From: Sphingomonas telluris | Lineage (GTDB): Bacteria > Pseudomonadota > Alphaproteobacteria > Sphingomonadales > Sphingomonadaceae | Assembly: GCF_022568775.1 (NCBI RefSeq) | Contig: NZ_JAKZHW010000002.1 | Coordinates: 818,829 to 882,828 of the forward strand | DNA length: 64,000 nucleotides | Direction of reading: 5' to 3' | Shown here: positions 1 through 64,000 of the stretch, in pieces | Layout of the letters: each line of letters opens with the position of its first letter | Position numbering within the stretch: the first letter of the stretch is position 1 | Translations under genes and position numbers: made by a program | The notes under the pieces: model-generated | Seen by the model: only the letters and a program-made list of their open reading frames with translations | What the model was told of the DNA's origin: nothing | The model's database searches: none

Positions 1-684
1 GTCCCGGCCTTCCTTCATCGGTACGTCGGCCCCTGTGCGCGTGACGACGATCACATGCTCGACATCGCGCTTCTGGAGCGCTGCATCGACGTTTCGCTTG
101 AGCGGAATGACCTTTCCGCCGCGCACGCCTTCGTCCGCCGTGATGACGGCGCAAGCGTCGCAGTCCGCGATACGTCCCGCGAGGCTTTCCGGCGAGAAGC
201 CGCCGAACACGACGGAGTGGATCGCGCCGATCCGCGCGCAGGCCAGCATTGCAGCAGCCGCTTCGGGGATCATCGGCATGTAGATCATGACGCGGTTGCC
301 GCGCCGGATGCCGCGCTGCTTCAGCAGGTTCGCGAAGCGGCAGGTCTCCTCGTAGAGTTCGCGGTACGTGAGCGTGCGGCCCTCGCCAGGTTCGTCCGCC
401 TCGAAGATGATCGCGGTACGATCGCCGTGCTTCTCGAGGTTCCGGTCGAGGCAATTGACGGACAGGTTGAGCTGTCCGTCGGCGTACCAGTTGATGTGGA
501 AATCGTCCTCGTCGAAGGACCAGTCCCCCGACTGCTCGGGGAACCGGTACCAGTCGAGACGGCTCGCCTGATCCATCCAATGGCGGTGGGGATCGGCCGC
601 CGCCACCGCGTTCAGGGCGTCGAGCTCGGTCTTCCCGATCCGGGCGTTGAAACCTTCCGGAACCGGATGAACCGCTTCGCTCAT
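1..684 (-). CDS. acs: Acetyl-CoA synthetase, N-terminal part (cut by window edge)
   Basis: The reading frame runs off the left edge, so only about the first 228 residues are visible. It reads MSEAVHPVPEGFNARIG and continues through ADPHRHWMDQASRLDWY, FHINWYADGQLNLSVNCLDR and MIYMPMIPEAAAAMLACARI to SVVFGGFSPESLAGRI. These are hallmarks of acetyl/propionyl-CoA synthetases of the ANL superfamily, which activate acetate with ATP and CoA in the cytoplasm. The ATG at 684 overlaps the TGA of the upstream alcohol dehydrogenase (ATGA), so the two are probably translationally coupled. The AMP-binding core and the C-terminal acetylation lysine lie outside the window, so propionyl-CoA synthetase cannot be excluded. 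Confidence 0.9.
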   Translation of the reverse strand, partial: MSEAVHPVPEGFNARIGKTELDALNAVAAADPHRHWMDQASRLDWYRFPEQSGDWSFDEDDFHINWYADGQLNLSVNCLDRNLEKHGDRTAIIFEADEPGEGRTLTYRELYEETCRFANLLKQRGIRRGNRVMIYMPMIPEAAAAMLACARIGAIHSVVFGGFSPESLAGRIADCDACAVITADEGVRGGKVIPLKRNVDAALQKRDVEHVIVVTRTGADVPMKEGRD

Positions 685-1775
685 AGGCCGTGGCTCATGT
701 CGATGACGAAGCGGTAGCGGACGTCGTTCTTGAGCAGGCGTTCGTAGGCCTCGTTCACCTGGTTCATCCGGATAAACTCGACGTCGGGGTAGATGCCCTT
801 GGCCGCGCAGAAATCGAGCATCTCCTGCGTCTCGGGGATGCCGCCGATGGCCGACCCGCCGACCGCGCGGTTCCACCAGATGATGTTGAAGCCGGTGAAG
901 CCAGGCATCGGCGTCAGCGCCCCGACGATCACCATCCGGCCCGACCGGCCGAGCAGGTTCAGATAGCCGTCGATCTCGTGGCTGACCGGGATCGTGTTGA
1001 GGATGAAGTCGAAGCGCGTCGCCGCCGCCGCCATCTGCTCGGGATCGGTCGAGATGATCACGTCGTGAGCGCCTAGCGCCCGCGCGTCCTCGCCCTTGCT
1101 CGGCGTCGTCGTGATCATCGTCACGTGCGCACCCAGTGCAGCGCCAAGCTTCACGCCCATGTGGCCGAGCCCGCCGAGACCGACGACGGCCATCTTCGTG
1201 TTCGGTCCCACGTTGTACTGGCGCAGCGGGGAGTAGGTGGTGATGCCCGCGCAAAGCAGGGGTGCCACTTTGCTCTCGTCCATGCCTGCAGGCACCTTGC
1301 AGCAGAAGTGGTCGCGTACGACGATATGGTCGGTGTAGCCGCCCTTGGTGATCGTGTGATCGTGGTAGTCGGGACTGTTGTAGGTCTGGACGCAGCCCTT
1401 GCGGCAGAAGACCTCCCAGCCTTCCAGGCACTGGTCGCACTCCATGCAGCTATCGACCATGCAGCCGACCGCCACGGTGTCGCCGACGCGATGGCGGGTA
1501 ACCTCATCGCCGATGGCCGTGACCGTGCCGACAATCTCGTGCCCGGGAATGACCGGATAGCGCGTTCCGCCCCAGTCGTTCCGCGCCGTGTGAAGGTCGG
1601 AGTGGCAGATGCCGGCATAGGTGATCTTGATGGCGACGTCGTTCGGACGAAGCGCGCGCCGCTCGAACTCCATCGGGCGAAGTGGTTGATCGGGAGCGTC
1701 CGTGCCCCAGCCTTTGGCTGTCGTCGGACCGGTCTCGGAAGCCGTGGTGGAAGTGGGTTCAGCAGTCGTAGCCAT
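681..1775 (-). CDS. Zinc-dependent NAD(P) alcohol dehydrogenase (YahK/CAD-like)
   Basis: A 364-residue medium-chain dehydrogenase that interconverts alcohols or aldehydes with NAD(P)H. Catalytic zinc residues are in GICHSDLHTA and PGHEIVG. A structural-zinc cysteine cluster follows (CMVDSCMECDQCLEGWEVFC). The Rossmann glycine motif is GLGGLGHMGVKLG, and the C-terminus has the family pattern DVRYRFVID. Length and motifs fit the YahK/cinnamyl-alcohol-dehydrogenase branch. It ends in an ATGA overlap with acs and starts 11 bases after the stop of the CitE-like gene, so the four genes from MaoC to acs form one likely operon. Oxidation of an alcohol to an aldehyde and on to an acyl-CoA is a plausible context. 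The substrate is unknown. Confidence 0.9.
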   Translation of the reverse strand: MATTAEPTSTTASETGPTTAKGWGTDAPDQPLRPMEFERRALRPNDVAIKITYAGICHSDLHTARNDWGGTRYPVIPGHEIVGTVTAIGDEVTRHRVGDTVAVGCMVDSCMECDQCLEGWEVFCRKGCVQTYNSPDYHDHTITKGGYTDHIVVRDHFCCKVPAGMDESKVAPLLCAGITTYSPLRQYNVGPNTKMAVVGLGGLGHMGVKLGAALGAHVTMITTTPSKGEDARALGAHDVIISTDPEQMAAAATRFDFILNTIPVSHEIDGYLNLLGRSGRMVIVGALTPMPGFTGFNIIWWNRAVGGSAIGGIPETQEMLDFCAAKGIYPDVEFIRMNQVNEAYERLLKNDVRYRFVIDMSHGL

Positions 1776-1786
1776 GTTCGGCCTCC

Positions 1787-2617
1787 TTATCTTGCCCGGT
1801 CGAGTACCTTTTGTGCTTGTACCAGGTGCGGGCGGTCGACCATCCGTCCATTTACCGACAACACGCCGGCGTTGGGGTCGGCATCGAACGCTTGAACGAT
1901 AGCGCGTGCATGCTCCACGTCGCCGGCCGATGGGGTGAAGGCGGCATTGATCACGCCGACCTGAGCAGGGTGGATCGCAAGCTTGCCGGTGAAGCCTTCG
2001 CGGGCGGCGGTCTCGGCCTCCGCGCGCAGCCCATCCTCGTCGCGGAAGTCGGCGAAGACACCGTCGACCGGCTGAACCTGGGCCGCGCGGGCGCCGGCAA
2101 GGCAGAGCGAGCGGGCGAGCTTGTAGGTGAAGCTCAAGCTTCCGTCCGCGTCGTACTTGGACGAAGCGCCGATCGCCGCGGACAGATCCTCGGCGCCCCA
2201 GCTCATCGCGGCAAGTGTCGACTTCGGATCGCGATAGCTGAGCATTCCGAACAGGCTCGCCGGAGTCTCGGTAACGATCGCGTGGATGGGGATGTTACCC
2301 GTGCGGTGCGCGAGCTGGATGACGTCCGCCCCGCTTTCCGCCTTCGGCAGAACGATGCCGTGGACATCGGCGATGCCGATCAGTTCGAGATCGTCCTTAT
2401 GATGCTCGCTGCCGAGCGGATTGACCCGCACCCACCATTGCGGACCGCCCGAGCGCTTGCCGAGGCCTTTCAAGATCTGGCGAGCGGCGGCCTTCTGTTG
2501 AGGCGCGACACTGTCTTCGAGGTCGAAGATTACCGCGTCCGCGTCGCTCTCGATCGCCTTGGCGATCTTCTTCTCGCTGTCCGCCGGTACGAACAGCCAC
2601 GAGCGGCACTCACTCAT
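1787..2617 (-). CDS. HpcH/HpaI aldolase / CitE-like CoA ester lyase
   Basis: A 276-residue TIM-barrel lyase of the citrate lyase beta subunit family. Visible motifs are [14 protein letters not shown] at the start, [21 protein letters not shown], the conserved [22 protein letters not shown] and [13 protein letters not shown]. Family members cleave or form malyl-CoA, beta-methylmalyl-CoA or citramalyl-CoA, or hydrolyse malyl-CoA. An open frame extends 44 codons upstream, but the start chosen here (MSECRSWLF) overlaps the MaoC stop by ATGA and matches where the family begins. The pairing with a MaoC hydratase suggests a mesaconyl/methylmalyl-CoA type step. The exact substrate is inference. Confidence 0.88.
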
Positions 2618-3066
2618 TGCGGCTTCTTCAGGAGCAGAGCCGAGCGCGTACATTCGCAGACGAGCTCGTCGCGTTGGTTGAAGCTGCGATGCGCCCAGAT
2701 GACGATGCCGGCGTTGCGCCGCGAATTGCTTTCGCGGACTGCGACGCACTCGCTCTCGGAGCGCAGAGTGTCGCCAACAAAGACTGGCTTCGGAAAGACC
2801 AGCTTGTCGTAGCCGAGGTTGGCCACGAGCGTCCCGAGCGTCGTGTCGTTGACGCTGACGCCGATCATCAGGCCGAAGGTGAAGACCGAATTGACCAGCG
2901 GCTTCCCGAACTCCGACTTCGCCGCAAGCTCGTGGTCGAGATGCATCGGCTGCGGATTGTGGGTGAGCGTCGAAATGAGGAGGTTGTCGGTCTCCGTGAC
3001 CGTGCGAGTGATGGAATGGTCTACCCGGTCACCGACCTGCCACTCGTCGAAATAGCGCCCTGGCAT
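2614..3066 (-). CDS. MaoC-family acyl-CoA dehydratase (mesaconyl-CoA hydratase-like)
   Basis: A 150-residue hot-dog-fold protein. It begins [15 protein letters not shown] and carries [20 protein letters not shown], the hydratase-2 type catalytic Asp/His segment, followed by [20 protein letters not shown]. MaoC-domain enzymes hydrate enoyl-CoA thioesters. The internal start at 3066 is preferred because the additional 12 upstream codons ([12 protein letters not shown]) do not resemble the family. It is the first gene of the MaoC-CitE-ADH-acs run, and its stop overlaps the next start by ATGA. A mesaconyl-CoA hydratase role is an inference from the pairing with the CitE-like lyase. Confidence 0.85.
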
Positions 3067-3103
3067 GGCTGCTGCTCTAGGCAGCAACCCGGGCCTTGCC
3101 AAG

Positions 3104-3592
3104 CTACAGCGATCCGCTTCGTTGCAAGCGAGCCTTCAGGTCGCCCATGCGGATGCTTTCGACGGCCGTTGCGGGCTCGTCGGATCGAACGACATTGGCG
3201 ATATGCCCGAGCATTTGGCCGACCTTGTCGAGCGCCTGCAAGGCGACCGCGTGCCTGGATAGCGCGATGGGATCAGCGGCTATTTCCTCGCCCGTGGCGT
3301 CGAGCATCCGGCGCGCAAAATCCAGTTCCTCGCCGAGCCGCAACTGCAGCAAACTGGGGGGCGGCGAATCCGCATTGGTCAGACAAAGCTCAACGACCCT
3401 GTCGGGGGTGCCACGCCGGAGAGGCTTTCGCTCGATGTGCTGTGGATCGTCCACGCCCCAGGTCATGCGGACGCTGTCGCCTTGGATCATGGCGGCTTGC
3501 ATATCCATCATCTGCACAGTCTTGGTTCGGTTCACTTCAGCCCCCCGTTGAATGGGTTGTGCCCGCCCGACGGTTTCGAATGCCTCGCCCAT
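3104..3592 (-). CDS. Hypothetical protein
   Basis: A frame of about 162 residues, reading [20 protein letters not shown] and continuing to [19 protein letters not shown] and [20 protein letters not shown]. It is mostly alpha-helical in character, with no signal peptide or membrane segment and no motif I recognise. It lies just upstream of the MaoC gene on the same strand. ATGs at 3610 and 3592 are both possible starts, and the second lacks an obvious ribosome binding site. It is probably a real gene because the opposite strand offers no better frame and its composition is normal. Confidence 0.55.
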
Positions 3593-3681
3593 CCCTCCGA
3601 TATGGACCAATCGGCCGATCGCCGGAGCACTTCCGGAGCGCGAACGGCCGTTGGGCGTTTTGACTTCGAAGGAGCTCGAAC

Positions 3682-3927
3682 ATGACCGAACTCAGTGAGA
3701 AGCAGCGCGACCGCCTCGACGAAGACCAGTTCGCCTTTCCCAAACAGCGGAAGGAGCCGCTCAACAATGCGACCCACGTCCGCAACGCCATGGCTCGGTT
3801 CAATCAGGTGAAGGGCGTCTCCGACGAGGATCGCGACGAAGCCTGGAGCAGGATCAAGCGCGTGGCGAAAAAGCACGGCGTCGAAGTTCGTGAGAAGAGC
3901 TGGCGAGAACTCGGTAGCGAAAGTTAA
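3682..3927 (+). CDS. Small DUF6582-like cytoplasmic protein
   Basis: An 81-residue, highly charged protein reading MTELSEKQRDRLDEDQFAFP and then KQRKEPLNNATHVRNAMARF. The block from FAFP through N-A-HVRNAMARFNQV to RIKRVAKKHGVEV is typical of small DUF6582-type proteins, also seen at the ends of some phage and capsid proteins. No enzyme motif is visible. It stands alone on the plus strand, diverging from the MaoC-side genes. Function is unknown. Confidence 0.75.
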   Translation: MTELSEKQRDRLDEDQFAFPKQRKEPLNNATHVRNAMARFNQVKGVSDEDRDEAWSRIKRVAKKHGVEVREKSWRELGSES

Positions 3928-4043
3928 CTGATCACTAGGAGAATCCCTGACTCGCTGTGGATAAGTTTCTAGTCTAATCCACGTTAAAGGCGTACCTGAT
4001 CCTGATCCTCCCGTAGGAGGAACCAGCACCGTCGGGGGGCGGA

Positions 4044-5222
4044 ATGAGACTGGAGTCGCAGTATACCGGACTAGACCTCGCGGATGGACTTCGCGAAGCG
4101 TGGAAAGCTTCGGAGGCTGCCCAGGACACGGCCGGCGGATCGGAGCGCGAACGCGGCTGGGCCACCACGGTCGACGTCTTTCAGGAGCTGATCAACGGGT
4201 TGCCGGAGCAGATCGCGCTCCTCGATTCCGACTGGAACGTGCTGACCGTCAACGAGGCGTGGCGGCACACCGCCAACATGTACGGTTTCCATGACCTCAG
4301 TCCCGGATCGAACTACCGCCAGTTCCTGGGCCGGATGGCGCAAGACGGGCATCCGTCGGCCGCGGCCGTCACTGCGGGCATCGACGAGATTGCAGCCGGG
4401 AAGCGAGATTCCTTCCGGCTCGTCTACAGCGGCAGCGGCGCCTGGGAGGGCCATGAATTCCAGCTGCGCATCAACCTGATCGATCTCGGCGGCCACCGCT
4501 TTGCGACGGTGACGCGCTACGATGTGACCGAACTCGTGCAGCTTCGCCGGATGCGCGAACGCTTCAGCAGCTCGGTCATCAAGAGCCAAGATGAGGAACG
4601 GCGCCGCATGGGCCGCGAGCTCCATGACTCGACCATGCAGCTGCTTGCCAGCCTCGGGCTCGCGCTCGGGCAGCTTAAGCGCTCGTCGCATCCGGAAGCC
4701 GCATCGGGCGTCATATCGGAGATGGAGCAGCTCCTCGTCGAAGCGCAGGGCGAGCTGCGTTCGATCTCCTATCTCGCTCACCCGCCGCAGCTCGAAAAGA
4801 TGAGCCTGCTTGAGGCGATCCGCATGCTCGTTGAAGGCTTTGGGCGCCGCGCCGGACTCAAGACGGAATTTAGCATCGAGGGCGTCTCGAAGCTATCGTC
4901 GACGGCCGCGGAAGTGGCGCTCTACCGGGTGATCCAGGAGGCACTATCGAACGTGCACCGCCATGCGCGCGCGACCGAGCTGACGGTGAAGCTCATCGGC
5001 CGCCGCCAGATGATCCACGCAGTCGTGGTCGACAATGGCGTGGGGATTCCGGACCATGTTCTCGAAGGCGTCGGCCTCGCCGGCATGCACTCGCGCCTGG
5101 CAGAAGTCGGCGGCCGCCTCTTCGTGCGGAGAGCGTCGAAGGGATCCGGAACGATGATCCTCGCCAGCCTCCCCCCGCTAGCGCACCTGCGCGAGATCGG
5201 AGACCTCGCTGTAGCGGTCTAG
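4044..5222 (+). CDS. PAS-domain sensor histidine kinase (NarX/DegS type)
   Basis: A 392-residue soluble kinase. Residues about 45-165 form a PAS-like sensor (LPEQIALLDSDWNVLTVNEA). A HisKA_3 dimerisation domain follows with the phosphoacceptor His at about residue 194 in RRMGRELHDSTMQLL. The HATPase domain shows the N box (VIQEALSNVHRHARA) and the G box (VVDNGVGIPDHV, then GLAGMHSRLAEVGG). Such kinases phosphorylate LuxR-type response regulators. No response regulator lies nearby, so it is an orphan in this window. With no transmembrane segment it should sense a cytoplasmic signal. A GGGGGCGG ribosome binding site precedes the ATG. Confidence 0.9.
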   Translation: MRLESQYTGLDLADGLREAWKASEAAQDTAGGSERERGWATTVDVFQELINGLPEQIALLDSDWNVLTVNEAWRHTANMYGFHDLSPGSNYRQFLGRMAQDGHPSAAAVTAGIDEIAAGKRDSFRLVYSGSGAWEGHEFQLRINLIDLGGHRFATVTRYDVTELVQLRRMRERFSSSVIKSQDEERRRMGRELHDSTMQLLASLGLALGQLKRSSHPEAASGVISEMEQLLVEAQGELRSISYLAHPPQLEKMSLLEAIRMLVEGFGRRAGLKTEFSIEGVSKLSSTAAEVALYRVIQEALSNVHRHARATELTVKLIGRRQMIHAVVVDNGVGIPDHVLEGVGLAGMHSRLAEVGGRLFVRRASKGSGTMILASLPPLAHLREIGDLAVAV

Positions 5223-5239
5223 CCTCACTGCCAGTTCGC

Positions 5240-6529
5240 TTAGCTAAGAAGCCGGAGCGGATTTTCTATCAGCGGCTTTAGCGTCTGCAGGAAGCTCGCG
5301 GCGTCCCAGCCGTCCACGACCCGGTGATCGCAGGATAGCGAGAGGTTCATCCGCTTCCGGATCTCGATCTCGCCATCGATGGGCACGAGCTTGTCTTCAA
5401 TCTTGTTGACGGCGACGATCGCGACCTGCGGTGGATTGACCACCGGCGTCGACGTGATCCCGCCCATCGGGCCGAGGCTCGAGATAGTGAAGGTGGCGCC
5501 GCTGAGCTCCTCGCGCGTGGCCTTCCCCGTGCGGGCGCCTTCAGAGAGACGGGCAATCTCCGACGCCAGCTGCCACACCGAGCGCGACTGGGCGTCGCGG
5601 ATGGTCGCAACCATCAGTCCATTTGGGGTCTGCGTGGCGACGCCCATGTGTACCGAGCCGTGACGAGTTACGACCATCGCTTCGTCATCGAAGGTCGCGT
5701 TGAGCATCGGCCATTCGGCGAGGCCGCGCGACAGCGCCGTGATCAGGAATGGCAGCAGCGTGAGCTTCGGGTTGTTGCCGCGGTCGCGATTCATCATCTG
5801 CCGCGTTTCTTCGAGCGCGGTGACGTCGAATTCCTCGACCAGCGTGAAGTGCTGAATGCGCCTGTTCGCCTCGGCCATGTTCTCAGCGATCTTGCGACGG
5901 AGGCCGACGACCTTGATCGTTTCGTCCTGCCGCGGGGCTGCGCCACGGGCAGATACGCTGCCGCCGTTGTAAAGAAGATAGGCGTCGAGGTCCGAGTGGC
6001 GGACGCGGTCGCCGGTCGTCTTCACCTGGGCCAGGTCGATGCCGAGGTCGCGGGCGCGCTGCCGTACTGCAGGAGACGTCAGCACCTTCGCGTGCGATGC
6101 GGCCTGAATCTCCGGTTCCTGCTTGGGCGCTGCCTGCGGAGCGGCGGCAGGCGCAGGAGCCGGCTCCGGCTCCACCTTCATAACCGGGATGTTCTCTTCG
6201 ATCGCCGGCGTCGGTTCGACAGCGCCATCGGCGAGCGGACGCTCGCTCTCGCTCTCGGGAACCGGCTGCTCCACCGTGGCCGCGGCGCCCTCGGTCTCGA
6301 TGACGGCGAGGATCGATCCGATCGGGATCTGCTCACCGACCTCGCCGGCCAGCTGCACGACCTTTCCCGCGACAGGCGATTCCATTTCGACCGTCGCCTT
6401 GTCGGTCATCATGTCGGCCAGCTGCTGGTCTTCCTCGATCTGGTCGCCGACCTTCACGTGCCAGGCGACGATCTCCGCTTCGGCGATGCCTTCGCCGATG
6501 TCCGGAAGCCTGAATTCGAAACGGGCCAT
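5240..6529 (-). CDS. bkdB: Branched-chain 2-oxoacid dehydrogenase E2 (dihydrolipoyl acyltransferase)
   Basis: A 429-residue E2 subunit. The lipoyl domain (ARFEFRLPDIGEGIAEAEIV) carries the lipoylated Lys in MMTDKATVEMESPV at about residue 45. A Pro/Ala-rich linker follows, then a peripheral-subunit-binding domain (LTSPAVRQRARDLGIDLAQV). The catalytic CoA-dependent acyltransferase domain ends in LSLSCDHRVVDGWDAA, with the active His/Asp. Upstream in-frame codons read as arginine-rich non-family sequence, so the ATG at 6529 is the start. It is the third gene of an E1alpha-E1beta-E2 operon, 5 bases after E1beta. The E3 subunit is not in the window. Confidence 0.95.
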   Translation of the reverse strand: MARFEFRLPDIGEGIAEAEIVAWHVKVGDQIEEDQQLADMMTDKATVEMESPVAGKVVQLAGEVGEQIPIGSILAVIETEGAAATVEQPVPESESERPLADGAVEPTPAIEENIPVMKVEPEPAPAPAAAPQAAPKQEPEIQAASHAKVLTSPAVRQRARDLGIDLAQVKTTGDRVRHSDLDAYLLYNGGSVSARGAAPRQDETIKVVGLRRKIAENMAEANRRIQHFTLVEEFDVTALEETRQMMNRDRGNNPKLTLLPFLITALSRGLAEWPMLNATFDDEAMVVTRHGSVHMGVATQTPNGLMVATIRDAQSRSVWQLASEIARLSEGARTGKATREELSGATFTISSLGPMGGITSTPVVNPPQVAIVAVNKIEDKLVPIDGEIEIRKRMNLSLSCDHRVVDGWDAASFLQTLKPLIENPLRLLS

Positions 6530-6534
6530 GCGCG

Positions 6535-7548
6535 TCAGACCTCCAGTGCCTTCTTGATGGCCGTGCCGATCCGGACAGGCCCCGGGAAATATGCCCATTC
6601 GAGCGAATGCGGATAGGGGGTGTCGAAGCCGGTCGCGCGCTGCACGGGGGCTTCGAGATGATAGAAGCAGCGCTCCTGCACCAGCGCGGCGAGCTCGGCG
6701 CCGAAACCGTTGGTGCGCGTCGCCTCGTGAACGACGACGCAGCGGCCGGTCTTCTTCACCGAGTCCTCGATCGTCTCGATGTCGAGCGGAACGATGGAGC
6801 GAAGGTCGATGACTTCCGCGTCGATGCCCAGTTCGCGCACAGTGGCGAGCGCGACGTGGACCATCGTGCCGTAGGACAGGACGGTGACTTCCTCGCCCTC
6901 TCGGACGACGGCGGCTTTCCCCAGCGGGACCGTGTAGTAGCCCTCGGGCACGTCCGCCGCGTCCGTCTTCGCCCACGGCGTCAGCGGACGGTCGAAGAAG
7001 CCGTCGAACGGGCCGTTGTAGATGCGCTTCGGTTCGAAGAAGAGGACCGGGTCATTGTCCTCGATCGCGGAGATGAGCAGGCCCTTGGCGTCGTAAGGGT
7101 TGGACGGAATGACGGTCTTCACGCCGGCGACGTGGGCGAACAGCGCCTCGGTCGACTGGCTGTGCGTTTGGCCGCCGAAGATGCCGCCGCCGTAGGGCGA
7201 CCGGATGACCATGGGCACCGTCCACTCGCCTGCGGTGCGGTACCGGATGCGGGCGGCTTCGGAAACGATCTGGTCGTAGGCCGGGTAGATGTAGTCGGCG
7301 AACTGGATCTCAGCGACGGGACGAAGACCGTAGGTCGCCATGCCGATGGCCGTCGCGATGATGCCGTTCTCGGCGATCGGCGTGTCGAACACGCGCTGCT
7401 TGCCGTACTTCTTCTGAAGGCCTTCGGTAACGCGGAAGACGCCGCCGAAGAAGCCGACGTCTTCGCCGAGGACGACCATGCCCTGGTCGCGCTCCATCAT
7501 CACGTCGTGGGCGCTGTTGAGCGCCTGGATCATGTTCATCGTGGCCAT
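6535..7548 (-). CDS. bkdA2: 2-oxoisovalerate dehydrogenase E1 beta subunit
   Basis: A 337-residue transketolase-like subunit. Diagnostic stretches are MNMIQALNSAHDVMMERD, VLGEDVGFFGGVFRVTEGL, FDTPIAENGIIATAIGMA, IQFADYIYPAYDQIVSEAAR and RSPYGGGIFGGQTHSQSTE. With E1alpha it binds thiamine diphosphate and decarboxylates branched-chain 2-oxoacids derived from Val, Leu and Ile, passing the acyl group to E2. The FGGVFR element fits the branched-chain type rather than pyruvate dehydrogenase. Its start lies inside the end of the E1alpha gene (13-base overlap), consistent with coupled translation and equal stoichiometry. Confidence 0.95.
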   Translation of the reverse strand: MATMNMIQALNSAHDVMMERDQGMVVLGEDVGFFGGVFRVTEGLQKKYGKQRVFDTPIAENGIIATAIGMATYGLRPVAEIQFADYIYPAYDQIVSEAARIRYRTAGEWTVPMVIRSPYGGGIFGGQTHSQSTEALFAHVAGVKTVIPSNPYDAKGLLISAIEDNDPVLFFEPKRIYNGPFDGFFDRPLTPWAKTDAADVPEGYYTVPLGKAAVVREGEEVTVLSYGTMVHVALATVRELGIDAEVIDLRSIVPLDIETIEDSVKKTGRCVVVHEATRTNGFGAELAALVQERCFYHLEAPVQRATGFDTPYPHSLEWAYFPGPVRIGTAIKKALEV

Positions 7549-8834
7549 TGGCGCTTGGCCTCCAGCTCGTCGACCATGTCCTGCTGCTGTTCCTTCAAGT
7601 TCCAGGGCATCTCTTCGTAGACGTCGTTGAACATCGTCCGGACGTCCTGCGGGAAGTCGATGCTGGCGGTCGCCAGCGTGCCCTTCTTCTCCGCTTCCTT
7701 CTGGGCGCTGCGGACGTCCGCAGCGATTTCGTCGACCATCGCCGAATGCCGCTCATCGTCCCACTCGCCGAGGCCGATGAGATGGCCCTTCAGCCGCTCG
7801 ATCGGGTCGCCCAATGGCCACAACTTCGCTTCGTTGGAAGGGCGGTAGCCCGACGGGTCGTCGGAGGTGGAATGGCCCTCCGCGCGATAGGTGAAGAACT
7901 CGATGAGGGTTGGGCCGTAATTGGCGCGAGCGCGGTCCGCCGCCCAGCGCACCGCGGCGAAGACGGCAAGCGCGTCATTGCCGTCGACGCGAAGACCGGC
8001 GACGCCATAGCCGAGAGCGCGCTGCGCGAAGGTCGCGCGCTCGCCGCCGGCGATTCCCGAATAGCTCGAGATCGCCCACTGGTTGTTGACCACGGCGAGG
8101 ATGACGGGCGCATTGTAGACCGTCGCAAAGGTCAGCGCGGCGTGGAAATCGCCTTCCGCCGTCGCGCCTTCGCCGGTCCAACCCATCGCGATACGGCTGT
8201 CGCCCTTGATCGCGCTCGCCATCGCCCAGCCGACGGCCTGGGGATATTGCGTGCCGAGGTTGCCGGAGATCGAGAAGAAGCCGTGCGCCTTGTCCGAATA
8301 CATGATGGGCAACTGGCGGCCCTGCAGCTTGTCGCCCTTGTTCGAGTAGATCTGGTTCATCATCTCGACCATGGGATAGCCGCGGGCGATGAGGAGCCCC
8401 TGCTGGCGATAGGTCGGGAAGTTCATGTCCTCGCGGTCGAGCGCATTGGCGGCCGAAACGGCGATAGCCTCCTCGCCGGTGCACTTCATGTAGAAGCTGG
8501 TCTTCCCCTGCCTCTGCGCGCGGTACATGCGATCGTCGAACACGCGCACGGTGACCATGTCGCGCAGCATCTTGCGCAGGGTCTCCGCGTCCAGCTTCGG
8601 GTCCCAAGGACCGACCGCCTTGTTCTCCTCGTCGAGCACGCGCACGAGCGACATGGTCAGCGGGTGCGTCTCGGTTGCCGGGGCCGCGACGTCCGGGCGC
8701 GGTGCCGCGCCCGCGGGCGGCACCTTGACCGACGAGAAGTCGGGGGTCTCGCCGGGACGGGCCGGCGGTTCCGGCACGTGCAGCGAGAGCTTGGGCCGGT
8801 TCGGCTTCAGCTTGGAAGGGTCCTTGTCACTCAT
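7536..8834 (-). CDS. bkdA1: 2-oxoisovalerate dehydrogenase E1 alpha subunit
   Basis: A 432-residue E1alpha. After a Pro-rich N-terminal extension of about 70 residues come VRVFDDRMYRAQRQGKTSFY, GEEAIAVSAANALDREDMNF, PTYRQQGLLIARGYP, then the thiamine-diphosphate motif around GWTGEGATAEGDFHAA and VNNQWAISSYSGIAGGE. RAEGHSTSDDPSGYR is the conserved phosphorylation-loop region. It is the first gene of the operon on the minus strand and diverges from the DUF3297 gene. The N-terminal extension, with PEPPARPGETPDF, is common in alphaproteobacterial branched-chain E1alpha proteins. Confidence 0.95.
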   Translation of the reverse strand: MSDKDPSKLKPNRPKLSLHVPEPPARPGETPDFSSVKVPPAGAAPRPDVAAPATETHPLTMSLVRVLDEENKAVGPWDPKLDAETLRKMLRDMVTVRVFDDRMYRAQRQGKTSFYMKCTGEEAIAVSAANALDREDMNFPTYRQQGLLIARGYPMVEMMNQIYSNKGDKLQGRQLPIMYSDKAHGFFSISGNLGTQYPQAVGWAMASAIKGDSRIAMGWTGEGATAEGDFHAALTFATVYNAPVILAVVNNQWAISSYSGIAGGERATFAQRALGYGVAGLRVDGNDALAVFAAVRWAADRARANYGPTLIEFFTYRAEGHSTSDDPSGYRPSNEAKLWPLGDPIERLKGHLIGLGEWDDERHSAMVDEIAADVRSAQKEAEKKGTLATASIDFPQDVRTMFNDVYEEMPWNLKEQQQDMVDELEAKRQWPR

Positions 8835-8919
8835 TGAGTGAGGCGCTTAGTCCCGCCGCGTAACGGCGGCAACTGGGCCGCGTTGACCTTCGTGGCGGCG
8901 CGAGGGTAGGGCGGCCGCC

Positions 8920-9216
8920 ATGGCCGACGAAACACAATCCTCCGACCTTCCCGACCGCCTCTCGCTCGATCCGAGCAGCCCGCATTTCAGCGAGGATGTG
9001 CTGAAGCGCGGCGTCGGCATCCGTTTCAACGGGTCCGAGAAGACCAACGTCGAGGAATATTGCGTGTCGGAGGGCTGGATCCGCGTGTCGGCGGGCCGCA
9101 GCCGCGATCGCTACGGCAACCCGATGACGATCAAGCTCAAGGGAAAGGTCGAGCCTTTCGTTGAGCCCAAGTACGGGTACGGTCAGGACGAAGCGGGCGC
9201 CGAGTCCGAAGGATAA
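8920..9216 (+). CDS. DUF3297 family protein
   Basis: A 98-residue acidic cytoplasmic protein with the DUF3297 signature LPDRLSLDPSSPHFSEDVLK, GVGIRFNGSEKTNVEEYC and GWIRVSAGRSRDRYGNPMT. The family is widespread in Proteobacteria and has no assigned function. It diverges from the E1alpha gene with 85 bases between starts. Its last 34 bases overlap, tail to tail, the minus-strand gene that follows. Confidence 0.85.
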   Translation: MADETQSSDLPDRLSLDPSSPHFSEDVLKRGVGIRFNGSEKTNVEEYCVSEGWIRVSAGRSRDRYGNPMTIKLKGKVEPFVEPKYGYGQDEAGAESEG

Positions 9217-9413
9217 GCGGCGCGGCCGCGCGCGGCCTGCCTCTTCTCCCACAGCTTCTTCGCGGCCCAGCCGCTGCCGACCAGGAGGGCCAGCGGCCCG
9301 AAGCCGCGCCTGGCGACGGCCGCCACGCCTGCGCCCACGAGCGCACCGCGCAGGCCATTGTTACGGCCTGCAATCTTTTCTCCAATGAACGCACCGGCAA
9401 GCTTGCCCAACAT
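9183..9413 (-). CDS. Small glycine-rich membrane protein
   Basis: A 76-residue protein starting MLGKLAGAFIGEKIAGRN, with a hydrophobic Gly/Ala-rich centre (GALVGAGVAAVARRGFGPLA) and LLVGSGWAAKKLWEKRQAARG. One or two short membrane segments are plausible. The ATG at 9413 is preferred over an upstream in-frame ATG because it follows a GAAAGGATCTCGCG stretch. It overlaps the DUF3297 gene at the 3' end and lies directly upstream of, and divergent from, the psp promoter region, so a membrane-stress role is possible. Function unknown. Confidence 0.6.
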   Translation of the reverse strand: MLGKLAGAFIGEKIAGRNNGLRGALVGAGVAAVARRGFGPLALLVGSGWAAKKLWEKRQAARGRAAYPSDSAPASS

Positions 9414-9574
9414 CGCGAGATCCTTTCGTGATCGAACTTGCGGCATCAACGCGGCAGTAGGCGCCGAAGGTTCCGTCGCAGCGATTGGGATTCTTCACCA
9501 AGCCTAGGTGGCAATTCCCGCCAACGTCCCCCGTGAAATTTCCCATTCTCGTAATTTTTGGCGGTTTTCTGGGA

Positions 9575-9591
9575 TTGGCACGGCTTTTGAA
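9575..9591 (+). promoter_or_regulatory. Sigma-54-type promoter of the psp operon
   Basis: TTGGCACG-GCTT-TTGAA is a close match to the -24/-12 consensus TGGCACG-N4-TTGCW. The -24 half is perfect, and A replaces C in the -12 GC dinucleotide. It lies about 60 bases upstream of the small exported peptide gene that precedes pspA. Psp operons are classically sigma-54 and PspF dependent, so position and sequence agree. No pspF gene is present in the window. Confidence 0.65.
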
Positions 9592-9649
9592 TTAACCTTG
9601 GCATCGGCCCGCAACTCATATCGCGGACCGGCAAAAGGGAGATTTTGGA

Positions 9650-9787
9650 ATGTCTGGTCAGTCGCACTTCACTCGCACGCTGGTGGCTTTCGCTGCTGCG
9701 CTGCTGATGAGCACCGTTGCGGTTAGCGCCGCGGTCGGTCCGGCTCAGGTTGCTGCGAACCCCACTGCAGTTTCCGTCCATGCCTGA
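9650..9787 (+). CDS. 45-residue exported peptide at the head of the psp operon
   Basis: The frame reads MSGQSHFTRTLVAFAAALLM, then STVAVSAAVGPAQVAANPTA and VSVHA. It has a Ser/His/Thr/Arg start, a hydrophobic core and an Ala-X-Ala type cleavage region, so it should be secreted or anchored in the inner membrane. A GGGAGA ribosome binding site stands 7 bases before the ATG. The sigma-54-like promoter is upstream and pspA follows after 43 bases, so it probably belongs to the psp operon. The mature peptide would be only about 20 residues. I do not recognise a family. Confidence 0.6.
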   Translation: MSGQSHFTRTLVAFAAALLMSTVAVSAAVGPAQVAANPTAVSVHA

Positions 9788-9830
9788 ACTCGAAATCATC
9801 GAAGCTAAGGTTCCAGTGAGGACTCCGCGC

Positions 9831-10550
9831 ATGACCCAAGAGTCAGAGCCTCGCAATCAGGGCATCGCCCCGATCGCAACTTGGTTCAGCGGCCCCGTCT
9901 TCAGCCGTGCGAGGGACATCTTCGCGGCGAACATGACGGAGCTGCTGGATCGGGCCGAGGACCCCGCGCGGATGATCCGCATGATCATCCTCGAGATGGA
10001 AGAGACCCTCGTCGAGCTCCGGGCAAGCGCGGCACGTTCGATCGCTGACGCCAAGGAAATGAAGCGGGCGATCGGCCGGCTGGACGAGATCCAGATCAGC
10101 TGGACCGACAAGGCCGAGCTGGCGCTGTCCAAGGACCGCGACGATCTCGCCAAGCAGGCGCTGATCGAGCGGCAGAAGGCCGCGGACATGGCCGACGGCC
10201 TCCGCGCCGAGATGGACCAGATCCACCAGGTGCTGAAGAGCTATGAGGCCGACATCGCCAAGCTGCAGAACAAGCTGCGCGAAGCTCGCGGCCGGCAGAA
10301 TTCGATTGCGGCCCGGCTCGAGAGCGCGGTCGCCCGCGCCAAGGCCCGCGAGATGATGCACGGCGCACGGACGCTGGATGCCTTCTCGAAATTCGAGGTC
10401 CTAGAGCGCCGCGCCGACTTCGCGGAAGGCCGCGCGGAAGCGCTGGGCTTCACCAGCCTCGAAGACCAGATCCACGAGCTCAAGGCGGCCGAGAAGGTCG
10501 ACGCAGAGCTGGAAGCCATGAAGGCCGCGCTGGCGGCACGAAACAAGTGA
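9831..10550 (+). CDS. pspA: Phage shock protein A (PspA/IM30)
   Basis: A 239-residue coiled-coil protein of the ESCRT-III-like PspA/Vipp1 family, which binds the inner membrane under envelope stress and restrains PspF. The family core is clear: FSRARDIFAANMTELLDRAE, then DPARMIRMIILEMEETLVEL, followed by long heptad-rich helices to EALGFTSLEDQIHELK. An earlier ATG at 9779 is in frame, but the ATG at 9831 has an AGGA site 8 bases upstream. The 21 residues before the FSRARD block are longer than usual. It is followed by pspC and pspB. Confidence 0.93.
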   Translation: MTQESEPRNQGIAPIATWFSGPVFSRARDIFAANMTELLDRAEDPARMIRMIILEMEETLVELRASAARSIADAKEMKRAIGRLDEIQISWTDKAELALSKDRDDLAKQALIERQKAADMADGLRAEMDQIHQVLKSYEADIAKLQNKLREARGRQNSIAARLESAVARAKAREMMHGARTLDAFSKFEVLERRADFAEGRAEALGFTSLEDQIHELKAAEKVDAELEAMKAALAARNK

Positions 10551-10567
10551 CGGAAAGGGATAGGGCA

Positions 10568-10969
10568 ATGGCCCGTACGAACACTCGCTACTCGCTCGAT
10601 CGCCACGACAAGAAGCTGGCCGGCGTCTGCTCGACGATCGGTGACGTCTTCAGCGTCGACCCGACCTTCATCCGGATCGGCTTCGTCGCCGCGGCAGTGC
10701 TGATCAGCTGGAAGCTGACGCTGATCGCCTACATTGCCGCCGGCATCTACCTGACGGTCCAGCGCAACCGCGCCAACGACGCCTACGGACGGCGCAGCAA
10801 GAGCGACTTCGACCGGATGGAAGAAGTCACTCGCGTCCGTCCCTCGGTCAAGGCGATGCGCGAGGACCTCGACGAGACCGACCGCCGGCTGATGGCGATC
10901 GACCACCACATCAACTCACAGAATGACGAGCTGGCGCGCGAAATCGAAGCGCTGCGGGAGGACAAGTGA
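10568..10969 (+). CDS. pspC: Phage shock protein C, envelope stress membrane protein
   Basis: A 133-residue PspC-domain protein. YSLDRHDKKLAGVCSTIGDV leads into FSVDPTFIRIGFVAAAVLIS, with one transmembrane helix of about 25 residues (ending around YIAAGIYLTV), and then a charged cytoplasmic helix rich in Asp/Arg. In enterobacteria PspB and PspC sense inner-membrane stress and recruit PspA. The ATG at 10568 follows a GGAAAGGGATAGGG ribosome binding site. The gene starts 17 bases after pspA. Gene order A-C-B differs from the enterobacterial A-B-C order. Confidence 0.9.
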   Translation: MARTNTRYSLDRHDKKLAGVCSTIGDVFSVDPTFIRIGFVAAAVLISWKLTLIAYIAAGIYLTVQRNRANDAYGRRSKSDFDRMEEVTRVRPSVKAMREDLDETDRRLMAIDHHINSQNDELAREIEALREDK

Positions 10970-11199
10970 TGGATCCGCTGACGATTGGAATTCTGGGTGG
11001 CGGCATCTTCGCCGGAATGACGGCGGCAAGCCTGGTGGCACTCAAGGGATGGCAGGGCTGGCTCGAGCTCAAGCACTTCGAGCTGACCCACGATGCGGCG
11101 GACCGGCACCTTCCACCGGCCGGAAACCGGATCGAGATGGCCGATCTCCGCGAGCGTGTCCGCAAGCTGGAAGCGATAGCCGCAGGTATCGACCTTTAA
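10969..11199 (+). CDS. pspB: Phage shock protein B-like membrane protein
   Basis: A 76-residue protein: an N-terminal transmembrane helix (TIGILGGGIFAGMTAASLVA), an amphipathic segment and a C-terminal coiled coil (IEMADLRERVRKLEAIAAGI) typical of PspB. Its ATG shares one base with the pspC stop (TGATG). PspB partners PspC in membrane stress sensing. Sequence identity to classic PspB looks low. The assignment rests on size, topology and position. Confidence 0.75.
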   Translation: MDPLTIGILGGGIFAGMTAASLVALKGWQGWLELKHFELTHDAADRHLPPAGNRIEMADLRERVRKLEAIAAGIDL

Positions 11200-11239
11200 A
11201 GTTCCCCGAGGCCGCTCACTCTCCCCGGTAGAGCGGCAA

Positions 11240-11273
11240 GGCGGTCCGGTTCTTCCCCTTGAACCGGGCCGCC
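11240..11273. terminator. Intrinsic terminator between pspB and the TonB receptor gene
   Basis: A 13-bp stem (GGCGGTCCGGTTC with GAACCGGGCCGCC, one G-T pair) has an 8-base loop and is followed on the plus strand by TCCCTTTTCC. It lies between two convergent genes and probably serves the psp operon, perhaps both directions. Confidence 0.7.
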
Positions 11274-11282
11274 TCCCTTTTC

Positions 11283-13421
11283 CTAGAATCCCAGGCGTGC
11301 CGTCAGGCGAATGTCGCGTCCGGCAAGAGGGGCGAAGTCCTTCAATTGGCTCGTGCTGCGACGGGCATCGACGTCGAAGATATTGTTCGCCGACAGCGAC
11401 AGCGTCAGCTCCGGATCCTCAGCGAAGGCGTGCCAATCCAACGACGCATTCACCATCGTATAGCCCGGAGTGTCCGTCTCGACCGGCGCGGTGCGATTGT
11501 GATCGAACGCGTGTTCGACCTCCACGCGGCCGTCGAATGGACCACGGCTGCCGGCGATGCCACCTAGGATGCGGAGCGGCGGAATGAACGGCGCGGGGCC
11601 GTAATTCTTCACGGTCGCGTGGACCGCGTCCGCCTGGACCTCGCCGCTCCACTTGATGCCGAGCGCTTCACCCAGCTTCGCCTGCGCCTGCGCTTCAAAC
11701 CCGTAATAGTTGGCGGTGTCCTGCAGATACCGGAAAACCGGCAAATCGTCCTCGATCGCACCGGTCGGCGCCTGGAAGATGAAGTTCGAGAAGTGGCTGT
11801 AGTAAAGGCTGCCGGTCAGGGTCAGGCGGCCTGACGTCTTGTGCAGGCTCGCTTCGACGCTGAGGCTCTTTTCGGGATCGAGGTTAGGGTCGCCGACTTC
11901 GAACGACTGGCTGCCGCCATGCGGCCCGTTCGCGAACAGTTCGTCGATCGAGGGGGCGCGCTCGCTGTGCGAGAGCGAGAGGCCGGCGCGCCAGCCGGGC
12001 GTGAATTCGTACTGGCCGCCGAGCGAGCCCGACCAGGTCGTGAAGCTGCGCGATTCCGCCGGGGTTTCGAGCTGCTCGTCTGCATCCGCGGTCAGCTTGC
12101 TGAACTCGACCCGTGCGCCGCCCTCAACACGCCACGGCCCGCTGACATAGGTCTGGAGCGTGAAGATGCCGGTCTGCTTCTGGTCGCTGTCCGGCAGGAA
12201 TTTCTCCTCGCCACGGATCTTTGCGTTGCGATTCAGGTACTGGAGGCCGCTCGTGCCTTCCCAGCCGGATTGGGCCGCCTGCACCAGCTCGACGCGGCCC
12301 TCGCCGCCCTTGCTGAAAAAGCTCGATCCGACTTCGCCGGTCTCTTCGAGCTCGTCATGATGGTAGTTCGAGTAGCCTCCGCGAGCGCGGACCTGACTGA
12401 AGAAGCCGCCCAGCGGGATCTCCGCACGCGCGTCGTAGCGGGTCTGCTCGACGTCGATGGTCGGCGCTTCCGGCACGACCGCAGGATCGACCGAGTAGCG
12501 GATCGGCACTTCGTATGTCGCAAGGTGGCGAGTGATCGACGCGCCGATGTTCAGTCCGTTGTCGCCGACATAAGCGACGCCGCCGGCCACTTCCTTCGAT
12601 TCCGCTGCCGAATTCGGGAGGTCGCCCTTGAGGTCGGCGAGGGCGCGGATCTCCGGATCAGGGCTCGCGAGCGCTTCGTCGCGAAGCTCTTTCGATAGGA
12701 TGTGGCCGCCGGTGCGAAGGTCGTCGGTCTTCGTCCAGTTACCGTCGATGTGGAACACGACGTGGCCAGCCACGGGCACGTCGACCGAGCCGTTGGCCAT
12801 GCGCTCGTTCGCGGCCGAACCGTAGCCAAGGAGCGCGTCCACGCCGACGACATTCTCGGGCACGTTGCGCGGGATGCGCGTGTCGATGACGTTGACCACG
12901 CCGCCGATTGCGGAAGAGCCGAACAGCAGTGCCGACGGCCCGCGAAGCACCTCGATCCGCTCGGCCGTGAGCGGGTTGATCGCGATGGCGTGATCCGGAC
13001 CGGACGAGGACACGTCGAGCGTTCCGATACCGTCGGTGAGGACGCGGACGCGGTCGCCTGAAAGTCCGCGCAGCACGGGAGCCGAAGCAGTCGGGCCGAA
13101 GCTCGTGGCGCTGACGCCCGGCTGGCGGGCCAGCGTCTCGCCGATGCTCTGCCGGACTTCGCGCGTGAGGTCCGCCTGGTCGAGAACAGAGATCCCGCCG
13201 AGAACGTCGGCGGCCTTACGGCGCACGCCGGTCACCACGATCGGATCGTTCGTATGAGCGTCTTCGGCGTTGCCAGGTGCGGACGTGTCCGCAGCGGCGC
13301 CGCCGCTCGCGGCGTCCACGGTTCCGGTGTCCACCGACAGAGCCGGCGTCTCCTGCGCGAGGGCACTAGTGACCGGAAAGGCTGCAAGCGCAGCCGCAAG
13401 CGCAAATTTTGAGGAGAGCAT
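11283..13421 (-). CDS. TonB-dependent receptor, ZnuD-like (zinc/metal uptake)
   Basis: A 712-residue outer-membrane beta-barrel receptor with signal peptide (AALAAFPVTSALAQE). The plug starts near residue 60 (DPIVVTGVRRKAADV), with ERIEVLRGPSALLFGSSAIG. The barrel shows NLDPEKSLSVEASLHKTSG and ends in RDIRLTARLGF with the terminal Phe. The segment YHHDELEETGEVGSSFFSK, then GGEGRVELV, resembles the His/Asp-containing loop region of ZnuD zinc receptors, so zinc or another divalent metal is the likely ligand. It is divergent from the threonine synthase homologue. An AT-rich candidate operator lies just upstream. Confidence 0.85.
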   Translation of the reverse strand: MLSSKFALAAALAAFPVTSALAQETPALSVDTGTVDAASGGAAADTSAPGNAEDAHTNDPIVVTGVRRKAADVLGGISVLDQADLTREVRQSIGETLARQPGVSATSFGPTASAPVLRGLSGDRVRVLTDGIGTLDVSSSGPDHAIAINPLTAERIEVLRGPSALLFGSSAIGGVVNVIDTRIPRNVPENVVGVDALLGYGSAANERMANGSVDVPVAGHVVFHIDGNWTKTDDLRTGGHILSKELRDEALASPDPEIRALADLKGDLPNSAAESKEVAGGVAYVGDNGLNIGASITRHLATYEVPIRYSVDPAVVPEAPTIDVEQTRYDARAEIPLGGFFSQVRARGGYSNYHHDELEETGEVGSSFFSKGGEGRVELVQAAQSGWEGTSGLQYLNRNAKIRGEEKFLPDSDQKQTGIFTLQTYVSGPWRVEGGARVEFSKLTADADEQLETPAESRSFTTWSGSLGGQYEFTPGWRAGLSLSHSERAPSIDELFANGPHGGSQSFEVGDPNLDPEKSLSVEASLHKTSGRLTLTGSLYYSHFSNFIFQAPTGAIEDDLPVFRYLQDTANYYGFEAQAQAKLGEALGIKWSGEVQADAVHATVKNYGPAPFIPPLRILGGIAGSRGPFDGRVEVEHAFDHNRTAPVETDTPGYTMVNASLDWHAFAEDPELTLSLSANNIFDVDARRSTSQLKDFAPLAGRDIRLTARLGF

Positions 13422-13464
13422 CAGTCCTGAGTTGCTACTGATCGAATCGATACCCGCGTACGGC

Positions 13465-13485
13465 GTATGATATACTATTACAAGC
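13465..13485. promoter_or_regulatory. Candidate Zur-like operator upstream of the ZnuD-like receptor
   Basis: The minus strand reads GTAATAGTATATCATAC. It matches about 10 of 13 positions of the AT-rich core TTATAATATAACA found in proteobacterial Zur boxes and is partly palindromic. It sits 45-65 bases upstream of the receptor start in a GC-rich background. The match was judged by eye. Confidence 0.35.
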
Positions 13486-13522
13486 TCGCTTCGACGAACG
13501 GTGCGAGCTAGGGGCCGGACGC

Positions 13523-14725
13523 ATGTATGTGACCCATCTTGAATGCTCGCTTACGGGCGAGCGCTACCCCGCCAATCAGCCCCATAATCTCAGCGCCGCG
13601 GGCAAGCCTCTGCTCGTGCGGTACGACTTTGACAGGGTGCGGCAAACGCTGACCCGCGAAAGCCTGGCTGCGCGGCCGCAGGGGATGTGGAAGTGGCGCG
13701 AGCTTCTTCCCCTTGCCGAGGGAGTCGCGCCCGTGAGCCTCGGCGAGCCCGAAACGCCGATCATCCCTCTGACGATGACGGGGAGAAAGTCGGGCGCTTC
13801 GGACCTACTAGTCAAGGACGAGGGGAGGCTGCCGACTGGCTCCTTCAAGGCGCGCGGCCTGACGATGGCCGTGTCGATGGCCAGGCAGTTCGGGATCACG
13901 AGCGTGGCGCTTCCGACAAACGGCAACGCGGGCGCGGCACTGGCGGCTTATGCGGCGCGGGCCGGCATGGAAGCGGTGGTCGTGTGCCCGGCCGAGACGC
14001 CGGAGATAAACGTGCGCGAGACGGCGGCCTATGGCGCTCGCGTCTGGGTCGCGGACGGCCAGATCGACGAGTGCGGACGCCTGATCCGCGAAGGCGCGGC
14101 GGAAGGCCGCTGGTTCGACTGCTCGACGCTGAAGGAGCCTTACCGCATCGAGGGCAAGAAGGTCATGGGCCTCGAGCTGGTGGAGCAACTCGGGTGGAAG
14201 GTGCCGGACGCCATCTTCTATCCCACCGGGGGCGGCACGGGCCTGATCGGCATGTGGAAAGCCTTCGACGAGCTAGAGGCCGTCGGGCTGATCGGATCGG
14301 AACGACCGCGCATGTACGCCATCCAGGCCTCGGGCTGCGCGCCGATGGTCCGCGCCTTCGAGCGTGGAGAGGAGTTCGCGGAGCGCTGGGAGAATGCAGC
14401 GACGGTTGCCACCGGCATCCGCGTACCGAGCGCGGTCGGCGACTTCCTCATCCTGCGCGCGGTTCGGGAGAGCGGCGGCGCTGCAATCGCAGTCGAGGAG
14501 CAGGACATTTTGCAGGCCGTCGAAGACGCAGCGCGCGATGACGGTATGCTGCTTTGCCCCGAGGGGGGAGCGGTCCTCGCCGGTTGGCGCACGGCGCTCG
14601 ATCGCGGGCTGGTTGGGCGCGACGAGACGGCGCTGCTGTTCAACTGCGCGAACGGAAACAAGTATCCGCTCCCGGATGCGTCGCGCCGGTTGAAGCTGTT
14701 CGAAGCGCGGGCGGAAAATCTCTGA
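13523..14725 (+). CDS. Threonine synthase-like PLP enzyme
   Basis: A 400-residue fold-type II PLP enzyme. The PLP lysine is in LPTGSFKARGLTMAV. The phosphate-binding Gly loop and substrate region include PTNGNAGAALAAYAARAG, and the glycine-rich loop is FYPTGGGTGLIGMWKA. Threonine synthases convert O-phosphohomoserine to threonine. The N-terminus has the zinc-less THLECSLTGERYPANQPHNL segment of thrC class proteins. The C-terminal LFNCANGNKYPLPD is also family-like. Threonine biosynthesis is most likely, although catabolic dehydratase-like paralogues exist. It is transcribed away from the receptor gene. Confidence 0.85.
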   Translation: MYVTHLECSLTGERYPANQPHNLSAAGKPLLVRYDFDRVRQTLTRESLAARPQGMWKWRELLPLAEGVAPVSLGEPETPIIPLTMTGRKSGASDLLVKDEGRLPTGSFKARGLTMAVSMARQFGITSVALPTNGNAGAALAAYAARAGMEAVVVCPAETPEINVRETAAYGARVWVADGQIDECGRLIREGAAEGRWFDCSTLKEPYRIEGKKVMGLELVEQLGWKVPDAIFYPTGGGTGLIGMWKAFDELEAVGLIGSERPRMYAIQASGCAPMVRAFERGEEFAERWENAATVATGIRVPSAVGDFLILRAVRESGGAAIAVEEQDILQAVEDAARDDGMLLCPEGGAVLAGWRTALDRGLVGRDETALLFNCANGNKYPLPDASRRLKLFEARAENL

Positions 14726-14739
14726 CGCCCAAAAAAGTA

Positions 14740-14767
14740 AACCCCGGCAACCGAAGTTGCCGGGGTT
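14740..14767. terminator. Perfect 12-bp hairpin, best as a minus-strand terminator
   Basis: AACCCCGGCAAC-CGAA-GTTGCCGGGGTT forms a perfect 12-bp stem with a tetraloop just after the threonine synthase homologue. The downstream plus-strand tail is not T-rich. On the minus strand the hairpin is followed by TTACTTTTTT, so it terminates leftward transcription better than rightward. Confidence 0.7.
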
Positions 14768-15083
14768 CCATGCTTTGGTTCTCTTTCGAGTTCCGAAGCA
14801 CAATTGAAGAATACTCGAACCCCGCGGTAGTTCCAGCGGAATCTGCAGGGCCACAGGGGAAAACTGTGGATGCAACGGTGGATAAGGCTGTGGGACTCGC
14901 AAAAAAGAGGGGCCCCGGAAGCCAGAACAGCCGCCGGAGCCCCGTACTTCTGATCCAGTGATTCGCGCCGCTGCGCCGATCCTCAGGCTCTCGCCCGCGA
15001 TCCACGCTTCAAAAGGGGCATGAATCTGGGGATCTGAAGTACCTTTGTAGAACGCTTTCGCCAGAAGGGGGTTCCTACAGCTG
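14768..15083 (-). other. Intergenic region with two minus-strand terminators; candidate small RNA locus
   Basis: No protein gene is visible in this 316-base gap. A second hairpin at 14909-14943 (stem of about 10 bp with one mismatch, GGGGCCCCGG with CCGGAGCCCC) is followed on the minus strand by CTCTTTTTTGCG. Both genes flanking the gap are on the plus strand, so these leftward terminators have no obvious gene to serve. The segment 14851-14888 also holds CCACAG-N7-CTGTGG and DnaA-box-like GGTGGATAA. One or two leftward small RNAs are possible. Confidence 0.4.
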
Positions 15084-15875
15084 ATGAGCAAGAAGCGCCG
15101 GCTGCGGATCGCAACCTACAACATCAACGGGATCAACTCGCGGCTGCATGTCCTGCTACGCTGGCTGGAGGAATTTCGGCCGGACGTCGTCGGGTTGCAG
15201 GAGCTGAAGTGCACCGATGAGGCCTTTCCCGCGAAGGATCTCGAGGCGCTCGGCTATTCCTCGATCTGGCACGGGCAGAAGAGCTGGAACGGCGTCGCCT
15301 TGCTCAGCCGCGTCGGCGAGCCCGTGGAAACGGGCCGCGGCCTCCCCGGCGATCCAGACGACGCACAAAGCCGCTATATTGAGGCGGCCGTTTGTGGCGT
15401 CCTAATCGGCAATCTCTACCTCCCTAATGGGAATCCCTGGCCGGGCCCGAAGTTCGACTACAAGCTGACCTGGATGGACCGGCTGCATGCCCATGGCCGT
15501 CATCTGCTCGACAGTGGACTGCCCGCACTTCTGATGGGCGACTTCAACGTCATTCCGACCGACCAGGACGTCTACAAGCCGGAGCGGTGGGCAAAAGATG
15601 CGTTATTCTCTCCGGAGGCCAAAGCGAAGTTCGCCGAGCTGGTTGCGCAGGGCTGGACCGACGCGCTTCGCAAGCTCCATCCGGATGAGCGCATCTATAC
15701 CTTCTGGCACTATTGGCGGAACTCGTTCCAGCGCGACGCCGGCATCCGCATCGACCATTTCCTGCTCAGTCCGCCGCTGACGAAATCGCTCAAGGCCGCC
15801 GGAGTGGACCGCACGCCGCGCGGCTGGGAAAAGACCAGCGACCACGCGCCGGTGTGGATCGAAGTGGACGTCTGA
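15084..15875 (+). CDS. xth: Exodeoxyribonuclease III
   Basis: A 263-residue AP endonuclease/exonuclease of the EEP fold that repairs abasic sites. The motifs are IATYNINGINSRLHVLLRW, VVGLQELKCTDEAFP with the metal Glu, the catalytic LLMGDFNVIPTDQDVY, and the terminal TSDHAPVWIEVDV with the Asp-His pair. KKRRLRIATYNI at the start supports the ATG at 15084. The length is normal for XthA/ExoA. It seems to be a single-gene unit facing the antiporter gene tail to tail. Confidence 0.93.
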   Translation: MSKKRRLRIATYNINGINSRLHVLLRWLEEFRPDVVGLQELKCTDEAFPAKDLEALGYSSIWHGQKSWNGVALLSRVGEPVETGRGLPGDPDDAQSRYIEAAVCGVLIGNLYLPNGNPWPGPKFDYKLTWMDRLHAHGRHLLDSGLPALLMGDFNVIPTDQDVYKPERWAKDALFSPEAKAKFAELVAQGWTDALRKLHPDERIYTFWHYWRNSFQRDAGIRIDHFLLSPPLTKSLKAAGVDRTPRGWEKTSDHAPVWIEVDV

Positions 15876-15894
15876 GGCACCGTACGGCCCACGC

Positions 15895-17484
15895 CTATGC
15901 GTCCTCCGAAAGTTGCAGGATGATCCCTAACTCCTCGACGTCGAGATCGCGCTCAAGATTGTGCAGGACTTCGTCCTCAATCATCCCTGCCCGATGGATC
16001 CGCAGCAATTCAGCTCGTCCCGCGGAAATCGATCTCAACAGCAAATCGAAGTGCGGCCGCATCTTTTCCAACGCTCGCTCCGAATCCTCTGCGTAGCTTT
16101 CCGTCCCTGCCAAACGACGGCGGGTTTGTTCGAGTAGCTGCGGATGGACGAGTGTCCCGTCGTTCGCGTACGCGCCTGCCTCGACGGCCGCGTATCGCGC
16201 TCGCGCGATCCGCGCTTCGCACGCGCCAAGATCCATCTTCGCCGGCGGCTCCGTATCGACAGGACGTACTTTGCGAATGAGGAAGCCGAGGCTGGTCCCC
16301 TGCGCGACGACGGTCGCGAAGATCACCGCAAACGCGCAGACCAGCATGAGGTCGCGCGCCGGCATCGACGCCGGAAGGCTTAGCGCGACGGCGAGGGTGA
16401 CGACACCGCGCATCCCTGCCCAGCCAAGGACGGTCGCCTGCTTGAACCCCAGAGGTCTGGCACGGCGGACACCGACCTTGCGCAATACTCCGACGAGCGC
16501 GTCGGCGCCGAAGATCCAGATGAACCGGGCGAGGATCACGGCCACGACCACGCCAAGTACGGGAGTGAGCATCGTCGACGTGACCGCTCCTACACCACCA
16601 ACGCGTTCAAGGACGCCGCGGAGCGAGAAGCCGATCAGGATGAAGACGAGCGCCTCAAGAAGGAACACCATGGTGTGCCAGAACGCCGTGCCGCGAAGCC
16701 TTACGCTTGCCGGGAAGATCTGGTGCTGGAACCAGCCGAGGATCAAACCGGCGGTAACCGTGGAAATCACGCCCGAAACGTGAACTGCCTCGCCCGCGAT
16801 GTAAGCGAGCCACGAGATCAGCGTCGACGCGACGATGATCAGAGTCTGATCCTTCAGCTTCCTGACTGCGAAAATCCAAGCGATTCCAACGGCCGATCCA
16901 ACTACAAGTCCGCCTAGCGAAAGGATGAAGAAGTCCTGTATTGCGGCGCCTGCGTCGAACATGCCGCTTAGCGTGGCCACGACCGCGAACCGGAACAGCA
17001 CCAGACCTGTTGCATCGTTCAGCAGGCTTTCGCCCTCCAGCAGGGCGAGCAAGCGGCGAGGCAGCGCAACGTTCTGAAGGATGGCTCGCGCGGAAACGGC
17101 GTCCGGAGGCGACACGATCGCGCCAAGCGCGAAGCAGGCTGCCCAGGGCAGGGTTGGCACAAGCCAATGAACGGTGATGCCTACTGCGAACGTGGTGAAG
17201 ACGACCGCTCCAACCGCCAGCGACAATATCCCGGGCAGATGACGCCGGAACCTGCCGAACGCCGTGAAATAAGCGCCGTCCATGAGGAGCGGCGGGAGAA
17301 ATAGTACCAGGACCAGCTCCGGATCGAGCTCCACGGCGGGAAGTCCCGGAAGAAAAGCGAGCAAACCCCCACCGACCAGCAAGGCGGTCGCGGTTGGCAG
17401 CCTCAGTCTCAATGCCAGCCATCGAAGAACGACGACGAGAGCGATAAGCGTGAGGATCAGCTCGAAAGTGGCGACTGCACTCAT
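15895..17484 (-). CDS. CPA1-family Na+/H+ (cation:proton) antiporter
   Basis: A 529-residue membrane protein with about 12 transmembrane helices in the first 400 residues. Transport-site motifs are visible: LGAIVSPPDAVSARAILQNV, the GESLLNDATGLVLFRFAV box, and GWAGMRGVVTLAVALSLP. The last 120 residues form a charged cytoplasmic tail (IARARYAAVEAGAYANDGTL). This is the NhaP/YjcE-type exchanger used for pH and sodium homeostasis. Ion selectivity cannot be read from the sequence. Confidence 0.9.
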   Translation of the reverse strand: MSAVATFELILTLIALVVVLRWLALRLRLPTATALLVGGGLLAFLPGLPAVELDPELVLVLFLPPLLMDGAYFTAFGRFRRHLPGILSLAVGAVVFTTFAVGITVHWLVPTLPWAACFALGAIVSPPDAVSARAILQNVALPRRLLALLEGESLLNDATGLVLFRFAVVATLSGMFDAGAAIQDFFILSLGGLVVGSAVGIAWIFAVRKLKDQTLIIVASTLISWLAYIAGEAVHVSGVISTVTAGLILGWFQHQIFPASVRLRGTAFWHTMVFLLEALVFILIGFSLRGVLERVGGVGAVTSTMLTPVLGVVVAVILARFIWIFGADALVGVLRKVGVRRARPLGFKQATVLGWAGMRGVVTLAVALSLPASMPARDLMLVCAFAVIFATVVAQGTSLGFLIRKVRPVDTEPPAKMDLGACEARIARARYAAVEAGAYANDGTLVHPQLLEQTRRRLAGTESYAEDSERALEKMRPHFDLLLRSISAGRAELLRIHRAGMIEDEVLHNLERDLDVEELGIILQLSEDA

Positions 17485-17596
17485 GTGTGCAGCCTAGCCG
17501 GGCGGCTTAGGTCTGCAATGGAGGTCAAGGGAACACACGGTCGCGTCGATTATACGACCGTAGCAACCTTGCGACGTGGGCTGTGTTTGCTTTCCG

Positions 17597-18283
17597 ATGG
17601 CCCAACCCAGTCATGGAAAAACGCACGGAGCCGAGCGCGGGCTCAGTCGCTTTGAAGGATTTAGCGACGCGGTTTTCGCAATCGCGCTCACGCTCCTGAT
17701 CGTCGAGATCAAGGTTCCAGGATCGCCTGAAGGGCCGCATGGCTATAGCGACCTGGCGAGTGCAATGGCCGAGCAGTGGCGCGAACACCTCGCGCTGGTC
17801 CTTTGCTACATGGTAATCGGTGCCTACTGGCTCCAACACCACTATTCCGGTCGCATCTATGCCAAGAGCGATCACTGGTTCAGCGCAATAAACTTGCTGT
17901 TTCTGCTGGCGATCGTGGTTGTCCCATACCCAATCCGCGCATGGTGCTTCCACGTCGGAACGCACTTTGAGCCGGTGGCATCAGTGGCCTTGGTTGTAGG
18001 ACTGGCGCTGACCGCCTGCACCTGGATGGCAAAGTGGTTCTACGGAATGCCTGGCCGCCGTGTCATGGACGAGCGCCTTGCGCCAGACTTTCTCCGGCAG
18101 ATGACACGCCGATACGGTATCGCGACGCTCATCCAAATCGCGGCTGTTCCAGTGGCCGTAGTAGCCCCGCGCTTCGGCGCGGCGTTGGCGTTACTGTGCG
18201 TCGCCTTCTTCCTGCTGCCGCAGCCGAAGCCCCGGTACAAGCCCGGCGAGGAGCCCAGTACCGAGGAGAAAGTCAGCCAATGA
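17597..18283 (+). CDS. TMEM175/DUF1211-family potassium channel
   Basis: A 228-residue integral membrane protein. GLSRFEGFSDAVFAIALTLL contains the RxxxFSD selectivity-helix motif, followed by LIVEIKVP. About five further hydrophobic helices follow, including LALVLCYMVIGAYWLQHHYS. Bacterial TMEM175 proteins are K+ channels. An ATG 21 bases earlier is in frame, but MAQPSHGKTHGAERGLSRF is the better family-length start. It is divergent from the antiporter and may share a role in ion balance. Confidence 0.85.
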   Translation: MAQPSHGKTHGAERGLSRFEGFSDAVFAIALTLLIVEIKVPGSPEGPHGYSDLASAMAEQWREHLALVLCYMVIGAYWLQHHYSGRIYAKSDHWFSAINLLFLLAIVVVPYPIRAWCFHVGTHFEPVASVALVVGLALTACTWMAKWFYGMPGRRVMDERLAPDFLRQMTRRYGIATLIQIAAVPVAVVAPRFGAALALLCVAFFLLPQPKPRYKPGEEPSTEEKVSQ

Positions 18284-18313
18284 CGGCGGCCATCTGAGTT
18301 CTGGCCGTCGTCA
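18281..18313. terminator. Hairpin overlapping the stop of the TMEM175 gene
   Basis: TGACGGCGGCCA pairs with TGGCCGTCGTCA (11 of 12 Watson-Crick plus one G-T) across a 9-base loop. The stem begins at the stop codon. There is no T tract, so it may act as a rho-assisted or bidirectional terminator between convergent genes. Confidence 0.45.
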
Positions 18314-18353
18314 TCCCGAAGACACGCGGATTCGGCCGTCCGCCTGACGCGGA

Positions 18354-18974
18354 TTACGCGGGCACCTCGAGCTGGAGGTCTGCGGATGCAGGCGACGTCT
18401 CGCCGGTGGGTTTCGAAGCACCCGCGGCTGCCGGGGTGGCCCGGTAATCTTGCGGAGAGCCTTCCGAAGCCTTCCCGCGGGAATAGCCGACGCCTCTCGG
18501 GAAACCGCTGCGATCGCTATAATCCCTCACGGGCTCGCCTTTGCGATTGTGCAGGTTACGGATGGTCTGGCCGGCGAGCGCGTCGACGATCGTGATGCCG
18601 ACAACGGCGGCAATGGCAATGCCGACGTTACCCTTCTTCGGATTGTCGTCGTTATACGCTGCGGCAAGCGACGCGAGGTCGAGCATGTCGCCTGCGACGC
18701 GGCTGTAGGCGCCGTAGTCGTTGTTCACGGACAGACACATTACGCCGGACGCGATTTCGCGCGCCCCGTAAGCCCGAACGAGCCCCTCCTTACCCTCAAC
18801 GCCCAGCCAGCGGGTCAGCACCTGGGGCGCGAACAATTCGGTGAGGCCAAGGCCCATGCTGAACCAGCCGAGCGCGCGACCAAAACGGTCGGCAGGTTTG
18901 AGCGAACTTGGCCCCGTTTCAAGAACCTTGGGGTCTCCTGGCGAGCGAGTGACGTTGGAAAGCCGGGAAAGCAT
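18354..18974 (-). CDS. Membrane protein partnered with an alcohol dehydrogenase (DUF4267-like)
   Basis: About 206 residues from MLSRLSNVTRSPGDPKVL. Hydrophobic segments include FGRALGWFSMGLGLTELFAP, then the motif LVRAYGAREIASGVMCL and RVAGDMLDLASLAAAYND, then GIAIAAVVGITIVDALAGQT. The AYGxREI and RVAGDxLDL motifs occur in small membrane domains often fused to or paired with SRPBCC proteins and zinc alcohol dehydrogenases. The C-terminal 70 residues are polar and disordered. It starts shortly after the dehydrogenase stop, so they probably form an operon. An ATG at 18983 is an alternative start. Confidence 0.65.
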   Translation of the reverse strand: MLSRLSNVTRSPGDPKVLETGPSSLKPADRFGRALGWFSMGLGLTELFAPQVLTRWLGVEGKEGLVRAYGAREIASGVMCLSVNNDYGAYSRVAGDMLDLASLAAAYNDDNPKKGNVGIAIAAVVGITIVDALAGQTIRNLHNRKGEPVRDYSDRSGFPRGVGYSRGKASEGSPQDYRATPAAAGASKPTGETSPASADLQLEVPA

Positions 18975-19017
18975 GAATGACATGATTGCACCTCGTAAGA
19001 CGGGTCGTTGCGGCTAA

Positions 19018-20202
19018 TCAGGCGGGTTGCAGCATCACCTTGATGCAGCTGTCCTGCTTGTCCCGGAACGTGCGGTACATTTCCGGCCCGGCCGACAGAG
19101 GCCGCTTGTGGGTGATGACGAACGAGGGGTCGATCTGCTCATCCTCGATCCGGTGGAGGAGATCGTCGGTCCAGCGGTTCACGTGGGCCTGCGCCATCCG
19201 GAACGTGATGCCCTTGTTCATCGCAATGCCGATCGGGAACTTGTCGACCAGGCCGGTATAGACCCCGATGATCGAGATCACGCCGGCGGGGCGGCAGTTG
19301 TAGATCATCTCGCGGAGCACGTGGCCGCGGTCGTTCTCGCTCAGCGTGATTTGCTTCAAGCGGTCGTACATCGTGTCAGGCTGGCTGAGGCAGACGTGGT
19401 TCTCAGACCCGACCGCGTCGATGCACTTGTGCGGGCCCTTGCCACCGGTGAGCTCCGTCAGCCTTTCCGTGACGCTCTCCTCCATGAAGTTGATGATGGT
19501 CGCTCCGGCCGCCTCGGCCATCGACAGGCGCTCGGGCAGGAAGTCAATGGCGATGACCTGTTCCGCGCCAAGAAGAATGGCGCTCCTGATCGTCATTTGC
19601 CCGACGGGGCCGCAGCCCCAAATGGCAACCGTGTCGCCCGGCTGAATGTCGGCCTGCATGGCGGCGTGCCAGCCGGTCGGCAGGATATCGCTCAGGAACA
19701 GCAGCTTCTCGTCCGGGATGCCCTCCGGAACCTTGATGTGCGTGGCATCAGCGAAGGGAACGCGCAGGTATTCGGCCTGGCCGCCGGGATAGCCGCCGGT
19801 GAGATGCGTGTAGCCGAACAGGCCCGCGGTCGGGTGCCCGAAGACCTTCTCGGCGAGGTCCGCCTTCCGGTTGGTCCGCTGGCAGACCGAGAAGTTGCCG
19901 CGCTTGCACTGGTCGCACTCACCGCAAATGATCGTGAACGGGATCACGACGCGGTCCCCGACATTAAGGTTGCCGCGTGCCTTGGCCTCCGGACCTAGCT
20001 CGACGACCTCGCCCATGGTTTCGTGACCCAAGACATCGCCCGGCAACATGGCGGGAATGAAGTTGTGGTACAGGTGAAGGTCGCTGCCGCAGATTGCGCA
20101 GCTGGTGACCTTGATGATGGCGTCACGTGCGTCCTCGATCTCGGGATCGCTGACGGTGTCGTACCGGACGTCCTCTTTGCCGTGCCAGACCAGAGCTTTC
20201 AT
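19018..20202 (-). CDS. Zinc-dependent alcohol dehydrogenase, formaldehyde-dehydrogenase-like
   Basis: A 394-residue medium-chain dehydrogenase starting MKALVWHGKEDVRYDTVSDP. Catalytic zinc motifs are CAICGSDLHLYHNFIP and LGHETMGEVVELG. A four-cysteine zinc lobe reads CGECDQCKRGNFSVCQ. The NAD fold is VAIWGCGPVGQMTIRSAIL. The insertions (ADATHIKVPEGIPDEKLLFL, ILPTGWHAAMQADIQ) are those of glutathione-independent formaldehyde dehydrogenase-type enzymes. The substrate is probably a small aldehyde or alcohol. The upstream in-frame extension lacks a ribosome binding site, whereas GGAGGCGCTCCC precedes the chosen ATG. Confidence 0.88.
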   Translation of the reverse strand: MKALVWHGKEDVRYDTVSDPEIEDARDAIIKVTSCAICGSDLHLYHNFIPAMLPGDVLGHETMGEVVELGPEAKARGNLNVGDRVVIPFTIICGECDQCKRGNFSVCQRTNRKADLAEKVFGHPTAGLFGYTHLTGGYPGGQAEYLRVPFADATHIKVPEGIPDEKLLFLSDILPTGWHAAMQADIQPGDTVAIWGCGPVGQMTIRSAILLGAEQVIAIDFLPERLSMAEAAGATIINFMEESVTERLTELTGGKGPHKCIDAVGSENHVCLSQPDTMYDRLKQITLSENDRGHVLREMIYNCRPAGVISIIGVYTGLVDKFPIGIAMNKGITFRMAQAHVNRWTDDLLHRIEDEQIDPSFVITHKRPLSAGPEMYRTFRDKQDSCIKVMLQPA

Positions 20203-20444
20203 TGGGAGCGCCTCCTGTAACGCAACGGGTCCCCTCAGCACTGCAACGGCGACGGAGACGGATTAGGTTCTGACCTTGCATGACCGTTGCGGCCCGCTGC
20301 CATGTCGCGTCGACGAGCGGAGCGAGGTCTGACTCTCGCTGGCTAGAAACGGCTGGGGGCACGCGCTCCATGCCCGCTTGGCTCATCAGTGGCCGCTCAG
20401 CTTGGAAATTTGATACTAGCGCAGAGGGCCATCCGGCGTGTTAT

Positions 20445-21044
20445 TCAGAAGATAATCCGGTCTGCCGTCAGTGCGCTTTCACCCATGTCCGACCATAAGT
20501 TGATCATCAGATCCGCCCCCGGAAGGTTGTCGGTGTAGGCGAGGATCCATAGCTCGCCGCCAAAGCCGCCGATGGTAAGCGTACCGGGGGCCGTTACCGT
20601 TGGCGGATGTCCAAAGCTGTAATTCGCGAACTGGAACGCCTGGTTGCCATCAATGGTCTCATTTGCGTCGATTGCGGACAGGTCAATTCGATCATTTTGG
20701 GACCAGTCGGTTATAAACTCAGCGCCGTAAGTCGTGGAGAGTTCGGCGAGGCTCCAGTAGATGAACGTGTCGCTTCCAGCGCCGCCGGTTAGGCGGTCCG
20801 CGCCAAGGCCGCCAAGGATCCGGTCGTTCCCGTCGCCGCCGCTGATCTGGTCATTGCCGGTGCCGCCTTTGAGGCGATCATCGCCAGTTCCGCCATCGAT
20901 AAAGTCGTTCCCCGCACTGCCGTAGATGACGTCGTTGCCGCCCCGGCCGTACAAAGTGTCATTTCCGCCAAAGCCCTTGATCGTATCGGCGTAAACCGTT
21001 CCATCAATCCTGTTTGCGAGCGGAGTTCCTGAAATGGTGGCCAT
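20445..21044 (-). CDS. Small RTX calcium-binding protein
   Basis: A 199-residue acidic protein with about six GGxGxD nonapeptides in residues 24-92 (GFGGNDTLYGRGGNDVIYGS). These form a calcium-binding parallel beta-roll. The C-terminal portion runs SDTFIYWSLAELSTTYGAEF, then FITDWSQNDRIDLSAIDANE, the usual uncleaved type I secretion signal region. It has no N-terminal signal peptide, so export by a type I system is expected. A HlyD/ABC pair lies about 9-12 kb away. It has no catalytic domain. Confidence 0.85.
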   Translation of the reverse strand: MATISGTPLANRIDGTVYADTIKGFGGNDTLYGRGGNDVIYGSAGNDFIDGGTGDDRLKGGTGNDQISGGDGNDRILGGLGADRLTGGAGSDTFIYWSLAELSTTYGAEFITDWSQNDRIDLSAIDANETIDGNQAFQFANYSFGHPPTVTAPGTLTIGGFGGELWILAYTDNLPGADLMINLWSDMGESALTADRIIF

Positions 21045-21225
21045 TTTCTTCTCCTGCTTGGAAGTTCGGTCGAACTATCCTCAGGACGTGCGCCAAGACG
21101 CTCAATTGTGCGATGATCCACAAACGATCATGTTCTGATCATCTTCTGATGGGGTGCCATTCGGAAAACCCGCGGGCTTGAAACGCGCGATTTAGTCGTC
21201 GAGCCCTGGAGTTAAACGGGGCGGC

Positions 21226-21301
21226 TGGTGCCGGATGCAGGATTCGAACCCGCGACCTTCGGTTTACAAAACCGCTGCTCTACCAACTGAGCTAATCCGG
21301 C
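21226..21301 (-). tRNA. tRNA-Thr (anticodon UGU)
   Basis: The minus strand reads GCCGGATTAGCTCAGTTGG and continues to an anticodon loop TTTGTAA (anticodon TGT). A T arm GCGGGTTCGAATCCTGC follows, and the acceptor ATCCGGC pairs with GCCGGAT, with A73 and an encoded CCA. All arms fold in the standard cloverleaf. The acceptor, D and T stems are fully paired. Confidence 0.97.
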
Positions 21302-21380
21302 ATGCCCGCGCCTTTGCCTGACAAGGCCTTGTCCGTCCAGACGCTCGACGATGCCCCGGGCAAGTTCTAGCAGCGCCGGA

Positions 21381-22373
21381 ATGTTCCGCGTTCCAACCTT
21401 GCTGCAGCTTGCTTGGGCCGGTCCCGCGCTCTGCCTCGCAAGCTGCAATCCGGCGCAGCCCTCGACCGACAGGGTCTTCGTCTCCAACGAGGAATCTAAT
21501 CTTGTTTCGGTCGTCGATGGCGCGACCGGCAAGGTTGGAGGGCGACTTGCGACCGGAGCGCGGCCGCGGGGCATGGTGCTGTCGCGAGACGGTCGAACCC
21601 TCTTCGTCGCCGCAAGCAACGCAAACCGCATCGAGGCTTGGGACACGCGCACGCTGAGGCGGACGCACATCTACGATTCCGGGCCGGACCCAGAACGCTT
21701 CGCGATCACACCCGACGACAAGACGCTGGTGATCGCCAACGAAAATGACAGCGCAGTCTCTTTCCTCGACCTGACGACGGGTAAGATTGAGCGGGAGGTG
21801 AAGGTCGGGCCCGAGCCGGAGGGCATCGAGGTCAGCCCGGACGGCAAGCTGGTCATCGCAACGTCGGAGCTTGCGAGCCTCACCCACTTCATCGACAGGG
21901 CTTCCGGCAAGCTGCTCGACAGCGTTCTCGTCGGAACCCGTCCGCGCTTTGTCCTCTTCCTCGACGGCGGGAAGCGAGCATGGGTCTCGTCGGAGCAGCG
22001 CGGAACGATAAGCGTCTTTGACACGGCGACGCACAAGATCGTTCACACGATCGACCTCGTCGAAAGCTTCGACATCGCCGAACCGGTCCAGGCCGTGGAG
22101 ATGGCCGCGACCAAGGACCAGCGCCGGGTGTTCGTCGCCATGGGCCGGGCCAATCGCGTTGCCGAGATCGACCCTGCGACCTTCAAGGTCGTGCGCTCGT
22201 TTCCCACCGGGTTCCGGACATGGGGGATCGGCCTCTCGCCCGACGAGAAACGGCTTTATGCGGCCAGCGGTCTCGACGGTACGCTCACCATCATCGATCT
22301 CGAGCGAAACCGCGTAGCCCGAAAAGTGGAGCTCGGCGGCAAGCCCTGGGGCGCAATCGCGGTCGCGCGATGA
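21381..22373 (+). CDS. YVTN beta-propeller lipoprotein (quinoprotein-associated)
   Basis: About 330 residues. The signal peptide ends in a lipobox (ALCLASC). Repeated blades follow, such as VFVSNEESNLVSVVDGATGK, GMVLSRDGRTLFVAASNANR and ITPDDKTLVIANENDSAVSF. The pattern is that of 40-residue YVTN propellers annotated with PQQ-dependent catabolism. It overlaps the next gene by ATGA, and this pairing with a binding protein of the XoxJ/MoxJ type supports a periplasmic role near a quinoprotein dehydrogenase. No such dehydrogenase is in the window. An in-frame ATG at 21351 is an alternative start. Confidence 0.82.
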   Translation: MFRVPTLLQLAWAGPALCLASCNPAQPSTDRVFVSNEESNLVSVVDGATGKVGGRLATGARPRGMVLSRDGRTLFVAASNANRIEAWDTRTLRRTHIYDSGPDPERFAITPDDKTLVIANENDSAVSFLDLTTGKIEREVKVGPEPEGIEVSPDGKLVIATSELASLTHFIDRASGKLLDSVLVGTRPRFVLFLDGGKRAWVSSEQRGTISVFDTATHKIVHTIDLVESFDIAEPVQAVEMAATKDQRRVFVAMGRANRVAEIDPATFKVVRSFPTGFRTWGIGLSPDEKRLYAASGLDGTLTIIDLERNRVARKVELGGKPWGAIAVAR

Positions 22374-23161
22374 AGGCGGTCGCTGCCATTGCGCTCCTGC
22401 TCCTTCTCGGCTCGTGCGGACTGGGCCAGCGCGAGATCACGGCCTGCGCGGATCCGAACAACATGCCTTTCTCCAACGAGGCAGGGCAGGGGCTGGAGAA
22501 CAAGCTTTCAGAGATGATCGCGACGGACCTCGGCGCGAAGCTCAACTATGTCTGGTGGGCGCAGCGGCGCGGCTATGTGCGCAACACGCTGAACGAACGG
22601 AAGTGCGACTTCTGGCCAGGCGTCGCGAGCGGGTTGGAAATGCTGGCGACGAGCCGGCCTTATTACCGCTCGACCTATGTCTTCGTGACCCGGGAACGCG
22701 ACAGTCTCGGCGGGCTCACTCTCGACGACCCGCGCCTCCGAAAGCTCAAGATCGGTGTCCAGCTCGTCGGGGACGATGCGAACAACACGCCTCCCGCGCA
22801 CGCGCTCTCGGCCCGCGGGATGGTCGATAACGTTCACGGCTACATGCTTTACGGCGATTACGGTCGTCCCAATCCGCCCGCTGCCATTCTCGACGCTGTC
22901 GAGCGCGGGGACGTGGACGTGGCGCTCGTGTGGGGGCCGCTCGCTGGCTACTTCGCACCGCAGTCCACGATCCCGCTTCGACTGGAGCCGGTAACGCCAT
23001 GGTTCGCGGATCAGCAGTGGCCGATGCAGTTCGACATTTCGGTGGGGGTCCGGAAGGACGACCAGAAGCTCCTCAAGGAGATCGATCGCATTCTCATTCG
23101 GCGATCGGCTGATGTCCGCAAATTGGTGGAGACTTACCGCGTGCCGATCGCGGCTCAGTAG
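22370..23161 (+). CDS. Quinoprotein-associated periplasmic binding protein (XoxJ/MoxJ-like)
   Basis: A 263-residue lipoprotein-like protein (signal ending in LLLLGSCGLG). ITACADPNNMPFSNEAGQGL is the family signature, followed by WWAQRRGYVRNTLNERKCDF, LKIGVQLVGDDANNTPPAHA and ERGDVDVALVWGPLAGYFAP. These match the substrate-binding-like proteins coupled to PQQ methanol/alcohol dehydrogenases, thought to aid their activation or cytochrome interaction. The start overlaps the propeller gene stop (ATGA). Its last bases overlap the convergent DUF4402 gene. The dehydrogenase partner must lie elsewhere. Confidence 0.82.
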   Translation: MKAVAAIALLLLLGSCGLGQREITACADPNNMPFSNEAGQGLENKLSEMIATDLGAKLNYVWWAQRRGYVRNTLNERKCDFWPGVASGLEMLATSRPYYRSTYVFVTRERDSLGGLTLDDPRLRKLKIGVQLVGDDANNTPPAHALSARGMVDNVHGYMLYGDYGRPNPPAAILDAVERGDVDVALVWGPLAGYFAPQSTIPLRLEPVTPWFADQQWPMQFDISVGVRKDDQKLLKEIDRILIRRSADVRKLVETYRVPIAAQ

Positions 23162-23658
23162 TCGACCGTGACGTTGAACGTTCCAACATAGGTTCCATCG
23201 AGCGTCGACGGACTGAGGACGATCGATCCTCCAAGATCGAAGTCCACGCCCTTGTTACCTGAATTGTTGAGCGTCACCGTGCGCGGATTGTCGACCGTCA
23301 GGGTTAGCGTCTTCGCGGCGTTGGACTGGTTGACGAGCGTGACATTCGGCGCGGTGATGGTGACGACCTGGTTGTTCGTGCCCGCGACGTTGTACTTTGC
23401 GACCTGCCTTGAGCCAGTGCAGACGACGTTCGCGCCGCAGCTGAATACGCCGGCCTTCGTAATGCCGACCGTCGTGGTCGACCAGGAGCCGTTCTGCACG
23501 GTGATCGTGCCGAGACCGAGGTCTTGAACGAAGGTCAGGGTCAGCGGCTTGGTGACGGTCAGCTTTACCTGCGCGTTGACGGTCGTCGACGCAGGCGCCG
23601 CAGCAGCGGGCACTGCGGACAACGTCAGCAGGAGCAAGACCAGACAACGAAAGAGCAA
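23155..23658 (-). CDS. DUF4402 surface/secreted protein
   Basis: A 167-residue protein with signal peptide (LVLLLLTLSAVPAAAAP) and an all-beta body rich in Thr/Val/Asn. DUF4402 features are the KPLTLTFVQDLGLGTITV motif, two Cys in FSCGANVVCTG, and the terminal LDGTYVGTFNVTVDY. Members resemble pilin-like or spore-coat-U-like secreted subunits, although neither function is shown here. No chaperone or usher gene is nearby. Confidence 0.8.
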   Translation of the reverse strand: MLFRCLVLLLLTLSAVPAAAAPASTTVNAQVKLTVTKPLTLTFVQDLGLGTITVQNGSWSTTTVGITKAGVFSCGANVVCTGSRQVAKYNVAGTNNQVVTITAPNVTLVNQSNAAKTLTLTVDNPRTVTLNNSGNKGVDFDLGGSIVLSPSTLDGTYVGTFNVTVDY

Positions 23659-23801
23659 CGCCCCAAACCCATCCCAGCCGTGGTTAGGGGCCGATTAACC
23701 GTGAACTCCTGCCATCGCGTTAACAGCCGGCGGCACGAATCCCGGACAAAAGCTTGGAATTGAACGCCATACCGACCGAAAGCCAATCGCTCCGCGGCGA
23801 T

Positions 23802-25136
23802 TCAGTGAAGCTTGAGCTTTGGCCTGACGACAGTGTTCACGCGACCGATCATGATCAGGATCGTGCCCTTCACCCAGCCGTGGATCGCAAGCAGATGCAT
23901 GCGGTACAGCGACTTGTAGACGAAGCGCGCGATCCGGCCTTCGACGGCGATGCGCCCGCCGATGAGATTGCCCATCAGGCTGCCGACGGTCGAAAAGCGG
24001 GATAGCGAAACGAGCGACCCGTGATCGTAATAGCGGAACGGCGCCGGCGCTTGCCCGCGCATGATCCTGATCAGGTTGCGGTAGGTCGCCGATGCCATCT
24101 GGTGCGCGGCCTGGGCGCGGGGCGGCACCGCTTGTCCCTCGCCCAGCGCGCAGAAGCAGCAATCGCCGATCGCGAAGACCCGGTCGTCCAGCGTCGTTTG
24201 CAGCGTCGGTCGTACCACAAGTTGGGATCGGCCGTTCGTTTCGAGACCGTCTAGCGAAGCCAGCAAATCGGGTGCTTTCACGCCCGCCGCCCAGACCTGG
24301 AGGTGACCCGGAATGACCTCGCCCTCGTCGGTGACCATTTCATGCGCACGTGCCTCGATGATGCGCGTGGCCGGCCGGACGGCGACGCCCAGCGCCTCCA
24401 ACTCTTCATGCGCGGCGGCCGCGAGCTTCTCCGGCAATGCTGGCAGGATCCTCGGTCCAGATTCCAGCAAGGTTACCTGGAGCCGCTTTTCATCGAACAC
24501 TTCAAGCCCGTAGTGCCGCAGCGCCGATGCGCTGTTGTAGAGCTCGGCCGCCAGCTCGATGCCGGTCGCTCCGCCCCCGACCACTGTCACGCAGACATGC
24601 TCGTCCGCCTTCTCGTCGGCGCTCATAGTGCGCGAGACGCGCAGGCACTGGTTGAGGAGTCGGTGGCGGAAGGCGTCGGCCTGCTCTCGGTCGTCGAGGA
24701 AGAGGCAATTCTCCTGCACGCCGGGGATGTTGAAGTCGTTGGTTACGCCTCCGACCGCGAGAACCAGATAGTCGTAGCGGATAGAGTGGGCTGCCATCAG
24801 CTCCGTTCCGTCCACGTCGACCAAAGGCGCGACGACGACCCTGCGCCGCTTTCGATCGAGCGATTGGAGCGAGCCGAGGAAGAAGCGGTAACCCCAGCGG
24901 TGGCCGTGACTTCGGTAGCCGACCTCGTCGAGATTGGCGTCGAGCGAGCCCGCCGCGACCTCGTGGAGCAATGGCTTCCAGATGTGGGTAAGGTTGCGTT
25001 CGATAAGGACAATGTCGTGGTTCTTGCGTCCGAAGCGCGCCCCGAGCCGGCGGGCGAGCTCAAGGCCGCCGGCGCCGCCACCGACGATCACGATCTGCGT
25101 CTTTCGCGCCGTGGTGGTTGGCTGGTCGGCTTGCAC
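23802..25136 (-). CDS. ndh: Type II NADH dehydrogenase (NDH-2)
   Basis: A 444-residue two-dinucleotide-binding flavoprotein. The FAD Rossmann motif is IVIVGGGAGGLELARRLGAR, and the NADH-binding motif is VTVVGGGATGIELAAELYN. FAD contacts are in RVFAIGDCCFCALGEGQ. The C-terminus has the membrane-anchoring amphipathic region (YRMHLLAIHGWVKGTILIMI). It passes electrons from NADH to quinone without pumping protons. The pair GGVTNDFNIPGVQENCLFLD is characteristic. No operon partner is visible. Confidence 0.93.
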   Translation of the reverse strand: MQADQPTTTARKTQIVIVGGGAGGLELARRLGARFGRKNHDIVLIERNLTHIWKPLLHEVAAGSLDANLDEVGYRSHGHRWGYRFFLGSLQSLDRKRRRVVVAPLVDVDGTELMAAHSIRYDYLVLAVGGVTNDFNIPGVQENCLFLDDREQADAFRHRLLNQCLRVSRTMSADEKADEHVCVTVVGGGATGIELAAELYNSASALRHYGLEVFDEKRLQVTLLESGPRILPALPEKLAAAAHEELEALGVAVRPATRIIEARAHEMVTDEGEVIPGHLQVWAAGVKAPDLLASLDGLETNGRSQLVVRPTLQTTLDDRVFAIGDCCFCALGEGQAVPPRAQAAHQMASATYRNLIRIMRGQAPAPFRYYDHGSLVSLSRFSTVGSLMGNLIGGRIAVEGRIARFVYKSLYRMHLLAIHGWVKGTILIMIGRVNTVVRPKLKLH

Positions 25137-25434
25137 GCCGCCTCCGGAGTATGGTTTCCAGTGCCGCTTTCAAGCCGGTGTGAACATTTGTCAGGGACAA
25201 GCCAAAGTTCCCGGAACGCTTCCGGAGAAACAGAACGACATCTTCATGTCCTTGAGTGCTCGCCGGATGAGGGTGTGCATCGCCTCGCACTGGCTGCGAG
25301 CTGGCTAAGTGCGATAGTTTCGTAAATGCGCGAGTGAGGCCAGCCCAGCTGGACCTGTGCCTTTTTCGCTACCTTGTTGCGCCAGCGGGAGCCGCCAGGA
25401 TCGACAGGATTCGGCGGAAATACTAGAAAGAGCC

Positions 25435-25968
25435 ATGCTGTGTGATGTTGTTGTCCGCGAGACAACCGAAGCCGATATGCCCGCGATCACAGCAATCTAC
25501 GCAGAGGCCGTCAACGCGGGCGCGGCATCATTGGAGCTAAAAGCTCCCGACTTGGCCGAGATGACCCGCCGCTGGCGAGTGCGGGCCTCCAAGGGATACC
25601 CGCATATTGTAGCAACCAGCAGCGGCGTCGTCGTTGGCTACGCCGCCGCTCGCCGTCATCGCCCGAGCCCAGCCCATCGCTTCTTAGTCGAGGACAGCGT
25701 CTACGTATCTTACCATGCGCACGGCGGTGGTATCGGCCGAGCGCTCCTGGGTGAGCTGATCAAGCTCTGCGAGATATCGAAGTTCAGGCAGATGATCGCT
25801 TTGATCGGGGATGGTAATGTGTCGTCGGTCAAACTGCATGAACGCCTCGGCTTTCGACAGGTTGGCCTGATCGAAGGCTCAGCGTTCAAGCATGGACGCT
25901 GGTTCGACACGCTCCTGATGCAGCGCGCACTCGGCGAGGGGAATTGCTCACTTCCGCAGCAGAACTGA
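25435..25968 (+). CDS. GNAT N-acetyltransferase (phosphinothricin/methionine-sulfoximine type)
   Basis: About 177 residues. The fold signatures are VVVRETTEADMPAITAIYAE, AVNAGAASLELKAPDLAEM, EDSVYVSYHAHGGGIGRALL (the acetyl-CoA binding Q/RxxGxG/A loop) and DGNVSSVKLHERLGFRQVG. These place it with the Pat/MnaT group that acetylates phosphinothricin, methionine sulfoximine or related amino acids. An earlier in-frame ATG lies 78 bases upstream. The ATG at 25435 is the natural family start, after a GAAAGAG site. Confidence 0.85.
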   Translation: MLCDVVVRETTEADMPAITAIYAEAVNAGAASLELKAPDLAEMTRRWRVRASKGYPHIVATSSGVVVGYAAARRHRPSPAHRFLVEDSVYVSYHAHGGGIGRALLGELIKLCEISKFRQMIALIGDGNVSSVKLHERLGFRQVGLIEGSAFKHGRWFDTLLMQRALGEGNCSLPQQN

Positions 25969-26126
25969 CACCAGCTACGTCATTTAAGTGCACTGAGGAG
26001 CGGCAGGGGAGAGCGAGCGTACGCTCTTTCAATGCAACCTGCCTATGCTTGCTAGTCGTATGCTGCTGCGAAGCAGACGGTGCCGGCCGTGCGAGTGTCA
26101 GACCGATCTCGGCGAGCCCATAGAAA

Positions 26127-26150
26127 AACCCCCGACCGAAGCCGGGGGTT
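26127..26150 (-). terminator. Rho-independent terminator for the acidic repeat gene
   Basis: The minus strand reads AACCCCCG-(8-base loop)-CGGGGGTT and then TTTCTATG, directly preceded by paired A's on the other strand. It lies about 90 bases after the stop of the repeat gene and is a classical stem plus U tract. Confidence 0.8.
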
Positions 26151-26195
26151 CTCCTGATCAGTTTGAAGAAGCCTGGACGACTGGCTTCTCAACTG

Positions 26196-26230
26196 TGTGG
26201 TGCGACCACATGGTCGCTGGTCGCACCACA
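26196..26230. repeat. Perfect 13-bp inverted repeat after the acidic repeat gene
   Basis: TGTGGTGCGACCA and TGGTCGCACCACA are exact complements around a 9-base loop, 10 bases past the stop codon of the repeat gene. There is no U tract. It could be a 3' stabilising hairpin of the mRNA or a protein-binding site ahead of the true terminator. Confidence 0.7.
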
Positions 26231-26239
26231 GACGGCTGA

Positions 26240-27508
26240 TCAAACGCCTTCGTCGCCCTCGTCACCCTCATTGCCCTCATTGCCCTCGTCGCCCTCGTCG
26301 CCCTCGTCGTTCTCGTCGCCCTCGTCGTTCTCGTCACCCTCGTTGCCCTCGTCGCCTTCATTGTCCTCATTGCCCTCGTCGCCCTCGTCGCCCTCGTCGC
26401 CCTCATTGCCCTCGTCGTTCTCGTCGCCCTCATCGCCCTCGTCATCCTCATCGCCCTCGTCTCCCTCGTCGTCCTCGTCGTCCTCGTCGCCCTCGTCGTT
26501 CTCGTCGCCCTCGTCGCCTTCATCGTTCTCGTCGTCCTCATCGCCCTCGTCGTTCTCATCGCCCTCGTCGTTCTCATCACCCTCGTTGCCCTCGTCACCC
26601 TCGTTGTCCTCGTCGCCTTCGTCGCCATCATTGTCCTCGTCGCCCTCGTCGCCTTCATCGTTCTCGTCGCCCTCGTCGTCCTCGTCGTTCTCGTCGCCCT
26701 CATTACCCTCGTCGTTCTCGTCGTTCTCGTCGTCCTCATCGCCCTCGTCGTTCTCGTCGTTCTCGTCGCCCTCGTCGCCCTCGTCGCCCTCGTCGCCATC
26801 TATGCCTTCATCGCCCTCATCGCCCTCGTCGTTCTCATCACCTTCATCGCCCTCGTCGCTCTCGTTGCCCTCATCGCCCTCGTTGTTCTCATCGCCTTCG
26901 TTACCCTCGTCGCCCTCATCGTTCTCGTCGTTCTCATCGCCCTCATCATTCTCGTCGTCCTCGTCGCCCTCGTCGCCCTCATCGTCCTCATCGCCCTCGT
27001 CGCCCTCATCGTTCTCGTCGTCCTCATCGCCCTCGTCGGCCTCATCGTTCTCGTCGCCTTCGTCGCTTTCGTCGCCCTCGTCGCCCTCGTCACCCTGCGC
27101 GCCCTCGTCGCCCTCGTCGCCCTCGTCGCCCTCGTCGTTCTCGTCGCCCTCGTCGTCCTCGTCGCCCTCGTCGTCCTCGTCGCCCTCGTCGTTCTCATCG
27201 TTCTCGTCGCCCTCGTCGCCCTCGTCGCCCTCGTCGTTCTCATCGCCCTCGTCGCCATCGACGCCCTCGTCGCCCTCGTCGCCCTCGTCGCCCTCGTCAT
27301 CCTCGTCGTTTTCGTCGGCCTCGTTGCCCTCGTCGTTTTCGTTACCCTCGTCGCCCTCGTCGTTCTCGTTGCCTTCGTTGCCTTCGTTGCCCTCGTCGCC
27401 TTCATCGCCTTCGTCGCCGTCGTCCGTGAAGCTGACAGGGGCAAACAGATCGTGCGATCCCAGGCTGCCCAGGATCGCTTCGACGTCTTCAATTGTCGTG
27501 CAAGCCAT
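26240..27508 (-). CDS. Acidic tripeptide-repeat protein (130 x Asp/Asn-Glu-Gly/Asn/Asp)
   Basis: A 422-residue protein. Residues 1-31 form a leader-like segment (MACTTIEDVEAILGSLGSHD, then LFAPVSF). Residues 32-421 are exactly 130 tripeptides with no phase break, ending in Val. Position 1 is Asp (about 109) or Asn (about 18). Position 2 is Glu, with three Asp and one Gln. Position 3 is Gly, Asn or Asp. About 250 of 390 repeat residues are acidic, and the whole protein lacks Lys and Arg. The ATG at 27508 has GGAG 7 bases upstream, whereas the ATG two codons earlier lies too close to that site. Codons vary synonymously (GAC/GAT, GAG/GAA, GGC/GGT, AAC/AAT), which supports selection on the protein. 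Neighbours encode peptidase-like, exporter and oxygenase-like proteins. Function unknown. Confidence 0.8.
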   Translation of the reverse strand: MACTTIEDVEAILGSLGSHDLFAPVSFTDDGDEGDEGDEGNEGNEGNENDEGDEGNENDEGNEADENDEDDEGDEGDEGDEGVDGDEGDENDEGDEGDEGDENDENDEGDEDDEGDEDDEGDENDEGDEGDEGDEGAQGDEGDEGDESDEGDENDEADEGDEDDENDEGDEGDEDDEGDEGDEDDENDEGDENDENDEGDEGNEGDENNEGDEGNESDEGDEGDENDEGDEGDEGIDGDEGDEGDEGDENDENDEGDEDDENDENDEGNEGDENDEDDEGDENDEGDEGDEDNDGDEGDEDNEGDEGNEGDENDEGDENDEGDEDDENDEGDEGDENDEGDEDDEDDEGDEGDEDDEGDEGDENDEGNEGDEGDEGDEGNEDNEGDEGNEGDENDEGDENDEGDEGDEGNEGNEGDEGDEGV

Positions 27509-27873
27509 CACCATTCTCCGATTCTTTGCGCGCCGCGGCGAAGCTGCCGATGACGCGCAGGTTTACGGGTTTGTAGAGAAAGGCCGACCTACGATGGGCC
27601 ATGCCCCTTTGGCACGAGCAAACAGCTCCCCGAGGGAGCAGCCTACTGTTGGCGATCAGCTCGCGACGCCAGTTGTTGACACCCAGGGGGTCGAACAACG
27701 TTTAACGGGTCGTTAACACTTCACGCCCGGGTGGCCCAATACTCCTCTAGGCTGCCGGTTCCAAGTGCCCCAGCAGGAAAATTGCTCGCGCCGGCTTGCC
27801 TCGCAATTGCTCCCCCCTGACTGATTCGGTGAGCCGATGGTCGGATCAGCGGCGCTGAAGGTGAAGCCGCGGA
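27509..27873. other. Regulatory region upstream of the acidic repeat gene
   Basis: This 365-base gap carries no convincing gene. It contains a CtrA-type motif at 27702-27716 and is less GC-rich than its surroundings. Short frames on the minus strand that overlap the repeat gene start look spurious. Confidence 0.5.
27702..27716. promoter_or_regulatory. CtrA-type box (TTAA-N7-TTAA)
   Basis: TTAA-CGGGTCG-TTAA matches the alphaproteobacterial CtrA recognition pattern TTAA-N7-TTAA and is also a 15-base palindrome (TTAACG-GGT-CGTTAA). It lies about 194 bases upstream of the acidic repeat gene start and about 160 bases beyond the end of the peptidase gene. Confidence 0.5.
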
Positions 27874-28635
27874 CTAACTTTGAGGAAAGCGCAACTCCCG
27901 CAAAACGTCGTTCAAGGACGACTTTCCCTGAAAGATGCTCCAGATGCAGTCTTGTGAGCACTGGTCTGCGATCTGGAGCGCCAGGTACCGAGCGATGGGA
28001 TAATTCCAGGCGTATTTATAGGGCGTATCGGATGATGAAAGGGCCGCTTGCAGACCTTCTTTCAGGACTCCGAAATGTCGATGGTTGGCCTTATCCCAGG
28101 CCTGGACCAGATGCGTATACTGCGTTCGATGTCTGCGCCCGGCGTGGGACAAGAGCGCGCCTTCACCCAGAAATGCGCAGATTTCACGGATGATTGGCGG
28201 AACGAATGTTCCCTGACTTGCTACGATTTGCACCGCATGCGCAAACTCATGCGCAATAGTGAGTTCGTCGATCGGCTTGCTACGATAGCTGTAAACGATC
28301 GTCGGATAAGCCCCTGATCCATTGTCCAGCGTCAGCGCTTTGCGAGGCTTATCAGGGTCGTCCACGACAATCTTGGCGGAGTTCTCGAAAGTGTCGTCGA
28401 CGATTCTTTGCTGCTCGGGCAGGAAATCGCGCATTGCCTCAACGGCTCTTAGCCAAGCGACCTCCGGGTCAATGATCTGATATTCTTCCAACTCGTCGTC
28501 GCTGGGTGGTGCAGCGTTCTCTAACGCCATGGCATCGAGAATGCGCCGGCAAGTTACCGGATCAAGCTCGTGCAGGGCGAGCCAGTCCGACAGACTATGC
28601 CGGCTGCTTTGCGAGTCAGCGGCACGATTGGGCAT
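27874..28635 (-). CDS. Putative zinc metallopeptidase (HEFAH), cytoplasmic
   Basis: About 253 residues. The zincin motif DELTIAHEFAHAVQI has HEFAH at about residues 129-133, followed by a likely glutamate ligand in REICAFLGEGALLSHA (about 151 or 158), a gluzincin-like spacing. There is no signal peptide. The N-terminal 60 residues are polar. It is transcribed in the same direction as the repeat gene, about 365 bases upstream of it, so it could mature or degrade the repeat polypeptide (inference). The start is uncertain; an ATG at 28668 is also in frame. Confidence 0.65.
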   Translation of the reverse strand: MPNRAADSQSSRHSLSDWLALHELDPVTCRRILDAMALENAAPPSDDELEEYQIIDPEVAWLRAVEAMRDFLPEQQRIVDDTFENSAKIVVDDPDKPRKALTLDNGSGAYPTIVYSYRSKPIDELTIAHEFAHAVQIVASQGTFVPPIIREICAFLGEGALLSHAGRRHRTQYTHLVQAWDKANHRHFGVLKEGLQAALSSSDTPYKYAWNYPIARYLALQIADQCSQDCIWSIFQGKSSLNDVLRELRFPQS

Positions 28636-28769
28636 CGTCCGAACTGTCCATAACTGGCGTAGCTGCAACCATGGTGGGCCTCGGCAGTAGCCTTCTGAGC
28701 GGATGGCGAATTAGGTGAGAAAGATCTCCACCCGTCGCTTCGCCCATGTGGGCTTCACCGCAATACCTC

Positions 28770-28973
28770 CTAGCGCCGATGCGGATCCTCCAGCGGCGGC
28801 ACGACTACCAGCCGGCGTCCGAGCGGCAAGGCATCGAGCAGGATGTTCACGCCCTCGGCTTCGTTCCGTCGCTTGTAGGCCACGCCGATCTTCACGAATA
28901 TATCCTTGCCCGATCCGCCCTCACGCTCCCGAACTGCGAAGACCTCGAAATCGGGTTTGCTTCCTTCAGCCAT
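28770..28973 (-). CDS. Small conserved-looking protein
   Basis: A 67-residue protein: MAEGSKPDFEVFAVREREGG, then KDIFVKIGVAYKRRNEAEGV and NILLDALPLGRRLVVVPP. The pattern (charged N-terminus, KIGxAxKxxxxxGxNxxLDALP) resembles small DUF736-like proteins often found on alphaproteobacterial mobile elements. No catalytic residues are visible. It lies between the peptidase and ABC exporter genes on the same strand and may belong to the same locus. Confidence 0.6.
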   Translation of the reverse strand: MAEGSKPDFEVFAVREREGGSGKDIFVKIGVAYKRRNEAEGVNILLDALPLGRRLVVVPPLEDPHRR

Positions 28974-29109
28974 TCCAAAATACTCCGCTGCTATGATTGT
29001 GGATCAGCTTGACGCGTCTCGCGCTCAATCGGGACTTTCGTTCAGATCAGTCGCGGTCATCTTCGCGAACGCCACGTGGATCAGTCAATTAGGGGGCAAC
29101 CAGCTGCTC

Positions 29110-30801
29110 CTATCCACCTTGGATAGCAACGACCTTTCCGTCAGCCTTCGCATTGATCTCCATCTCCTTGAGACTGCCGTCGCTCAATACGAAGCTCCGG
29201 GTTGGACGGTACGACCTCAGCGCGATGCGAGTGAGCATTATCAGAATGCCTCCGCGCGCAAGGAAGCCGTTGATCTCGTCTTTCAAGTTTTTGGAAAGCG
29301 CCTCTCTTAAGCTCGTGTCGGGTTCATCGATGATCAAAACCCTCGGCTTCGTATAGAGCGCCCGGGCCAAGGCGAGCATGTGACGTTCGCTCTTGGAGAA
29401 CCGACTGCCGAGCGCATCGACGCGCGTATCGTACCCCTCAGGAAAAGAGAGAATCTTTTCATGCACTTGCGCGACGCGCGCCGCATGCACGAGACTTGAC
29501 CTGTCGAGTTTATCCTCCAGTCCGGCGATGTTTTCTTCTATTGTCCCGGGGACGAAGGAGACATGCTGCGGGACATAGCCAATCGTCCTGGCTGCATCTG
29601 TGATCGACAATCGCCCCAATTCGATGGCGCCAATTGAAACCTTGCCGGCGCTGGGCGCGAAGCGGCCGATCAACGTCTCAGCGAACACAGTTTTGCCGGC
29701 GGCGGCGCCTCCGACGATCTGAACCGATGAACCCGGTTCGATGTCGATGCTAACGTTGCGCAGAAGCTTGTTCTTAGTGAGAGGACAGCGAACGGTGACC
29801 TGTGACAGGCGCAAGGCTGCCATTCCGTCTAGGACTGCAGTCGGGGCTTCCGCTGCGCTCAAGGCCTTGTCGAGGCTTCTCCAATTTTCGCGTGCTTCGC
29901 GAATGCTGGGCAGCTGCTTAAGGAAACGCTCCGTCGCATAGGCGATGCGACGGCTCAGGACCATGGCCGCGACCATAGCTCCAACAGTCAATTCACCCTC
30001 GATCGTCAGATACGCGGCGGCCGCAAGCGCCAGATATTGGAGCATGAGGACTGTGTGCGACGACAGGGCTGTAAACCATCCTGTGAAGTCCTTGTGTTCG
30101 ATCGCCGTGTCGCGGGACGAGCGTCGCGCCGATAGCCACCGTTTGTTGAAGGCGGCTGTCATCTGCTGAGACTCGATCAGATGACGCGACACAGACAGCG
30201 TGTTCTTTAGGTCGCCTATGCGGTCGCTTGCTTCGCTGTGCCGCTCTTCGCGCGCCTTCGAGAAATGCACCTTGGAGAGATTGATAAGCACCAGAAGCGC
30301 AAGACCGGCGACGTCGATCCATCCGATGAATGGGCTGATAATGAACACCACCCCGAGGAAAACCGGAGACCACATGAAATCGAGGATGGCGACCAACGAC
30401 CCGGAGTGAAAAAACGAGCGCAGCCCATCCGCCTCGTTTAATCCCGCGGCTGGCTTGTTACCGCTTCTCGCGAAGTATGTGTCGCGGGCCGTGGATCTAA
30501 AGATGTGCTCCTCGATCCGCTCTTGAAACTGAGCGCCGAACCGGGCCAAAACCCGTCGCCGCGAATAGTCCAGCAGCGCCATGATCGTCAGAATGATGAC
30601 CAGAATTATGACCAAGGACACCAGGGTGGCTTCAGACTGGGCGGGCAGGACCCGGTCGAAAACGAGGATCATGAAGAGCGGCCCGGCCAGCCTCAGCAGG
30701 CCATAGACAAGGCTGATCCCAACAGAAAAGAAGAGGATCGAGCGGAGACTGATCAAAGTGTCTCGCAGCACGGTTGCTCGTACCTTACCGGCCAAATGCA
30801 C
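29110..30801 (-). CDS. Type I secretion ABC transporter with degenerate ATPase motifs
   Basis: A 563-residue PrtD-like permease-ATPase without a C39 peptidase domain. About six transmembrane helices lie in residues 25-285 (GPLFMILVFDRVLPAQSEAT). In the nucleotide-binding domain Walker A is GGAAAGKT (364-371), the Q loop is GYVPQHVSF (Q412) and Walker B is VLIIDE (488-493). The signature LSGGQ is replaced by FSKSE (468-472), and no His stands at the H-loop position (IMLTRIAL). It probably pairs with the HlyD-type protein across the divergent promoter region. No TolC-type partner is adjacent. The degenerate motifs suggest weak or asymmetric ATPase activity, or a specialised function. Confidence 0.85.
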   Translation of the reverse strand: MHLAGKVRATVLRDTLISLRSILFFSVGISLVYGLLRLAGPLFMILVFDRVLPAQSEATLVSLVIILVIILTIMALLDYSRRRVLARFGAQFQERIEEHIFRSTARDTYFARSGNKPAAGLNEADGLRSFFHSGSLVAILDFMWSPVFLGVVFIISPFIGWIDVAGLALLVLINLSKVHFSKAREERHSEASDRIGDLKNTLSVSRHLIESQQMTAAFNKRWLSARRSSRDTAIEHKDFTGWFTALSSHTVLMLQYLALAAAAYLTIEGELTVGAMVAAMVLSRRIAYATERFLKQLPSIREARENWRSLDKALSAAEAPTAVLDGMAALRLSQVTVRCPLTKNKLLRNVSIDIEPGSSVQIVGGAAAGKTVFAETLIGRFAPSAGKVSIGAIELGRLSITDAARTIGYVPQHVSFVPGTIEENIAGLEDKLDRSSLVHAARVAQVHEKILSFPEGYDTRVDALGSRFSKSERHMLALARALYTKPRVLIIDEPDTSLREALSKNLKDEINGFLARGGILIMLTRIALRSYRPTRSFVLSDGSLKEMEINAKADGKVVAIQGG

Positions 30802-30836
30802 GCTCCACTTACATCAAATACCCCGACGAGTGGGAG

Positions 30837-31523
30837 TCACTTCTTAACTTGGTTTATGTTGAAAGACACGATTACGCGGTCACCCGCGCGGCCGCTTTTC
30901 TTCGATAAATTGGGGTCGACGCCATGATAGAGCCAAGCCGGGAAGATCAGCATTCGCCCGGCTACCGGTTTGTAGGTGACCTTGGTCCAACAATCACGCG
31001 GCCGCTTCTTCTTCTCCTCGTACTTGGGCTGATTCATGATCAGAACCGTTCGAGGATCGATGAATTCGATCTTGCCGCCGCTGTCGGACGCCTGGACGTA
31101 GTACACACCGCTCCAAAGACTGTTCGGATGAATGTGAGCGCGGTTACCGTTGCCCGGAGGATTGATGATGGACCACATGGAAGTCACTCTAAGGACTTGA
31201 TGCGAAGCGTAACTCAAATCCTCAGATATGCGTCCCAGTGCGGCATTGACCTCCGTCAGGAGTGGCTCATAGGCTGGGTTCTTGTGCAATCCTGTCGCGC
31301 TGTGCCAACTGCCAAGAGCGGCCGTGTTTGACTTGTTGACGGCAACTCCCTGCTCTCGCTCGGCATAGACCAGCTCGAGAAGGGTCTTGTTGAGTTGCTC
31401 GCTGTCTTCGATGTCATATTGGAAGATCATCGTCGGGAAATAATTTTTCCGGACGAAGCGATCGGGGTCGGTAACCGCCGATCGTGCCTTGCTTGTCACC
31501 TCAGATTCTGAATCGGCTGGCAT
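30837..31523 (-). CDS. 2OG-Fe(II) oxygenase-like protein
   Basis: A 228-residue protein resembling the TIGR02466/2OG-FeII_Oxy_5 group. It has FPTMIFQYDIEDSEQLNKTL near the N-terminus, the SMWSIINPPGNGNRAHIHPN block with HIH at 130-132, SGVYYVQA, and the distal pair in FPAWLYHGVDPN (His200) and DRVIVSFNINQ (Arg216). Such enzymes hydroxylate substrates with 2-oxoglutarate, Fe(II) and O2. The ATG at 31523 has GGAG 6 bases upstream, so it is preferred to the ATG at 31580. Located between the exporter ATPase and the divergent HlyD gene, it is a candidate modifier of the Asp/Asn-rich repeat protein (inference). Confidence 0.75.
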   Translation of the reverse strand: MPADSESEVTSKARSAVTDPDRFVRKNYFPTMIFQYDIEDSEQLNKTLLELVYAEREQGVAVNKSNTAALGSWHSATGLHKNPAYEPLLTEVNAALGRISEDLSYASHQVLRVTSMWSIINPPGNGNRAHIHPNSLWSGVYYVQASDSGGKIEFIDPRTVLIMNQPKYEEKKKRPRDCWTKVTYKPVAGRMLIFPAWLYHGVDPNLSKKSGRAGDRVIVSFNINQVKK

Positions 31524-31883
31524 GAGGCACTCCATGTTTACGCATTTCCAAGCAGGACGACCGGCAAGTCCTTCCGGCAAGCCTGTAGTGATCCAGGTAT
31601 GTCGTCAAGCGGCTCAGTCGCTGGGTCGAACGACAGGATTACCCTCATTCGTTGTCGCGAGGATCGAGAGATGACACGGGCTGCCGGTAATCGCTCGCTT
31701 GGGAAAATTATGCGGTGTTGAGAGGATTGAACGCTTGAATCGCATGAGGACTCAAGACAATTCTAAAGTAATGCGCTTGTTCCACTCTCACCTGAACGTT
31801 CGATGAGGAGAGATGTATTGGATTCGAGCCACACGTCGGCCAAGCACGACCCGGTCATCTCATCGAGGCAAAGGAAGATCGGC

Positions 31884-33221
31884 ATGAAGCACGAGCTTGA
31901 CGTCACCACCTTGCTTCGGAGTAGCGGCAACCGTCGCTCATCGACGATCCAAAAGCCGCTGAACGTCGGCCTGGCCGCATTGATCGGACTGTTCGGCCTT
32001 GTCTTCGTCTGGGCTGTAACCTTCAATATATCGGGCGCCATCATCGGCAAGGGCCAGGTTCAAGCATCGACCAACCGCATCGCAGTGCAGCATCCGATCG
32101 GCGGCGTGGTTGCGGAGATCCTCGCGAACAACGGCGATCGGGTGAAAAGCGGAAGCGTCCTCGTACGCCTTGAAGATTCATCGCTTCGTTCAGACCTCGC
32201 CGCAGTCGAAAGCGAGTTGTTCGAACTCCTCGCGAATGAGGCCCGGTTGGAGGCCGAACTGAACGACCGCAGTACGCTGTCGCTCGACCCGATCTTGCAA
32301 GAGGCCGTTGCGAGCAATCCTGGGCTCAGGTCGCTCCTGGACGAGCAACAGCGGCAACTGCAGGCTAGCCGAGGATCATTGTTTACCGAAGTCTCCGTCC
32401 TTCAGGAGCAAAGGAAACAGATCGCGGACGAGGCTCGCGGCGTCGAGGCCGCCCTTGCTGCGAAACGGGAAGAGATAGCGCTTCTGAGCAGCGACGTTGC
32501 TCGGGCGCAGGAGAGCCTCAAGAGAGGATACACAACAGTCACCGTCCTATCGGGCTTCCAGCGGGAATTGGCCAAGGCGAAGGGCGAAGCCGGCACTCTG
32601 GCGGCGAAGCGTGCCGAACTGAATGGAAAGCTGGCCGAACAACGGCTCAAGACGCATGCATCACCCTTGGATCTGAGGATGCTGAGTGCGGACAAACTCA
32701 ACCTGTCCAAACAGCAGTCGAAGAAACTCATAGAGACCAGAAACGGGCTACTCTACAAGTTGGGCAAGCTGGATGTCAGAGCTCCAGTGAGCGGAATGGT
32801 CTTCGATTCCAAGGTGCTTGGCCCCCGATCCGTGATCGAGGCGGCCAAACCGATCATGTACATCGTTCCCGACACTAAGCCGAACCTGGTCGTGGTGCGC
32901 GTCGACGCGAGGGACATAGAGCAGGTCCACGTCGGACAGCCTGCTGGGCTTCGATTTACGACGTTCAACAAGCGCTCGACACCGATCATTGACGGCCGTG
33001 TGACCGCCGTATCGGCAGACGCCTTCGTCGACGAAAAGACGCAGAAGCCGTACTACTTTGTCGACGTGCGGCTGATCGACAGCGAGATGAAAAAGTTGGG
33101 CAAGGTCGAGCTCATACCGGGGATGCCGGTAGAAGCCTTCCTACAGACCGAAGGCCGTACCCCGGCCAGCTATGTCACTAGACCGATAACGGATTTCTTC
33201 TCCAGAGCCTTCAGAGACTAA
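31884..33221 (+). CDS. HlyD-family type I secretion membrane fusion protein
   Basis: About 445 residues (PrtE/HlyD type). A short cytoplasmic N-terminus is followed by one transmembrane helix (about residues 28-47), a lipoyl-like half (VQHPIGGVVAEILANNGDRV), long coiled-coil hairpins (residues about 95-270), the second lipoyl half and beta-barrel (LDVRAPVSGMVFDSKVLGPR), and the family end SYVTRPITDFFSRAFRD. An AGGAAG site 6 bases before the ATG at 31884 favours it over the in-frame ATG at 31803, which lacks one. It is divergent from the oxygenase and ABC genes. It would join the inner-membrane ABC protein to an outer-membrane channel encoded elsewhere. Confidence 0.88.
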   Translation: MKHELDVTTLLRSSGNRRSSTIQKPLNVGLAALIGLFGLVFVWAVTFNISGAIIGKGQVQASTNRIAVQHPIGGVVAEILANNGDRVKSGSVLVRLEDSSLRSDLAAVESELFELLANEARLEAELNDRSTLSLDPILQEAVASNPGLRSLLDEQQRQLQASRGSLFTEVSVLQEQRKQIADEARGVEAALAAKREEIALLSSDVARAQESLKRGYTTVTVLSGFQRELAKAKGEAGTLAAKRAELNGKLAEQRLKTHASPLDLRMLSADKLNLSKQQSKKLIETRNGLLYKLGKLDVRAPVSGMVFDSKVLGPRSVIEAAKPIMYIVPDTKPNLVVVRVDARDIEQVHVGQPAGLRFTTFNKRSTPIIDGRVTAVSADAFVDEKTQKPYYFVDVRLIDSEMKKLGKVELIPGMPVEAFLQTEGRTPASYVTRPITDFFSRAFRD

Positions 33222-33280
33222 GTGGCGCTTACACGCTCTGGCGAGTTCGATGAATTCGATTGAAAGGGACGCGCTCTAAC

Positions 33281-34093
33281 TTAGTCGGCAAACACGCTCC
33301 TGAAGAAGGCAATGCGATTTGGGATCTGCTTTTCGATCCTGTCTCGCTCGGCTGCAGGAAGGCGTTCCGGATGATTGATCAGCGTGTAGGCAAATAGCGC
33401 GGATTCGGCGAAATCTTCCTGATCGTCGGTCTTCGCGTAGCGGGTTATGTACGCGTTATCGGCTTTTTTTGCCTCCTGCCATGCCGTTTCCCCGATGTAC
33501 TTGGCCTGGATCGAGGCGTGAGTGCCTTCATGAAAGAAGGTCTCTTCAAGGTCGTGAGTTCCGATGCGCTTCGTCGCATTGTCGGAGTAGATGACGAAGA
33601 AATGACCTTTGTCTTCCGCAAACGAGGTTGTGTCGGCGCCGCCCGTGTGGACCACGACATGCTTGAGATTACGGCGATACAGCGACGGTAACTTCCCGAG
33701 CGGCGAGGTGTAGCGCCTCGCATCGTGCTCAGCCGCCTGCCTGCTGCCGAAATCCTTGTCTAGCGCGATGCCCACCTTCGTCCCGTCGGAGAAGTACGCG
33801 TTGAACAGGTATGCATCCTGAACAAGTGGTTCGCCCGTTTCTCGTTTGTCGGGCATCTCGAACTTCTGGAAACCAACATATTCCAGACGAGTGAACGCAC
33901 TCGGATCGGCATCAGTGATAAAGTCGAAATCCGTCCCGACAACGGATGAACCGTAAATGGGGGCCTTGGTTTCTCGGATGGCCGTTTCTTTCTTGAGCGG
34001 CCCGCTCGACGTAAGACCCCTCGAGACAGCGAGCACGCCGAGCAGGATGGCCGCAGTGCTTAGGATTACAGCCATAGCGAACCTATTCTTCAT
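33281..34093 (-). CDS. Membrane-anchored or secreted zincin-like peptidase (HEGTH)
   Basis: A 270-residue protein with an N-terminal signal anchor (AMAVILSTAAILLGVLAVSR). The zinc motif ETFFHEGTHASIQAKY (HEGTH at 188-192) is followed 33 residues later by DDQEDFAESALFAYTL, where a Glu could be the third ligand, as in gluzincin-type toxins and peptidases. It should act in the periplasm or at the cell surface. It converges on the HlyD gene. It is unlike the cytoplasmic peptidase at 27.9 kb except for the zinc motif. Maturation of exported repeat polypeptide is a possibility. Confidence 0.65.
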   Translation of the reverse strand: MKNRFAMAVILSTAAILLGVLAVSRGLTSSGPLKKETAIRETKAPIYGSSVVGTDFDFITDADPSAFTRLEYVGFQKFEMPDKRETGEPLVQDAYLFNAYFSDGTKVGIALDKDFGSRQAAEHDARRYTSPLGKLPSLYRRNLKHVVVHTGGADTTSFAEDKGHFFVIYSDNATKRIGTHDLEETFFHEGTHASIQAKYIGETAWQEAKKADNAYITRYAKTDDQEDFAESALFAYTLINHPERLPAAERDRIEKQIPNRIAFFRSVFAD

Positions 34094-34322
34094 CCGGTCA
34101 CCTATCGTGCACGGCCCTTAACTCACTCGGCGTGCGTCTAGAGCCTATTGGGTGAGTATGGCATGAGTCTTTGGGGCATCCCATCGAATGAAGTAGTCGT
34201 GGATCTCCGCGCAGTGGCGTAGGTCGCGGCACTGACGCCGCGGCATTTCTCTCGCACCTGCAATTTGGGCGAAGCAGCCCGGTCGGCGGGCAGAATTCCT
34301 GCTAAGTAATTGATTTGATTGT

Positions 34323-34378
34323 TGCCAGGCTGGTGGAGCTGAGGGGAACCGAACCCCTGACCTCTGCAGTGTAATTGC
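34323..34378 (-). other. 3'-end fragment of a tRNA-Ala or tmRNA gene (attachment-site remnant)
   Basis: The minus strand reads CACTGCAGAGGTCAGGGG, then TTCGGTTCCCCTCAGCTCC and ACCA. It has an intact T arm (AGGGG/CCCCT) and the acceptor 3' half, but no 5' half follows. It matches 51 of 56 bases at 52808-52863. Structural-RNA 3' ends duplicated like this are the usual scars of integrative elements. Confidence 0.65.
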
Positions 34379-34458
34379 TCGCCCCCAGGACGGAATCGCA
34401 GAAATCCGAGACTTTTCTGCGCCGATCTTAGCTGGAATCGAGCTAAATTCGCGCGTTT

Positions 34459-34478
34459 GCGATACCAGTGCGATACCA
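34459..34478 (+). repeat. 20-base direct repeat near the first attachment-like site
   Basis: GCGATACCA-GT-GCGATACCA is itself a doubled 9-mer and recurs exactly, in the same orientation, at 52727-52746. Both copies stand 60-80 bases from a tRNA/tmRNA 3'-end fragment, so they may be recombinase or excisionase arm sites. Confidence 0.55.
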
Positions 34479-34507
34479 AGGACGTGCCTCCGGCCGCGCC
34501 TGCACGT

Positions 34508-34530
34508 AATGTCCGTTTTCGACCGATTGC
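34508..34530. repeat. Short palindromic repeat, partial copy
   Basis: ATGTCCGTTTTCGACC is a partial copy of the family TGTCCGCTTTCGACCCAAAGCGGACA and the leftmost one in the window. Confidence 0.5.
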
Positions 34531-34535
34531 AGAGA

Positions 34536-35225
34536 CTACTTGCCCAGCGCTCCAAGCACCGCCTTCAGTGATTCTGGATGGCTCACCAACTCATTGTGCG
34601 GGCATGTCACTTCGACCTGTTCGTCGGTCTCCTTCAACGTCCCGCTGGCGCTCGCTGGAGCGACAATGCCGTCCTCCGATGACCAAATCGCAACGGTGCG
34701 CATCGATGGCTTTTTTTCGGGCGCAATCTGAACCGGCGGGTGATCGACATCATGGTCGTTCACGGCCTCGTAAGGCTTCCACGCGTTGTTATCGCGTAGT
34801 CCATGAGAGAAGGGGGTCCCGAGCGTGATTATCGCTTCAAGACTTTCAGGCCGGCGCTTCGCCGCTTCGCGCGCGTAAAGACCGCCCAAACTCCAGCCAA
34901 TTAGTACGAGCCTCTCGCCAGTGGCCTCGGCAAGGTGGTCGATGCGATTGATCAGACCTTCGAACTTGCGCCTGCGAGCTCCCACGTTGAAGCCCTGCCC
35001 CCAGCCCCAAGTGCGGTGACCCGCAGCGCGAAGTGCACGGCGGAGTGGCAGAGTTGCCGCGTCTGGCGTCAGAAAGCCCGAGATAACGATCACGGCGCGT
35101 TTCCTGCCTGGTAAGCGCGTTCTAGGGTAGCGGCGCAATTGGGCTGCGAGGAGCCGCGTGGCGGCCGGCGCCTCTCTCAAGAGCTTCCTCCAGGAGGGTC
35201 GGCGAGTATCCAGAGATCCGGTCAT
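34536..35225 (-). CDS. Alpha/beta-hydrolase (lipase/esterase-like)
   Basis: A 229-residue hydrolase. AVIVISGFLTPDAATLPLRR is the first core strand and oxyanion region. The nucleophile elbow is LVLIGWSLGGLYAREAAKR. A likely acid is in VAIWSSEDGIVAPAS, and the catalytic His is in VEVTCPHNELVSHPESL. There is no signal peptide. It resembles small triacylglycerol-lipase or PGAP1-like hydrolases. The start at 35225 (MTGSLDTRRPSW) is likelier than the ATG four codons earlier. It is the first gene inside the putative island. Confidence 0.8.
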   Translation of the reverse strand: MTGSLDTRRPSWRKLLREAPAATRLLAAQLRRYPRTRLPGRKRAVIVISGFLTPDAATLPLRRALRAAGHRTWGWGQGFNVGARRRKFEGLINRIDHLAEATGERLVLIGWSLGGLYAREAAKRRPESLEAIITLGTPFSHGLRDNNAWKPYEAVNDHDVDHPPVQIAPEKKPSMRTVAIWSSEDGIVAPASASGTLKETDEQVEVTCPHNELVSHPESLKAVLGALGK

Positions 35226-35400
35226 AGCTGCGCCCAACCGGTAGGACGCGGAACGGTTCCTACTGATTGTATTGCGTCTTTGGGGAGGAGCTCCCGCCTT
35301 CTACCGTGCCTGCAGCTGGAAATAATGGCAGCTTTCCACGCCATTCCAGGCATTAGAGCCATTTGAAGCCACTTCAGCCCTGCAGGCGCTGTCAACGGCG

Positions 35401-35844
35401 ACTATCGTGCGCATCCCGCACGGCGCGGTTCGAGAAGCGGCAGCGATGTTCCCCGCGCTCGCAGAGGCACTGTGGAGAGACTGCATGGTGGACGCCTCGA
35501 TCCTGGCGCAGTGGGTCGTGAACGTAGGTCGCAGAGACGCGCGGGCCAGGATTGCCCATGTATTGTGCGAGATCGCGACACGTCTTGGCGCGGGCCCAGC
35601 CAAAGGCGAGATCATGTTCCCGTTCCCGGTGACCCAGATGCAGTTGGCAGACATCACCGGCCTCACTGCCGTTCACGTGAATCGCACGCTTCAAGGCCTT
35701 CGCCGAGAGCGCCTTGCTGACATCAAGCACAATGCCTGCATTTACGACTGGGATGCCTTGGCGGAAGCGGGCGACTTTGATGCTGCCTACCTGCAGACGG
35801 ATGTAAGCCCGCAGAAGAGACTTCCGTTCGCGCAGGCTAGCTAA
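35401..35844 (+). pseudogene. Truncated Crp/Fnr-family regulator (DNA-binding half only)
   Basis: The frame gives the family's helix and DNA-binding domain: VRIPHGAVREAAAMFPALAE, ALWRDCMVDASILAQWVVNV, GRRDARARIAHVLCEIATRL and the recognition helix LADITGLTAVHVNRTLQGLR. A stop upstream leaves at most about 170 codons, whereas the family is about 240 and begins with a cyclic-nucleotide-binding-like domain, which is missing. A GTG at 35407 could still express a fragment. The loss sits near the left edge of the accessory region. Confidence 0.7.
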
Positions 35845-35876
35845 GCGGCTCGTGCATCGCTTCCAATTCCTACCGG

Positions 35877-35899
35877 TATGTCCGCTTTCCACCCAAAGA
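35877..35899. repeat. Short palindromic repeat copy
   Basis: TATGTCCGCTTTCCACCCAAAG belongs to the repeat family found only right of 34.5 kb. It lies between the regulator fragment and the zinc-ribbon gene. Confidence 0.6.
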
Positions 35900-35978
35900 A
35901 GCGCCTCGTCGCTAACCCACGTTCGAGACTCCCGGCTGCGATGGTGCGAAGGGTCGGGCACCATCTCGGGGCTGAATT

Positions 35979-36167
35979 ATGCGGATAGAACTGAACTGCG
36001 CGAGCTGTGGCGGCAACCGCTTCTCTCTCGATCAAGGTAACTCTGATCGATCGCTCATCATCTGTGAGGACTGCGGCCACGAAGTAGGGACCCTGGCCGA
36101 ACTCAAGCAGATGGTTGCGAAAGAGGTGCTAAAGCGTACGAAGGTCATCCACGAGCGTGGTGAATGA
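35979..36167 (+). CDS. Small zinc-ribbon protein
   Basis: A 62-residue protein: IELNCASCGGNRFSLDQGNS, then LIICEDCGHEVGTLAELKQM. The two CxxC pairs form a zinc ribbon, followed by one helix. It is similar in layout to small enterobacterial zinc-ribbon proteins of unknown role. It is followed 9 bases later by another small gene on the same strand. Confidence 0.75.
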   Translation: MRIELNCASCGGNRFSLDQGNSDRSLIICEDCGHEVGTLAELKQMVAKEVLKRTKVIHERGE

Positions 36168-36176
36168 GGGGGCCGG

Positions 36177-36347
36177 GTGAAACTATATCGTATCAACAAG
36201 TTGACGAAGCTCGGGGGGCTTGTGCTCAAGAAGAAGCACGTACTCGCGAAATCCGATAGGGAGGCCGTGCAACAGGCTGCCGACAGCCCGGACTGCCCTG
36301 TTTGCGAGGTTCTCAAAGACGGCGAACCGGTAGGGTCCATCGTCTGA
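36177..36347 (+). CDS. Small hypothetical protein (GTG start)
   Basis: 56 residues: MKLYRINKLTKLGGLVLKKK, then HVLAKSDREAVQQAADSPDC and PVCEVLKDGEPVGSIV. It has a GAGGGGG ribosome binding site before the GTG. One CxxC pair (DCPVC) is present. It follows the zinc-ribbon gene closely, so the two are probably cotranscribed. Codon use and the regular helix-then-strand layout suggest a real gene. Confidence 0.6.
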   Translation: MKLYRINKLTKLGGLVLKKKHVLAKSDREAVQQAADSPDCPVCEVLKDGEPVGSIV

Positions 36348-36348
36348 G

Positions 36349-36519
36349 TCAGTCGCCGCCGTCTTCACGCTCCTGACGATGGCGGCGCAGCATCTTGTCG
36401 GATTCGCCTACAAGGCGCTCGGTCTCGGAAATGCTTTCACGCAGGGCCTCCTGACTTTCCTCCACCTCGCGCGCATGGCGCTCCCGCCGCTCAGCCCGTT
36501 CATGCTTGTTCTCGCTCAT
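36349..36519 (-). CDS. Small charged coiled-coil protein
   Basis: 56 residues: MSENKHERAERRERHAREVE, then ESQEALRESISETERLVGES and DKMLRRHRQEREDGGD. It is almost entirely charged and predicted to be one long helix. It ends 1 base from the convergent 36177-36347 gene. Such short Glu/Arg helical proteins are common hypothetical genes in sphingomonads (recollection, not checked). Confidence 0.6.
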   Translation of the reverse strand: MSENKHERAERRERHAREVEESQEALRESISETERLVGESDKMLRRHRQEREDGGD

Positions 36520-36564
36520 CGATGGTTCAACGCATCATCCCCACGGCAGTTCACCGGAACGGCT

Positions 36565-36640
36565 AACGTCTGTTTTCCACCCAAGCTTGCCATAAGCTTC
36601 GCGTTTGCTTTCAACCCAAGGCAGACATTAGTCTGACGTT
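36565..36640. repeat. Two diverged palindromic repeat copies
   Basis: AACGTCTGTTTTCCACCC at 36565 and GCTTTCAACCCAAGGCAGAC at about 36606 are two degenerate copies of the intergenic repeat, just upstream of the S9 peptidase gene. Confidence 0.5.
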
Positions 36641-36728
36641 GTCATTCGCCAGGTTGGCAGCACGGTCGCTCGCCATTGACGGCAGCCGGGGTCCCTCTAC
36701 TCTCGCTAGAAGCGCAGGGGGCTCGCGG

Positions 36729-38819
36729 ATGTTGAGGACTTACGTAGCTGCACTATTGCTGGCAGTCCCGGCCGCTGCAGCGACGCGGCCGTTCACCGCC
36801 AAGGACCTGGCTTCGATCGAGCGGGTGTCAGCGCCCAGCATTTCCCCTGACGGCCGCTACGTGGCCTATGCGCTGCGAACTACCGACTGGGATGGCAACA
36901 AGGGCGTTAATGCCCTGAATGTCATCGATCTCCAAGGAGACACGACCAAGCCGCTGGCGCTGCTCAGCAACGAGAAGGCTGGACCTGGCGCGAGTTGGTC
37001 GAGCGATGGGCGCTGGCTGTATTTCATCTCGGGCAAGTCCGGATCGGCGCAGGTTTGGCGCTCAAGTGCCGATGGCTCAGTCAGGCAACAGTTGACCTCA
37101 TTCCCGATCGACGTCGCGGCCTTCAAGCTCGCACCCGATGGGCGCACGCTGATTGTTGCCGCGAGCGTGTACCCCGACTGCCCAACGCTAGCCTGCACCA
37201 AGGATCGCGCCGATGCTAAAGCGAAGGCAAAAGGCAGCGGTCTCGAGATCAAGACGGAGCCCCGATTTTGGGACTCTTATCTCGACCAGACAGTGCTCAA
37301 CCTTTTCCGCGTCGACGTCGGCGAACCCGGCGCTCCGGCCGAGGGCACCGCGCTTATCAAGGGCTTCACGGCCGACGTGCCGGCCGACGGCGACAGTGGG
37401 GCGATAACTCTCTCGCATGACGGCCGAACGGTCTATTTCGCCAGCCGCGATCCAGCGAGCGATCGCGGCGGCGGCAATTCCTTTTCGAAAATTTATGTTG
37501 TCGCCGCCGACGGAAAAACGGCGCCGCGCCTGCTGATCGATCGCGCCGGCACTTCGTTCTCCTCGCCAGCGGTATCTCCGGATGGGCGAAGTCTCGCCTA
37601 TGTCGCGGTTACCGGACCGCTCTTCAGCTTCGCCCGGACGGCCGTCATGCTGATGGATCTAAGGTCAGGCAAAACGCGCGAAGTCGCGCCCGGCTTCGAT
37701 GCGGCTCTGGGCGCCATCGCCTGGTCGGCCGACGGCAAGAGCCTGCTGGCGACGGGTCAGGAGCGTGGCCAGGCGCCTCTTTATCGTATCGACCTGGCAA
37801 GCAACACGGTCACCAAGTTCAGCGGTGAAGGAGTGGTAAGCGCTTTTGACAGCGCCGGCGAATCAACTGTGTTCATCCGAGACACGCTCGGCTCCCCACA
37901 ACAATTGTTCGTGCAGCAGGGGGCGGCGGCCCCGCGCCAGCTCACAAATGCCGGCGCTTCCATTCTATCAGTCACGCCTCTCAGCCCGTCCGAGCAGTTC
38001 AGCTTCGCCGGTTGGAATGGCGAAACGGTCTACGGCTACATCACGAAGCCGTACGGTTTCGTCGAAGGTCGGAAATATCCGGTCGCCTTCCTGATCCATG
38101 GCGGCCCTCAAAGCTCGTTCAGCAATGCTTGGAGTTACCGCTGGAACCCACAAGTGTGGGCCGGCATGGGCTATGCTGTGGTCACTGTCGATTTCCATGG
38201 CTCGACCGGCTACGGCGAGAAGTTCGCCCAATCGATCACCGGCCATTGGGGCGACCGTCCGCTAGAAGACTTGCAGAAGGGCTGGGCCCACGCCCTCGCG
38301 AATTTTGCCTATTTGGACGGGAGCCGCGCTTGCGCCCTGGGGGGCTCTTACGGCGGCTATATGATCAACTGGATTGCTAGCCAGTGGAGCGACCCCTGGA
38401 AGTGCCTGGTTAATCACGCCGGTGTGTTCGATGTACGCTCGCAGGCGTGGGTCATGGATGTGGGCTCCTTCGTGGATGTCCAGTTTGGGTCGACGGGCAA
38501 CATCGCTGACTGGGAGGGATTTAACCCCGCCGTTTTCTCAAATCGGTGGAAGAAGCCAATGCTGGTTGTGCACGGAGGCAAAGACTTCCGAGTGCCGACC
38601 GAGCAGGGCATCGCGGCCTACAACGCTGCGCGGCGCGCAGGCGTGCCCACGGAGCTGTTAGTATTTCCCGACGAAAACCATTGGGTTTTGAAACCTCAGA
38701 ACTCAGTCCAATGGTATCGGAAGGTGGAGGATTGGATGGACCGCTGGACGGGCAACGTTCCACCAACGGAGGCGAGGCAAGCTTCGTCTGAGACTGCCGA
38801 CGCGACGCATCGCAACTAG
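36729..38819 (+). CDS. S9-family prolyl oligopeptidase-like serine peptidase (exported)
   Basis: A 696-residue peptidase with signal peptide (LRTYVAALLLAVPAAAATRP). The N-terminal seven-bladed propeller has TolB/WD40-like repeats (SPDGRYVAYALRTTDWDGNK, LSHDGRTVYFASRDPASDRG). The C-terminal alpha/beta-hydrolase holds the nucleophile in ALGGSYGGYMINWIASQW (Ser near 540), Asp near 619 (VVHGGKDFRVPTEQ) and His near 651 (PDENHWVLKPQNSVQWY). It is an acylaminoacyl/dipeptidyl-peptidase type enzyme acting in the periplasm. The ATG at 36729 is chosen because the signal peptide starts there; the frame is open 30 codons further up. Confidence 0.92.
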   Translation: MLRTYVAALLLAVPAAAATRPFTAKDLASIERVSAPSISPDGRYVAYALRTTDWDGNKGVNALNVIDLQGDTTKPLALLSNEKAGPGASWSSDGRWLYFISGKSGSAQVWRSSADGSVRQQLTSFPIDVAAFKLAPDGRTLIVAASVYPDCPTLACTKDRADAKAKAKGSGLEIKTEPRFWDSYLDQTVLNLFRVDVGEPGAPAEGTALIKGFTADVPADGDSGAITLSHDGRTVYFASRDPASDRGGGNSFSKIYVVAADGKTAPRLLIDRAGTSFSSPAVSPDGRSLAYVAVTGPLFSFARTAVMLMDLRSGKTREVAPGFDAALGAIAWSADGKSLLATGQERGQAPLYRIDLASNTVTKFSGEGVVSAFDSAGESTVFIRDTLGSPQQLFVQQGAAAPRQLTNAGASILSVTPLSPSEQFSFAGWNGETVYGYITKPYGFVEGRKYPVAFLIHGGPQSSFSNAWSYRWNPQVWAGMGYAVVTVDFHGSTGYGEKFAQSITGHWGDRPLEDLQKGWAHALANFAYLDGSRACALGGSYGGYMINWIASQWSDPWKCLVNHAGVFDVRSQAWVMDVGSFVDVQFGSTGNIADWEGFNPAVFSNRWKKPMLVVHGGKDFRVPTEQGIAAYNAARRAGVPTELLVFPDENHWVLKPQNSVQWYRKVEDWMDRWTGNVPPTEARQASSETADATHRN

Positions 38820-38823
38820 TCGG

Positions 38824-38977
38824 CTGCTTCGACCCATCCGAATTCACCCTTGCTGATTTCGTCGCGGACGGCGGACCCACGATCAAGGCGGTGGGGCCAG
38901 GGATAGCGGTGAACTCGAACGGCCCGGGCCAGACCGCTTCAGTCCAGGTGCGCGAGTTCCGCATCTATACGAAGTAG
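38824..38977 (+). pseudogene. Degraded gene remnant (C-terminal fragment)
   Basis: The frame reads CFDPSEFTLADFVADGGPTI, then KAVGPGIAVNSNGPGQTASV and QVREFRIYTK before a stop. It looks like the end of a secreted beta-sandwich protein but has no start or N-terminus. It directly follows the S9 peptidase stop in another frame. The parent family is not identified. Confidence 0.35.
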
Positions 38978-39066
38978 TCGCCGAGGACTTCGCAACAGTT
39001 GGGGTATAAAACATTCAGCTCGAGTTGACGCCAGGAAACCTCTCGCGAGCAGTGTCTGCTTCCCAG

Positions 39067-39124
39067 TCGAAGCTGCCATCACGCCCCTAGTGGCAGGAAT
39101 GGGTCGAAAGCGGACATTGGCTAG
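39067..39124. repeat. Palindromic repeat pair
   Basis: TGGCAGGAATGGGTCGAAAG followed by CGGACATTGG joins the two halves seen across the family. A half copy (CGAAGCTGCCATCACG) precedes it. It overlaps the end of the OhrR-like gene by a few bases. Confidence 0.65.
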
Positions 39125-39555
39125 CTGCCAGCAAGCGCGTCACGCAGCTCGCGAACTTGGCCGTTGAGCTTCGTCAACTGATCCGGGGTGAGGCCTGAGC
39201 GCTCCAGCAACGCGTCCGTCAGACAAACCGTCTTCTCATTCAGCGAGCGTCCTTTTGCAGTCAGGCTGACGATCACCTGGCGCTCGTCCTTGGGATTGCG
39301 CTCTCGCGTCAAAAGTCCGGCAGCCTCCAGCCTCTTCACCAACGGAGTGATCGTGCTGGATTCCAGGGACAGACGGTCAGCGATTGAAGAGACGGGTAGC
39401 CCATCCTGCTCCCATAATGTGCTAAGGACGAGATACTGCGGGTACGTCAGGCCGAGGGGGTCCAGCATCGGCTTGTAGGTGCGGTTCACGGCGATCGACG
39501 CCGCGTAGAGCGAAAAGCAAAGTTGGGAGTCGAGGGGGAGCTTGTTCGGCTTCAT
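39121..39555 (-). CDS. ohrR: MarR-family regulator, OhrR-like (organic peroxide sensor)
   Basis: A 144-residue winged-helix regulator. LDSQLCFSLYAASIAVNRTY carries the N-terminal redox Cys position of OhrR. LTYPQYLVLSTLWEQDGLPV, then SIADRLSLESSTITPLVKRL, is the recognition helix, and RNPKDERQVIVSLTAKGRSL is the wing. OhrR represses peroxide-inducible genes until its Cys is oxidised. It is divergent from an alpha/beta-hydrolase with palindromic sites between, so it probably controls itself and that gene. The usual ohr partner is absent. Confidence 0.82.
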   Translation of the reverse strand: MKPNKLPLDSQLCFSLYAASIAVNRTYKPMLDPLGLTYPQYLVLSTLWEQDGLPVSSIADRLSLESSTITPLVKRLEAAGLLTRERNPKDERQVIVSLTAKGRSLNEKTVCLTDALLERSGLTPDQLTKLNGQVRELRDALAGS

Positions 39556-39577
39556 GATGGTTTCCGGTCACTTATAT

Positions 39578-39641
39578 ATTGCGATAAGTATTGTCTTGAC
39601 AAGAGATTCCGTCGTGTAGTAGCGGACATTTATCGCGATAA
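39578..39641. promoter_or_regulatory. OhrR/MarR operators and divergent promoters
   Basis: TTATCGCGATAA at 39630-39641 is a perfect 12-base palindrome. ATTGCGATAA at about 39579 matches 9 of 10 bases of its half. They flank TTGACA (39596-39601). On the minus strand TTGTCA and TATATA spaced 18 bases could form the ohrR promoter. Such paired palindromes between divergent genes are typical of MarR autoregulation. Confidence 0.65.
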
Positions 39642-39670
39642 CTATTATCGTGCCCAAAAGGAGATTAGAT

Positions 39671-40372
39671 GTGACCGACAAGACCGTAAGCATCGTCCTC
39701 GTTCATGGTGGTTTCGTCGACGGTTCCGGCTGGCAGGGCGTCCACGAGGTCCTCACCAACAACGGATACGAAGTGATCGTCGCGCAAAATCCGACCCTTT
39801 CGCTGGCCGACGATGTGGCCGTCACTCGACGAGCGATTGCTGCCGCAAAGCATCCGGTCGTATTGGTGGGCCACTCCTACGGCGGCGTCGTGATCACCGA
39901 GGCCGGAAATGATCCGAAGGTCGCTTCGCTTGCCTACATCGCCGCCTTCGCACCCGATGCAGGTGAATCAGTCGAAACGCTCATCGCCAACCCGCCGCCG
40001 GGTGCAGCAGTGCCGCCAATCCTTCCTCCCCAGGACGGCTTCCTCATGCTGGACAAGGCGAAGTTCGCCGGCTCCTTCGCCGCCGACGTTGATCCATCGA
40101 CTGCCCGGTTCATGGCAGACTCACAGGTTCCCTGGGGCGTCGAAGCGCTTGCCGGCAAGGTGACGGCTCCTGCGTGGAAATCGAAGCCGAGCTTCTATCT
40201 CGTGGCGAGCGACGACCACATGATTCCGCCTCCTGCGCAGCGGGCGATGGCGGAACGTGCGGGCGCCCAGGTGACCGAGACGTCCGGCAGCCACGCGATC
40301 TACGTGTCGAAACCAGCTGAGATTGCCCGGCTGATCGAGCAGGCCGCTGAGCAGTCGGTCGAAGTTGCCTAA
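39671..40372 (+). CDS. Alpha/beta-hydrolase (salicylate-esterase/EstC-like)
   Basis: A 233-residue hydrolase: VSIVLVHGGFVDGSGWQGVH, the nucleophile PVVLVGHSYGGVVITEAG, and the acid and base region FYLVASDDHMIPPPAQRAM with ETSGSHAIYVSKPAEIA. The GTG at 39671 has AGGAG 8 bases upstream; the ATG 21 bases earlier lies before that site and is rejected. Similar proteins in Alphaproteobacteria are placed under MarR control. It is transcribed away from the OhrR-like gene and is its likely target. Confidence 0.87.
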   Translation: MTDKTVSIVLVHGGFVDGSGWQGVHEVLTNNGYEVIVAQNPTLSLADDVAVTRRAIAAAKHPVVLVGHSYGGVVITEAGNDPKVASLAYIAAFAPDAGESVETLIANPPPGAAVPPILPPQDGFLMLDKAKFAGSFAADVDPSTARFMADSQVPWGVEALAGKVTAPAWKSKPSFYLVASDDHMIPPPAQRAMAERAGAQVTETSGSHAIYVSKPAEIARLIEQAAEQSVEVA

Positions 40373-40565
40373 ATCGTTGCGGGTGGCTGGCTTCGGCTAG
40401 TCACCCGCCTTTCGAAGATCCCTGATGGATGTTCCGTGCTGTCTTGTGGCGCGGCAGGTGCCTGTTCCTCGTCCCAGCGGCACGGACTCAATTGATTTTT
40501 GTATCGTGGCGGGGTCGGTTTTGGCCGGCTCCGGTCTTCCTACAACGCGAAGTGGAGAAACGACA

Positions 40566-41017
40566 ATGTACCATACGATCGTGCGCCGCCAGGTACGTAA
40601 GATATTTGCCGGCCTCAGCCGGGGCGACTGGGAGTCCGCCTTGGCGGGTATGGCCGAACGGTTCGAGCATATCTTCCCGGGCCAGCATGCGTTGGGCGGG
40701 ACGAGGCATACCAAGCAAGGACTGCGTGCGTGGTGCGCCTGTATAGCGTACATCCCGAGTTGCGGTTTGCGATAAAGCACATCGCTTCGAGTGGTGCCCC
40801 ATGGGATACAACAGCAGTCGTCGAGTGGCGTGACTATGCAGTTATGGCTGATGGTGACAGGTCGTACGTCAATGATGGTGTTCACATCATTCGCTTGAAG
40901 TGGGGCAAGATCGTAAGCCTGCATCCGTATCTCGATACGCAGAAATATGCGGCGGCGCTCCACAGACTTGCCGGAACCGGATTTGTGGAAGCTGCAGCGT
41001 CTCCGATCGAAGATTGA
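40566..41017 (+). pseudogene. Frameshifted SnoaL/NTF2-like protein
   Basis: Two overlapping frames give one protein. The first is MYHTIVRRQVRKIFAGLSRG, then DWESALAGMAERFEHIFPGQ and up to TKQGLRAW. The second resumes RLYSVHPELRFAIKHIASSG, then PWDTTAVVEWRDYAVMADGD and HIIRLKWGKIVSLHPYLDTQ. The joint near 40730 fits loss of one base. The whole would be an NTF2-like fold of about 150 residues. Either the gene is broken or the base is a sequencing error. Confidence 0.7.
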
Positions 41018-41082
41018 TCTCGGCTTGGCGCGGAGCGCGGATAAATCCCCCACGCTTCGCGCCGACTCACTTCTCAACCTGC

Positions 41083-41116
41083 AATGTCCGCTTTGGGTCG
41101 GAAGGTGCCACTACGT
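41083..41116. repeat. Palindromic repeat copy
   Basis: AATGTCCGCTTTGGGTCGGA followed by AGGTGCCACTACG joins the two half types of the family. Confidence 0.6.
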
Positions 41117-41268
41117 AAGCAACCGGGAATGAGTGGACCGCTGAATAGCAACCCAGATTTGCACGACGTGGCTCAAGCAAACTGCTATTTCTCTCGCCTT
41201 CGAGCAGCCTTGCAGAGGTTGGTCGCGGTGCCGGTAGCGTTGAGTGTCAACCTGAGCGGGAGGCGGCC

Positions 41269-41838
41269 ATGGTAAAACCTGTGAAGTTCGCGCACGTCGT
41301 TTATCAAACGCGACGCTTCGATGAGATGATTGCTTGGTACCGCCACGTCTTCGAAGCGGAGGTGGTTTACCAAAACCCAGCTCTCGCTTTTCTTACGTAC
41401 GACGACGAACACCATCGCTTCGCGTTCGCCAACCTGGACATCCTGAAGCCCGGGGCAACCTCCCGCGATGATCGCGGTGAGATTGGCGTCAACCACGTCG
41501 CCTACACATACCAGAATGCAGGAGAACTGCTCGAGACCTATGCCCGACTAAAACGCGCCGGGATCACCCCATATTGGCCGGTCCATCACGGAACTACGAT
41601 GTCACTCTACTATGCCGACCCGGACGGAAATCGAATGGAGTTCCAAGTAGACGTCGGAACGGTTGAGGAGGCGACGGCGCTCATGCGAACACCGGCATTC
41701 GCGTCCAATCCAGTGGGCGTTGCGTACGATCCGGATGCGCTGCTCGCCCGCTTTGAAGGTGGAGAGCGAGGGGAGAGCTTGCTCGTCATGCCAGCCGGAC
41801 CGCCCTCGCCGATCCCTGCGGCGCACGGGATGACCTGA
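41269..41838 (+). CDS. VOC-family extradiol dioxygenase-like protein
   Basis: A 189-residue vicinal-oxygen-chelate protein. Metal ligands are probably His in VKFAHVVYQTRRFDEMIAWY, His in GEIGVNHVAYTYQNAGELLE and Glu in LYYADPDGNRMEFQVDV. The module is one paired betaalphabetabetabeta unit with a long C-terminal tail. This resembles single-domain biphenyl-diol or catechol dioxygenases, or glyoxalase-like proteins. An aromatic ring-cleavage substrate is possible but not shown. It is isolated between repeat copies. Confidence 0.8.
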   Translation: MVKPVKFAHVVYQTRRFDEMIAWYRHVFEAEVVYQNPALAFLTYDDEHHRFAFANLDILKPGATSRDDRGEIGVNHVAYTYQNAGELLETYARLKRAGITPYWPVHHGTTMSLYYADPDGNRMEFQVDVGTVEEATALMRTPAFASNPVGVAYDPDALLARFEGGERGESLLVMPAGPPSPIPAAHGMT

Positions 41839-41852
41839 CCGAGCCGCCCCTC

Positions 41853-41919
41853 GATGGCAGCAATGGGTCGAAAGCTGCCACTACGCTAATGGCAAGAATG
41901 GGTCGAAAGCTGCCATTAG
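41853..41919. repeat. Tandem pair of palindromic repeats
   Basis: GGCAGCAATGGGTCGAAAGC (then TGCCACTACGCTAAT) and GGCAAGAATGGGTCGAAAGC (then TGCCATTAG) are two near-identical units in direct orientation, between convergent genes. Confidence 0.75.
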
Positions 41920-41943
41920 CACTGGGCCTTCTGCACCTTCATT

Positions 41944-43449
41944 TTACCATTCGGGCAGGCGCGTATCTGGAACTACGCCGCGCTGCCGCCAGTAAGCGGA
42001 CAATCCGATTTCCTCGCACAAGGCGGCGAACCGGTCATCGTTTCGGACTCTGGCGAGTGGCGGCATGAAGAGCCACTGCGTTCGGCACCAGCTCGGCGAG
42101 TTCGCCACGAAGCTGCGCGGGACTATCGGCCGTTCGGCTACCAACGGGCCCTTACTCAACAGCAAAGCGTTGATGACCGCGAATGAGGCATCGATCTCGC
42201 CAAGTTGGGCGAGAGCCATTGCCGCGTAAGTCGCCTGGCCGGGATTGAGCCGCGCCGCGGCAACGTTGGCCTCTCTCGCTCGCGCAACGCGCTCTCGGCT
42301 TGGGTCAGCGAAGGCATCAAGCGTTGGAAGCCATTGCGCAAGACGAACAGGATGCGCGTTTTCCGCCGGGCCAACTGCTTCACGAAGCATCGCCTCCGCG
42401 GCTCCCGTCCGCCCCGTGAACGCCAAGATCATGAAACGGGCGTTCCATACGAGGGAGTGCCTCGGCCACAGTGGCAGCAATCGCTCGCTGAGGCTGAGCG
42501 CTTCCTCGTTTCGTCCAGCCGTCCAAAGCCGGAGGGCCCGGCGCCATTGCGGCGTCGGCGAGGTCGGCGCCAAGGCTGCGGCCTGCTCATTGACCGTCCA
42601 AGACTTGGATGTTCGGCCTGCGGCCTGCAGAAACGAGGTCAGGCTGCCCAGCACGTGCACGTTAGTCGGAAACGACCTCCGCAGGGCTTCCAATCGATCC
42701 TCCATCTGCGTCCACACGAGGTTGGCGGCTCTGATGTCGATCATCGCCAGTCGAGCATGGGGTTCATCAGGATCCAGCTTCAGCGCTGCCCTCGCGGCCC
42801 TCTCTGCCTCGCCCAGGGTCTCGCCTGCGTCAGAGCTTCCTCCGTTGTTGGCGCGTGTCTCCTCGGCCAATGCTAGCAGGCCCAGTGCCTTGGCATTGCC
42901 CGGATCAATCTCGAGTGCAGAGCGCAACGGCGGCACGGCATTCCCCGCCTCAATGGGAACCGCGTCCCGCAGTAACTCGTCTCCTCGGTCGGTATATTGC
43001 TGCGCCTCGGCAAGGCGCTTGTTCATTGTCGCGCGCCAGAAAGCGATCCCGCCGAGGGCAAGTACCGAGCAAGTCCCGCCAACCAGCACTGAGCGGCGGT
43101 TAAGTGACGGCTTGAGATCACTGTCCACGGAGTCGGCGAGCAGTCGGTATCCAACTCGCGGAACGGTTTCGATCTCAACTGCACCGTTGCTGGTTCGTTC
43201 GAGAGCCTTCCTTAGGCTTCCCACGAGCCGATTGAGACTGTCGTCACCCACCTGCGCGTTGCCCCAGAGGTGATTGAACAGTTCTCGTCGCTGAAGCACT
43301 TGTCCCTTGCGGTCGATGAGGTGCAGCAACAGCTGCAGGACCAGCGGCTCGAGGGACGCCTCGCCGCCCGGACCGGTAATGCGACGGCGAACCGGATCGA
43401 TGGTCAGTGCTGCAAGCCGGACGGGAAATGTCGCAGACGCGTTCACCAA
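41944..43449 (-). CDS. Winged-helix/TPR membrane regulator (CadC-like)
   Basis: A 501-residue protein. Residues 10-110 form an OmpR-type winged helix (SLEPLVLQLLLHLIDRKGQV, LNRLVGSLRKALERTSNGAV, ETVPRVGYRLL). One transmembrane helix follows at about 120-142 (VLVGGTCSVLALGGIAFWRA), then periplasmic TPR-type helices to the end (MPPLARVRNDDRFAALCEEI). The layout is that of ToxR/CadC one-component regulators with TPR sensors. It is divergent from a PEP-CTERM gene, a likely target. Paralogues lie at 58.7 and 63.2 kb. Confidence 0.83.
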   Translation of the reverse strand: MVNASATFPVRLAALTIDPVRRRITGPGGEASLEPLVLQLLLHLIDRKGQVLQRRELFNHLWGNAQVGDDSLNRLVGSLRKALERTSNGAVEIETVPRVGYRLLADSVDSDLKPSLNRRSVLVGGTCSVLALGGIAFWRATMNKRLAEAQQYTDRGDELLRDAVPIEAGNAVPPLRSALEIDPGNAKALGLLALAEETRANNGGSSDAGETLGEAERAARAALKLDPDEPHARLAMIDIRAANLVWTQMEDRLEALRRSFPTNVHVLGSLTSFLQAAGRTSKSWTVNEQAAALAPTSPTPQWRRALRLWTAGRNEEALSLSERLLPLWPRHSLVWNARFMILAFTGRTGAAEAMLREAVGPAENAHPVRLAQWLPTLDAFADPSRERVARAREANVAAARLNPGQATYAAMALAQLGEIDASFAVINALLLSKGPLVAERPIVPRSFVANSPSWCRTQWLFMPPLARVRNDDRFAALCEEIGLSAYWRQRGVVPDTRLPEW

Positions 43450-43543
43450 TCTCTCCCCTTCATCGGCAGATCATCGGCAACTCATCATGGTGCAATCCTC
43501 GCGCACCGCCAAGTCCTCCCTCGCAGCCAAACAGGAGGATAGA

Positions 43544-44128
43544 ATGCGTAATCTCGTTCGAACCGTCGTCGCTGGTATCCTGCTTGGGACAGGTTTGCCG
43601 GCAAACGCAGATGTCTTGCCATTCACAGGCAGTGTAACCGGCCTAAGCGCACTCGTAGGCGCGGATGCGACCTGTGCGCCCCTACAATTTCGGTCGGTGA
43701 TCGACCCGTCCACCACGAATGGCACGTCGTCGTTGGGCGACTTCACCTACGGTACCAGCACCTGTCTCTCGCTCGGAGGCGGAGCGTCGTTTGGCACCTT
43801 CATCATTGATTTTGGCAACGACGCCTTCAATGGAACTTTTGACGGAGGCTCAACGCCAACGGACACCGTAGGCATCAGCAACACTGCGTGGCTCTTCACG
43901 ATTCTTGGAGGCACTGGCCGCTTCGAAGGGGCATCCGGCACTTTCAATGGCAGTGGCATTGCGGACGCCAGGACACGACCAACTCACGTCTCAATCGACT
44001 TCATCGGCAACGTGAATGCTCCGGCAGTACCCGAACCTACGACTTGGTCGCTGATGCTCCTTGGCTTCGGCGCGACTGGACTCGCAGTGCGCCGGCAACG
44101 CAAGCGCTTGCGTCAGCAGTTCGCATGA
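43544..44128 (+). CDS. PEP-CTERM sorting-domain surface protein
   Basis: A 194-residue exported protein. The signal peptide (LVRTVVAGILLGTGLPANAD) is followed by a Gly/Thr/Ser-rich beta body and the PEP-CTERM tail VPEPTTWSLMLLGFGATGLA with the RRQRKR positive end. The PEP-CTERM system (EpsH exosortase) anchors such proteins to the envelope or exopolysaccharide; no exosortase lies here. An AGGAGG site precedes the ATG at 43544. It diverges from the winged-helix/TPR regulator. Confidence 0.85.
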   Translation: MRNLVRTVVAGILLGTGLPANADVLPFTGSVTGLSALVGADATCAPLQFRSVIDPSTTNGTSSLGDFTYGTSTCLSLGGGASFGTFIIDFGNDAFNGTFDGGSTPTDTVGISNTAWLFTILGGTGRFEGASGTFNGSGIADARTRPTHVSIDFIGNVNAPAVPEPTTWSLMLLGFGATGLAVRRQRKRLRQQFA

Positions 44129-44633
44129 TCAACTTCGGCGGGCAGTAGGTACGAGCCTGCTGCCGGTCACATCGGAGATGGAGGCAGTGACTCTTGCCGC
44201 ATGTGGCGCACTCGCTTCCGCGCAGTTTGCCCGTTTCCTTCAGCCAGCATCCCCAGCGGCAGTGGAAGGATAACTATCGAGCCGCACGTAGTCCGGCTCA
44301 ACTCTCCGACGGCGCCAGTATTCGACTAGGCCCACACCCTCGCACAAGGGTGTGAAGCGGTCGTCCCGTCGCATGGCTTTGCAGGGAGGCATGAACGAGG
44401 GCCGTGCGAAACACTTGCAGCTCTTGTGGGAGCTTCGTCTTCGGAGGGGCTCGCGCAAGCTCGGATTGGGATACGATCTACGCGGGTTCTCTCGATGACA
44501 GCTCACTTTTCGAGCCGCAAATGGCTATCTTCATGAAGGACCGAGCCCCATGGGCTCATGTTCCGGACGGCCGTTCCGTGCTTCGAGACACTTCCGGATC
44601 GCGCAGGTGACGCGTAACGGTGCCGCTCTCGGC
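44129..44633. other. 505-base gap holding a decayed regulator tail
   Basis: Apart from the fragment at 44275-44395 no coding signal is convincing in this gap. Several short frames exist on both strands without family resemblance. The composition is mixed, which suits accumulated debris. Confidence 0.5.
44275..44395 (-). pseudogene. C-terminal remnant of a winged-helix/TPR regulator
   Basis: The minus frame reads FMPPCKAMRRDDRFTPLCEG, then VGLVEYWRRRRVEPDYVRL. It aligns with the end of the 41944-43449 protein (MPPLARVRNDDRFAALCEEI, then GLSAYWRQRGVVPD). Nothing upstream continues it, so this is a tail left by deletion of a paralogue. Confidence 0.65.
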
Positions 44634-45212
44634 TTAAGCTTCCAGTGCACGAAAGACGATCGCCTCGCTTCCGCCGGTGGCACCGCAGTTGGCGCTCCGC
44701 ACAACTTCGGGTCGACCTGGAATCTTCAGCATCAGCAGGCTCGCGCCGGCATCGGTGCACCCTGGCGGAGCCCATACGGGTTCGTTCCAGAACTTCTGCC
44801 CCGACAAGACCTCACGGATCTCGCGCACCTTGTCTGGCCGCGCCTGCCGGACTCCCCCGGGCACCGCGAAAAGCCAAGTTCCGTTCTCGACGAACAGAAC
44901 GGCTGCTGGCGGATCTGGGTACGTCCAGTCGGGGCCAACGCCTGGAGGGGGTGGTGGAAGCATCCCCTGATAATGCTTGGCGAAGATGTAGACGTCTGCC
45001 GCGAGCGCTCGCCGGACCAGCTGCTCGCCGAACCGTTGGCGGGCGCTCCACAGCAGATCCTGCTCGCTCGTTTGCCTGACGAGATCGGCGTTCATTCGCT
45101 GCTGCTGCGTCGGAGCAGACGTCGGCAACTCCCGCAATTGCGGACTGACCGGGGGCGTGGAGATCGCACAACCGGCGAGCACAAGTGCCATGGACGGTAG
45201 AAAAACTCTCAC
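44634..45212 (-). CDS. Hypothetical lipoprotein
   Basis: A 192-residue protein with lipobox (PSMALVLAGCAISTPP), then a helical section (LLWSARQRFGEQLVRRALAA) and a C-terminal beta section (AVLFVENGTWLFAVPGGVRQ, then CTDAGASLLMLKIPG). No known enzyme motif was recognised. The segment WAPPGCTDAGASLLMLKI might hold a disulphide with the later Cys (SANCGATGGSEAI). It is divergent from the glycine-zipper lipoprotein gene. Confidence 0.65.
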   Translation of the reverse strand: MRVFLPSMALVLAGCAISTPPVSPQLRELPTSAPTQQQRMNADLVRQTSEQDLLWSARQRFGEQLVRRALAADVYIFAKHYQGMLPPPPPGVGPDWTYPDPPAAVLFVENGTWLFAVPGGVRQARPDKVREIREVLSGQKFWNEPVWAPPGCTDAGASLLMLKIPGRPEVVRSANCGATGGSEAIVFRALEA

Positions 45213-45330
45213 GGCTTTGCCGAACGCTCCGAATTCAAAGCAGTTTCCCTAACTCACTGAAAAGAAGCGGGAACCACGGACCGTAGTGAACGCTTAGACC
45301 CGAGAGCGGTGGCCGCCAGGAGGACACCAC

Positions 45331-45663
45331 ATGAAAAGTCTCGTTACAATCATCGGTGCGGGGATCATCTGCTCCGGATGCGTTGCCGGCCCGAACGGCG
45401 CGAATAATGCAGCAAATCGCACGGTGGTCGGCGCAGCCGCCGGCGCACTTCTTGGCGGTTTGGCAGGGGGTGCCGCGGGCAATCCTTCCACTGGAGTGGT
45501 GGTCGGTGCTTTGGCTGGCGGGGCTCTCGGCGCTGCAGTGAACCCTAACCAGGTCTTCCGCGCCAGAGACACGCGCGGATATTGCTACCTGGTCGACGAG
45601 CAAGGGCGCCCAATCTACGATCAACAAGGGCAGCTTGTTTACGACTATTCCAAGCGGTGCTGA
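45331..45663 (+). CDS. Glycine-zipper lipoprotein
   Basis: 110 residues: signal with lipobox (IGAGIICSGCVAG), a glycine-zipper 2TM segment (GAAAGALLGGLAGGAAGNPS and VVVGALAGGALGAAV), then a polar tail (GYCYLVDEQGRPIYDQQGQL). Similar to OmpA/SmpA-associated small outer-membrane lipoproteins thought to stabilise the envelope. Two Cys near the ends might bond. Confidence 0.78.
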   Translation: MKSLVTIIGAGIICSGCVAGPNGANNAANRTVVGAAAGALLGGLAGGAAGNPSTGVVVGALAGGALGAAVNPNQVFRARDTRGYCYLVDEQGRPIYDQQGQLVYDYSKRC

Positions 45664-45789
45664 CGGATGACTCCGTTAATTCGTTAGTCAGAACAGATAG
45701 ATAAGCTTCTCTAGCTGCATCCTGCGTCGCTCGGTGCAGTTGCGGCCCGGTTCGGCAACCCCCTTTCCGGGCCGCATCCAAGCCACAAG

Positions 45790-46062
45790 ATGTCCAGATT
45801 CTGGGAGCGAACAGTGGGCCTTTTCTGGGGCATAATCCTGGGAGCAATTGTCGGCTGGATCGGCAGCCTTGTGACGCACGCCGCCACGTCCAGGGACATC
45901 TTGCTGCACATCGCCGTTGGGTTGCTCGGGGCGCTTGGGCTGGAGTTGCTCTTGGCGAACAGCGGCACCTTCGACAATCTCGCCGCCGCGTATGTCGGAG
46001 CGGTCATCGGGCTATGCGTACTTTGGGGTGTGAGGCGAGTTGCGAATCGAGGGCGCGGCTAA
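45790..46062 (+). CDS. GlsB/YeaQ/YmgE-like small membrane protein
   Basis: 90 residues with three hydrophobic helices: TVGLFWGIILGAIVGWIGSL, HIAVGLLGALGLELLLANSG and AAAYVGAVIGLCVLWGVRRV. The size and Gly-rich first helix resemble the transglycosylase-associated (GlsB/YeaQ) family, although the similarity is loose. It follows the lipoprotein gene on the same strand. Confidence 0.55.
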   Translation: MSRFWERTVGLFWGIILGAIVGWIGSLVTHAATSRDILLHIAVGLLGALGLELLLANSGTFDNLAAAYVGAVIGLCVLWGVRRVANRGRG

Positions 46063-46075
46063 CAGCTAATCGCTA

Positions 46076-46105
46076 ACGGCGGCTTTGGGTGGAAAGCTGA
46101 TTAGG
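46076..46105. repeat. Diverged palindromic repeat copy
   Basis: ACGGCGGCTTTGGGTGGAAA followed by GCTGATTAGG is a weak member of the family, between the GlsB-like and TetR genes. Confidence 0.45.
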
Positions 46106-46128
46106 GTCAGAGGTAGCGCGATACTGTG

Positions 46129-46761
46129 CTACTTGCGCTTCGCCTTCCGAGTTGGTGTGTCGGGGGCGTAGAGGATCAGGAAGGCCTCGGCGGCGGTTGT
46201 TGCGGCCTTGCGGATCTCCGCGGGATCGATCTCCTTGTCGATGCCGAGCAGTCGCCGGTCGAGCAGGTCCCATTCGTTGAGGCCCTTCCACTGCATGGCG
46301 GCGACCCAGGGATCGGCGCGCTTCAGCAGGCCTTCGTCCATCATCGCTTCGATGCGCTCGGCGAGGCGTCCCCAGGCCGGCCGAAGAGTCTCGTTGTAAA
46401 AGGTCCGTGAAATCTCCGATCCCTCCGGACGATTGGCCATCATCCGCATGTTGGCGATCGGCGTCGGCGACAGCAGACGGGTAAGGAATGCGATGCCGAG
46501 CTTGGTGAAGCTTTCCTTGAGGTCCTTCCCCGAGAAAAATTCCTGCATCAGCCGGTCCGACTGCTCGGGGACGTCGTAGTCGACGACCGCCTGGAACAAC
46601 TCGTCCTTCGATTTGAAGTAGCCGTACAGCGTCGCCTTCGACCCGCCGAGGCGGTCCGAGATCATCGACATCGACGTCCGGTCAAAGCCGTTCTGCTCGA
46701 AGAGCTCGCTGGCGACCTTCACAATCTCGCGCCGCTTTTCGTCCGTTCTTACCCGCGCCAC
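46129..46761 (-). CDS. TetR/AcrR-family repressor of the efflux operon
   Basis: A 210-residue regulator. The N-terminal helix-turn-helix is clear (IVKVASELFEQNGFDRTSMS, then MISDRLGGSKATLYGYFKSK). The C-terminal ligand and dimer domain matches the AcrR C-terminal group (PEGSEISRTFYNETLRPAWG). It is divergent from the NodT-EmrA-EmrB operon and separated by two 17-base palindromic operators, so it probably represses both. Its inducer is likely an efflux substrate. Confidence 0.87.
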   Translation of the reverse strand: MARVRTDEKRREIVKVASELFEQNGFDRTSMSMISDRLGGSKATLYGYFKSKDELFQAVVDYDVPEQSDRLMQEFFSGKDLKESFTKLGIAFLTRLLSPTPIANMRMMANRPEGSEISRTFYNETLRPAWGRLAERIEAMMDEGLLKRADPWVAAMQWKGLNEWDLLDRRLLGIDKEIDPAEIRKAATTAAEAFLILYAPDTPTRKAKRK

Positions 46762-46786
46762 GTGCGCTCACTCCCTCCAAATACGA

Positions 46787-46855
46787 AACCGTACATTACA
46801 GTTCAGTTATCCGTTGACAAGGCCCGAATCATAAACTAAACCGTACAGTACAGTT
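46787..46855. promoter_or_regulatory. Twin TetR operators and efflux operon promoter
   Basis: AACCGTACATTACAGTT (46787-46803) and AACCGTACAGTACAGTT (46839-46855) are direct copies of a near-palindrome (14 of 17 symmetric in the second). TTGACA at 46814-46819 could be the -35 of the efflux operon, with the second operator over the -10. Confidence 0.75.
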
Positions 46856-46877
46856 ACGCGACAAAAGGGACATCGTT

Positions 46878-48308
46878 ATGAACGGCTTTCGGGCTGCGCG
46901 ACCTGGTCGCGTGGCATTGCTCCTGCCTGTGCTTATGGCGAGCGCCTGCGCTTCGGTTCCGAACCTTGGAGCCAAGCCCGCGCCGCATAACGCCAGCGAT
47001 TATGCTGCCGCGGCATCGATCGCTTCGACCGACGCTGCTTGGCCGGCGGACGGCTGGTGGCTCCGCTACGGCGACCCACAGCTCAACCGCCTGATGGATG
47101 AGGCGCTGCTGGGCTCGCCTGACCTCGAAGCGGCCGCAGCTCGCATGCGTACGGCCGAAGGCTTCGCACAGCGCGCTGGCGCCGCTCTCAAGCCGACGGT
47201 CGACGCATTCGCAGAGCCGGAGCTGGCCAAGCAGAGCCAGAACCAAAGCATCCCGGCATCCGCCATCCCGAACGGTTGGAACAGCAGCGGATCGCTCGGC
47301 CTTAGCTTCTCGCTCGACCTCGACCTGTGGGGCAAGAACCGCGCCGCGTTCCGCGCTGCGAACGCCGACGCGGACGCCGCCAAGTTCGAGCTCGACGAGG
47401 CTCGGCTGGCGCTGACCACCGGCGTCGCCGGAACCTATGCCGATCTGGCCTCCCTCTATGCGCAGCGCGACACTTTGGTGTCGGCGCTCGATATCCGGAC
47501 CCAGACCGCGAAGCTCGTCTCGCAGCGGGTGAATAGCGGCCTCGATACGAACGCGGATCTGAAGCAGGCGGTCGCCCGCGTGTCCCAGGCGCGTGCGGAC
47601 ATCGAAGCGACCGACGAAGCGATCGAGCTGACGAAGCACGCGCTGGCCGCGCTGATCGGCGCCGGCCCGGACCGCGGTATCTCTATCGATCGTCCGGCCA
47701 TCGGCCAGCTCCGCGCCCAAGGCGTGCCCGCGAATGCGTCCGTCGATCTCGTCGGCCGCCGGCCGGAGATCGCCGCGGCCCGCTCCCGCGTGGAGGCGGC
47801 CAACGATCGCATCAAGGAAGCGAAAGCTGCCTTCTATCCCAACGTGAATTTGAGCGCGCTGATCGGGCTGTCGTCATTCGGGCTCGGCAACGTGTTTTCC
47901 AGCGGCTCCGGAATTGGAAGCGTGGCCCCTGCGGTTTCTCTCCCCTTGTTCCACGGGGGTGCGTTCCAGGGCCAGTACCGCGGACGCCGCGGTCAATATG
48001 ACGAGGCCGTAGCTCTCTACGACCGCCAAGTCATTGCGGCGCTGCGCGAGACTGCCGATGCCGTGACGAGCCAGAAGAAGCTCGTTTCGCGGCTGGCGAA
48101 CTCGCGCAGCGCACTGGCCGATTTTGAAGAGGCGAACCGCCTCGCCCGTCAACGCTACGAGCACGGACTGTCGACCTATCTCGACGTGCTCAGCGCAGAA
48201 GAAGGCGTCCTCGGCGCGCGGCTCGACGTCGCGCAGCTCGAGACGCGCGCCTTCACCCTCGACGTGCAGCTGATCCGCGCCCTTGGCGGCGGATTCACGG
48301 CTGCCTGA
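46878..48308 (+). CDS. NodT-family outer membrane efflux lipoprotein
   Basis: A 476-residue TolC-like channel. The lipoprotein signal has ACASVPNLG. Two outer-membrane-factor repeats are visible: WWLRYGDPQLNRLMDEALLG with ADLASLYAQRDTLVSALDIR, and VDLVGRRPEIAAARSRVEAA with RQRYEHGLSTYLDVLSAEEG. It forms the trimeric exit duct for the EmrA/EmrB pump encoded next in the operon, starting 28 bases upstream of emrA. Confidence 0.9.
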   Translation: MNGFRAARPGRVALLLPVLMASACASVPNLGAKPAPHNASDYAAAASIASTDAAWPADGWWLRYGDPQLNRLMDEALLGSPDLEAAAARMRTAEGFAQRAGAALKPTVDAFAEPELAKQSQNQSIPASAIPNGWNSSGSLGLSFSLDLDLWGKNRAAFRAANADADAAKFELDEARLALTTGVAGTYADLASLYAQRDTLVSALDIRTQTAKLVSQRVNSGLDTNADLKQAVARVSQARADIEATDEAIELTKHALAALIGAGPDRGISIDRPAIGQLRAQGVPANASVDLVGRRPEIAAARSRVEAANDRIKEAKAAFYPNVNLSALIGLSSFGLGNVFSSGSGIGSVAPAVSLPLFHGGAFQGQYRGRRGQYDEAVALYDRQVIAALRETADAVTSQKKLVSRLANSRSALADFEEANRLARQRYEHGLSTYLDVLSAEEGVLGARLDVAQLETRAFTLDVQLIRALGGGFTAA

Positions 48309-48336
48309 CCTGACAGAGACACAAGGGAGCAACACA

Positions 48337-49524
48337 ATGGCTGAACGCGATCCTCACGTACTGCACGACGATCTTCACGGAGGCGGCATGCACCAGCCGG
48401 TGACCGTGGAAGACGCCGCACCCATCGTGGATGCGGTGCGCAAGAAGTCTCGCAACAAGGCCCTGCTAGGCGTAGCCGGCGCAATCGCCTTGCTTGGCGC
48501 AGGGGCATGGACGTTCATGGACAACGGACATGTGTCCACGGACAACGCCTATGTCGGAGCGGATTCCGCGCAAGTGACGCCGCTGGTGTCCGCGGCAGTC
48601 GCGGAGGTTCCGGTCGTCAACACGCAGGTCGTGCGCAAAGGGCAGATCCTGCTGCGCCTAGACGACAGCGATGCGCGGCTCGCGGTGGCAAAGGCCGAAG
48701 CCGAATATTTCAAGGCTCGGCGGCAGTTCTCGCAGACGGCCGCCAACAGCGGTTCGCTGGCCGCGCAGATTAACGCGCGCGATGCCGACATCGGACAGGC
48801 CCGGGCGCAACTCGCGTCGGCCGAGGCCAACTTCGCCAAGGCGCGCGTTGATCTTCAGCGTCGTTCCGAGCTTGCATCTTCGGGTGCAGTTTCGGGCGAA
48901 GAGCTGACGACGGCGCGCAACGCTTTCTCAACCGCCGAAGCGAACCTCGCGCTCGCTAAGGCAGGCATTGCTCAGGCATCCGCTACGAAGGGTGCTGCGC
49001 GTGAAAGCTGGGCGGCCAACGAAGCGCTCATCGCCGACTCCACTATCGACACGAGCCCGGAAGTCGCGGCAGCTAAGGCCAAGCTCGACCAGGCCCGGCT
49101 CGACCTGCAGCGCACGGTCATCCGCGCGCCCATCGACGGCGTCGTCACCAACCGGCAGGTTCAGGTCGGCCAGCGCATTTCGGCGGGCTCGCCGGTGATG
49201 ACCATCGTCCCGATTGGCAGCGTCTACGTCGAAGCCAACTTCAAGGAGGGCCAGCTGAAGCGGGTCATGCCCGGCCAGAACGTCGAGCTGATCTCCGACC
49301 TCTATGGCGACGACGTCGTCTACCACGGCACGGTCGAAGGCTTCTCCGGCGGCACCGGCTCGGCATTCGCGCTGATCCCCGCGCAGAACGCGACCGGCAA
49401 CTGGACCAAGGTCGTCCAGCGGCTCCCGGTGCGCATCGCGCTCGATCCGAAGGAACTGGCGAAGCACCCGCTGCGCGTCGGCCTTTCGATGGAAGCCGAG
49501 ATCGACGTGTCGGGAGACGAATGA
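48337..49524 (+). CDS. emrA: EmrA/HlyD-type periplasmic adaptor
   Basis: A 395-residue membrane fusion protein. One N-terminal transmembrane helix (LLGVAGAIALLGAGAWTFMD) is followed by VSTDNAYVGADSAQVTPLVS, long coiled coils, and the second lipoyl half TVIRAPIDGVVTNRQVQVGQ. FKEGQLKRVMPGQNVEL and GFSGGTGSAFALIPAQNATG are EmrA hallmarks. It couples EmrB to the NodT channel. The AAGGGAG site favours the ATG at 48337. Confidence 0.92.
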   Translation: MAERDPHVLHDDLHGGGMHQPVTVEDAAPIVDAVRKKSRNKALLGVAGAIALLGAGAWTFMDNGHVSTDNAYVGADSAQVTPLVSAAVAEVPVVNTQVVRKGQILLRLDDSDARLAVAKAEAEYFKARRQFSQTAANSGSLAAQINARDADIGQARAQLASAEANFAKARVDLQRRSELASSGAVSGEELTTARNAFSTAEANLALAKAGIAQASATKGAARESWAANEALIADSTIDTSPEVAAAKAKLDQARLDLQRTVIRAPIDGVVTNRQVQVGQRISAGSPVMTIVPIGSVYVEANFKEGQLKRVMPGQNVELISDLYGDDVVYHGTVEGFSGGTGSAFALIPAQNATGNWTKVVQRLPVRIALDPKELAKHPLRVGLSMEAEIDVSGDE

Positions 49525-51059
49525 TGGCCGCCGCGGAGACGTCGGCCACCGCGATGGGCAAGGGCACGCTCGTCCTTGCCTGTCTCGTGCTGGCCTTCAC
49601 CAACTTCATGGTCGTGCTCGACACGACCATCGCCAATGTCTCGGTCGCGCACATCGCGGGCGGGCTTGGCATCTCGTCGAGCGAAGGGACGTGGGTCATC
49701 ACGTCCTACGCGGTGGCGGAGGCGATCTGCGTTCCGCTGACCGGCTGGCTCGCCAAGAGGTTCGGTACGGTCCGCGTCTTCGCGGTCGGCATGGCCGGCT
49801 TCGGCGTCTTCTCGATGCTGTGCGGAATGGCCTGGAGCCTCGGCTCGCTGGTCGCCTTCCGCATCGGCCAAGGCCTGTGCGGCGGCCCGCTGATGCCCAT
49901 CAGCCAGACGCTGCTGCTGCGCATCTTCCCCAAGGAGAAGCATGCGCAAGCCACGGGCATCTGGGCGATGACGACGATCGTCGCGCCGATCCTCGGGCCG
50001 ATCCTCGGCGGCACTATCTCCGACAATTGGGGATGGCACTGGATTTTCTTCATCAACATCCCGATTGCCGCGATCTGCGCGTTCGGTGCGATGGTTCTGC
50101 TGGGCAAGGCGGAGACCAAGGTCGAGCGGACGCCGATCGACACGATCGGGCTGGTACTCCTCGTCCTTTGGGTTGGGGCGCTTCAGTTGATGCTGGATCT
50201 TGGGCGTGAGCACGACTGGTTCGGAAGCTCCTTCATCGTCGTTCTGGCCGTAACTGCGGGGATCTTCTTCAGTTTTTTCATGGTGTGGGAGATGTTCGAG
50301 CGAGAGCCCGCGGTGAACCTGAAGGTGTTCCGCTATCGCGGGTTCACAGTCAGCGTAACTGCGCTGGTGTTCGCCTATGGCACCTTCTTCGCGAGCCTCG
50401 TCGTCATCCCGCAATGGCTGCAGGGTGCGCTTGGATACACCGCGACCTGGGCAGGTTATGCGACAGCGTTTAACGGCGTTGCCGCAGTCATGATGGCGCC
50501 CGTCGTCGCCAAGCTGTCGACGAGGGTCGACGAGCGCATCCTCGTCTCGTTCGGCATCCTGTGGCTGGGCGCAACGTCGATGATCCGGGTGCTCTGGTGG
50601 ACCAGCGACGCGGACTTCTGGACGGTCGCATTGCCGCAGCTGATCCAGGGCGCGGGCATGCCCTTCTTCTTCATCCCGCTGACGACTCTCGCTCTCGGCG
50701 CGGTCGACGAGGAAGAGGTCGCCTCGGCGGCGGGCGTGATGAACTTCCTGCGCACCATGTCCGGCGCCATTGCGACCGCGATCGCCACGACCGTCTGGTA
50801 CGACGGGGCGCAAGGTACTCGAGCAGAACTGTCCGGCGTCCTCAATGGGACGGAGCAGACGATGCAGTCGCTGCAGGCGCACGGCTACACTGTCGAACAG
50901 TCGCGGCAGGTCGTCAGCAACCTCGTCGACGGGCAGGCGACCGCGCTTGCCACGGGCTCGATCTTCACCACGGCGGCGATCGTATTCGCAGCCGCTGCGT
51001 CCATCATCTGGCTCGCCCCGCGTCCGAAGCATCCGGTCGCGGCCGGCCAGGCTCATTAG
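49521..51059 (+). CDS. emrB: EmrB-type MFS (DHA2) multidrug exporter
   Basis: A 512-residue, 14-helix major facilitator. Motifs are LDTTIANVSVAHIAGGLGIS (DHA2 motif D1), GTWVITSYAVAEAICVPLTG, the RxG motif RIGQGLCGGPLMPISQTLLL and motif C GPILGGTISDNWGWHWIFFI. GSAFALIP-containing EmrA precedes it with an ATGA overlap. It exports hydrophobic toxins driven by proton flux. Substrate range unknown. Confidence 0.93.
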   Translation: MMAAAETSATAMGKGTLVLACLVLAFTNFMVVLDTTIANVSVAHIAGGLGISSSEGTWVITSYAVAEAICVPLTGWLAKRFGTVRVFAVGMAGFGVFSMLCGMAWSLGSLVAFRIGQGLCGGPLMPISQTLLLRIFPKEKHAQATGIWAMTTIVAPILGPILGGTISDNWGWHWIFFINIPIAAICAFGAMVLLGKAETKVERTPIDTIGLVLLVLWVGALQLMLDLGREHDWFGSSFIVVLAVTAGIFFSFFMVWEMFEREPAVNLKVFRYRGFTVSVTALVFAYGTFFASLVVIPQWLQGALGYTATWAGYATAFNGVAAVMMAPVVAKLSTRVDERILVSFGILWLGATSMIRVLWWTSDADFWTVALPQLIQGAGMPFFFIPLTTLALGAVDEEEVASAAGVMNFLRTMSGAIATAIATTVWYDGAQGTRAELSGVLNGTEQTMQSLQAHGYTVEQSRQVVSNLVDGQATALATGSIFTTAAIVFAAAASIIWLAPRPKHPVAAGQAH

Positions 51060-51070
51060 GAGACGGCAAA

Positions 51071-51136
51071 ATGACCGACGACACCGACGAGCGAGACTCG
51101 CGCTACGCCGAGGATGGCCTCCCGCATGCACTGTGA
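51071..51136 (+). CDS. Possible 21-residue peptide after emrB
   Basis: ATG at 51071 follows AGGAGACGGCAAA and encodes MTDDTDERDSRYAEDGLPHA, then L. It lies 11 bases after the emrB stop and is very acidic. It could be a leader peptide coupling RidA to the operon, or chance. No homologue is known to me. Confidence 0.25.
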   Translation: MTDDTDERDSRYAEDGLPHAL

Positions 51137-51155
51137 GCGGAGTAGAACTGAGCCG

Positions 51156-51578
51156 ATGAGCGATCGCCCGCCCGAGCCCGTTGGACTCTACGAGCCTTTC
51201 ACCCGGCTCGGGCCGGTGGTGTTCGTCTCCGCGATCAGCTCGGCGCGAGATGGCCAGCTCATCACCGGTAAGGTTGGTGCGGACATCGACTTCGCGCACG
51301 CTCAGGCCGCGGCGACGCGGGCGGCCGAGAACCTGCTCAGCGTCATCGTGGACGCGGCTGAACGCGACCCCTCGAGAATCAAGAAAATCCTCTTGCTGCG
51401 CGGCTATGTGAACGCCACGGAAGACTTCGCGCAGGTGCACAAGGTGGTCGACGCAGCGTCGGAGTTCCTCATTGAGAAGCTCGGGGAGAAGGGCCGACAC
51501 GCGCGAACATCGCTGGGGTGCGCAACGCTACCGAATGGCAACACAGTAACGCTCGAAGCTGTGGTGCTGCTGAAATAA
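51156..51578 (+). CDS. RidA-family deaminase-like protein
   Basis: 140 residues: VGLYEPFTRLGPVVFVSAIS, then GKVGADIDFAHAQAAATRAA, ENLLSVIVDAAERDPSRIKK and GCATLPNGNTVTLEAVVLLK. The fold is RidA/YjgF, of the longer RidA-like subgroup; the canonical Arg of imine deaminase RidA is not obvious. Family members remove reactive enamine/imine intermediates from PLP enzymes. It follows emrB by about 96 bases on the same strand. Confidence 0.85.
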   Translation: MSDRPPEPVGLYEPFTRLGPVVFVSAISSARDGQLITGKVGADIDFAHAQAAATRAAENLLSVIVDAAERDPSRIKKILLLRGYVNATEDFAQVHKVVDAASEFLIEKLGEKGRHARTSLGCATLPNGNTVTLEAVVLLK

Positions 51579-52054
51579 GCCGTATCCGCATCTTCAGAGA
51601 CGAGAACGCTCCTATGATCGCCGAGATATTCTTCTCCGCGATCCATCAGATCGCGTCCGCGCATTACACAAGGGCGCAGGTCGACGCGTGGGCGCCTGCG
51701 ATCCCGGACTCGGAGCGCTTCGTGGTCCGAGGAAGTGACGGCCGAACGATTTTTGTTGCCGTGGACGAGCAAGACAGTCCCATCGCGTTCGGCGACCTGG
51801 AGCCGGACGGCCACATCGATCACCTGTTCTGCAGCCCCGCTCACGCAGGAACAGGCGTGACCGCCACCCTCTACGACAGATTGGAGGCGGCAGGGCGCGC
51901 GGCCGGAATAGATTTTCTCTATGTCGAAGCGAGCGAACCGGCTCGACGCTTCTTCTTGAAACGCGGATTCCAAGTCGACCACCGTCGCGACTTCGAGATC
52001 AGGGGCGTTACCATCCACAATTACAGGATGACCAAGACGCTTCATCAAGATTGA
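51518..52054 (+). CDS. GNAT N-acetyltransferase
   Basis: About 146-178 residues. The core is IRIFRDENAPMIAEIFFSAI, HQIASAHYTRAQVDAWAP, then GDLEPDGHIDHLFCSPAHAG, TGVTATLYDRLEAAGRAAGI and FFLKRGFQVDHRR. The first strand starts before the ATG at 51614, so the GTG at 51518, inside the RidA gene in another frame, is the available start; the true start is uncertain. These acetyltransferases often act on small amines. Confidence 0.78.
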   Translation: MRNATEWQHSNARSCGAAEISRIRIFRDENAPMIAEIFFSAIHQIASAHYTRAQVDAWAPAIPDSERFVVRGSDGRTIFVAVDEQDSPIAFGDLEPDGHIDHLFCSPAHAGTGVTATLYDRLEAAGRAAGIDFLYVEASEPARRFFLKRGFQVDHRRDFEIRGVTIHNYRMTKTLHQD

Positions 52055-52085
52055 GGGGGATGTGTCCGCGTGAGATCCAACTGGG

Positions 52086-52124
52086 CACGTAACGGCAGGA
52101 ATGGTTCGAAAGCGGACGTTAGGC
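52086..52124. repeat. Palindromic repeat copy
   Basis: CGGCAGGAATGGTTCGAAAG followed by CGGACGTTAG joins the two half types, as at 39.09 kb. Confidence 0.6.
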
Positions 52125-52154
52125 TGTGCGGGTGATCGCAGAGTGAAGGGCAAC

Positions 52155-52340
52155 TTCAGCTGTCGACAACATTCACGAGATTGCCCGCTGGATCACGAAA
52201 GAAGAAACGGCGAAGTCCCCACGGCTCCTCGCGCTCGCTATGTTCATGAAGGGCTTCGAGAAGGAAATGCATCGGCGACGGATCGGCTCTCTTTGAAGTA
52301 ACCTTCATGGTCGGTAATCTGGATCATATGCCGGCTGACC
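52155..52340 (-). pseudogene. Decayed VOC/glyoxalase fragment
   Basis: The minus strand encodes LEALHEHSEREEPWGLRRFF, then FRDPAGNLVNVVDS and a stop, a typical VOC C-terminus. Further upstream in another frame is HMIQITDHEGYFKESRSVAD. The pair fits one VOC domain with a frameshift near 52270 and no N-terminal half. Confidence 0.5.
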
Positions 52341-52349
52341 TCGCCGCTA

Positions 52350-52622
52350 ATGTCCACGATCATCACGGCCGACACAATCTTCGCGGACCAGGCTGCCATC
52401 GTCACACGCCCGACCGACTACAAAGACATCATGCCGTCGTTCGTGATCCTTCGCGCCGATTTCCTCGAGCAAATGGACCTAATCGATGGCGACATGTCCT
52501 CGTTGCCAATCCTGTTCGGTCTCTGCCTCACTGATTTCACCTATCAATTGCTGCGCGGCGAGGTCAGCGCCGATGTCCTGACTCCAAAAATCGGCAAGCT
52601 CGTCCGGGAGGCACTCGGATAG
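52350..52622 (+). CDS. Hypothetical protein
   Basis: 90 residues: MSTIITADTIFADQAAIVTR, then PTDYKDIMPSFVILRADFLE and MSSLPILFGLCLTDFTYQLL. It is soluble and mixed helix/strand, with no motif recognised. It lies between the VOC fragment and the second attachment-like site. Confidence 0.45.
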   Translation: MSTIITADTIFADQAAIVTRPTDYKDIMPSFVILRADFLEQMDLIDGDMSSLPILFGLCLTDFTYQLLRGEVSADVLTPKIGKLVREALG

Positions 52623-52726
52623 CCCCGGCTAAGGGTACTCCTTCATCAGGATGGGTAGCTGGAAACTACACCGGCACTCATTTGAGCTGATATCCGTAAG
52701 TCGCAAGACATCGGCGCCGCCTTATC

Positions 52727-52746
52727 GCGATACCAGTGCGATACCA
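52727..52746 (+). repeat. Second exact copy of the 20-base direct repeat
   Basis: GCGATACCAGTGCGATACCA is identical to 34459-34478 and in the same orientation. In this copy it lies left of the structural-RNA fragment. Confidence 0.6.
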
Positions 52747-52807
52747 GAACCGTCGATCGGCGGCAGTTGACCCGTGAACACCTGGGTTAAATCACAGATT
52801 TCGCTAC

Positions 52808-52863
52808 TGCCAGGCTGGTGGAGCTGACGGGATTCGAACCCCTGACCTCTGCAGTGCGATTGC
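52808..52863 (-). other. 3'-end fragment of a tRNA-Ala or tmRNA gene (integrase-proximal att site)
   Basis: The minus strand reads CACTGCAGAGGTCAGGGG, then TTCGAATCCCGTCAGCTCC and ACCA. It is a T arm and acceptor half like that at 34323-34378 (5 differences), but the T stem has one mismatch. The integrase gene begins 145 bases to the right, on the side where the RNA's 5' body should be. Confidence 0.7.
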
Positions 52864-53007
52864 GGAAAAAGTAGACTTCCCTATAGTCACCTAGATCCAA
52901 AAACAGCAGAAATTAGCCATTTCAGTCTAACCAAGTCCAGCGAAATCCACTGGTGTTTTCCGTACGTATTCCGTACAACTTGTCTCACCTCACTTTGGTA
53001 GCAAGAA

Positions 53008-54174
53008 GTGGAGCGAGCCTTGGACCTCTCGAAAGTCAGTGAACGCGAGGCACTCAAAGCCCGCCGTGAGCCTTACTGGCAGCGCCTCCGCCCTGGGTGT
53101 TTTGTCGGGTATCGGCCGGCGGCCAAAGGGGGCGCTGGAACGTGGATTGCTCGCGCCTATGACGAGGAAGCGCGTCGTTACCAGCTCAAAGCGCTCGGCA
53201 GCTTTGGCGAGGCCGTGGCCCGCGACCGCTTCACCCTCGCCAAGCAGGCTGCAGAGGCCTTCGCCGCCAAGGTCGAGGGCGGCTCAGTCAATAACACGAA
53301 AATCGAGACCGTAGAGGATGCGTGCCGCGAGTTCGCTAAGCACAACACGGAGGCCGCCGGCCGCTTCCGAAGATATGTCTACGCAGACCCGATCGCGAAG
53401 GTGAAGCTGGAAAAGCTCCGGCGCTCCAACGTGGCGGCATGGCGGAGGCGGCTGGAGACAACGCCCGCGCTGGTATCCCGCCGCAACACCGGCGAGCCCC
53501 TTACGCGCGACCGATCGCCGGCCACCCTTAACCGCGATATGGCCGTCCTGCGTACCGCGCTAGGCCGCGTCCTGCCGTTGGGCACTCCCAACACCGAAGC
53601 CGCGTGGCAAGAGCCTCTGAAGCCCGTCAAGAACGCCGTAAAGCGCCGGACGCTCTATCTCAACCGCGACCAGCGCAAGGCGCTCGTGGCGGCGGTTCCG
53701 AGCGAGGCACAAGGCTTTGTGCGTACCCTCTGCTTGCTGCCGCTTCGTCCAGGCGCTGCCGCTGCCTTGACAGTCGCCGATTTCGATAAGCGCACGAGCG
53801 AACTGACGATCGGCAAAGACAAGACCGGCAATCGCCGCAGAATTGTCGTTCCGGATGTAGCGGCCAACCTTTTCGCCAACGCGGCCCAGGGCAAATTACC
53901 GGGAGCTCCGCTCTTTATGCGCGCCAATGGCAAGGCGTGGGACAAGGAAACGTGGAACGACCCGATTGCACACGCAGCTAAGGCTGCGAAGCTGCCGGCT
54001 GCTGTTACGGCCTATACGCTTCGTCATAGTACGATCACGGATCTGGTGAGCGCGGGGCTGCCTCTCCTCACTGTGGCGCAAATCAGCGGCACAAGCGCTG
54101 AGATGATCGAGAAGCACTACGGTCACCTGGTTCGCGATGCGGCTGTAGAGGCGCTCGCGGGGCTGGCGGTATGA
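53008..54174 (+). CDS. Tyrosine recombinase/integrase
   Basis: A 388-residue phage-type integrase. The N-terminal arm and SAM-like domain (TVEDACREFAKHNTEAAGRF) precede the catalytic domain. The first Arg is in TLCLLPLRPGAAAALTVADF, a Lys in IGKDKTGNRRRIVVP, and the Arg-His in VTAYTLRHSTITDLVSAGLP. The nucleophile is Tyr in MIEKHYGHL. The usual first His of HxxR is Tyr here, as in some alphaproteobacterial members. It sits beside the structural-RNA fragment and should drive integration there. A GTG start at 53008 is used. Confidence 0.92.
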   Translation: MERALDLSKVSEREALKARREPYWQRLRPGCFVGYRPAAKGGAGTWIARAYDEEARRYQLKALGSFGEAVARDRFTLAKQAAEAFAAKVEGGSVNNTKIETVEDACREFAKHNTEAAGRFRRYVYADPIAKVKLEKLRRSNVAAWRRRLETTPALVSRRNTGEPLTRDRSPATLNRDMAVLRTALGRVLPLGTPNTEAAWQEPLKPVKNAVKRRTLYLNRDQRKALVAAVPSEAQGFVRTLCLLPLRPGAAAALTVADFDKRTSELTIGKDKTGNRRRIVVPDVAANLFANAAQGKLPGAPLFMRANGKAWDKETWNDPIAHAAKAAKLPAAVTAYTLRHSTITDLVSAGLPLLTVAQISGTSAEMIEKHYGHLVRDAAVEALAGLAV

Positions 54175-54752
54175 AGCGCGAAGAGAAAATCGTTGGTACG
54201 CCGTTCACCCGACGCCGAAAGGTAATCGATCATACCGAAACACCAGAGGAGTTGCGGGACGCGCTGCGCGAGATGGTCCGGAGCCACAAAGATCCATGGG
54301 CTTCGCAACGACCAATTCGCGACTGGATCGATCAGGCGTGGGAGCAAGAGAAATCGTCTGCTCCGAAGGGATATCGATTCAAGGAGCGTCAGGACGCGGG
54401 TTGGTACCTCCAAGAGCTTTGGCTGGAGGGCCAAATTGTCGATAGGAATATCGCGAAGGGGGACGCGAGTTGGGCGGCGCAGCACGGCGCCCTATTCGGA
54501 GCGCTTTGGGCCGAGTTTCAACTCAAACTTGTACACGAGGAGCTATTCCTTGTTGGTAAGCGCTACAAAGACGCTTCCGAGCAGGGGGCGGCGCAACGTC
54601 GACAAGGCGGCAGAGAAGACCGGGTTCGGGAGGTCGACGAGCGGCCTGCCGGGATGCCGAAACGGCAGATGTTCCGACGTATCGCCAAGCGGGAAGGGGT
54701 CACCTGGAAGGCGATCGAAACGGACTATTATGCTGCGAAGAAAAGCGCCTAA
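54171..54752 (+). CDS. Hypothetical protein coupled to the integrase
   Basis: 193 residues, charged: EKIVGTPFTRRRKVIDHTET, then WLEGQIVDRNIAKGDASWAA and KRQMFRRIAKREGVTWKAIE. The start overlaps the integrase stop (ATGA). The C-terminus has a helix-turn-helix-like end (IAKREGVTWKAIETDYYAAK). It is typical of integrative-element cargo of unknown role. Confidence 0.7.
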   Translation: MKREEKIVGTPFTRRRKVIDHTETPEELRDALREMVRSHKDPWASQRPIRDWIDQAWEQEKSSAPKGYRFKERQDAGWYLQELWLEGQIVDRNIAKGDASWAAQHGALFGALWAEFQLKLVHEELFLVGKRYKDASEQGAAQRRQGGREDRVREVDERPAGMPKRQMFRRIAKREGVTWKAIETDYYAAKKSA

Positions 54753-54819
54753 TAGCCTGAATTAGGGCGTCCTAGTGGGTCTAAATGGAGTGTCATCAAC
54801 TCAAAGGAGTGATGACCAC

Positions 54820-55005
54820 ATGGAACCGACCGCCTACACGATTGATGAGTTCTGCGGCGCGCACCGCATCTCGCGGGCTCACTATTTCAACCTGAAGAAG
54901 ATTGGCCTCGGGCCCCGCGAGATGCGGGCGGGGGCGCGGGTCATAATTTCGTGTGAGGCCGCGGCAGATTGGCGTCGCGAGCGCGAGGTATCTGATCTTC
55001 GCTAA
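54820..55005 (+). CDS. AlpA/Xis-like small DNA-binding protein
   Basis: 61 residues: TAYTIDEFCGAHRISRAHYF, then NLKKIGLGPREMRAGARVII and SCEAAADWRREREV. The MerR/Xis-like helix-turn-helix pattern suggests an excisionase or AlpA activator. An AAAGGAG site stands before the ATG at 54820. Its position two genes after the integrase suits directionality control. Confidence 0.75.
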   Translation: MEPTAYTIDEFCGAHRISRAHYFNLKKIGLGPREMRAGARVIISCEAAADWRREREVSDLR

Positions 55006-55058
55006 TCTGATTGGACGAATCTGAGATCCCGTCCCCATCACAATTGGGACTACGGCTG

Positions 55059-55502
55059 ATGTACGATCCGAAGGGCCGATCGGCGAAAAAGGACGATCAC
55101 CACGTGCGCGTATACCGCTGGCTTCAGGATAGCGAAGCCTGGGCTCACGCCAGCGGAAACGAGATTAAGGCGCTCCTCTACATCGCGAAATTCGACTTCG
55201 GCGACAATAACGGGCGGATCAACATGAGCGAGCGCCGATTAGCCGAAGGCATCCGCGTGGATCGCAAGACCGCGAGAAAGGCGCTCCGCGGTCTTCAAGA
55301 GAAGGGCTTTCTCGAATGCACTTCGCCGGGCTCGTTTCGTGCCAAGCGATCGCCCGCCGCAGAATGGCGGCTGACCTGGAAGAGCTGGCCCGATCGCTCG
55401 CGTGCAGCGACCCACGAATACCGCAGGTGGCGATCTCCGGAGAAAACCTCGGGGGGAGAAACTCCCCGTCAGAGGGGGAAATATTCCCCATCAGCCTTCT
55501 GA
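55059..55502 (+). CDS. Winged-helix protein, replication-initiator-like
   Basis: 147 residues: DDHHVRVYRWLQDSEAWAHA, then SGNEIKALLYIAKFDFGDNN and LAEGIRVDRKTARKALRGLQ, then EKGFLECTSPGSFRAKRSPA. It has the MarR/replication-protein style winged helix of mobile elements, preceded by a stretch that resembles phage helix-turn-helix replication proteins. No Rep catalytic Tyr is seen. The start could be a TTG at 55011. Confidence 0.65.
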   Translation: MYDPKGRSAKKDDHHVRVYRWLQDSEAWAHASGNEIKALLYIAKFDFGDNNGRINMSERRLAEGIRVDRKTARKALRGLQEKGFLECTSPGSFRAKRSPAAEWRLTWKSWPDRSRAATHEYRRWRSPEKTSGGETPRQRGKYSPSAF

Positions 55503-55681
55503 GGGGGCCGAAGCGGGGGGCAAAATTACCCCGCCGCGAGCGCTGAGATGGCAGGGATCTGCCAAAACCCGTTGGGGAAAAACTCCCCCGCTTACACTAG
55601 CCACTGGGGAGTGCTGCACACTACTCACCTGTGTGTGTCTGCTCATCGCTATCGAAGCATGGCAGGCATACGGGGTGTGGC

Positions 55682-55972
55682 GTGACCTGCACCGTGAAGC
55701 GTAACGGTTACGGACGCATACAGGGCAGAGCAGGTGTTGCACTACGCAAGGCCCGCCTAGCCAAGCAGCCTCTATGTGAGGACTGCCTAGCCCAGGGTCG
55801 ATACACCGAGGCCAAGACGCCCGACCACATCGTGCCCCTTGCTCAGGGTGGAACGGACACGGACGACAACATCCGCTGCTTGTGCAAGCCATGCCACGAC
55901 AAGCGCACGGCTGAGCAGTTCGGATACAAGGTTAGGCTAACATACGGGAGCGATGGATGGCCCGTGGCGTAG
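55682..55972 (+). CDS. HNH endonuclease (phage-type)
   Basis: 96 residues: LAKQPLCEDCLAQGRYTEAK, then TPDHIVPLAQGGTDTDDNIR and CLCKPCHDKRTAEQF. The pattern is Cys pair, DHIVPL, N and a C-x2-C-H end, as in HNH nucleases associated with phage terminases. The GTG at 55682 gives a sensible start; the frame is open further upstream. It may nick DNA during packaging or defence. Confidence 0.8.
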   Translation: MTCTVKRNGYGRIQGRAGVALRKARLAKQPLCEDCLAQGRYTEAKTPDHIVPLAQGGTDTDDNIRCLCKPCHDKRTAEQFGYKVRLTYGSDGWPVA

Positions 55973-56145
55973 TCTATGACCGCAACGTGGTTCGTATCCG
56001 CATTAGTGATAGCGATGAGTGGACGTTCACCTTCCCCGAAGGCACCGATGCACGACGCGCGGTGACTGAAGCAATGGGAGGGGGTGGCCTGATCTCCAGG
56101 CCCATCACCCCGGACAGCGGCGCGCGAGCACGAAAACATCGCTAA
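55957..56145 (+). CDS. Small hypothetical protein
   Basis: 62 residues: MARGVVYDRNVVRIRISDSD, then EWTFTFPEGTDARRAVTEAM. Its start overlaps the HNH gene by 16 bases. It may be a small beta-rich domain with a basic tail. It is probably the last gene of this phage-like run. Confidence 0.5.
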   Translation: MARGVVYDRNVVRIRISDSDEWTFTFPEGTDARRAVTEAMGGGGLISRPITPDSGARARKHR

Positions 56146-56223
56146 CACCACTTTTTCTGACGCCCGTTGTCAGAATTGGCGGGAAGCAGACCTAAGCTGC
56201 TCGCCCTGGTGGCGGCAGCGCGC

Positions 56224-56421
56224 TTTACGACAAGAAGCGTTTCTCCTTCAACGGCCAGCCTGGCGTGTCCTTGGCGCTGTACGAGCAGGAGTTCCGCAAC
56301 CCGCAGCCCGTGCCTGAACCGACAAGCTGGGCCATGCTTCTCCTCGGTTTTTGCGGTGACGGGGATTGTTATACGAGCGTGGCGTCGGACGGCTGCCATT
56401 GAAGCACCTCGTCTGACTTAG
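56224..56421 (+). pseudogene. Frameshifted PEP-CTERM protein remnant
   Basis: One frame reads LYDKKRFSFNGQPGVSLALY, then EQEFRNPQPVPEPTSWAMLL and LGF. Removing one T from the run at about 56349-56353 continues it as AVTGIVIRAWRRTAAIEAPR with the basic end. That is a complete PEP-CTERM tail. The N-terminal body and start are lost. Confidence 0.65.
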
Positions 56422-56472
56422 TCACTCCTATCGAACTTCGCTAAATGCTGGTGGGATGTCGCCGTGCCCGCA

Positions 56473-56540
56473 ACGTCTGGAATGGGTCGAAAGTTGCCAC
56501 TAAGCGGCTAGCGGCAGGAGTGGATGAAAGCCGACAGTAT
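56473..56540. repeat. Two palindromic repeat copies
   Basis: AATGGGTCGAAAGTTGCCAC followed by TAAGCGGCTAGCGGCAGGAG and TGGATGAAAGCCGACAGT. Two diverged units lie in tandem. Confidence 0.6.
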
Positions 56541-56557
56541 CGCCCGTACGGGGGGTC

Positions 56558-56737
56558 TCAGTCATCCCCAACTCGCGCCGGGGGCTTAGGGCAATGCGAG
56601 CACATGCGCCCCTCGACCGGCTGCTCCTTTCGTCTGACGAAATTTCGCTCTGGAAAGCGAGGGCACTCCGGGTTCCAATGCCAGACGGCGTTATGTGCCG
56701 AGAATGGGACCGGGCGCCGGTATTCGCGCACATTCAT
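56558..56737 (-). CDS. Small Cys/His zinc-finger-like protein
   Basis: 59 residues: MNVREYRRPVPFSAHNAVWH, then WNPECPRFPERNFVRRKEQP and VEGRMCSHCPKPPARVGDD. It has one Cys followed by a CxxC pair and several His, a possible zinc site. Its ATG overlaps the stop of the preceding small frame (ATGA), which supports both being genes. Confidence 0.45.
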   Translation of the reverse strand: MNVREYRRPVPFSAHNAVWHWNPECPRFPERNFVRRKEQPVEGRMCSHCPKPPARVGDD

Positions 56738-56973
56738 TGGTTCCCACCCACTCTGAGCGAAGCCTCTATGTCGGCGAGAACGAGCCGCAGTTCTCCAAGG
56801 ATGGTACCGAGTTCGCCCGAACACTGTGGGCCCAACGTCGCTAAATTACGGCGGATCCGCTCAATCAATTCTGGCGGCTTTGAATAGGTTCGATCTGCTT
56901 CCGGCTGACTGACGGACCGGCCAACTTCAGACGCCACAGCGTACCCCTCGCGAGAGCGTGCACAACCGAGCAA
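56734..56973 (-). CDS. Small helical hypothetical protein
   Basis: Up to 79 residues; the convincing part is PPELIERIRRNLATLGPQCS, then GELGTILGELRLVLADIEAS. It would be a helical hairpin. The ATGA overlap with the next minus-strand frame suggests translation coupling. The N-terminal start is uncertain. Confidence 0.4.
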   Translation of the reverse strand: MLGCARSREGYAVASEVGRSVSQPEADRTYSKPPELIERIRRNLATLGPQCSGELGTILGELRLVLADIEASLRVGGNQ

Positions 56974-57037
56974 GGGCTAAAGTAGCGGACCCCTAAAGTT
57001 GTTTCATTACAGCATTTGGACCGTACACGAGATCCGG

Positions 57038-57107
57038 TGTCCGCTTTGGGTCGGAAGCTAGGACTTCTGCTTGTGGCGGGAACGGGTAGAAAGCTGCCAT
57101 TGGGTGC
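57038..57107. repeat. Palindromic repeat pair
   Basis: GTGTCCGCTTTGGGTCGGAA and GGCGGGAACGGGTAGAAAGC, then TGCCATTGGG. Two unit types lie 20 bases apart. Confidence 0.65.
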
Positions 57108-57140
57108 TGCAGGCACCCGCCAAGGGGTAACAACGACGGT

Positions 57141-58538
57141 TCAGTCGATCCGCTCAAGGTCCGGTAAGACCCATTGCTTTTCGAAGAAGTTCTTCTTCGG
57201 CCCGTAAATGCGGAAGAGCAGCTCGAAGCCCCGACCGGTGTGCGTCGGGACCCAATTCCCTTCCTTGCCCTGGGGCGCCTGGGGTCCGAACCACACATCG
57301 ACAGAACCATCGGCGTTCGATTCAATCTCTGGGCTGTTCGATCCGCGGCTGGCACGGGGAACATCCCGAACCAGGCCATGCGTTTCACGGTCGTAAGCCG
57401 TTGCAGACCAATAGAGCTCGAACGGCGGATCGGGCGGAACGTGGAGGCGGTAGGTGGCGGAGCCGTCTAGCGGCTCCCCGTTTCGGTCACGGATTGCCAT
57501 TAGATAGAATTGACCACTGCCCAAATGCTTGGCGCTGAAATAGCCCATTGAATAGGTGACCGCCCGCGCATCGACCGGATAGCTGTCGGGATCGGCGAAG
57601 GAAGTGGCATTGCCTTCGATGAGCTTGTGGTCGGCAGGCACGGCCCAGCGGCTTCCCGGATAGAAGGGGGGATCGAACATCCGTTCGCGCTGCGCGTCGA
57701 TCCACGCCTGCGCCTCTCGAGCGGCGTCATCGAACAATGCTTCCGTCGCAGAGTCGGGCTCGAAGGGTTTCCCCTTGGCGATACCGAGGGATCCGACTGG
57801 ATCGATCATCGCCTTATCGCGCGTCAGCCAAGGCTCGTATTCCACCATTCGCGCAAGTGATCGGAAGAAGCGCCGGTCATACGGGATGTTTGCTTCGTAG
57901 GGCCTGCCGTCGAAATCGATGAAGGGCGTTTCGCGCGGATTAGCGGCCTGCGAGAGCGGATAGAAGCGAACTGTCTTCCCGTATGTGACGGCCTTCGCAA
58001 CGTCAGCTTCGCTGCCGCTTCCCACGTCCGACCTAAGGAGCGCATATCCTTGGTAGGTCTGTGACTGGAGGGCGATATAGCCATCCGGCACCGGCTGATC
58101 GTAATCCGGCGGCAGAATGAGATACTTGGCCCCAGCACCCTTGTCGGCGCCTGCCGGTCCCACGTCTTCGAGCGCGCACTGCCAAGCATCGTCGATGCTT
58201 CCGGTGATCCTCCCACCATTTGCGGGCGGGATTTCAAGAACCATCGGCCCGGCAATCTTCGTGTCGAAGAACGGCATCAGGTAAATAGTGTTCGGGTTGG
58301 GCGTAAGCGTCTGGTTTCGGCCGTCAGGCGGATGCGACCAGAGTGCAACCTGGTTCGGACTGCCGCCCCCTTCGATCAAAGCCTGTAGCATCAAGTCGAA
58401 ATTGACCGCCGACATTCCCCAGATCACTGCTTCAACCGCACGGCGGTGAATTGCGCGCTTGGCGAGTTGCTCCGGCGTGAAGGTTAGGGACGCTTCGACG
58501 GTGCTAGCGGGACGCTCAAGCGTCGTGGCATCAGGCAT
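57141..58538 (-). CDS. DUF1254/DUF1214 domain protein
   Basis: A 465-residue protein. Typical family elements are VIWGMSAVNFDLMLQALIEG, QTLTPNPNTIYLMPFFDTKI, AGPMVLEIPPANGGRITGSI, then VPADHKLIEGNATSFADPDS and the terminal GPQAPQGKEGNWVPTHTGRG. A perfect AAAGGAGGTG site precedes the ATG. These large proteins are widespread in soil bacteria. A role in envelope or small-molecule metabolism is suspected but not established. No signal peptide is visible. Confidence 0.85.
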   Translation of the reverse strand: MPDATTLERPASTVEASLTFTPEQLAKRAIHRRAVEAVIWGMSAVNFDLMLQALIEGGGSPNQVALWSHPPDGRNQTLTPNPNTIYLMPFFDTKIAGPMVLEIPPANGGRITGSIDDAWQCALEDVGPAGADKGAGAKYLILPPDYDQPVPDGYIALQSQTYQGYALLRSDVGSGSEADVAKAVTYGKTVRFYPLSQAANPRETPFIDFDGRPYEANIPYDRRFFRSLARMVEYEPWLTRDKAMIDPVGSLGIAKGKPFEPDSATEALFDDAAREAQAWIDAQRERMFDPPFYPGSRWAVPADHKLIEGNATSFADPDSYPVDARAVTYSMGYFSAKHLGSGQFYLMAIRDRNGEPLDGSATYRLHVPPDPPFELYWSATAYDRETHGLVRDVPRASRGSNSPEIESNADGSVDVWFGPQAPQGKEGNWVPTHTGRGFELLFRIYGPKKNFFEKQWVLPDLERID

Positions 58539-58644
58539 GATCCACCTCCTTTAAGAAGGGATGATACTGCTGCTGCTCGAGCACAGAATTGGGGCTAACC
58601 CCAATCGACGGTCAAATCTCGGCTGCGGTCGAATTCGACCTCTG

Positions 58645-58680
58645 CTAATGGCAGGAATGGGTCGAAAGCTGCCATTGCGA
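58645..58680. repeat. Palindromic repeat, near-consensus copy
   Basis: TAATGGCAGGAATGGGTCGA followed by AAGCTGCCATTG is the cleanest copy: the arms TAATGGCAG and CTGCCATTG pair around GAATGGGTCGAAAG. Confidence 0.8.
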
Positions 58681-58695
58681 TTGGGTACGAGAACG

Positions 58696-60549
58696 TTAGC
58701 TAATCCGTTTGGGCCAGTTGGCGGACGTCAGCTTGAGTTGCTTGAGAGCCTCGGCCTCTTTAGCGGCTGCAGCCTTGAAGCGAGCGATTGCGCGCCGCAT
58801 CTCAAGGCTGTCGCGAACAAGTGCAAAGACTGGGTCTCGGTCGGGCTCAAAAGCCAGCACGTCGTCCCCATAGCCCTTCCAGCCCGCGCTGACCGCGGCG
58901 TTGAGCCAGCGGGCCGCCTCAGCAGAGTCGCCATCGAGCGCCGCCATCTGCGCAGACCAGACCGGCACCCGGAAATAGTTATCGCCCTCGACCTGCATCT
59001 TCCGGATATCGGCAAGCCAATGCGCGCGAAGCGTCGCCGCCTCGTCAGTTCGACCTGATCGCTTCATCGCCAGGATCAGTGAAGGTGCCACCATGTCCGC
59101 GCGGTCATGCTGCTCGGCCCAGAGTTGATCCGCGCTCTCGTAGCGGTCGTCGTATAGCGAAAGCAGTAGCCTGTCGTTGCCCCTCGCTACCAGCTGGCGT
59201 GCCAAGGCTCCGACGAACACGTCAGCCCACCAGTCGCTGGGCCGGTTTTGTGCCAGACGAACCGAATAGCCGGGCTCCTTATAGGCCAGAATGTCAGCGA
59301 GTTTCGGCTGCGCTCTCAACAGGCGATCGACAATACCCTGGTTATGAAGCGCGGCGGCGATCTCGACCAAGCATGCCTGCGGTCCCCAAGGATCGTCCCC
59401 CAGAACCAGGGACCTAGAGCACTGTCCGGCCGCATCCGCGAGCTTCCCTTGTGAGATGCTCAGCATGTATCGCGCCCGCCTTGCGTCGCTAGCCCGTCGG
59501 GTCATCCGCTCCAGCCTGTCGATGACAGCCTCGGCATCGTCTTGGTGCCCTAGCCGTCCCAGCAGAGCCGCCGTCGTTTGCATCCCGCGAGCGGATGTGG
59601 GTTCCAGTTCCAGCCCACGCTGCGCCTCGGCAAGCGCCCGCCGCAGTTCGAGCTGGTCCTCTAGAAGATCGGCGAGCTGCTGCCGGATTTCGGCATCGTT
59701 AGGGTCCAGCACCGCGGCGCGTTCGAGATATCGCAGTCCTTGTGCATTCCACAGGACGAAGCCGAGCGCCTGATGCCCTTCCGCGAGCCTGGGATCGAGG
59801 GCGAGGGCGCGGCGTGCATAACCAATGGCTTCGGAGCGGAGCCGGATCCGCGCCTGCGGATCCTTCTCCGCGGCCCACCACCAGGGAGCCCAGACGACCA
59901 TGGATAGCCTTGCCCAGCTGGGTGCGTGCTTTGGGTCGGCCGCTACGGCCTGTCTCAGCAAAGTCTCCGCTTCCGCATAAGCTGGTCGAGACCGTTCACG
60001 AAACAACCCCACCGCCGTGGCGTGGAGGCGATCGGCTTGGCCGCTACGGGACCTGACAAGCGAGGGAGATTGGGCGGTTGCATCCGCTTGAGACCTCGTA
60101 TCGAATGCCAGGATCGATGCGACGGCGAGGATCGCGCTCAGGGTTACCGCGCGCCTCGCTCCTGCGAGCGTCGGTGGTCTACTGGCCTCAACCAATGCCG
60201 ACGCGGGCTTAACGATCCGATAGCCGACTCGCGGCACGCTCGTGACCGTCACGCCCTGGATGCCAGCGACTGCACGGCGCAGTTTGGAGACGCTCTGATT
60301 GACGGCATCGTCGCTGACGATCAGCCCGCCCCAACAGGTCTCGATCAGCTCGTCGCGGGAAACCGGTGCGCCTCCGGCCCGCACCAATGCAACGAGAAGC
60401 TGCATCACTCGAGGCTCGACGACCTCGGTCCTGCCGCCGAACCGAATCTCCAAAAGCGATGGCCGAACGTGCGCCGCACCAAGATCGAAATCGCGCGAAC
60501 GGGCCAGATCGATCCGCTCATTTCCCGAGGCAACGGACTGCTGCGTCAT
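58696..60549 (-). CDS. Winged-helix/TPR regulator (CadC-like)
   Basis: A 617-residue protein. Residues about 20-120 form the OmpR-type winged helix (VEPRVMQLLVALVRAGGAPV, DDAVNQSVSKLRRAVAGIQG, VTVTSVPRVGYRIVK). A hydrophobic helix of about 20 residues follows (AVTLSAILAVASILAFDTRS), then TPR repeats (ALALDPRLAEGHQALGFVLW, AVLDPNDAEIRQQLADLLED). It is a paralogue of the 41944 gene. The ATG at 60549 is chosen since the frame upstream is not domain-like. It faces the RTX-type gene and may regulate it or the adjacent DUF1254 gene. Confidence 0.83.
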   Translation of the reverse strand: MTQQSVASGNERIDLARSRDFDLGAAHVRPSLLEIRFGGRTEVVEPRVMQLLVALVRAGGAPVSRDELIETCWGGLIVSDDAVNQSVSKLRRAVAGIQGVTVTSVPRVGYRIVKPASALVEASRPPTLAGARRAVTLSAILAVASILAFDTRSQADATAQSPSLVRSRSGQADRLHATAVGLFRERSRPAYAEAETLLRQAVAADPKHAPSWARLSMVVWAPWWWAAEKDPQARIRLRSEAIGYARRALALDPRLAEGHQALGFVLWNAQGLRYLERAAVLDPNDAEIRQQLADLLEDQLELRRALAEAQRGLELEPTSARGMQTTAALLGRLGHQDDAEAVIDRLERMTRRASDARRARYMLSISQGKLADAAGQCSRSLVLGDDPWGPQACLVEIAAALHNQGIVDRLLRAQPKLADILAYKEPGYSVRLAQNRPSDWWADVFVGALARQLVARGNDRLLLSLYDDRYESADQLWAEQHDRADMVAPSLILAMKRSGRTDEAATLRAHWLADIRKMQVEGDNYFRVPVWSAQMAALDGDSAEAARWLNAAVSAGWKGYGDDVLAFEPDRDPVFALVRDSLEMRRAIARFKAAAAKEAEALKQLKLTSANWPKRIS

Positions 60550-60625
60550 CCGGGACCTTTCCCCCCGCCGTAGCGGAAGGAAAAGGTACTCCGGATTCAA
60601 CAACCGCAGCAAGCCGCGGCCCCGT

Positions 60626-61933
60626 TCAGCCGAACATATAGTCCACATGCAGGACACTGATTGCAGCCATGGCATGATCGAACGTGAACGAGGCGAACGA
60701 AAAGTCGTCGGCGGCAAGCGACGCGAGCGTCACGTCCTGGAGGACGATCTGGTCCTTCGCGCCGAACTTCAGCACGACGTCCGCACCCGATTGCGAAGCA
60801 TGCGACAGGACGTCTGCGAGCGAGTGGCAACCGAGCCCGCTCAGGTCGATGACATCATCCGTGCTGGCGCCGGCGGTGAAGTCCGCGATCGTCAGCTTGC
60901 CGCCGCCCTTTTCGAAGACGATCAGGTCGTCGCCGTCACCCATCCTGAGGATTCCGTCGAGGCTCGAGTTCTTGCCCGCGACGAAGCTGTCGCTACCCGC
61001 GCCGAGGCTGACGTCCCCGACCAATGCGCCGCGATTCACGACGTGATCGTCGGAATCGACGCCGCTGACGGATCGCGCCGCGCCCTCGACTTTGCCGTAG
61101 TTGGTGAAAACGCCGCCGTCCGAACCCAGGGGGTTCTGACTCGAGAAGCGGACGCCTAGTCCGCCTTCGCCCGTCGCGCGAACCAGCCCGTAATTATCGA
61201 AGGAGTCTCGCTCTCCGACCAGGAGCACGCCTCGCGCAATCTCTCCGGTTACAAGGATCGTCCCGTAGTTCTCGGCGTGATTGCCGGCCGCCTCCATTGA
61301 GATGCCGAACCCGTTGTATCCATCCGCCTGGATGAAGCCGTAGTTCCTGATCACATTGTTTTCGCTGTGGACCCAGATGCCATGAGACATCGGTGTTACA
61401 TCGTCATCGAAGGTGGTGTGGATGGAGCCGTAGTTGATGACCGTGTTTCCGGTCTCTGTGCCATCGTCAACGTCGATGTAGATGCCGTTTCCACTACCGT
61501 TGAGCGCACCGTAGTTGACGATGGTCGAGCCCGCACCAACCGAATAGATCGCGGATGCAGCGGGGTCAGCCACGTTGATCGTCCCGTAGTTCGTGACCTT
61601 GTTGGCATTGCCGTAGGCGTCAATGCCGTCGGCGAAGCTGAGATTGTCTCCGAACGCTTGCGTAATGATGGTCGCGTAATTCTTGATCGTGACATTGTTC
61701 ACGAAGAAGTTCGCGGAATCATAAGCGATGATCCCGACCGAACCCTCGCCTGTCGTGAGCAGGTCGCCCTTGTTGATGACGACCACGCCATTCGACCCGG
61801 CATGGATGGGGCTCGAAAACGCACCTGCGGTGCTAAGCTTGCCAAGATTTGTGAAGGGTGAATCGGATGCCCCGACGGTAAAAATGTCAGTGCCGTCCGC
61901 GCTCGTGCTGATGTTGGTGCGATTCGCAGTCAT
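60626..61933 (-). CDS. RTX-type/beta-helix secreted protein
   Basis: A 435-residue protein with no signal peptide. Residues about 60-300 hold a repeating NYG/INYG pattern (VTNYGTINVADPAASAIYSV, TVINYGSIHTTFDDDVTPMS, HAENYGTILVTGEIARGVLL) of parallel beta-helix type. The C-terminal third has LGAGSDSFVAGKNSSLDGIL, DGDDLIVFEKGGGKLTIADF and DVIDLSGLGC, which is the RTX secretion-domain pattern. It should be a type I secretion substrate forming an extended surface fibre or adhesin. The 26-34 kb ABC/HlyD pair, or another system, could export it. Confidence 0.8.
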   Translation of the reverse strand: MTANRTNISTSADGTDIFTVGASDSPFTNLGKLSTAGAFSSPIHAGSNGVVVINKGDLLTTGEGSVGIIAYDSANFFVNNVTIKNYATIITQAFGDNLSFADGIDAYGNANKVTNYGTINVADPAASAIYSVGAGSTIVNYGALNGSGNGIYIDVDDGTETGNTVINYGSIHTTFDDDVTPMSHGIWVHSENNVIRNYGFIQADGYNGFGISMEAAGNHAENYGTILVTGEIARGVLLVGERDSFDNYGLVRATGEGGLGVRFSSQNPLGSDGGVFTNYGKVEGAARSVSGVDSDDHVVNRGALVGDVSLGAGSDSFVAGKNSSLDGILRMGDGDDLIVFEKGGGKLTIADFTAGASTDDVIDLSGLGCHSLADVLSHASQSGADVVLKFGAKDQIVLQDVTLASLAADDFSFASFTFDHAMAAISVLHVDYMFG

Positions 61934-62034
61934 CGTCAGGTCCTCCCGCGCAGGAGGATCGTCCGGACACTTCCAAGAGTCCTGACCGCAAGCTGACGAA
62001 TCGCTTACTTATCGATCGCCCCAATGCGGACTGA

Positions 62035-62100
62035 TGTCCGTATTGGCTGGAAGCGAAGCCAAGTCACGAGTGGCAGGAATGGGTCGAAAGCGGACACTCC
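62035..62100. repeat. Palindromic repeat pair
   Basis: GATGTCCGTATTGGCTGGAA and GTGGCAGGAATGGGTCGAAA, then GCGGACACTCC. It lies between the RTX gene and the EthD gene. Confidence 0.65.
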
Positions 62101-62108
62101 AGGCCCCG

Positions 62109-62426
62109 CTACTCGATCATCTCAGCATTGACCTGAAGTACTGGTTTGACGTTGGTGAACTTAGCGATGTCCGCGCCAATCTCCGCCGCGTGTTCGCCTG
62201 TCATGGCAGCCTGTAAGTGCTTCAGAGATGTGAAGCGAAGGAGACCTACTGCGAGAAACGGTGGGGCACCTCCATCTGCACTGCTTACGCCGCGGAAAAG
62301 CTCAACTTTCTCCAGCCCAGACTCACCCCATCGGTCCAGCACGAGCGGCAGGTGTACTCCCTGTGCATACTCGTAGTTGAAGGACGCGCCGTCGGACGAA
62401 GGGAAAACGATACTGATTGTAGCCAT
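62109..62426 (-). CDS. EthD-family protein
   Basis: 105 residues: SIVFPSSDGASFNYEYAQGV, then HLPLVLDRWGESGLEKVELF, AVGLLRFTSLKHLQAAMTGE and ADIAKFTNVKPVLQVNAEMI. The FxxxYaxxxHlPl pattern is the ferredoxin-like EthD dimer seen beside ether or aromatic degradation genes. No such pathway is here. Confidence 0.8.
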   Translation of the reverse strand: MATISIVFPSSDGASFNYEYAQGVHLPLVLDRWGESGLEKVELFRGVSSADGGAPPFLAVGLLRFTSLKHLQAAMTGEHAAEIGADIAKFTNVKPVLQVNAEMIE

Positions 62427-62450
62427 GCAGATCCTGTGCAGCGCCGTCGG

Positions 62451-62492
62451 AGTGTCCGCAATGGGTGGAAAGCAGACACTACGCTAATGCCC
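62451..62492. repeat. Palindromic repeat copy
   Basis: AGTGTCCGCAATGGGTGGAA followed by AGCAGACACTACG shows the GTGTC/GACAC stem of the second half type. Confidence 0.65.
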
Positions 62493-62528
62493 GCCATGGC
62501 TGCAAAGCGTCCCTCCGTTGCGCTTGGT

Positions 62529-63092
62529 TTAGGAGCGGCATCGTGGGACCTTGGCGGGGACTGCTGGGAACACCATGAGCCGCCTTTTGCTCCAGTAGCT
62601 AAGATCCATGGAGATGAAGACGGGCGCTCCTTTACGCTGGTAGATGGCTTGGCCGCCCCACTGGCCACTCGGCGTTAAGCATTCGCTCCAGCCGTCGATT
62701 TTGAGTTCATTGACGATTGCAATCAAGGCATTCTGATCCGCGGCGTGCCAGAGGGTCAAATGATCGAAGCCGCCAGCTCCATCACTGCCCTTAAGGTCAA
62801 CTGCGGCACTAAACGGCCCTTGCCGCTGGAAGACGACCGCTTCCCGGCGGCAACGCATGCTAACATTGTCGGGCACGCATGCCGTGAAGCCCGCCCGGCG
62901 GGCATCTGCCAGGGTTCCGCTGACTGGGAGGTCGCCGAACTTGAGGGATGCCGGAGGAGGGCGCCGGTCTTCGCCGCATGCAGAGAGCTGCATGAGGATC
63001 AACCAAGGTGCTAGCAGCGCATATCGAGCTGGCGAACGACCGGTCGTCAGAGCATTGAGAGACAACGACTTGATTTGGCTGAAAATCCCCAA
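62529..63092 (-). CDS. Hypothetical lipoprotein
   Basis: 187 residues: an N-terminal hydrophobic stretch with lipobox-like LMQLSACGEDRRPPPA, then FGDLPVSGTLADARRAGFTA, CVPDNVSMRCRREAVVFQRQ and DHLTLWHAADQNALIAIVNE. It appears to be a small periplasmic protein with two Cys that may bond. No family was recognised. Confidence 0.6.
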   Translation of the reverse strand: MGIFSQIKSLSLNALTTGRSPARYALLAPWLILMQLSACGEDRRPPPASLKFGDLPVSGTLADARRAGFTACVPDNVSMRCRREAVVFQRQGPFSAAVDLKGSDGAGGFDHLTLWHAADQNALIAIVNELKIDGWSECLTPSGQWGGQAIYQRKGAPVFISMDLSYWSKRRLMVFPAVPAKVPRCRS

Positions 63093-63160
63093 AGCGCAAC
63101 TCTCCCTCGCGCTGACTTTGGGCTCACCAGCTCATCTCCGCAATGCGTCGGAAACCGTCG

Positions 63161-63190
63161 TGGCAAGTTCGGGTCGAAAGCTGCCATTAG
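63161..63190. repeat. Palindromic repeat copy (rightmost)
   Basis: TGGCAAGTTCGGGTCGAAAG followed by CTGCCATTAG. It is the last copy in the window, just after the partial TPR gene ends. Confidence 0.65.
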
Positions 63191-63195
63191 GGTTC

Positions 63196-64000
63196 TCAGG
63201 TCGTAGGAAAACGCAACCGCCTCAGCAGAGCGAAATATCGGGGATCTCGTCTGATTGGCTCGATCAGCGGATCTGCCCGCAGGTAGATCATTCCCGGCGT
63301 CTTTGCCGCCGCTGCTTTGTCGAACTCGGCGAAGGCGCGATCGAGATTTCCTGTCTGTGTGTAAACCTGTCCGTATTGGAACCGAGCTGGGCCCACCAGC
63401 GAGCGCATATGCGCAATCATGCGGTCGACCTGTTTGTTCTCCCCTCTGCACGCGGCGATCATTGCCTCACCGGCCATGCGAAGTGGATGGTCCGCGGGCA
63501 TCTGTTTGAACTCAGCCGCTGCCGCTTCGAGCTCGTTCAGCGCGATAAGCGAATTACCGATCTGGGCGTGCGCCGTAAGTTGTTTGGGCGCAACCTCAAG
63601 GACCTTCCTTCCGGCCGCGATGGCATCCGAGAAGCGGCGAAGTACGATCAGTGCATATGCTCGCCATTGGTAAGTTGGCCCGTTCAGTGGATCGAGGGCA
63701 ATGGCCTGATCTGCAAGCCGAAGACCCTCCCTCGCGTCGCTCAGCCAAGGAAGCTCACGAGCACCAATGGCAAGCACTTCCGCATTGTTTGGAACGAGTG
63801 AGATGGCGCGGTTCAAATTTGCCAGCCCATTCGCGAAATCAAGCCGGCCGATCTGGAGTTCGGCGAGAGCGGAGTATGCGGAGCCAAGTTGCGGCGCCAA
63901 TTCTACCGCTCTCTGCGCCGCGGCATCAGCGTCCAACCACTCTTGGGCGACATTGGTGTTGGAAAAGCCGTAACGAGCCGCGAGCTGCACAAGCAAGTTG
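63196..64000 (-). CDS. TPR-repeat regulator, C-terminal part (cut by window edge)
   Basis: The frame is open to the right edge; 267 residues are visible. TPR units include LDADAAAQRAVELAPQLGSA, then ELQIGRLDFANGLANLNRAI, LADQAIALDPLNGPTYQWRA and VLEVAPKQLTAHAQIGNSLI. The end IEPIRRDPRYFALLRRLRFP is the tail typical of winged-helix/TPR and adenylate-cyclase-like TPR proteins, comparable with the 41944 and 58696 genes. The N-terminal domain lies outside the window. Confidence 0.75.
   Translation of the reverse strand, partial: NLLVQLAARYGFSNTNVAQEWLDADAAAQRAVELAPQLGSAYSALAELQIGRLDFANGLANLNRAISLVPNNAEVLAIGARELPWLSDAREGLRLADQAIALDPLNGPTYQWRAYALIVLRRFSDAIAAGRKVLEVAPKQLTAHAQIGNSLIALNELEAAAAEFKQMPADHPLRMAGEAMIAACRGENKQVDRMIAHMRSLVGPARFQYGQVYTQTGNLDRAFAEFDKAAAAKTPGMIYLRADPLIEPIRRDPRYFALLRRLRFPTT

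Follow-up and report, generated by a model that had tools for sequence, protein, structure and literature searches.

A phased acidic tripeptide array protein under purifying selection in Sphingomonas telluris, with a predicted role in metal binding

Proteins built from acidic simple repeats are already known, and the tripeptide array described here is real, selected and rare. In Paracoccus denitrificans, BapA is an Asp-Ala repeat biofilm protein of 2,211 residues served by the type I secretion system bapBCD, and its acidic simple repeat is encoded beside that system and used for calcium-stimulated attachment (PMC5588039). Among acid-rich disordered proteins, AGARP is reported to collapse on Ca2+ or Mg2+ (PMC12557392). 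A third point of comparison is provided by the collagen-like families Scl, Lcl and PF01391, which share with the present array a three-residue phase and have Gly as the commonest residue at one position.

We analyzed a window of 64,000 nucleotides from Sphingomonas telluris (the whole stretch at positions 818,829 to 882,828 of contig NZ_JAKZHW010000002.1) that encodes such an array. Similarly to BapA (PMC5588039), the window protein is alphaproteobacterial and consists over most of its length of an extremely acidic simple repeat. The window copy of its gene has type I genes nearby, at 1.6 to 5.7 kb; none is named beside a second copy of the gene, a paralog, in the same genome. BapA is an Asp-Ala dipeptide protein of 2,211 residues with divergent N and C termini, whereas the window protein is a [D/N]E[G/N/D] tripeptide protein of 422 residues that has no Asp-Ala repeats and no C-terminal domain, only a 30-residue leader. 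With AGARP and aspein it shares an Asp/Glu-dominated chain, predicted disorder and an expected response to divalent cations, although these are animal mineral-associated proteins and the window protein is bacterial (PMC12557392; aspein via PMC5588039). Unlike the collagen-like proteins, the window array lacks Gly in 35 percent of its units and is without Pro, Lys or Arg. We know of no strict three-residue phase in AGARP or aspein.

The gene and its parts are as follows.

27508 to 26240, minus strand: gene for the acidic tripeptide protein, 422 aa (ORF list and translation; array dN/dS against the paralog)
27516..27519, minus strand: GGAG, likely Shine-Dalgarno sequence, 7 bases ahead of the ATG at 27508 (sequence)
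27416..27508, minus strand: 31-residue leader, MACTTIEDVEAILGSLGSHDLFAPVSFTDDG (shares 26 of its first 30 residues with the paralog)
26246..27415, minus strand: 130 phased [D/N]-E-[G/N/D] units (unit counts)

The 422 codons run from the ATG at 27508 to a TGA at 26242-26240, with a final Val (26243-26245, minus strand) after unit 130, which confirms the phase-perfect acidic tripeptide gene of a preliminary description of this DNA. An alternative ATG six bases upstream (27514) would give 424 aa; the ATG at 27508 is the better start because GGAG (27519-27516) precedes it by 7 bases. At the DNA level the array is a tandem repeat with 78-80 percent matches between copies, and its opposite strand also carries long open frames. 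An AlphaFold model has a mean pLDDT of 37, which is weak evidence on folding because the model was made from a single sequence; it places one weak helix in the leader (residues 10-18, with a block pLDDT of 54-55 for residues 1-20) and leaves the array without secondary structure, at pLDDT <50 nearly throughout. Such a low-confidence model is compatible with disorder and no proof of it.

The first position of the 130 units is D in 109, N in 18, and V, A and I in one each; the second is E in 126, D in three and Q in one; the third is G in 84, N in 27, D in 15, and A and S in two each. Our recount agrees with the preliminary description in finding the middle residue acidic in 129 units, the first Asp or Asn in 127 and the third almost always Gly, Asn or Asp (126 units), and likewise in the absence of Lys and Arg (zero in the whole protein) and in an acidic share of about 65 percent (64.5 percent of repeat residues); Asp and Glu together account for 259 of the 422 residues. 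Rare units fall at VDG 18, AQG 36, IDG 69 and also NDG 88 in the window copy, and at positions 22, 40, 67, 85 and 101 in the paralog. The larger period once suggested for them did not hold up, since the unit-lag autocorrelation stays within unit-shuffle limits in both copies. At base level it peaks at 0.811 (lag 69) in the window copy and 0.786 (lag 70) in the paralog over unit lags 1-79, with 95 percent shuffle-maximum limits, computed over lags 1-60, of 0.817 and 0.792, respectively.

The paralog, which encodes 394 residues, is intact and in phase and lies on another contig of the same genome (3.03 Mb in three contigs). Its rare landmark units occur in the same order as those of the window copy, and the two proteins end in ...DEADVA (paralog) and ...DEGV (window copy). 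Across 115 aligned unit pairs, in an alignment scored on DNA and protein that rewards rare-unit matches, the copies show 76 synonymous and 41 non-synonymous codon differences, with 29, 24 and 90 base differences at codon positions 1, 2 and 3. The array dN/dS between the copies is 0.093 in a protein alignment and 0.138 in a DNA-only alignment, which gives no advantage to the reading frame, against 200 neutral simulations that averaged 0.52 and never fell below 0.32. The four internal gaps of the DNA-only alignment (9, 9, 27 and 63 bases) are all whole units, multiples of 9 nt. For the leader, dN/dS is 0.136, a value drawn from just seven synonymous and four non-synonymous changes.

The kinds of change between units point the same way. 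G-to-A changes at the first base that turn D into N are found in 18 of 127 units of the window copy and 17 of 117 of the paralog, whereas those that would turn E into K are found in 0 of 126 and 0 of 115; the p-values of this contrast (4e-6 and 8e-6) overstate independence because the units are related by duplication. Read in the opposite-strand Pro/Ser frame that has the same third positions, dN/dS is higher than in the Asp/Glu frame, at 0.256 and 0.336. Moreover, transversions, counted by hand from the 115-unit-pair alignment, number 1 of 53 at Asp/Glu third positions versus 4 of 16 at Gly (Fisher p 0.009), and fourfold-degenerate codons on the opposite strand would allow transversions that the Asp/Glu frame forbids. 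From the dN/dS values, the absence of E-to-K changes, the opposite-frame ratio and the rarity of transversions it therefore follows that the coding strand is the minus strand and that purifying selection acts on the protein pattern of the array, which is a real gene.

To place the array among genomes, we searched with array and leader queries. The array query matched two of the 71 genus genomes at E<=1e-6, its own and the MAG G091 (JAUJOV01, Sphingomicrobium sp. YX3bin28, of the same genus), and its own alone among sampled genomes of the family (1 of 397, E<=1e-12) and of the class (1 of 385, E<=1e-8), E limits that would let shorter arrays escape. A laxer query of leader plus array (E<=0.01, 61 genomes) also matched G004, G024 and G059, which we rejected as array carriers; what matched there is, by eye, a tail rich in RGD, a collagen-like GPQG stretch and a repeat of another kind. 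The leader query found its own genome twice, the MAG once convincingly, and five weak matches in four other genomes (E 0.07 to 1.13); none of the four frames read in the matching strand among these five is an array, and the array query had no match in any of those four genomes. Against 5.8 billion proteins, leader residues 1-45 gave 203 candidates, none at E<=10. Among viral contigs none of 60 pattern matches was a relative, and a tblastn search of plasmids and phages gave no match, with a low-complexity filter on that makes this result say little about the array.

The MAG carries arrays on three contigs (C81, C82 and C60), all ending in the same 3' region. The C82 array is cut by the contig start, and those of C81 and C60 are broken by frame shifts, C60 also having some stop codons; there is an insertion in the leader at C81, and the start at C60 is unlike the leader. 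On the C81 contig a class I tRNA synthetase gene and rpoA are likewise split over several frames, so that assembly error is the likelier cause of the broken C81 array, and the frame breaks in the MAG arrays are likely to reflect such error rather than real decay. Frame-breaking indels, which the preliminary description had named as evidence against the array, are in this formal sense present in the MAG, but assembly error explains them better and the paralog in the array's own genome is intact and in phase.

The array genes share more than their coding sequence, as the flanking features indicate.

27509..27713, minus strand: conserved upstream region, likely promoter and 5' UTR (alignment with the paralog and the MAG)
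27702..27716, no strand assigned: TTAA-N7-TTAA, a CtrA-like site (the only match in the window, 0.08 expected)
26156..26241, minus strand: predicted three-way RNA junction (fold of 26118-26242, z -6.6)
26122..26155, minus strand: intrinsic-terminator-like hairpin and T run (fold; homologous sequence at four other loci)

Over about 200 bases the upstream region shares 84 percent identity with that of the paralog and 74 percent with that of the MAG. In 22 other genomes of the genus there were short upstream matches only (19 to 36 bases among the matches listed, E 3e-4 to 0.01), which are taken as chance. A promoter scan found nothing; the TTAA-N7-TTAA site lies at the upstream edge of the conserved region and is absent at both other copies aligned (the paralog and C81). 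Downstream, the predicted junction comprises a closing stem, which in the window copy starts inside the stop codon, a 13-pair hairpin and a 10-pair hairpin. The sequence of this 3' element is homologous at five array loci in two species, with fold z-scores for the 3' region of -6.6 (window), -6.3 (paralog), -5.9 (C82), -3.9 (C60) and -2.1 (C81). In minimum-energy folds the first hairpin forms at all five loci, the terminator hairpin at four (C81 folds otherwise) and the closing stem in the window and C82 copies only. RNAalifold found double changes in just 2 of 32 pairs, with a slightly unfavorable covariation term; covariation being weak, the 3' fold rests on energy more than on covariation. 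A terminator scan did not pick up the 3' hairpin, the three Rfam matches for the element were all under threshold, and in six other genus genomes the 3' region has short matches, 26 to 47 bases long and for the most part falling on the terminator hairpin.

Beyond this unit the copies lie in different surroundings. The DNA flanks of the two copies in the same genome have no match beyond the unit itself over about 2 to 4 kb per side, and comparing them with the flanks of the MAG copies gave no common protein match, with short dispersed intergenic repeats only. One such repeat, common to both species, occurs at 62435-62509 and 41854-41917 of the window and at L009:8522-8578, L018:7407-7468 and L071:3938-4018; the same repeat also occurs near array genes, at a distance of about 0.3 kb for the paralog and 2.6 kb for one MAG array. 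A phage-type integrase gene at 53008-54174 hints at a possible mobile island close to the end of the contig.

Genes with a potential bearing on export lie beside the window copy.

29110..30801, minus strand: PrtD-like type I secretion ABC transporter, a candidate exporter (TIGR01842, 360 bits, under the cut-off of 510)
31803..33221, plus strand: HlyD-type periplasmic adaptor, divergent (TIGR01843, 294 bits, over the cut-off of 209)
30837-31580, minus strand: TIGR02466 oxygenase (family search)
27874-28668, minus strand: HExxH protein, between the ABC transporter and the array gene

On the minus strand the order is TIGR02466 oxygenase, ABC transporter, HExxH protein and array gene. There is an HExxH gene on each side of the transporter cluster (29110-33221), and the two encoded proteins have no significant similarity to each other. 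The ABC gene was matched only in its own genome among the 71 of the genus (E<=1e-60). HlyD adaptors score over the cut-off in 61 of these genomes, so other type I systems are common, and because arrays are present in two of the 71 the co-occurrence of HlyD and array tells little. The oxygenase was considered as a modifier of array Asp/Asn and rejected, with relatives in 67 of the 71 genomes. The paralog is flanked by BrkB and TPR genes, with EF-G also near, and no type I gene was named beside it in the ORF list or among four neighbors searched against families; the C81 array lies near RpoA and S13 genes, and the window's transporter genes had no match among the ORFs in stretches of 20, 12 and 6 kb surrounding the MAG arrays. 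Export by the neighboring transporter is thus a possibility suggested by the window copy only.

Relatives of the protein pattern were sought in protein databases. A full-length search gave 18 low-complexity matches among the best 7,986 candidates. The longest strict [D/N]E[G/N/D/S/A] run among the 18 has 24 units and belongs to a protein with Ig/cadherin-like domains (P0002); six of the 18 resemble the window in that their longest run includes N or D at third places. Phased runs of this kind, with N or D at some third places, are found in P0001, P0002, P0003, P0008, P0011 and P0014; these are unrelated proteins with runs of <=24 units, whereas the window has 42 under the same strict pattern (units 89-130) and 130 in phase. 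P0008 and P0014 belong to a small family whose members share a conserved domain of about 150 residues at the N terminus; both combine an ELSxxEAAAIxGG-like motif with an acidic tripeptide array at the C terminus. In eight other relatives of P0008 this domain comes with no array. Among 385 class genomes the GG-type N-terminal part of P0014 had no match, a result that for want of a positive control shows nothing by itself. In line with the earlier remark that nothing of this architecture had been described, the searches made found no close described relative, and no title or abstract opening among the papers listed by the literature searches describes this repeat. RTX proteins, which are marked by GGxGxDxUx nonapeptide repeats, were rejected as a class for the window protein, as a Pfam scan (E<=1) returned no RTX family and Gly is confined to the third unit position, never occurring at positions 1 or 2.

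We tentatively propose, at a little less than an even chance, that the array is a disordered polyanion under purifying selection that would bind Ca2+, Mg2+ or other divalent cations all along the chain and be exported, possibly by the adjacent type I system, to the cell surface or the biofilm matrix. Metal binding is the most plausible role predicted for the protein. A chain so rich in acidic residues and devoid of Lys and Arg can hardly fold alone, and its disorder is accordingly a prediction that the low-confidence model allows; the density of carboxylates suggests cation binding and, by analogy with AGARP, the protein should bind and collapse on divalent cations. Export is suggested by the type I ABC and HlyD genes within 5.7 kb. 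As the one sizeable stretch outside the repeat, and a conserved one, the leader may serve for targeting or docking. A matrix or adhesion role would be in keeping with the analogy to Paracoccus BapA.

The main rival to the export reading is the same polymer inside the cell, where a disordered polyanion could buffer cations or, mimicking nucleic acid, compete for basic proteins, the nearby transporter being coincidental. We consider this possible, if rather doubtful. Neither copy has a Sec signal or classical type I C-terminal tail visible by eye, and the other copies sit near unrelated genes (BrkB, TPR and EF-G; RpoA and S13 in the MAG) and carry their own homologous upstream and 3' regions, all of which would suit a cytoplasmic protein; however, a rare ABC gene stands beside a rare array gene, and some other acidic-array proteins have Ig/cadherin-like domains (P0002) or a GG motif ahead of it. 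A GACGAGGGC DNA repeat that is selfish or drifting, open by chance and without protein function, would account for the tandem DNA with its 78-80 percent matches and long other-strand frames, for the lack of a find in 69 of 71 genus genomes and for the frame breaks in two of the three MAG arrays. It is made very unlikely by the codon-position bias, by a dN/dS far under the neutral simulations, by D-to-N being common and E-to-K never seen, by the conserved leader, upstream and 3' regions, by the higher ratio of the opposite-strand Pro/Ser frame and by the rarity of transversions where the Asp/Glu frame forbids them.

Two further readings concern what the protein is made into. That it gives rise to short acidic peptides through cleavage or modification after the leader, as in GG-leader peptides, in which GG, GA or GS is the conserved cleavage pair and a hydrophobic residue stands at -4, is slightly less probable still. 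The predicted leader helix is followed by two Gly-Ser pairs, and a GG motif precedes such an array in three unrelated database proteins (P0003, P0008 and P0014), but pair 14-15 is GR in the paralog, the pair kept in both copies (17-18) has Ser/Arg at -4, the array shows no recurrent cleavage residue by eye, and the genome has no match to the C39 peptidase family (PF03412), which is matched in 8 of 14 control genomes. The modified or cleaved peptide of the preliminary description is weakly supported at best, by the kept Gly-Ser pair, and the missing C39 peptidase speaks against it. Least probable is a bacterial collagen-like triple helix or a three-residue-per-turn helix bundle, even though collagen is the only kind of family named for the protein: Pfam PF01391 scores 67.3, over its cut-off of 27.2 (E 1e-18), NCBIfam Scl2 and Lcl reach 72 and 60, under their cut-offs of 325 and 500, and PDB collagens match with E down to 2e-50. 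Yet Gly, which collagen has at every third residue, occupies the third position in 84 of 130 units and is missing from 46 (35 percent), its longest unbroken run is seven triplets (mean 2.5), the array has no Pro, and all-acidic chains would repel each other; Gly spacing alone is the likely explanation of the collagen scores.

A bolder form of the polyanion proposal, which we regard as unlikely, is that a self-contained dispersed Sphingomicrobium unit, made up of upstream region, leader, array, folded RNA at the stop codon and terminator, encodes a new class of polyanion. Selection would hold the three-residue register so that Glu, Asp/Asn and small residues each line a face of their own on a chain with three residues per turn, which divalent ions might zip into an ordered, non-collagen surface fiber.

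Simple acidic repeats are usually dismissed as low-complexity noise; here the presence of two diverged copies in the same genome allows a direct test. What is selected over some 130 units is a central Glu, a first Asp or Asn and a small third residue, and never Lys. The array unit occurs, together with a folded 3' region, at unrelated sites in two species of one genus. It offers a clean natural model in which to study how ion binding and chain shape depend on the pattern of charges, and the protein may be a genetically encoded cation-responsive polymer.
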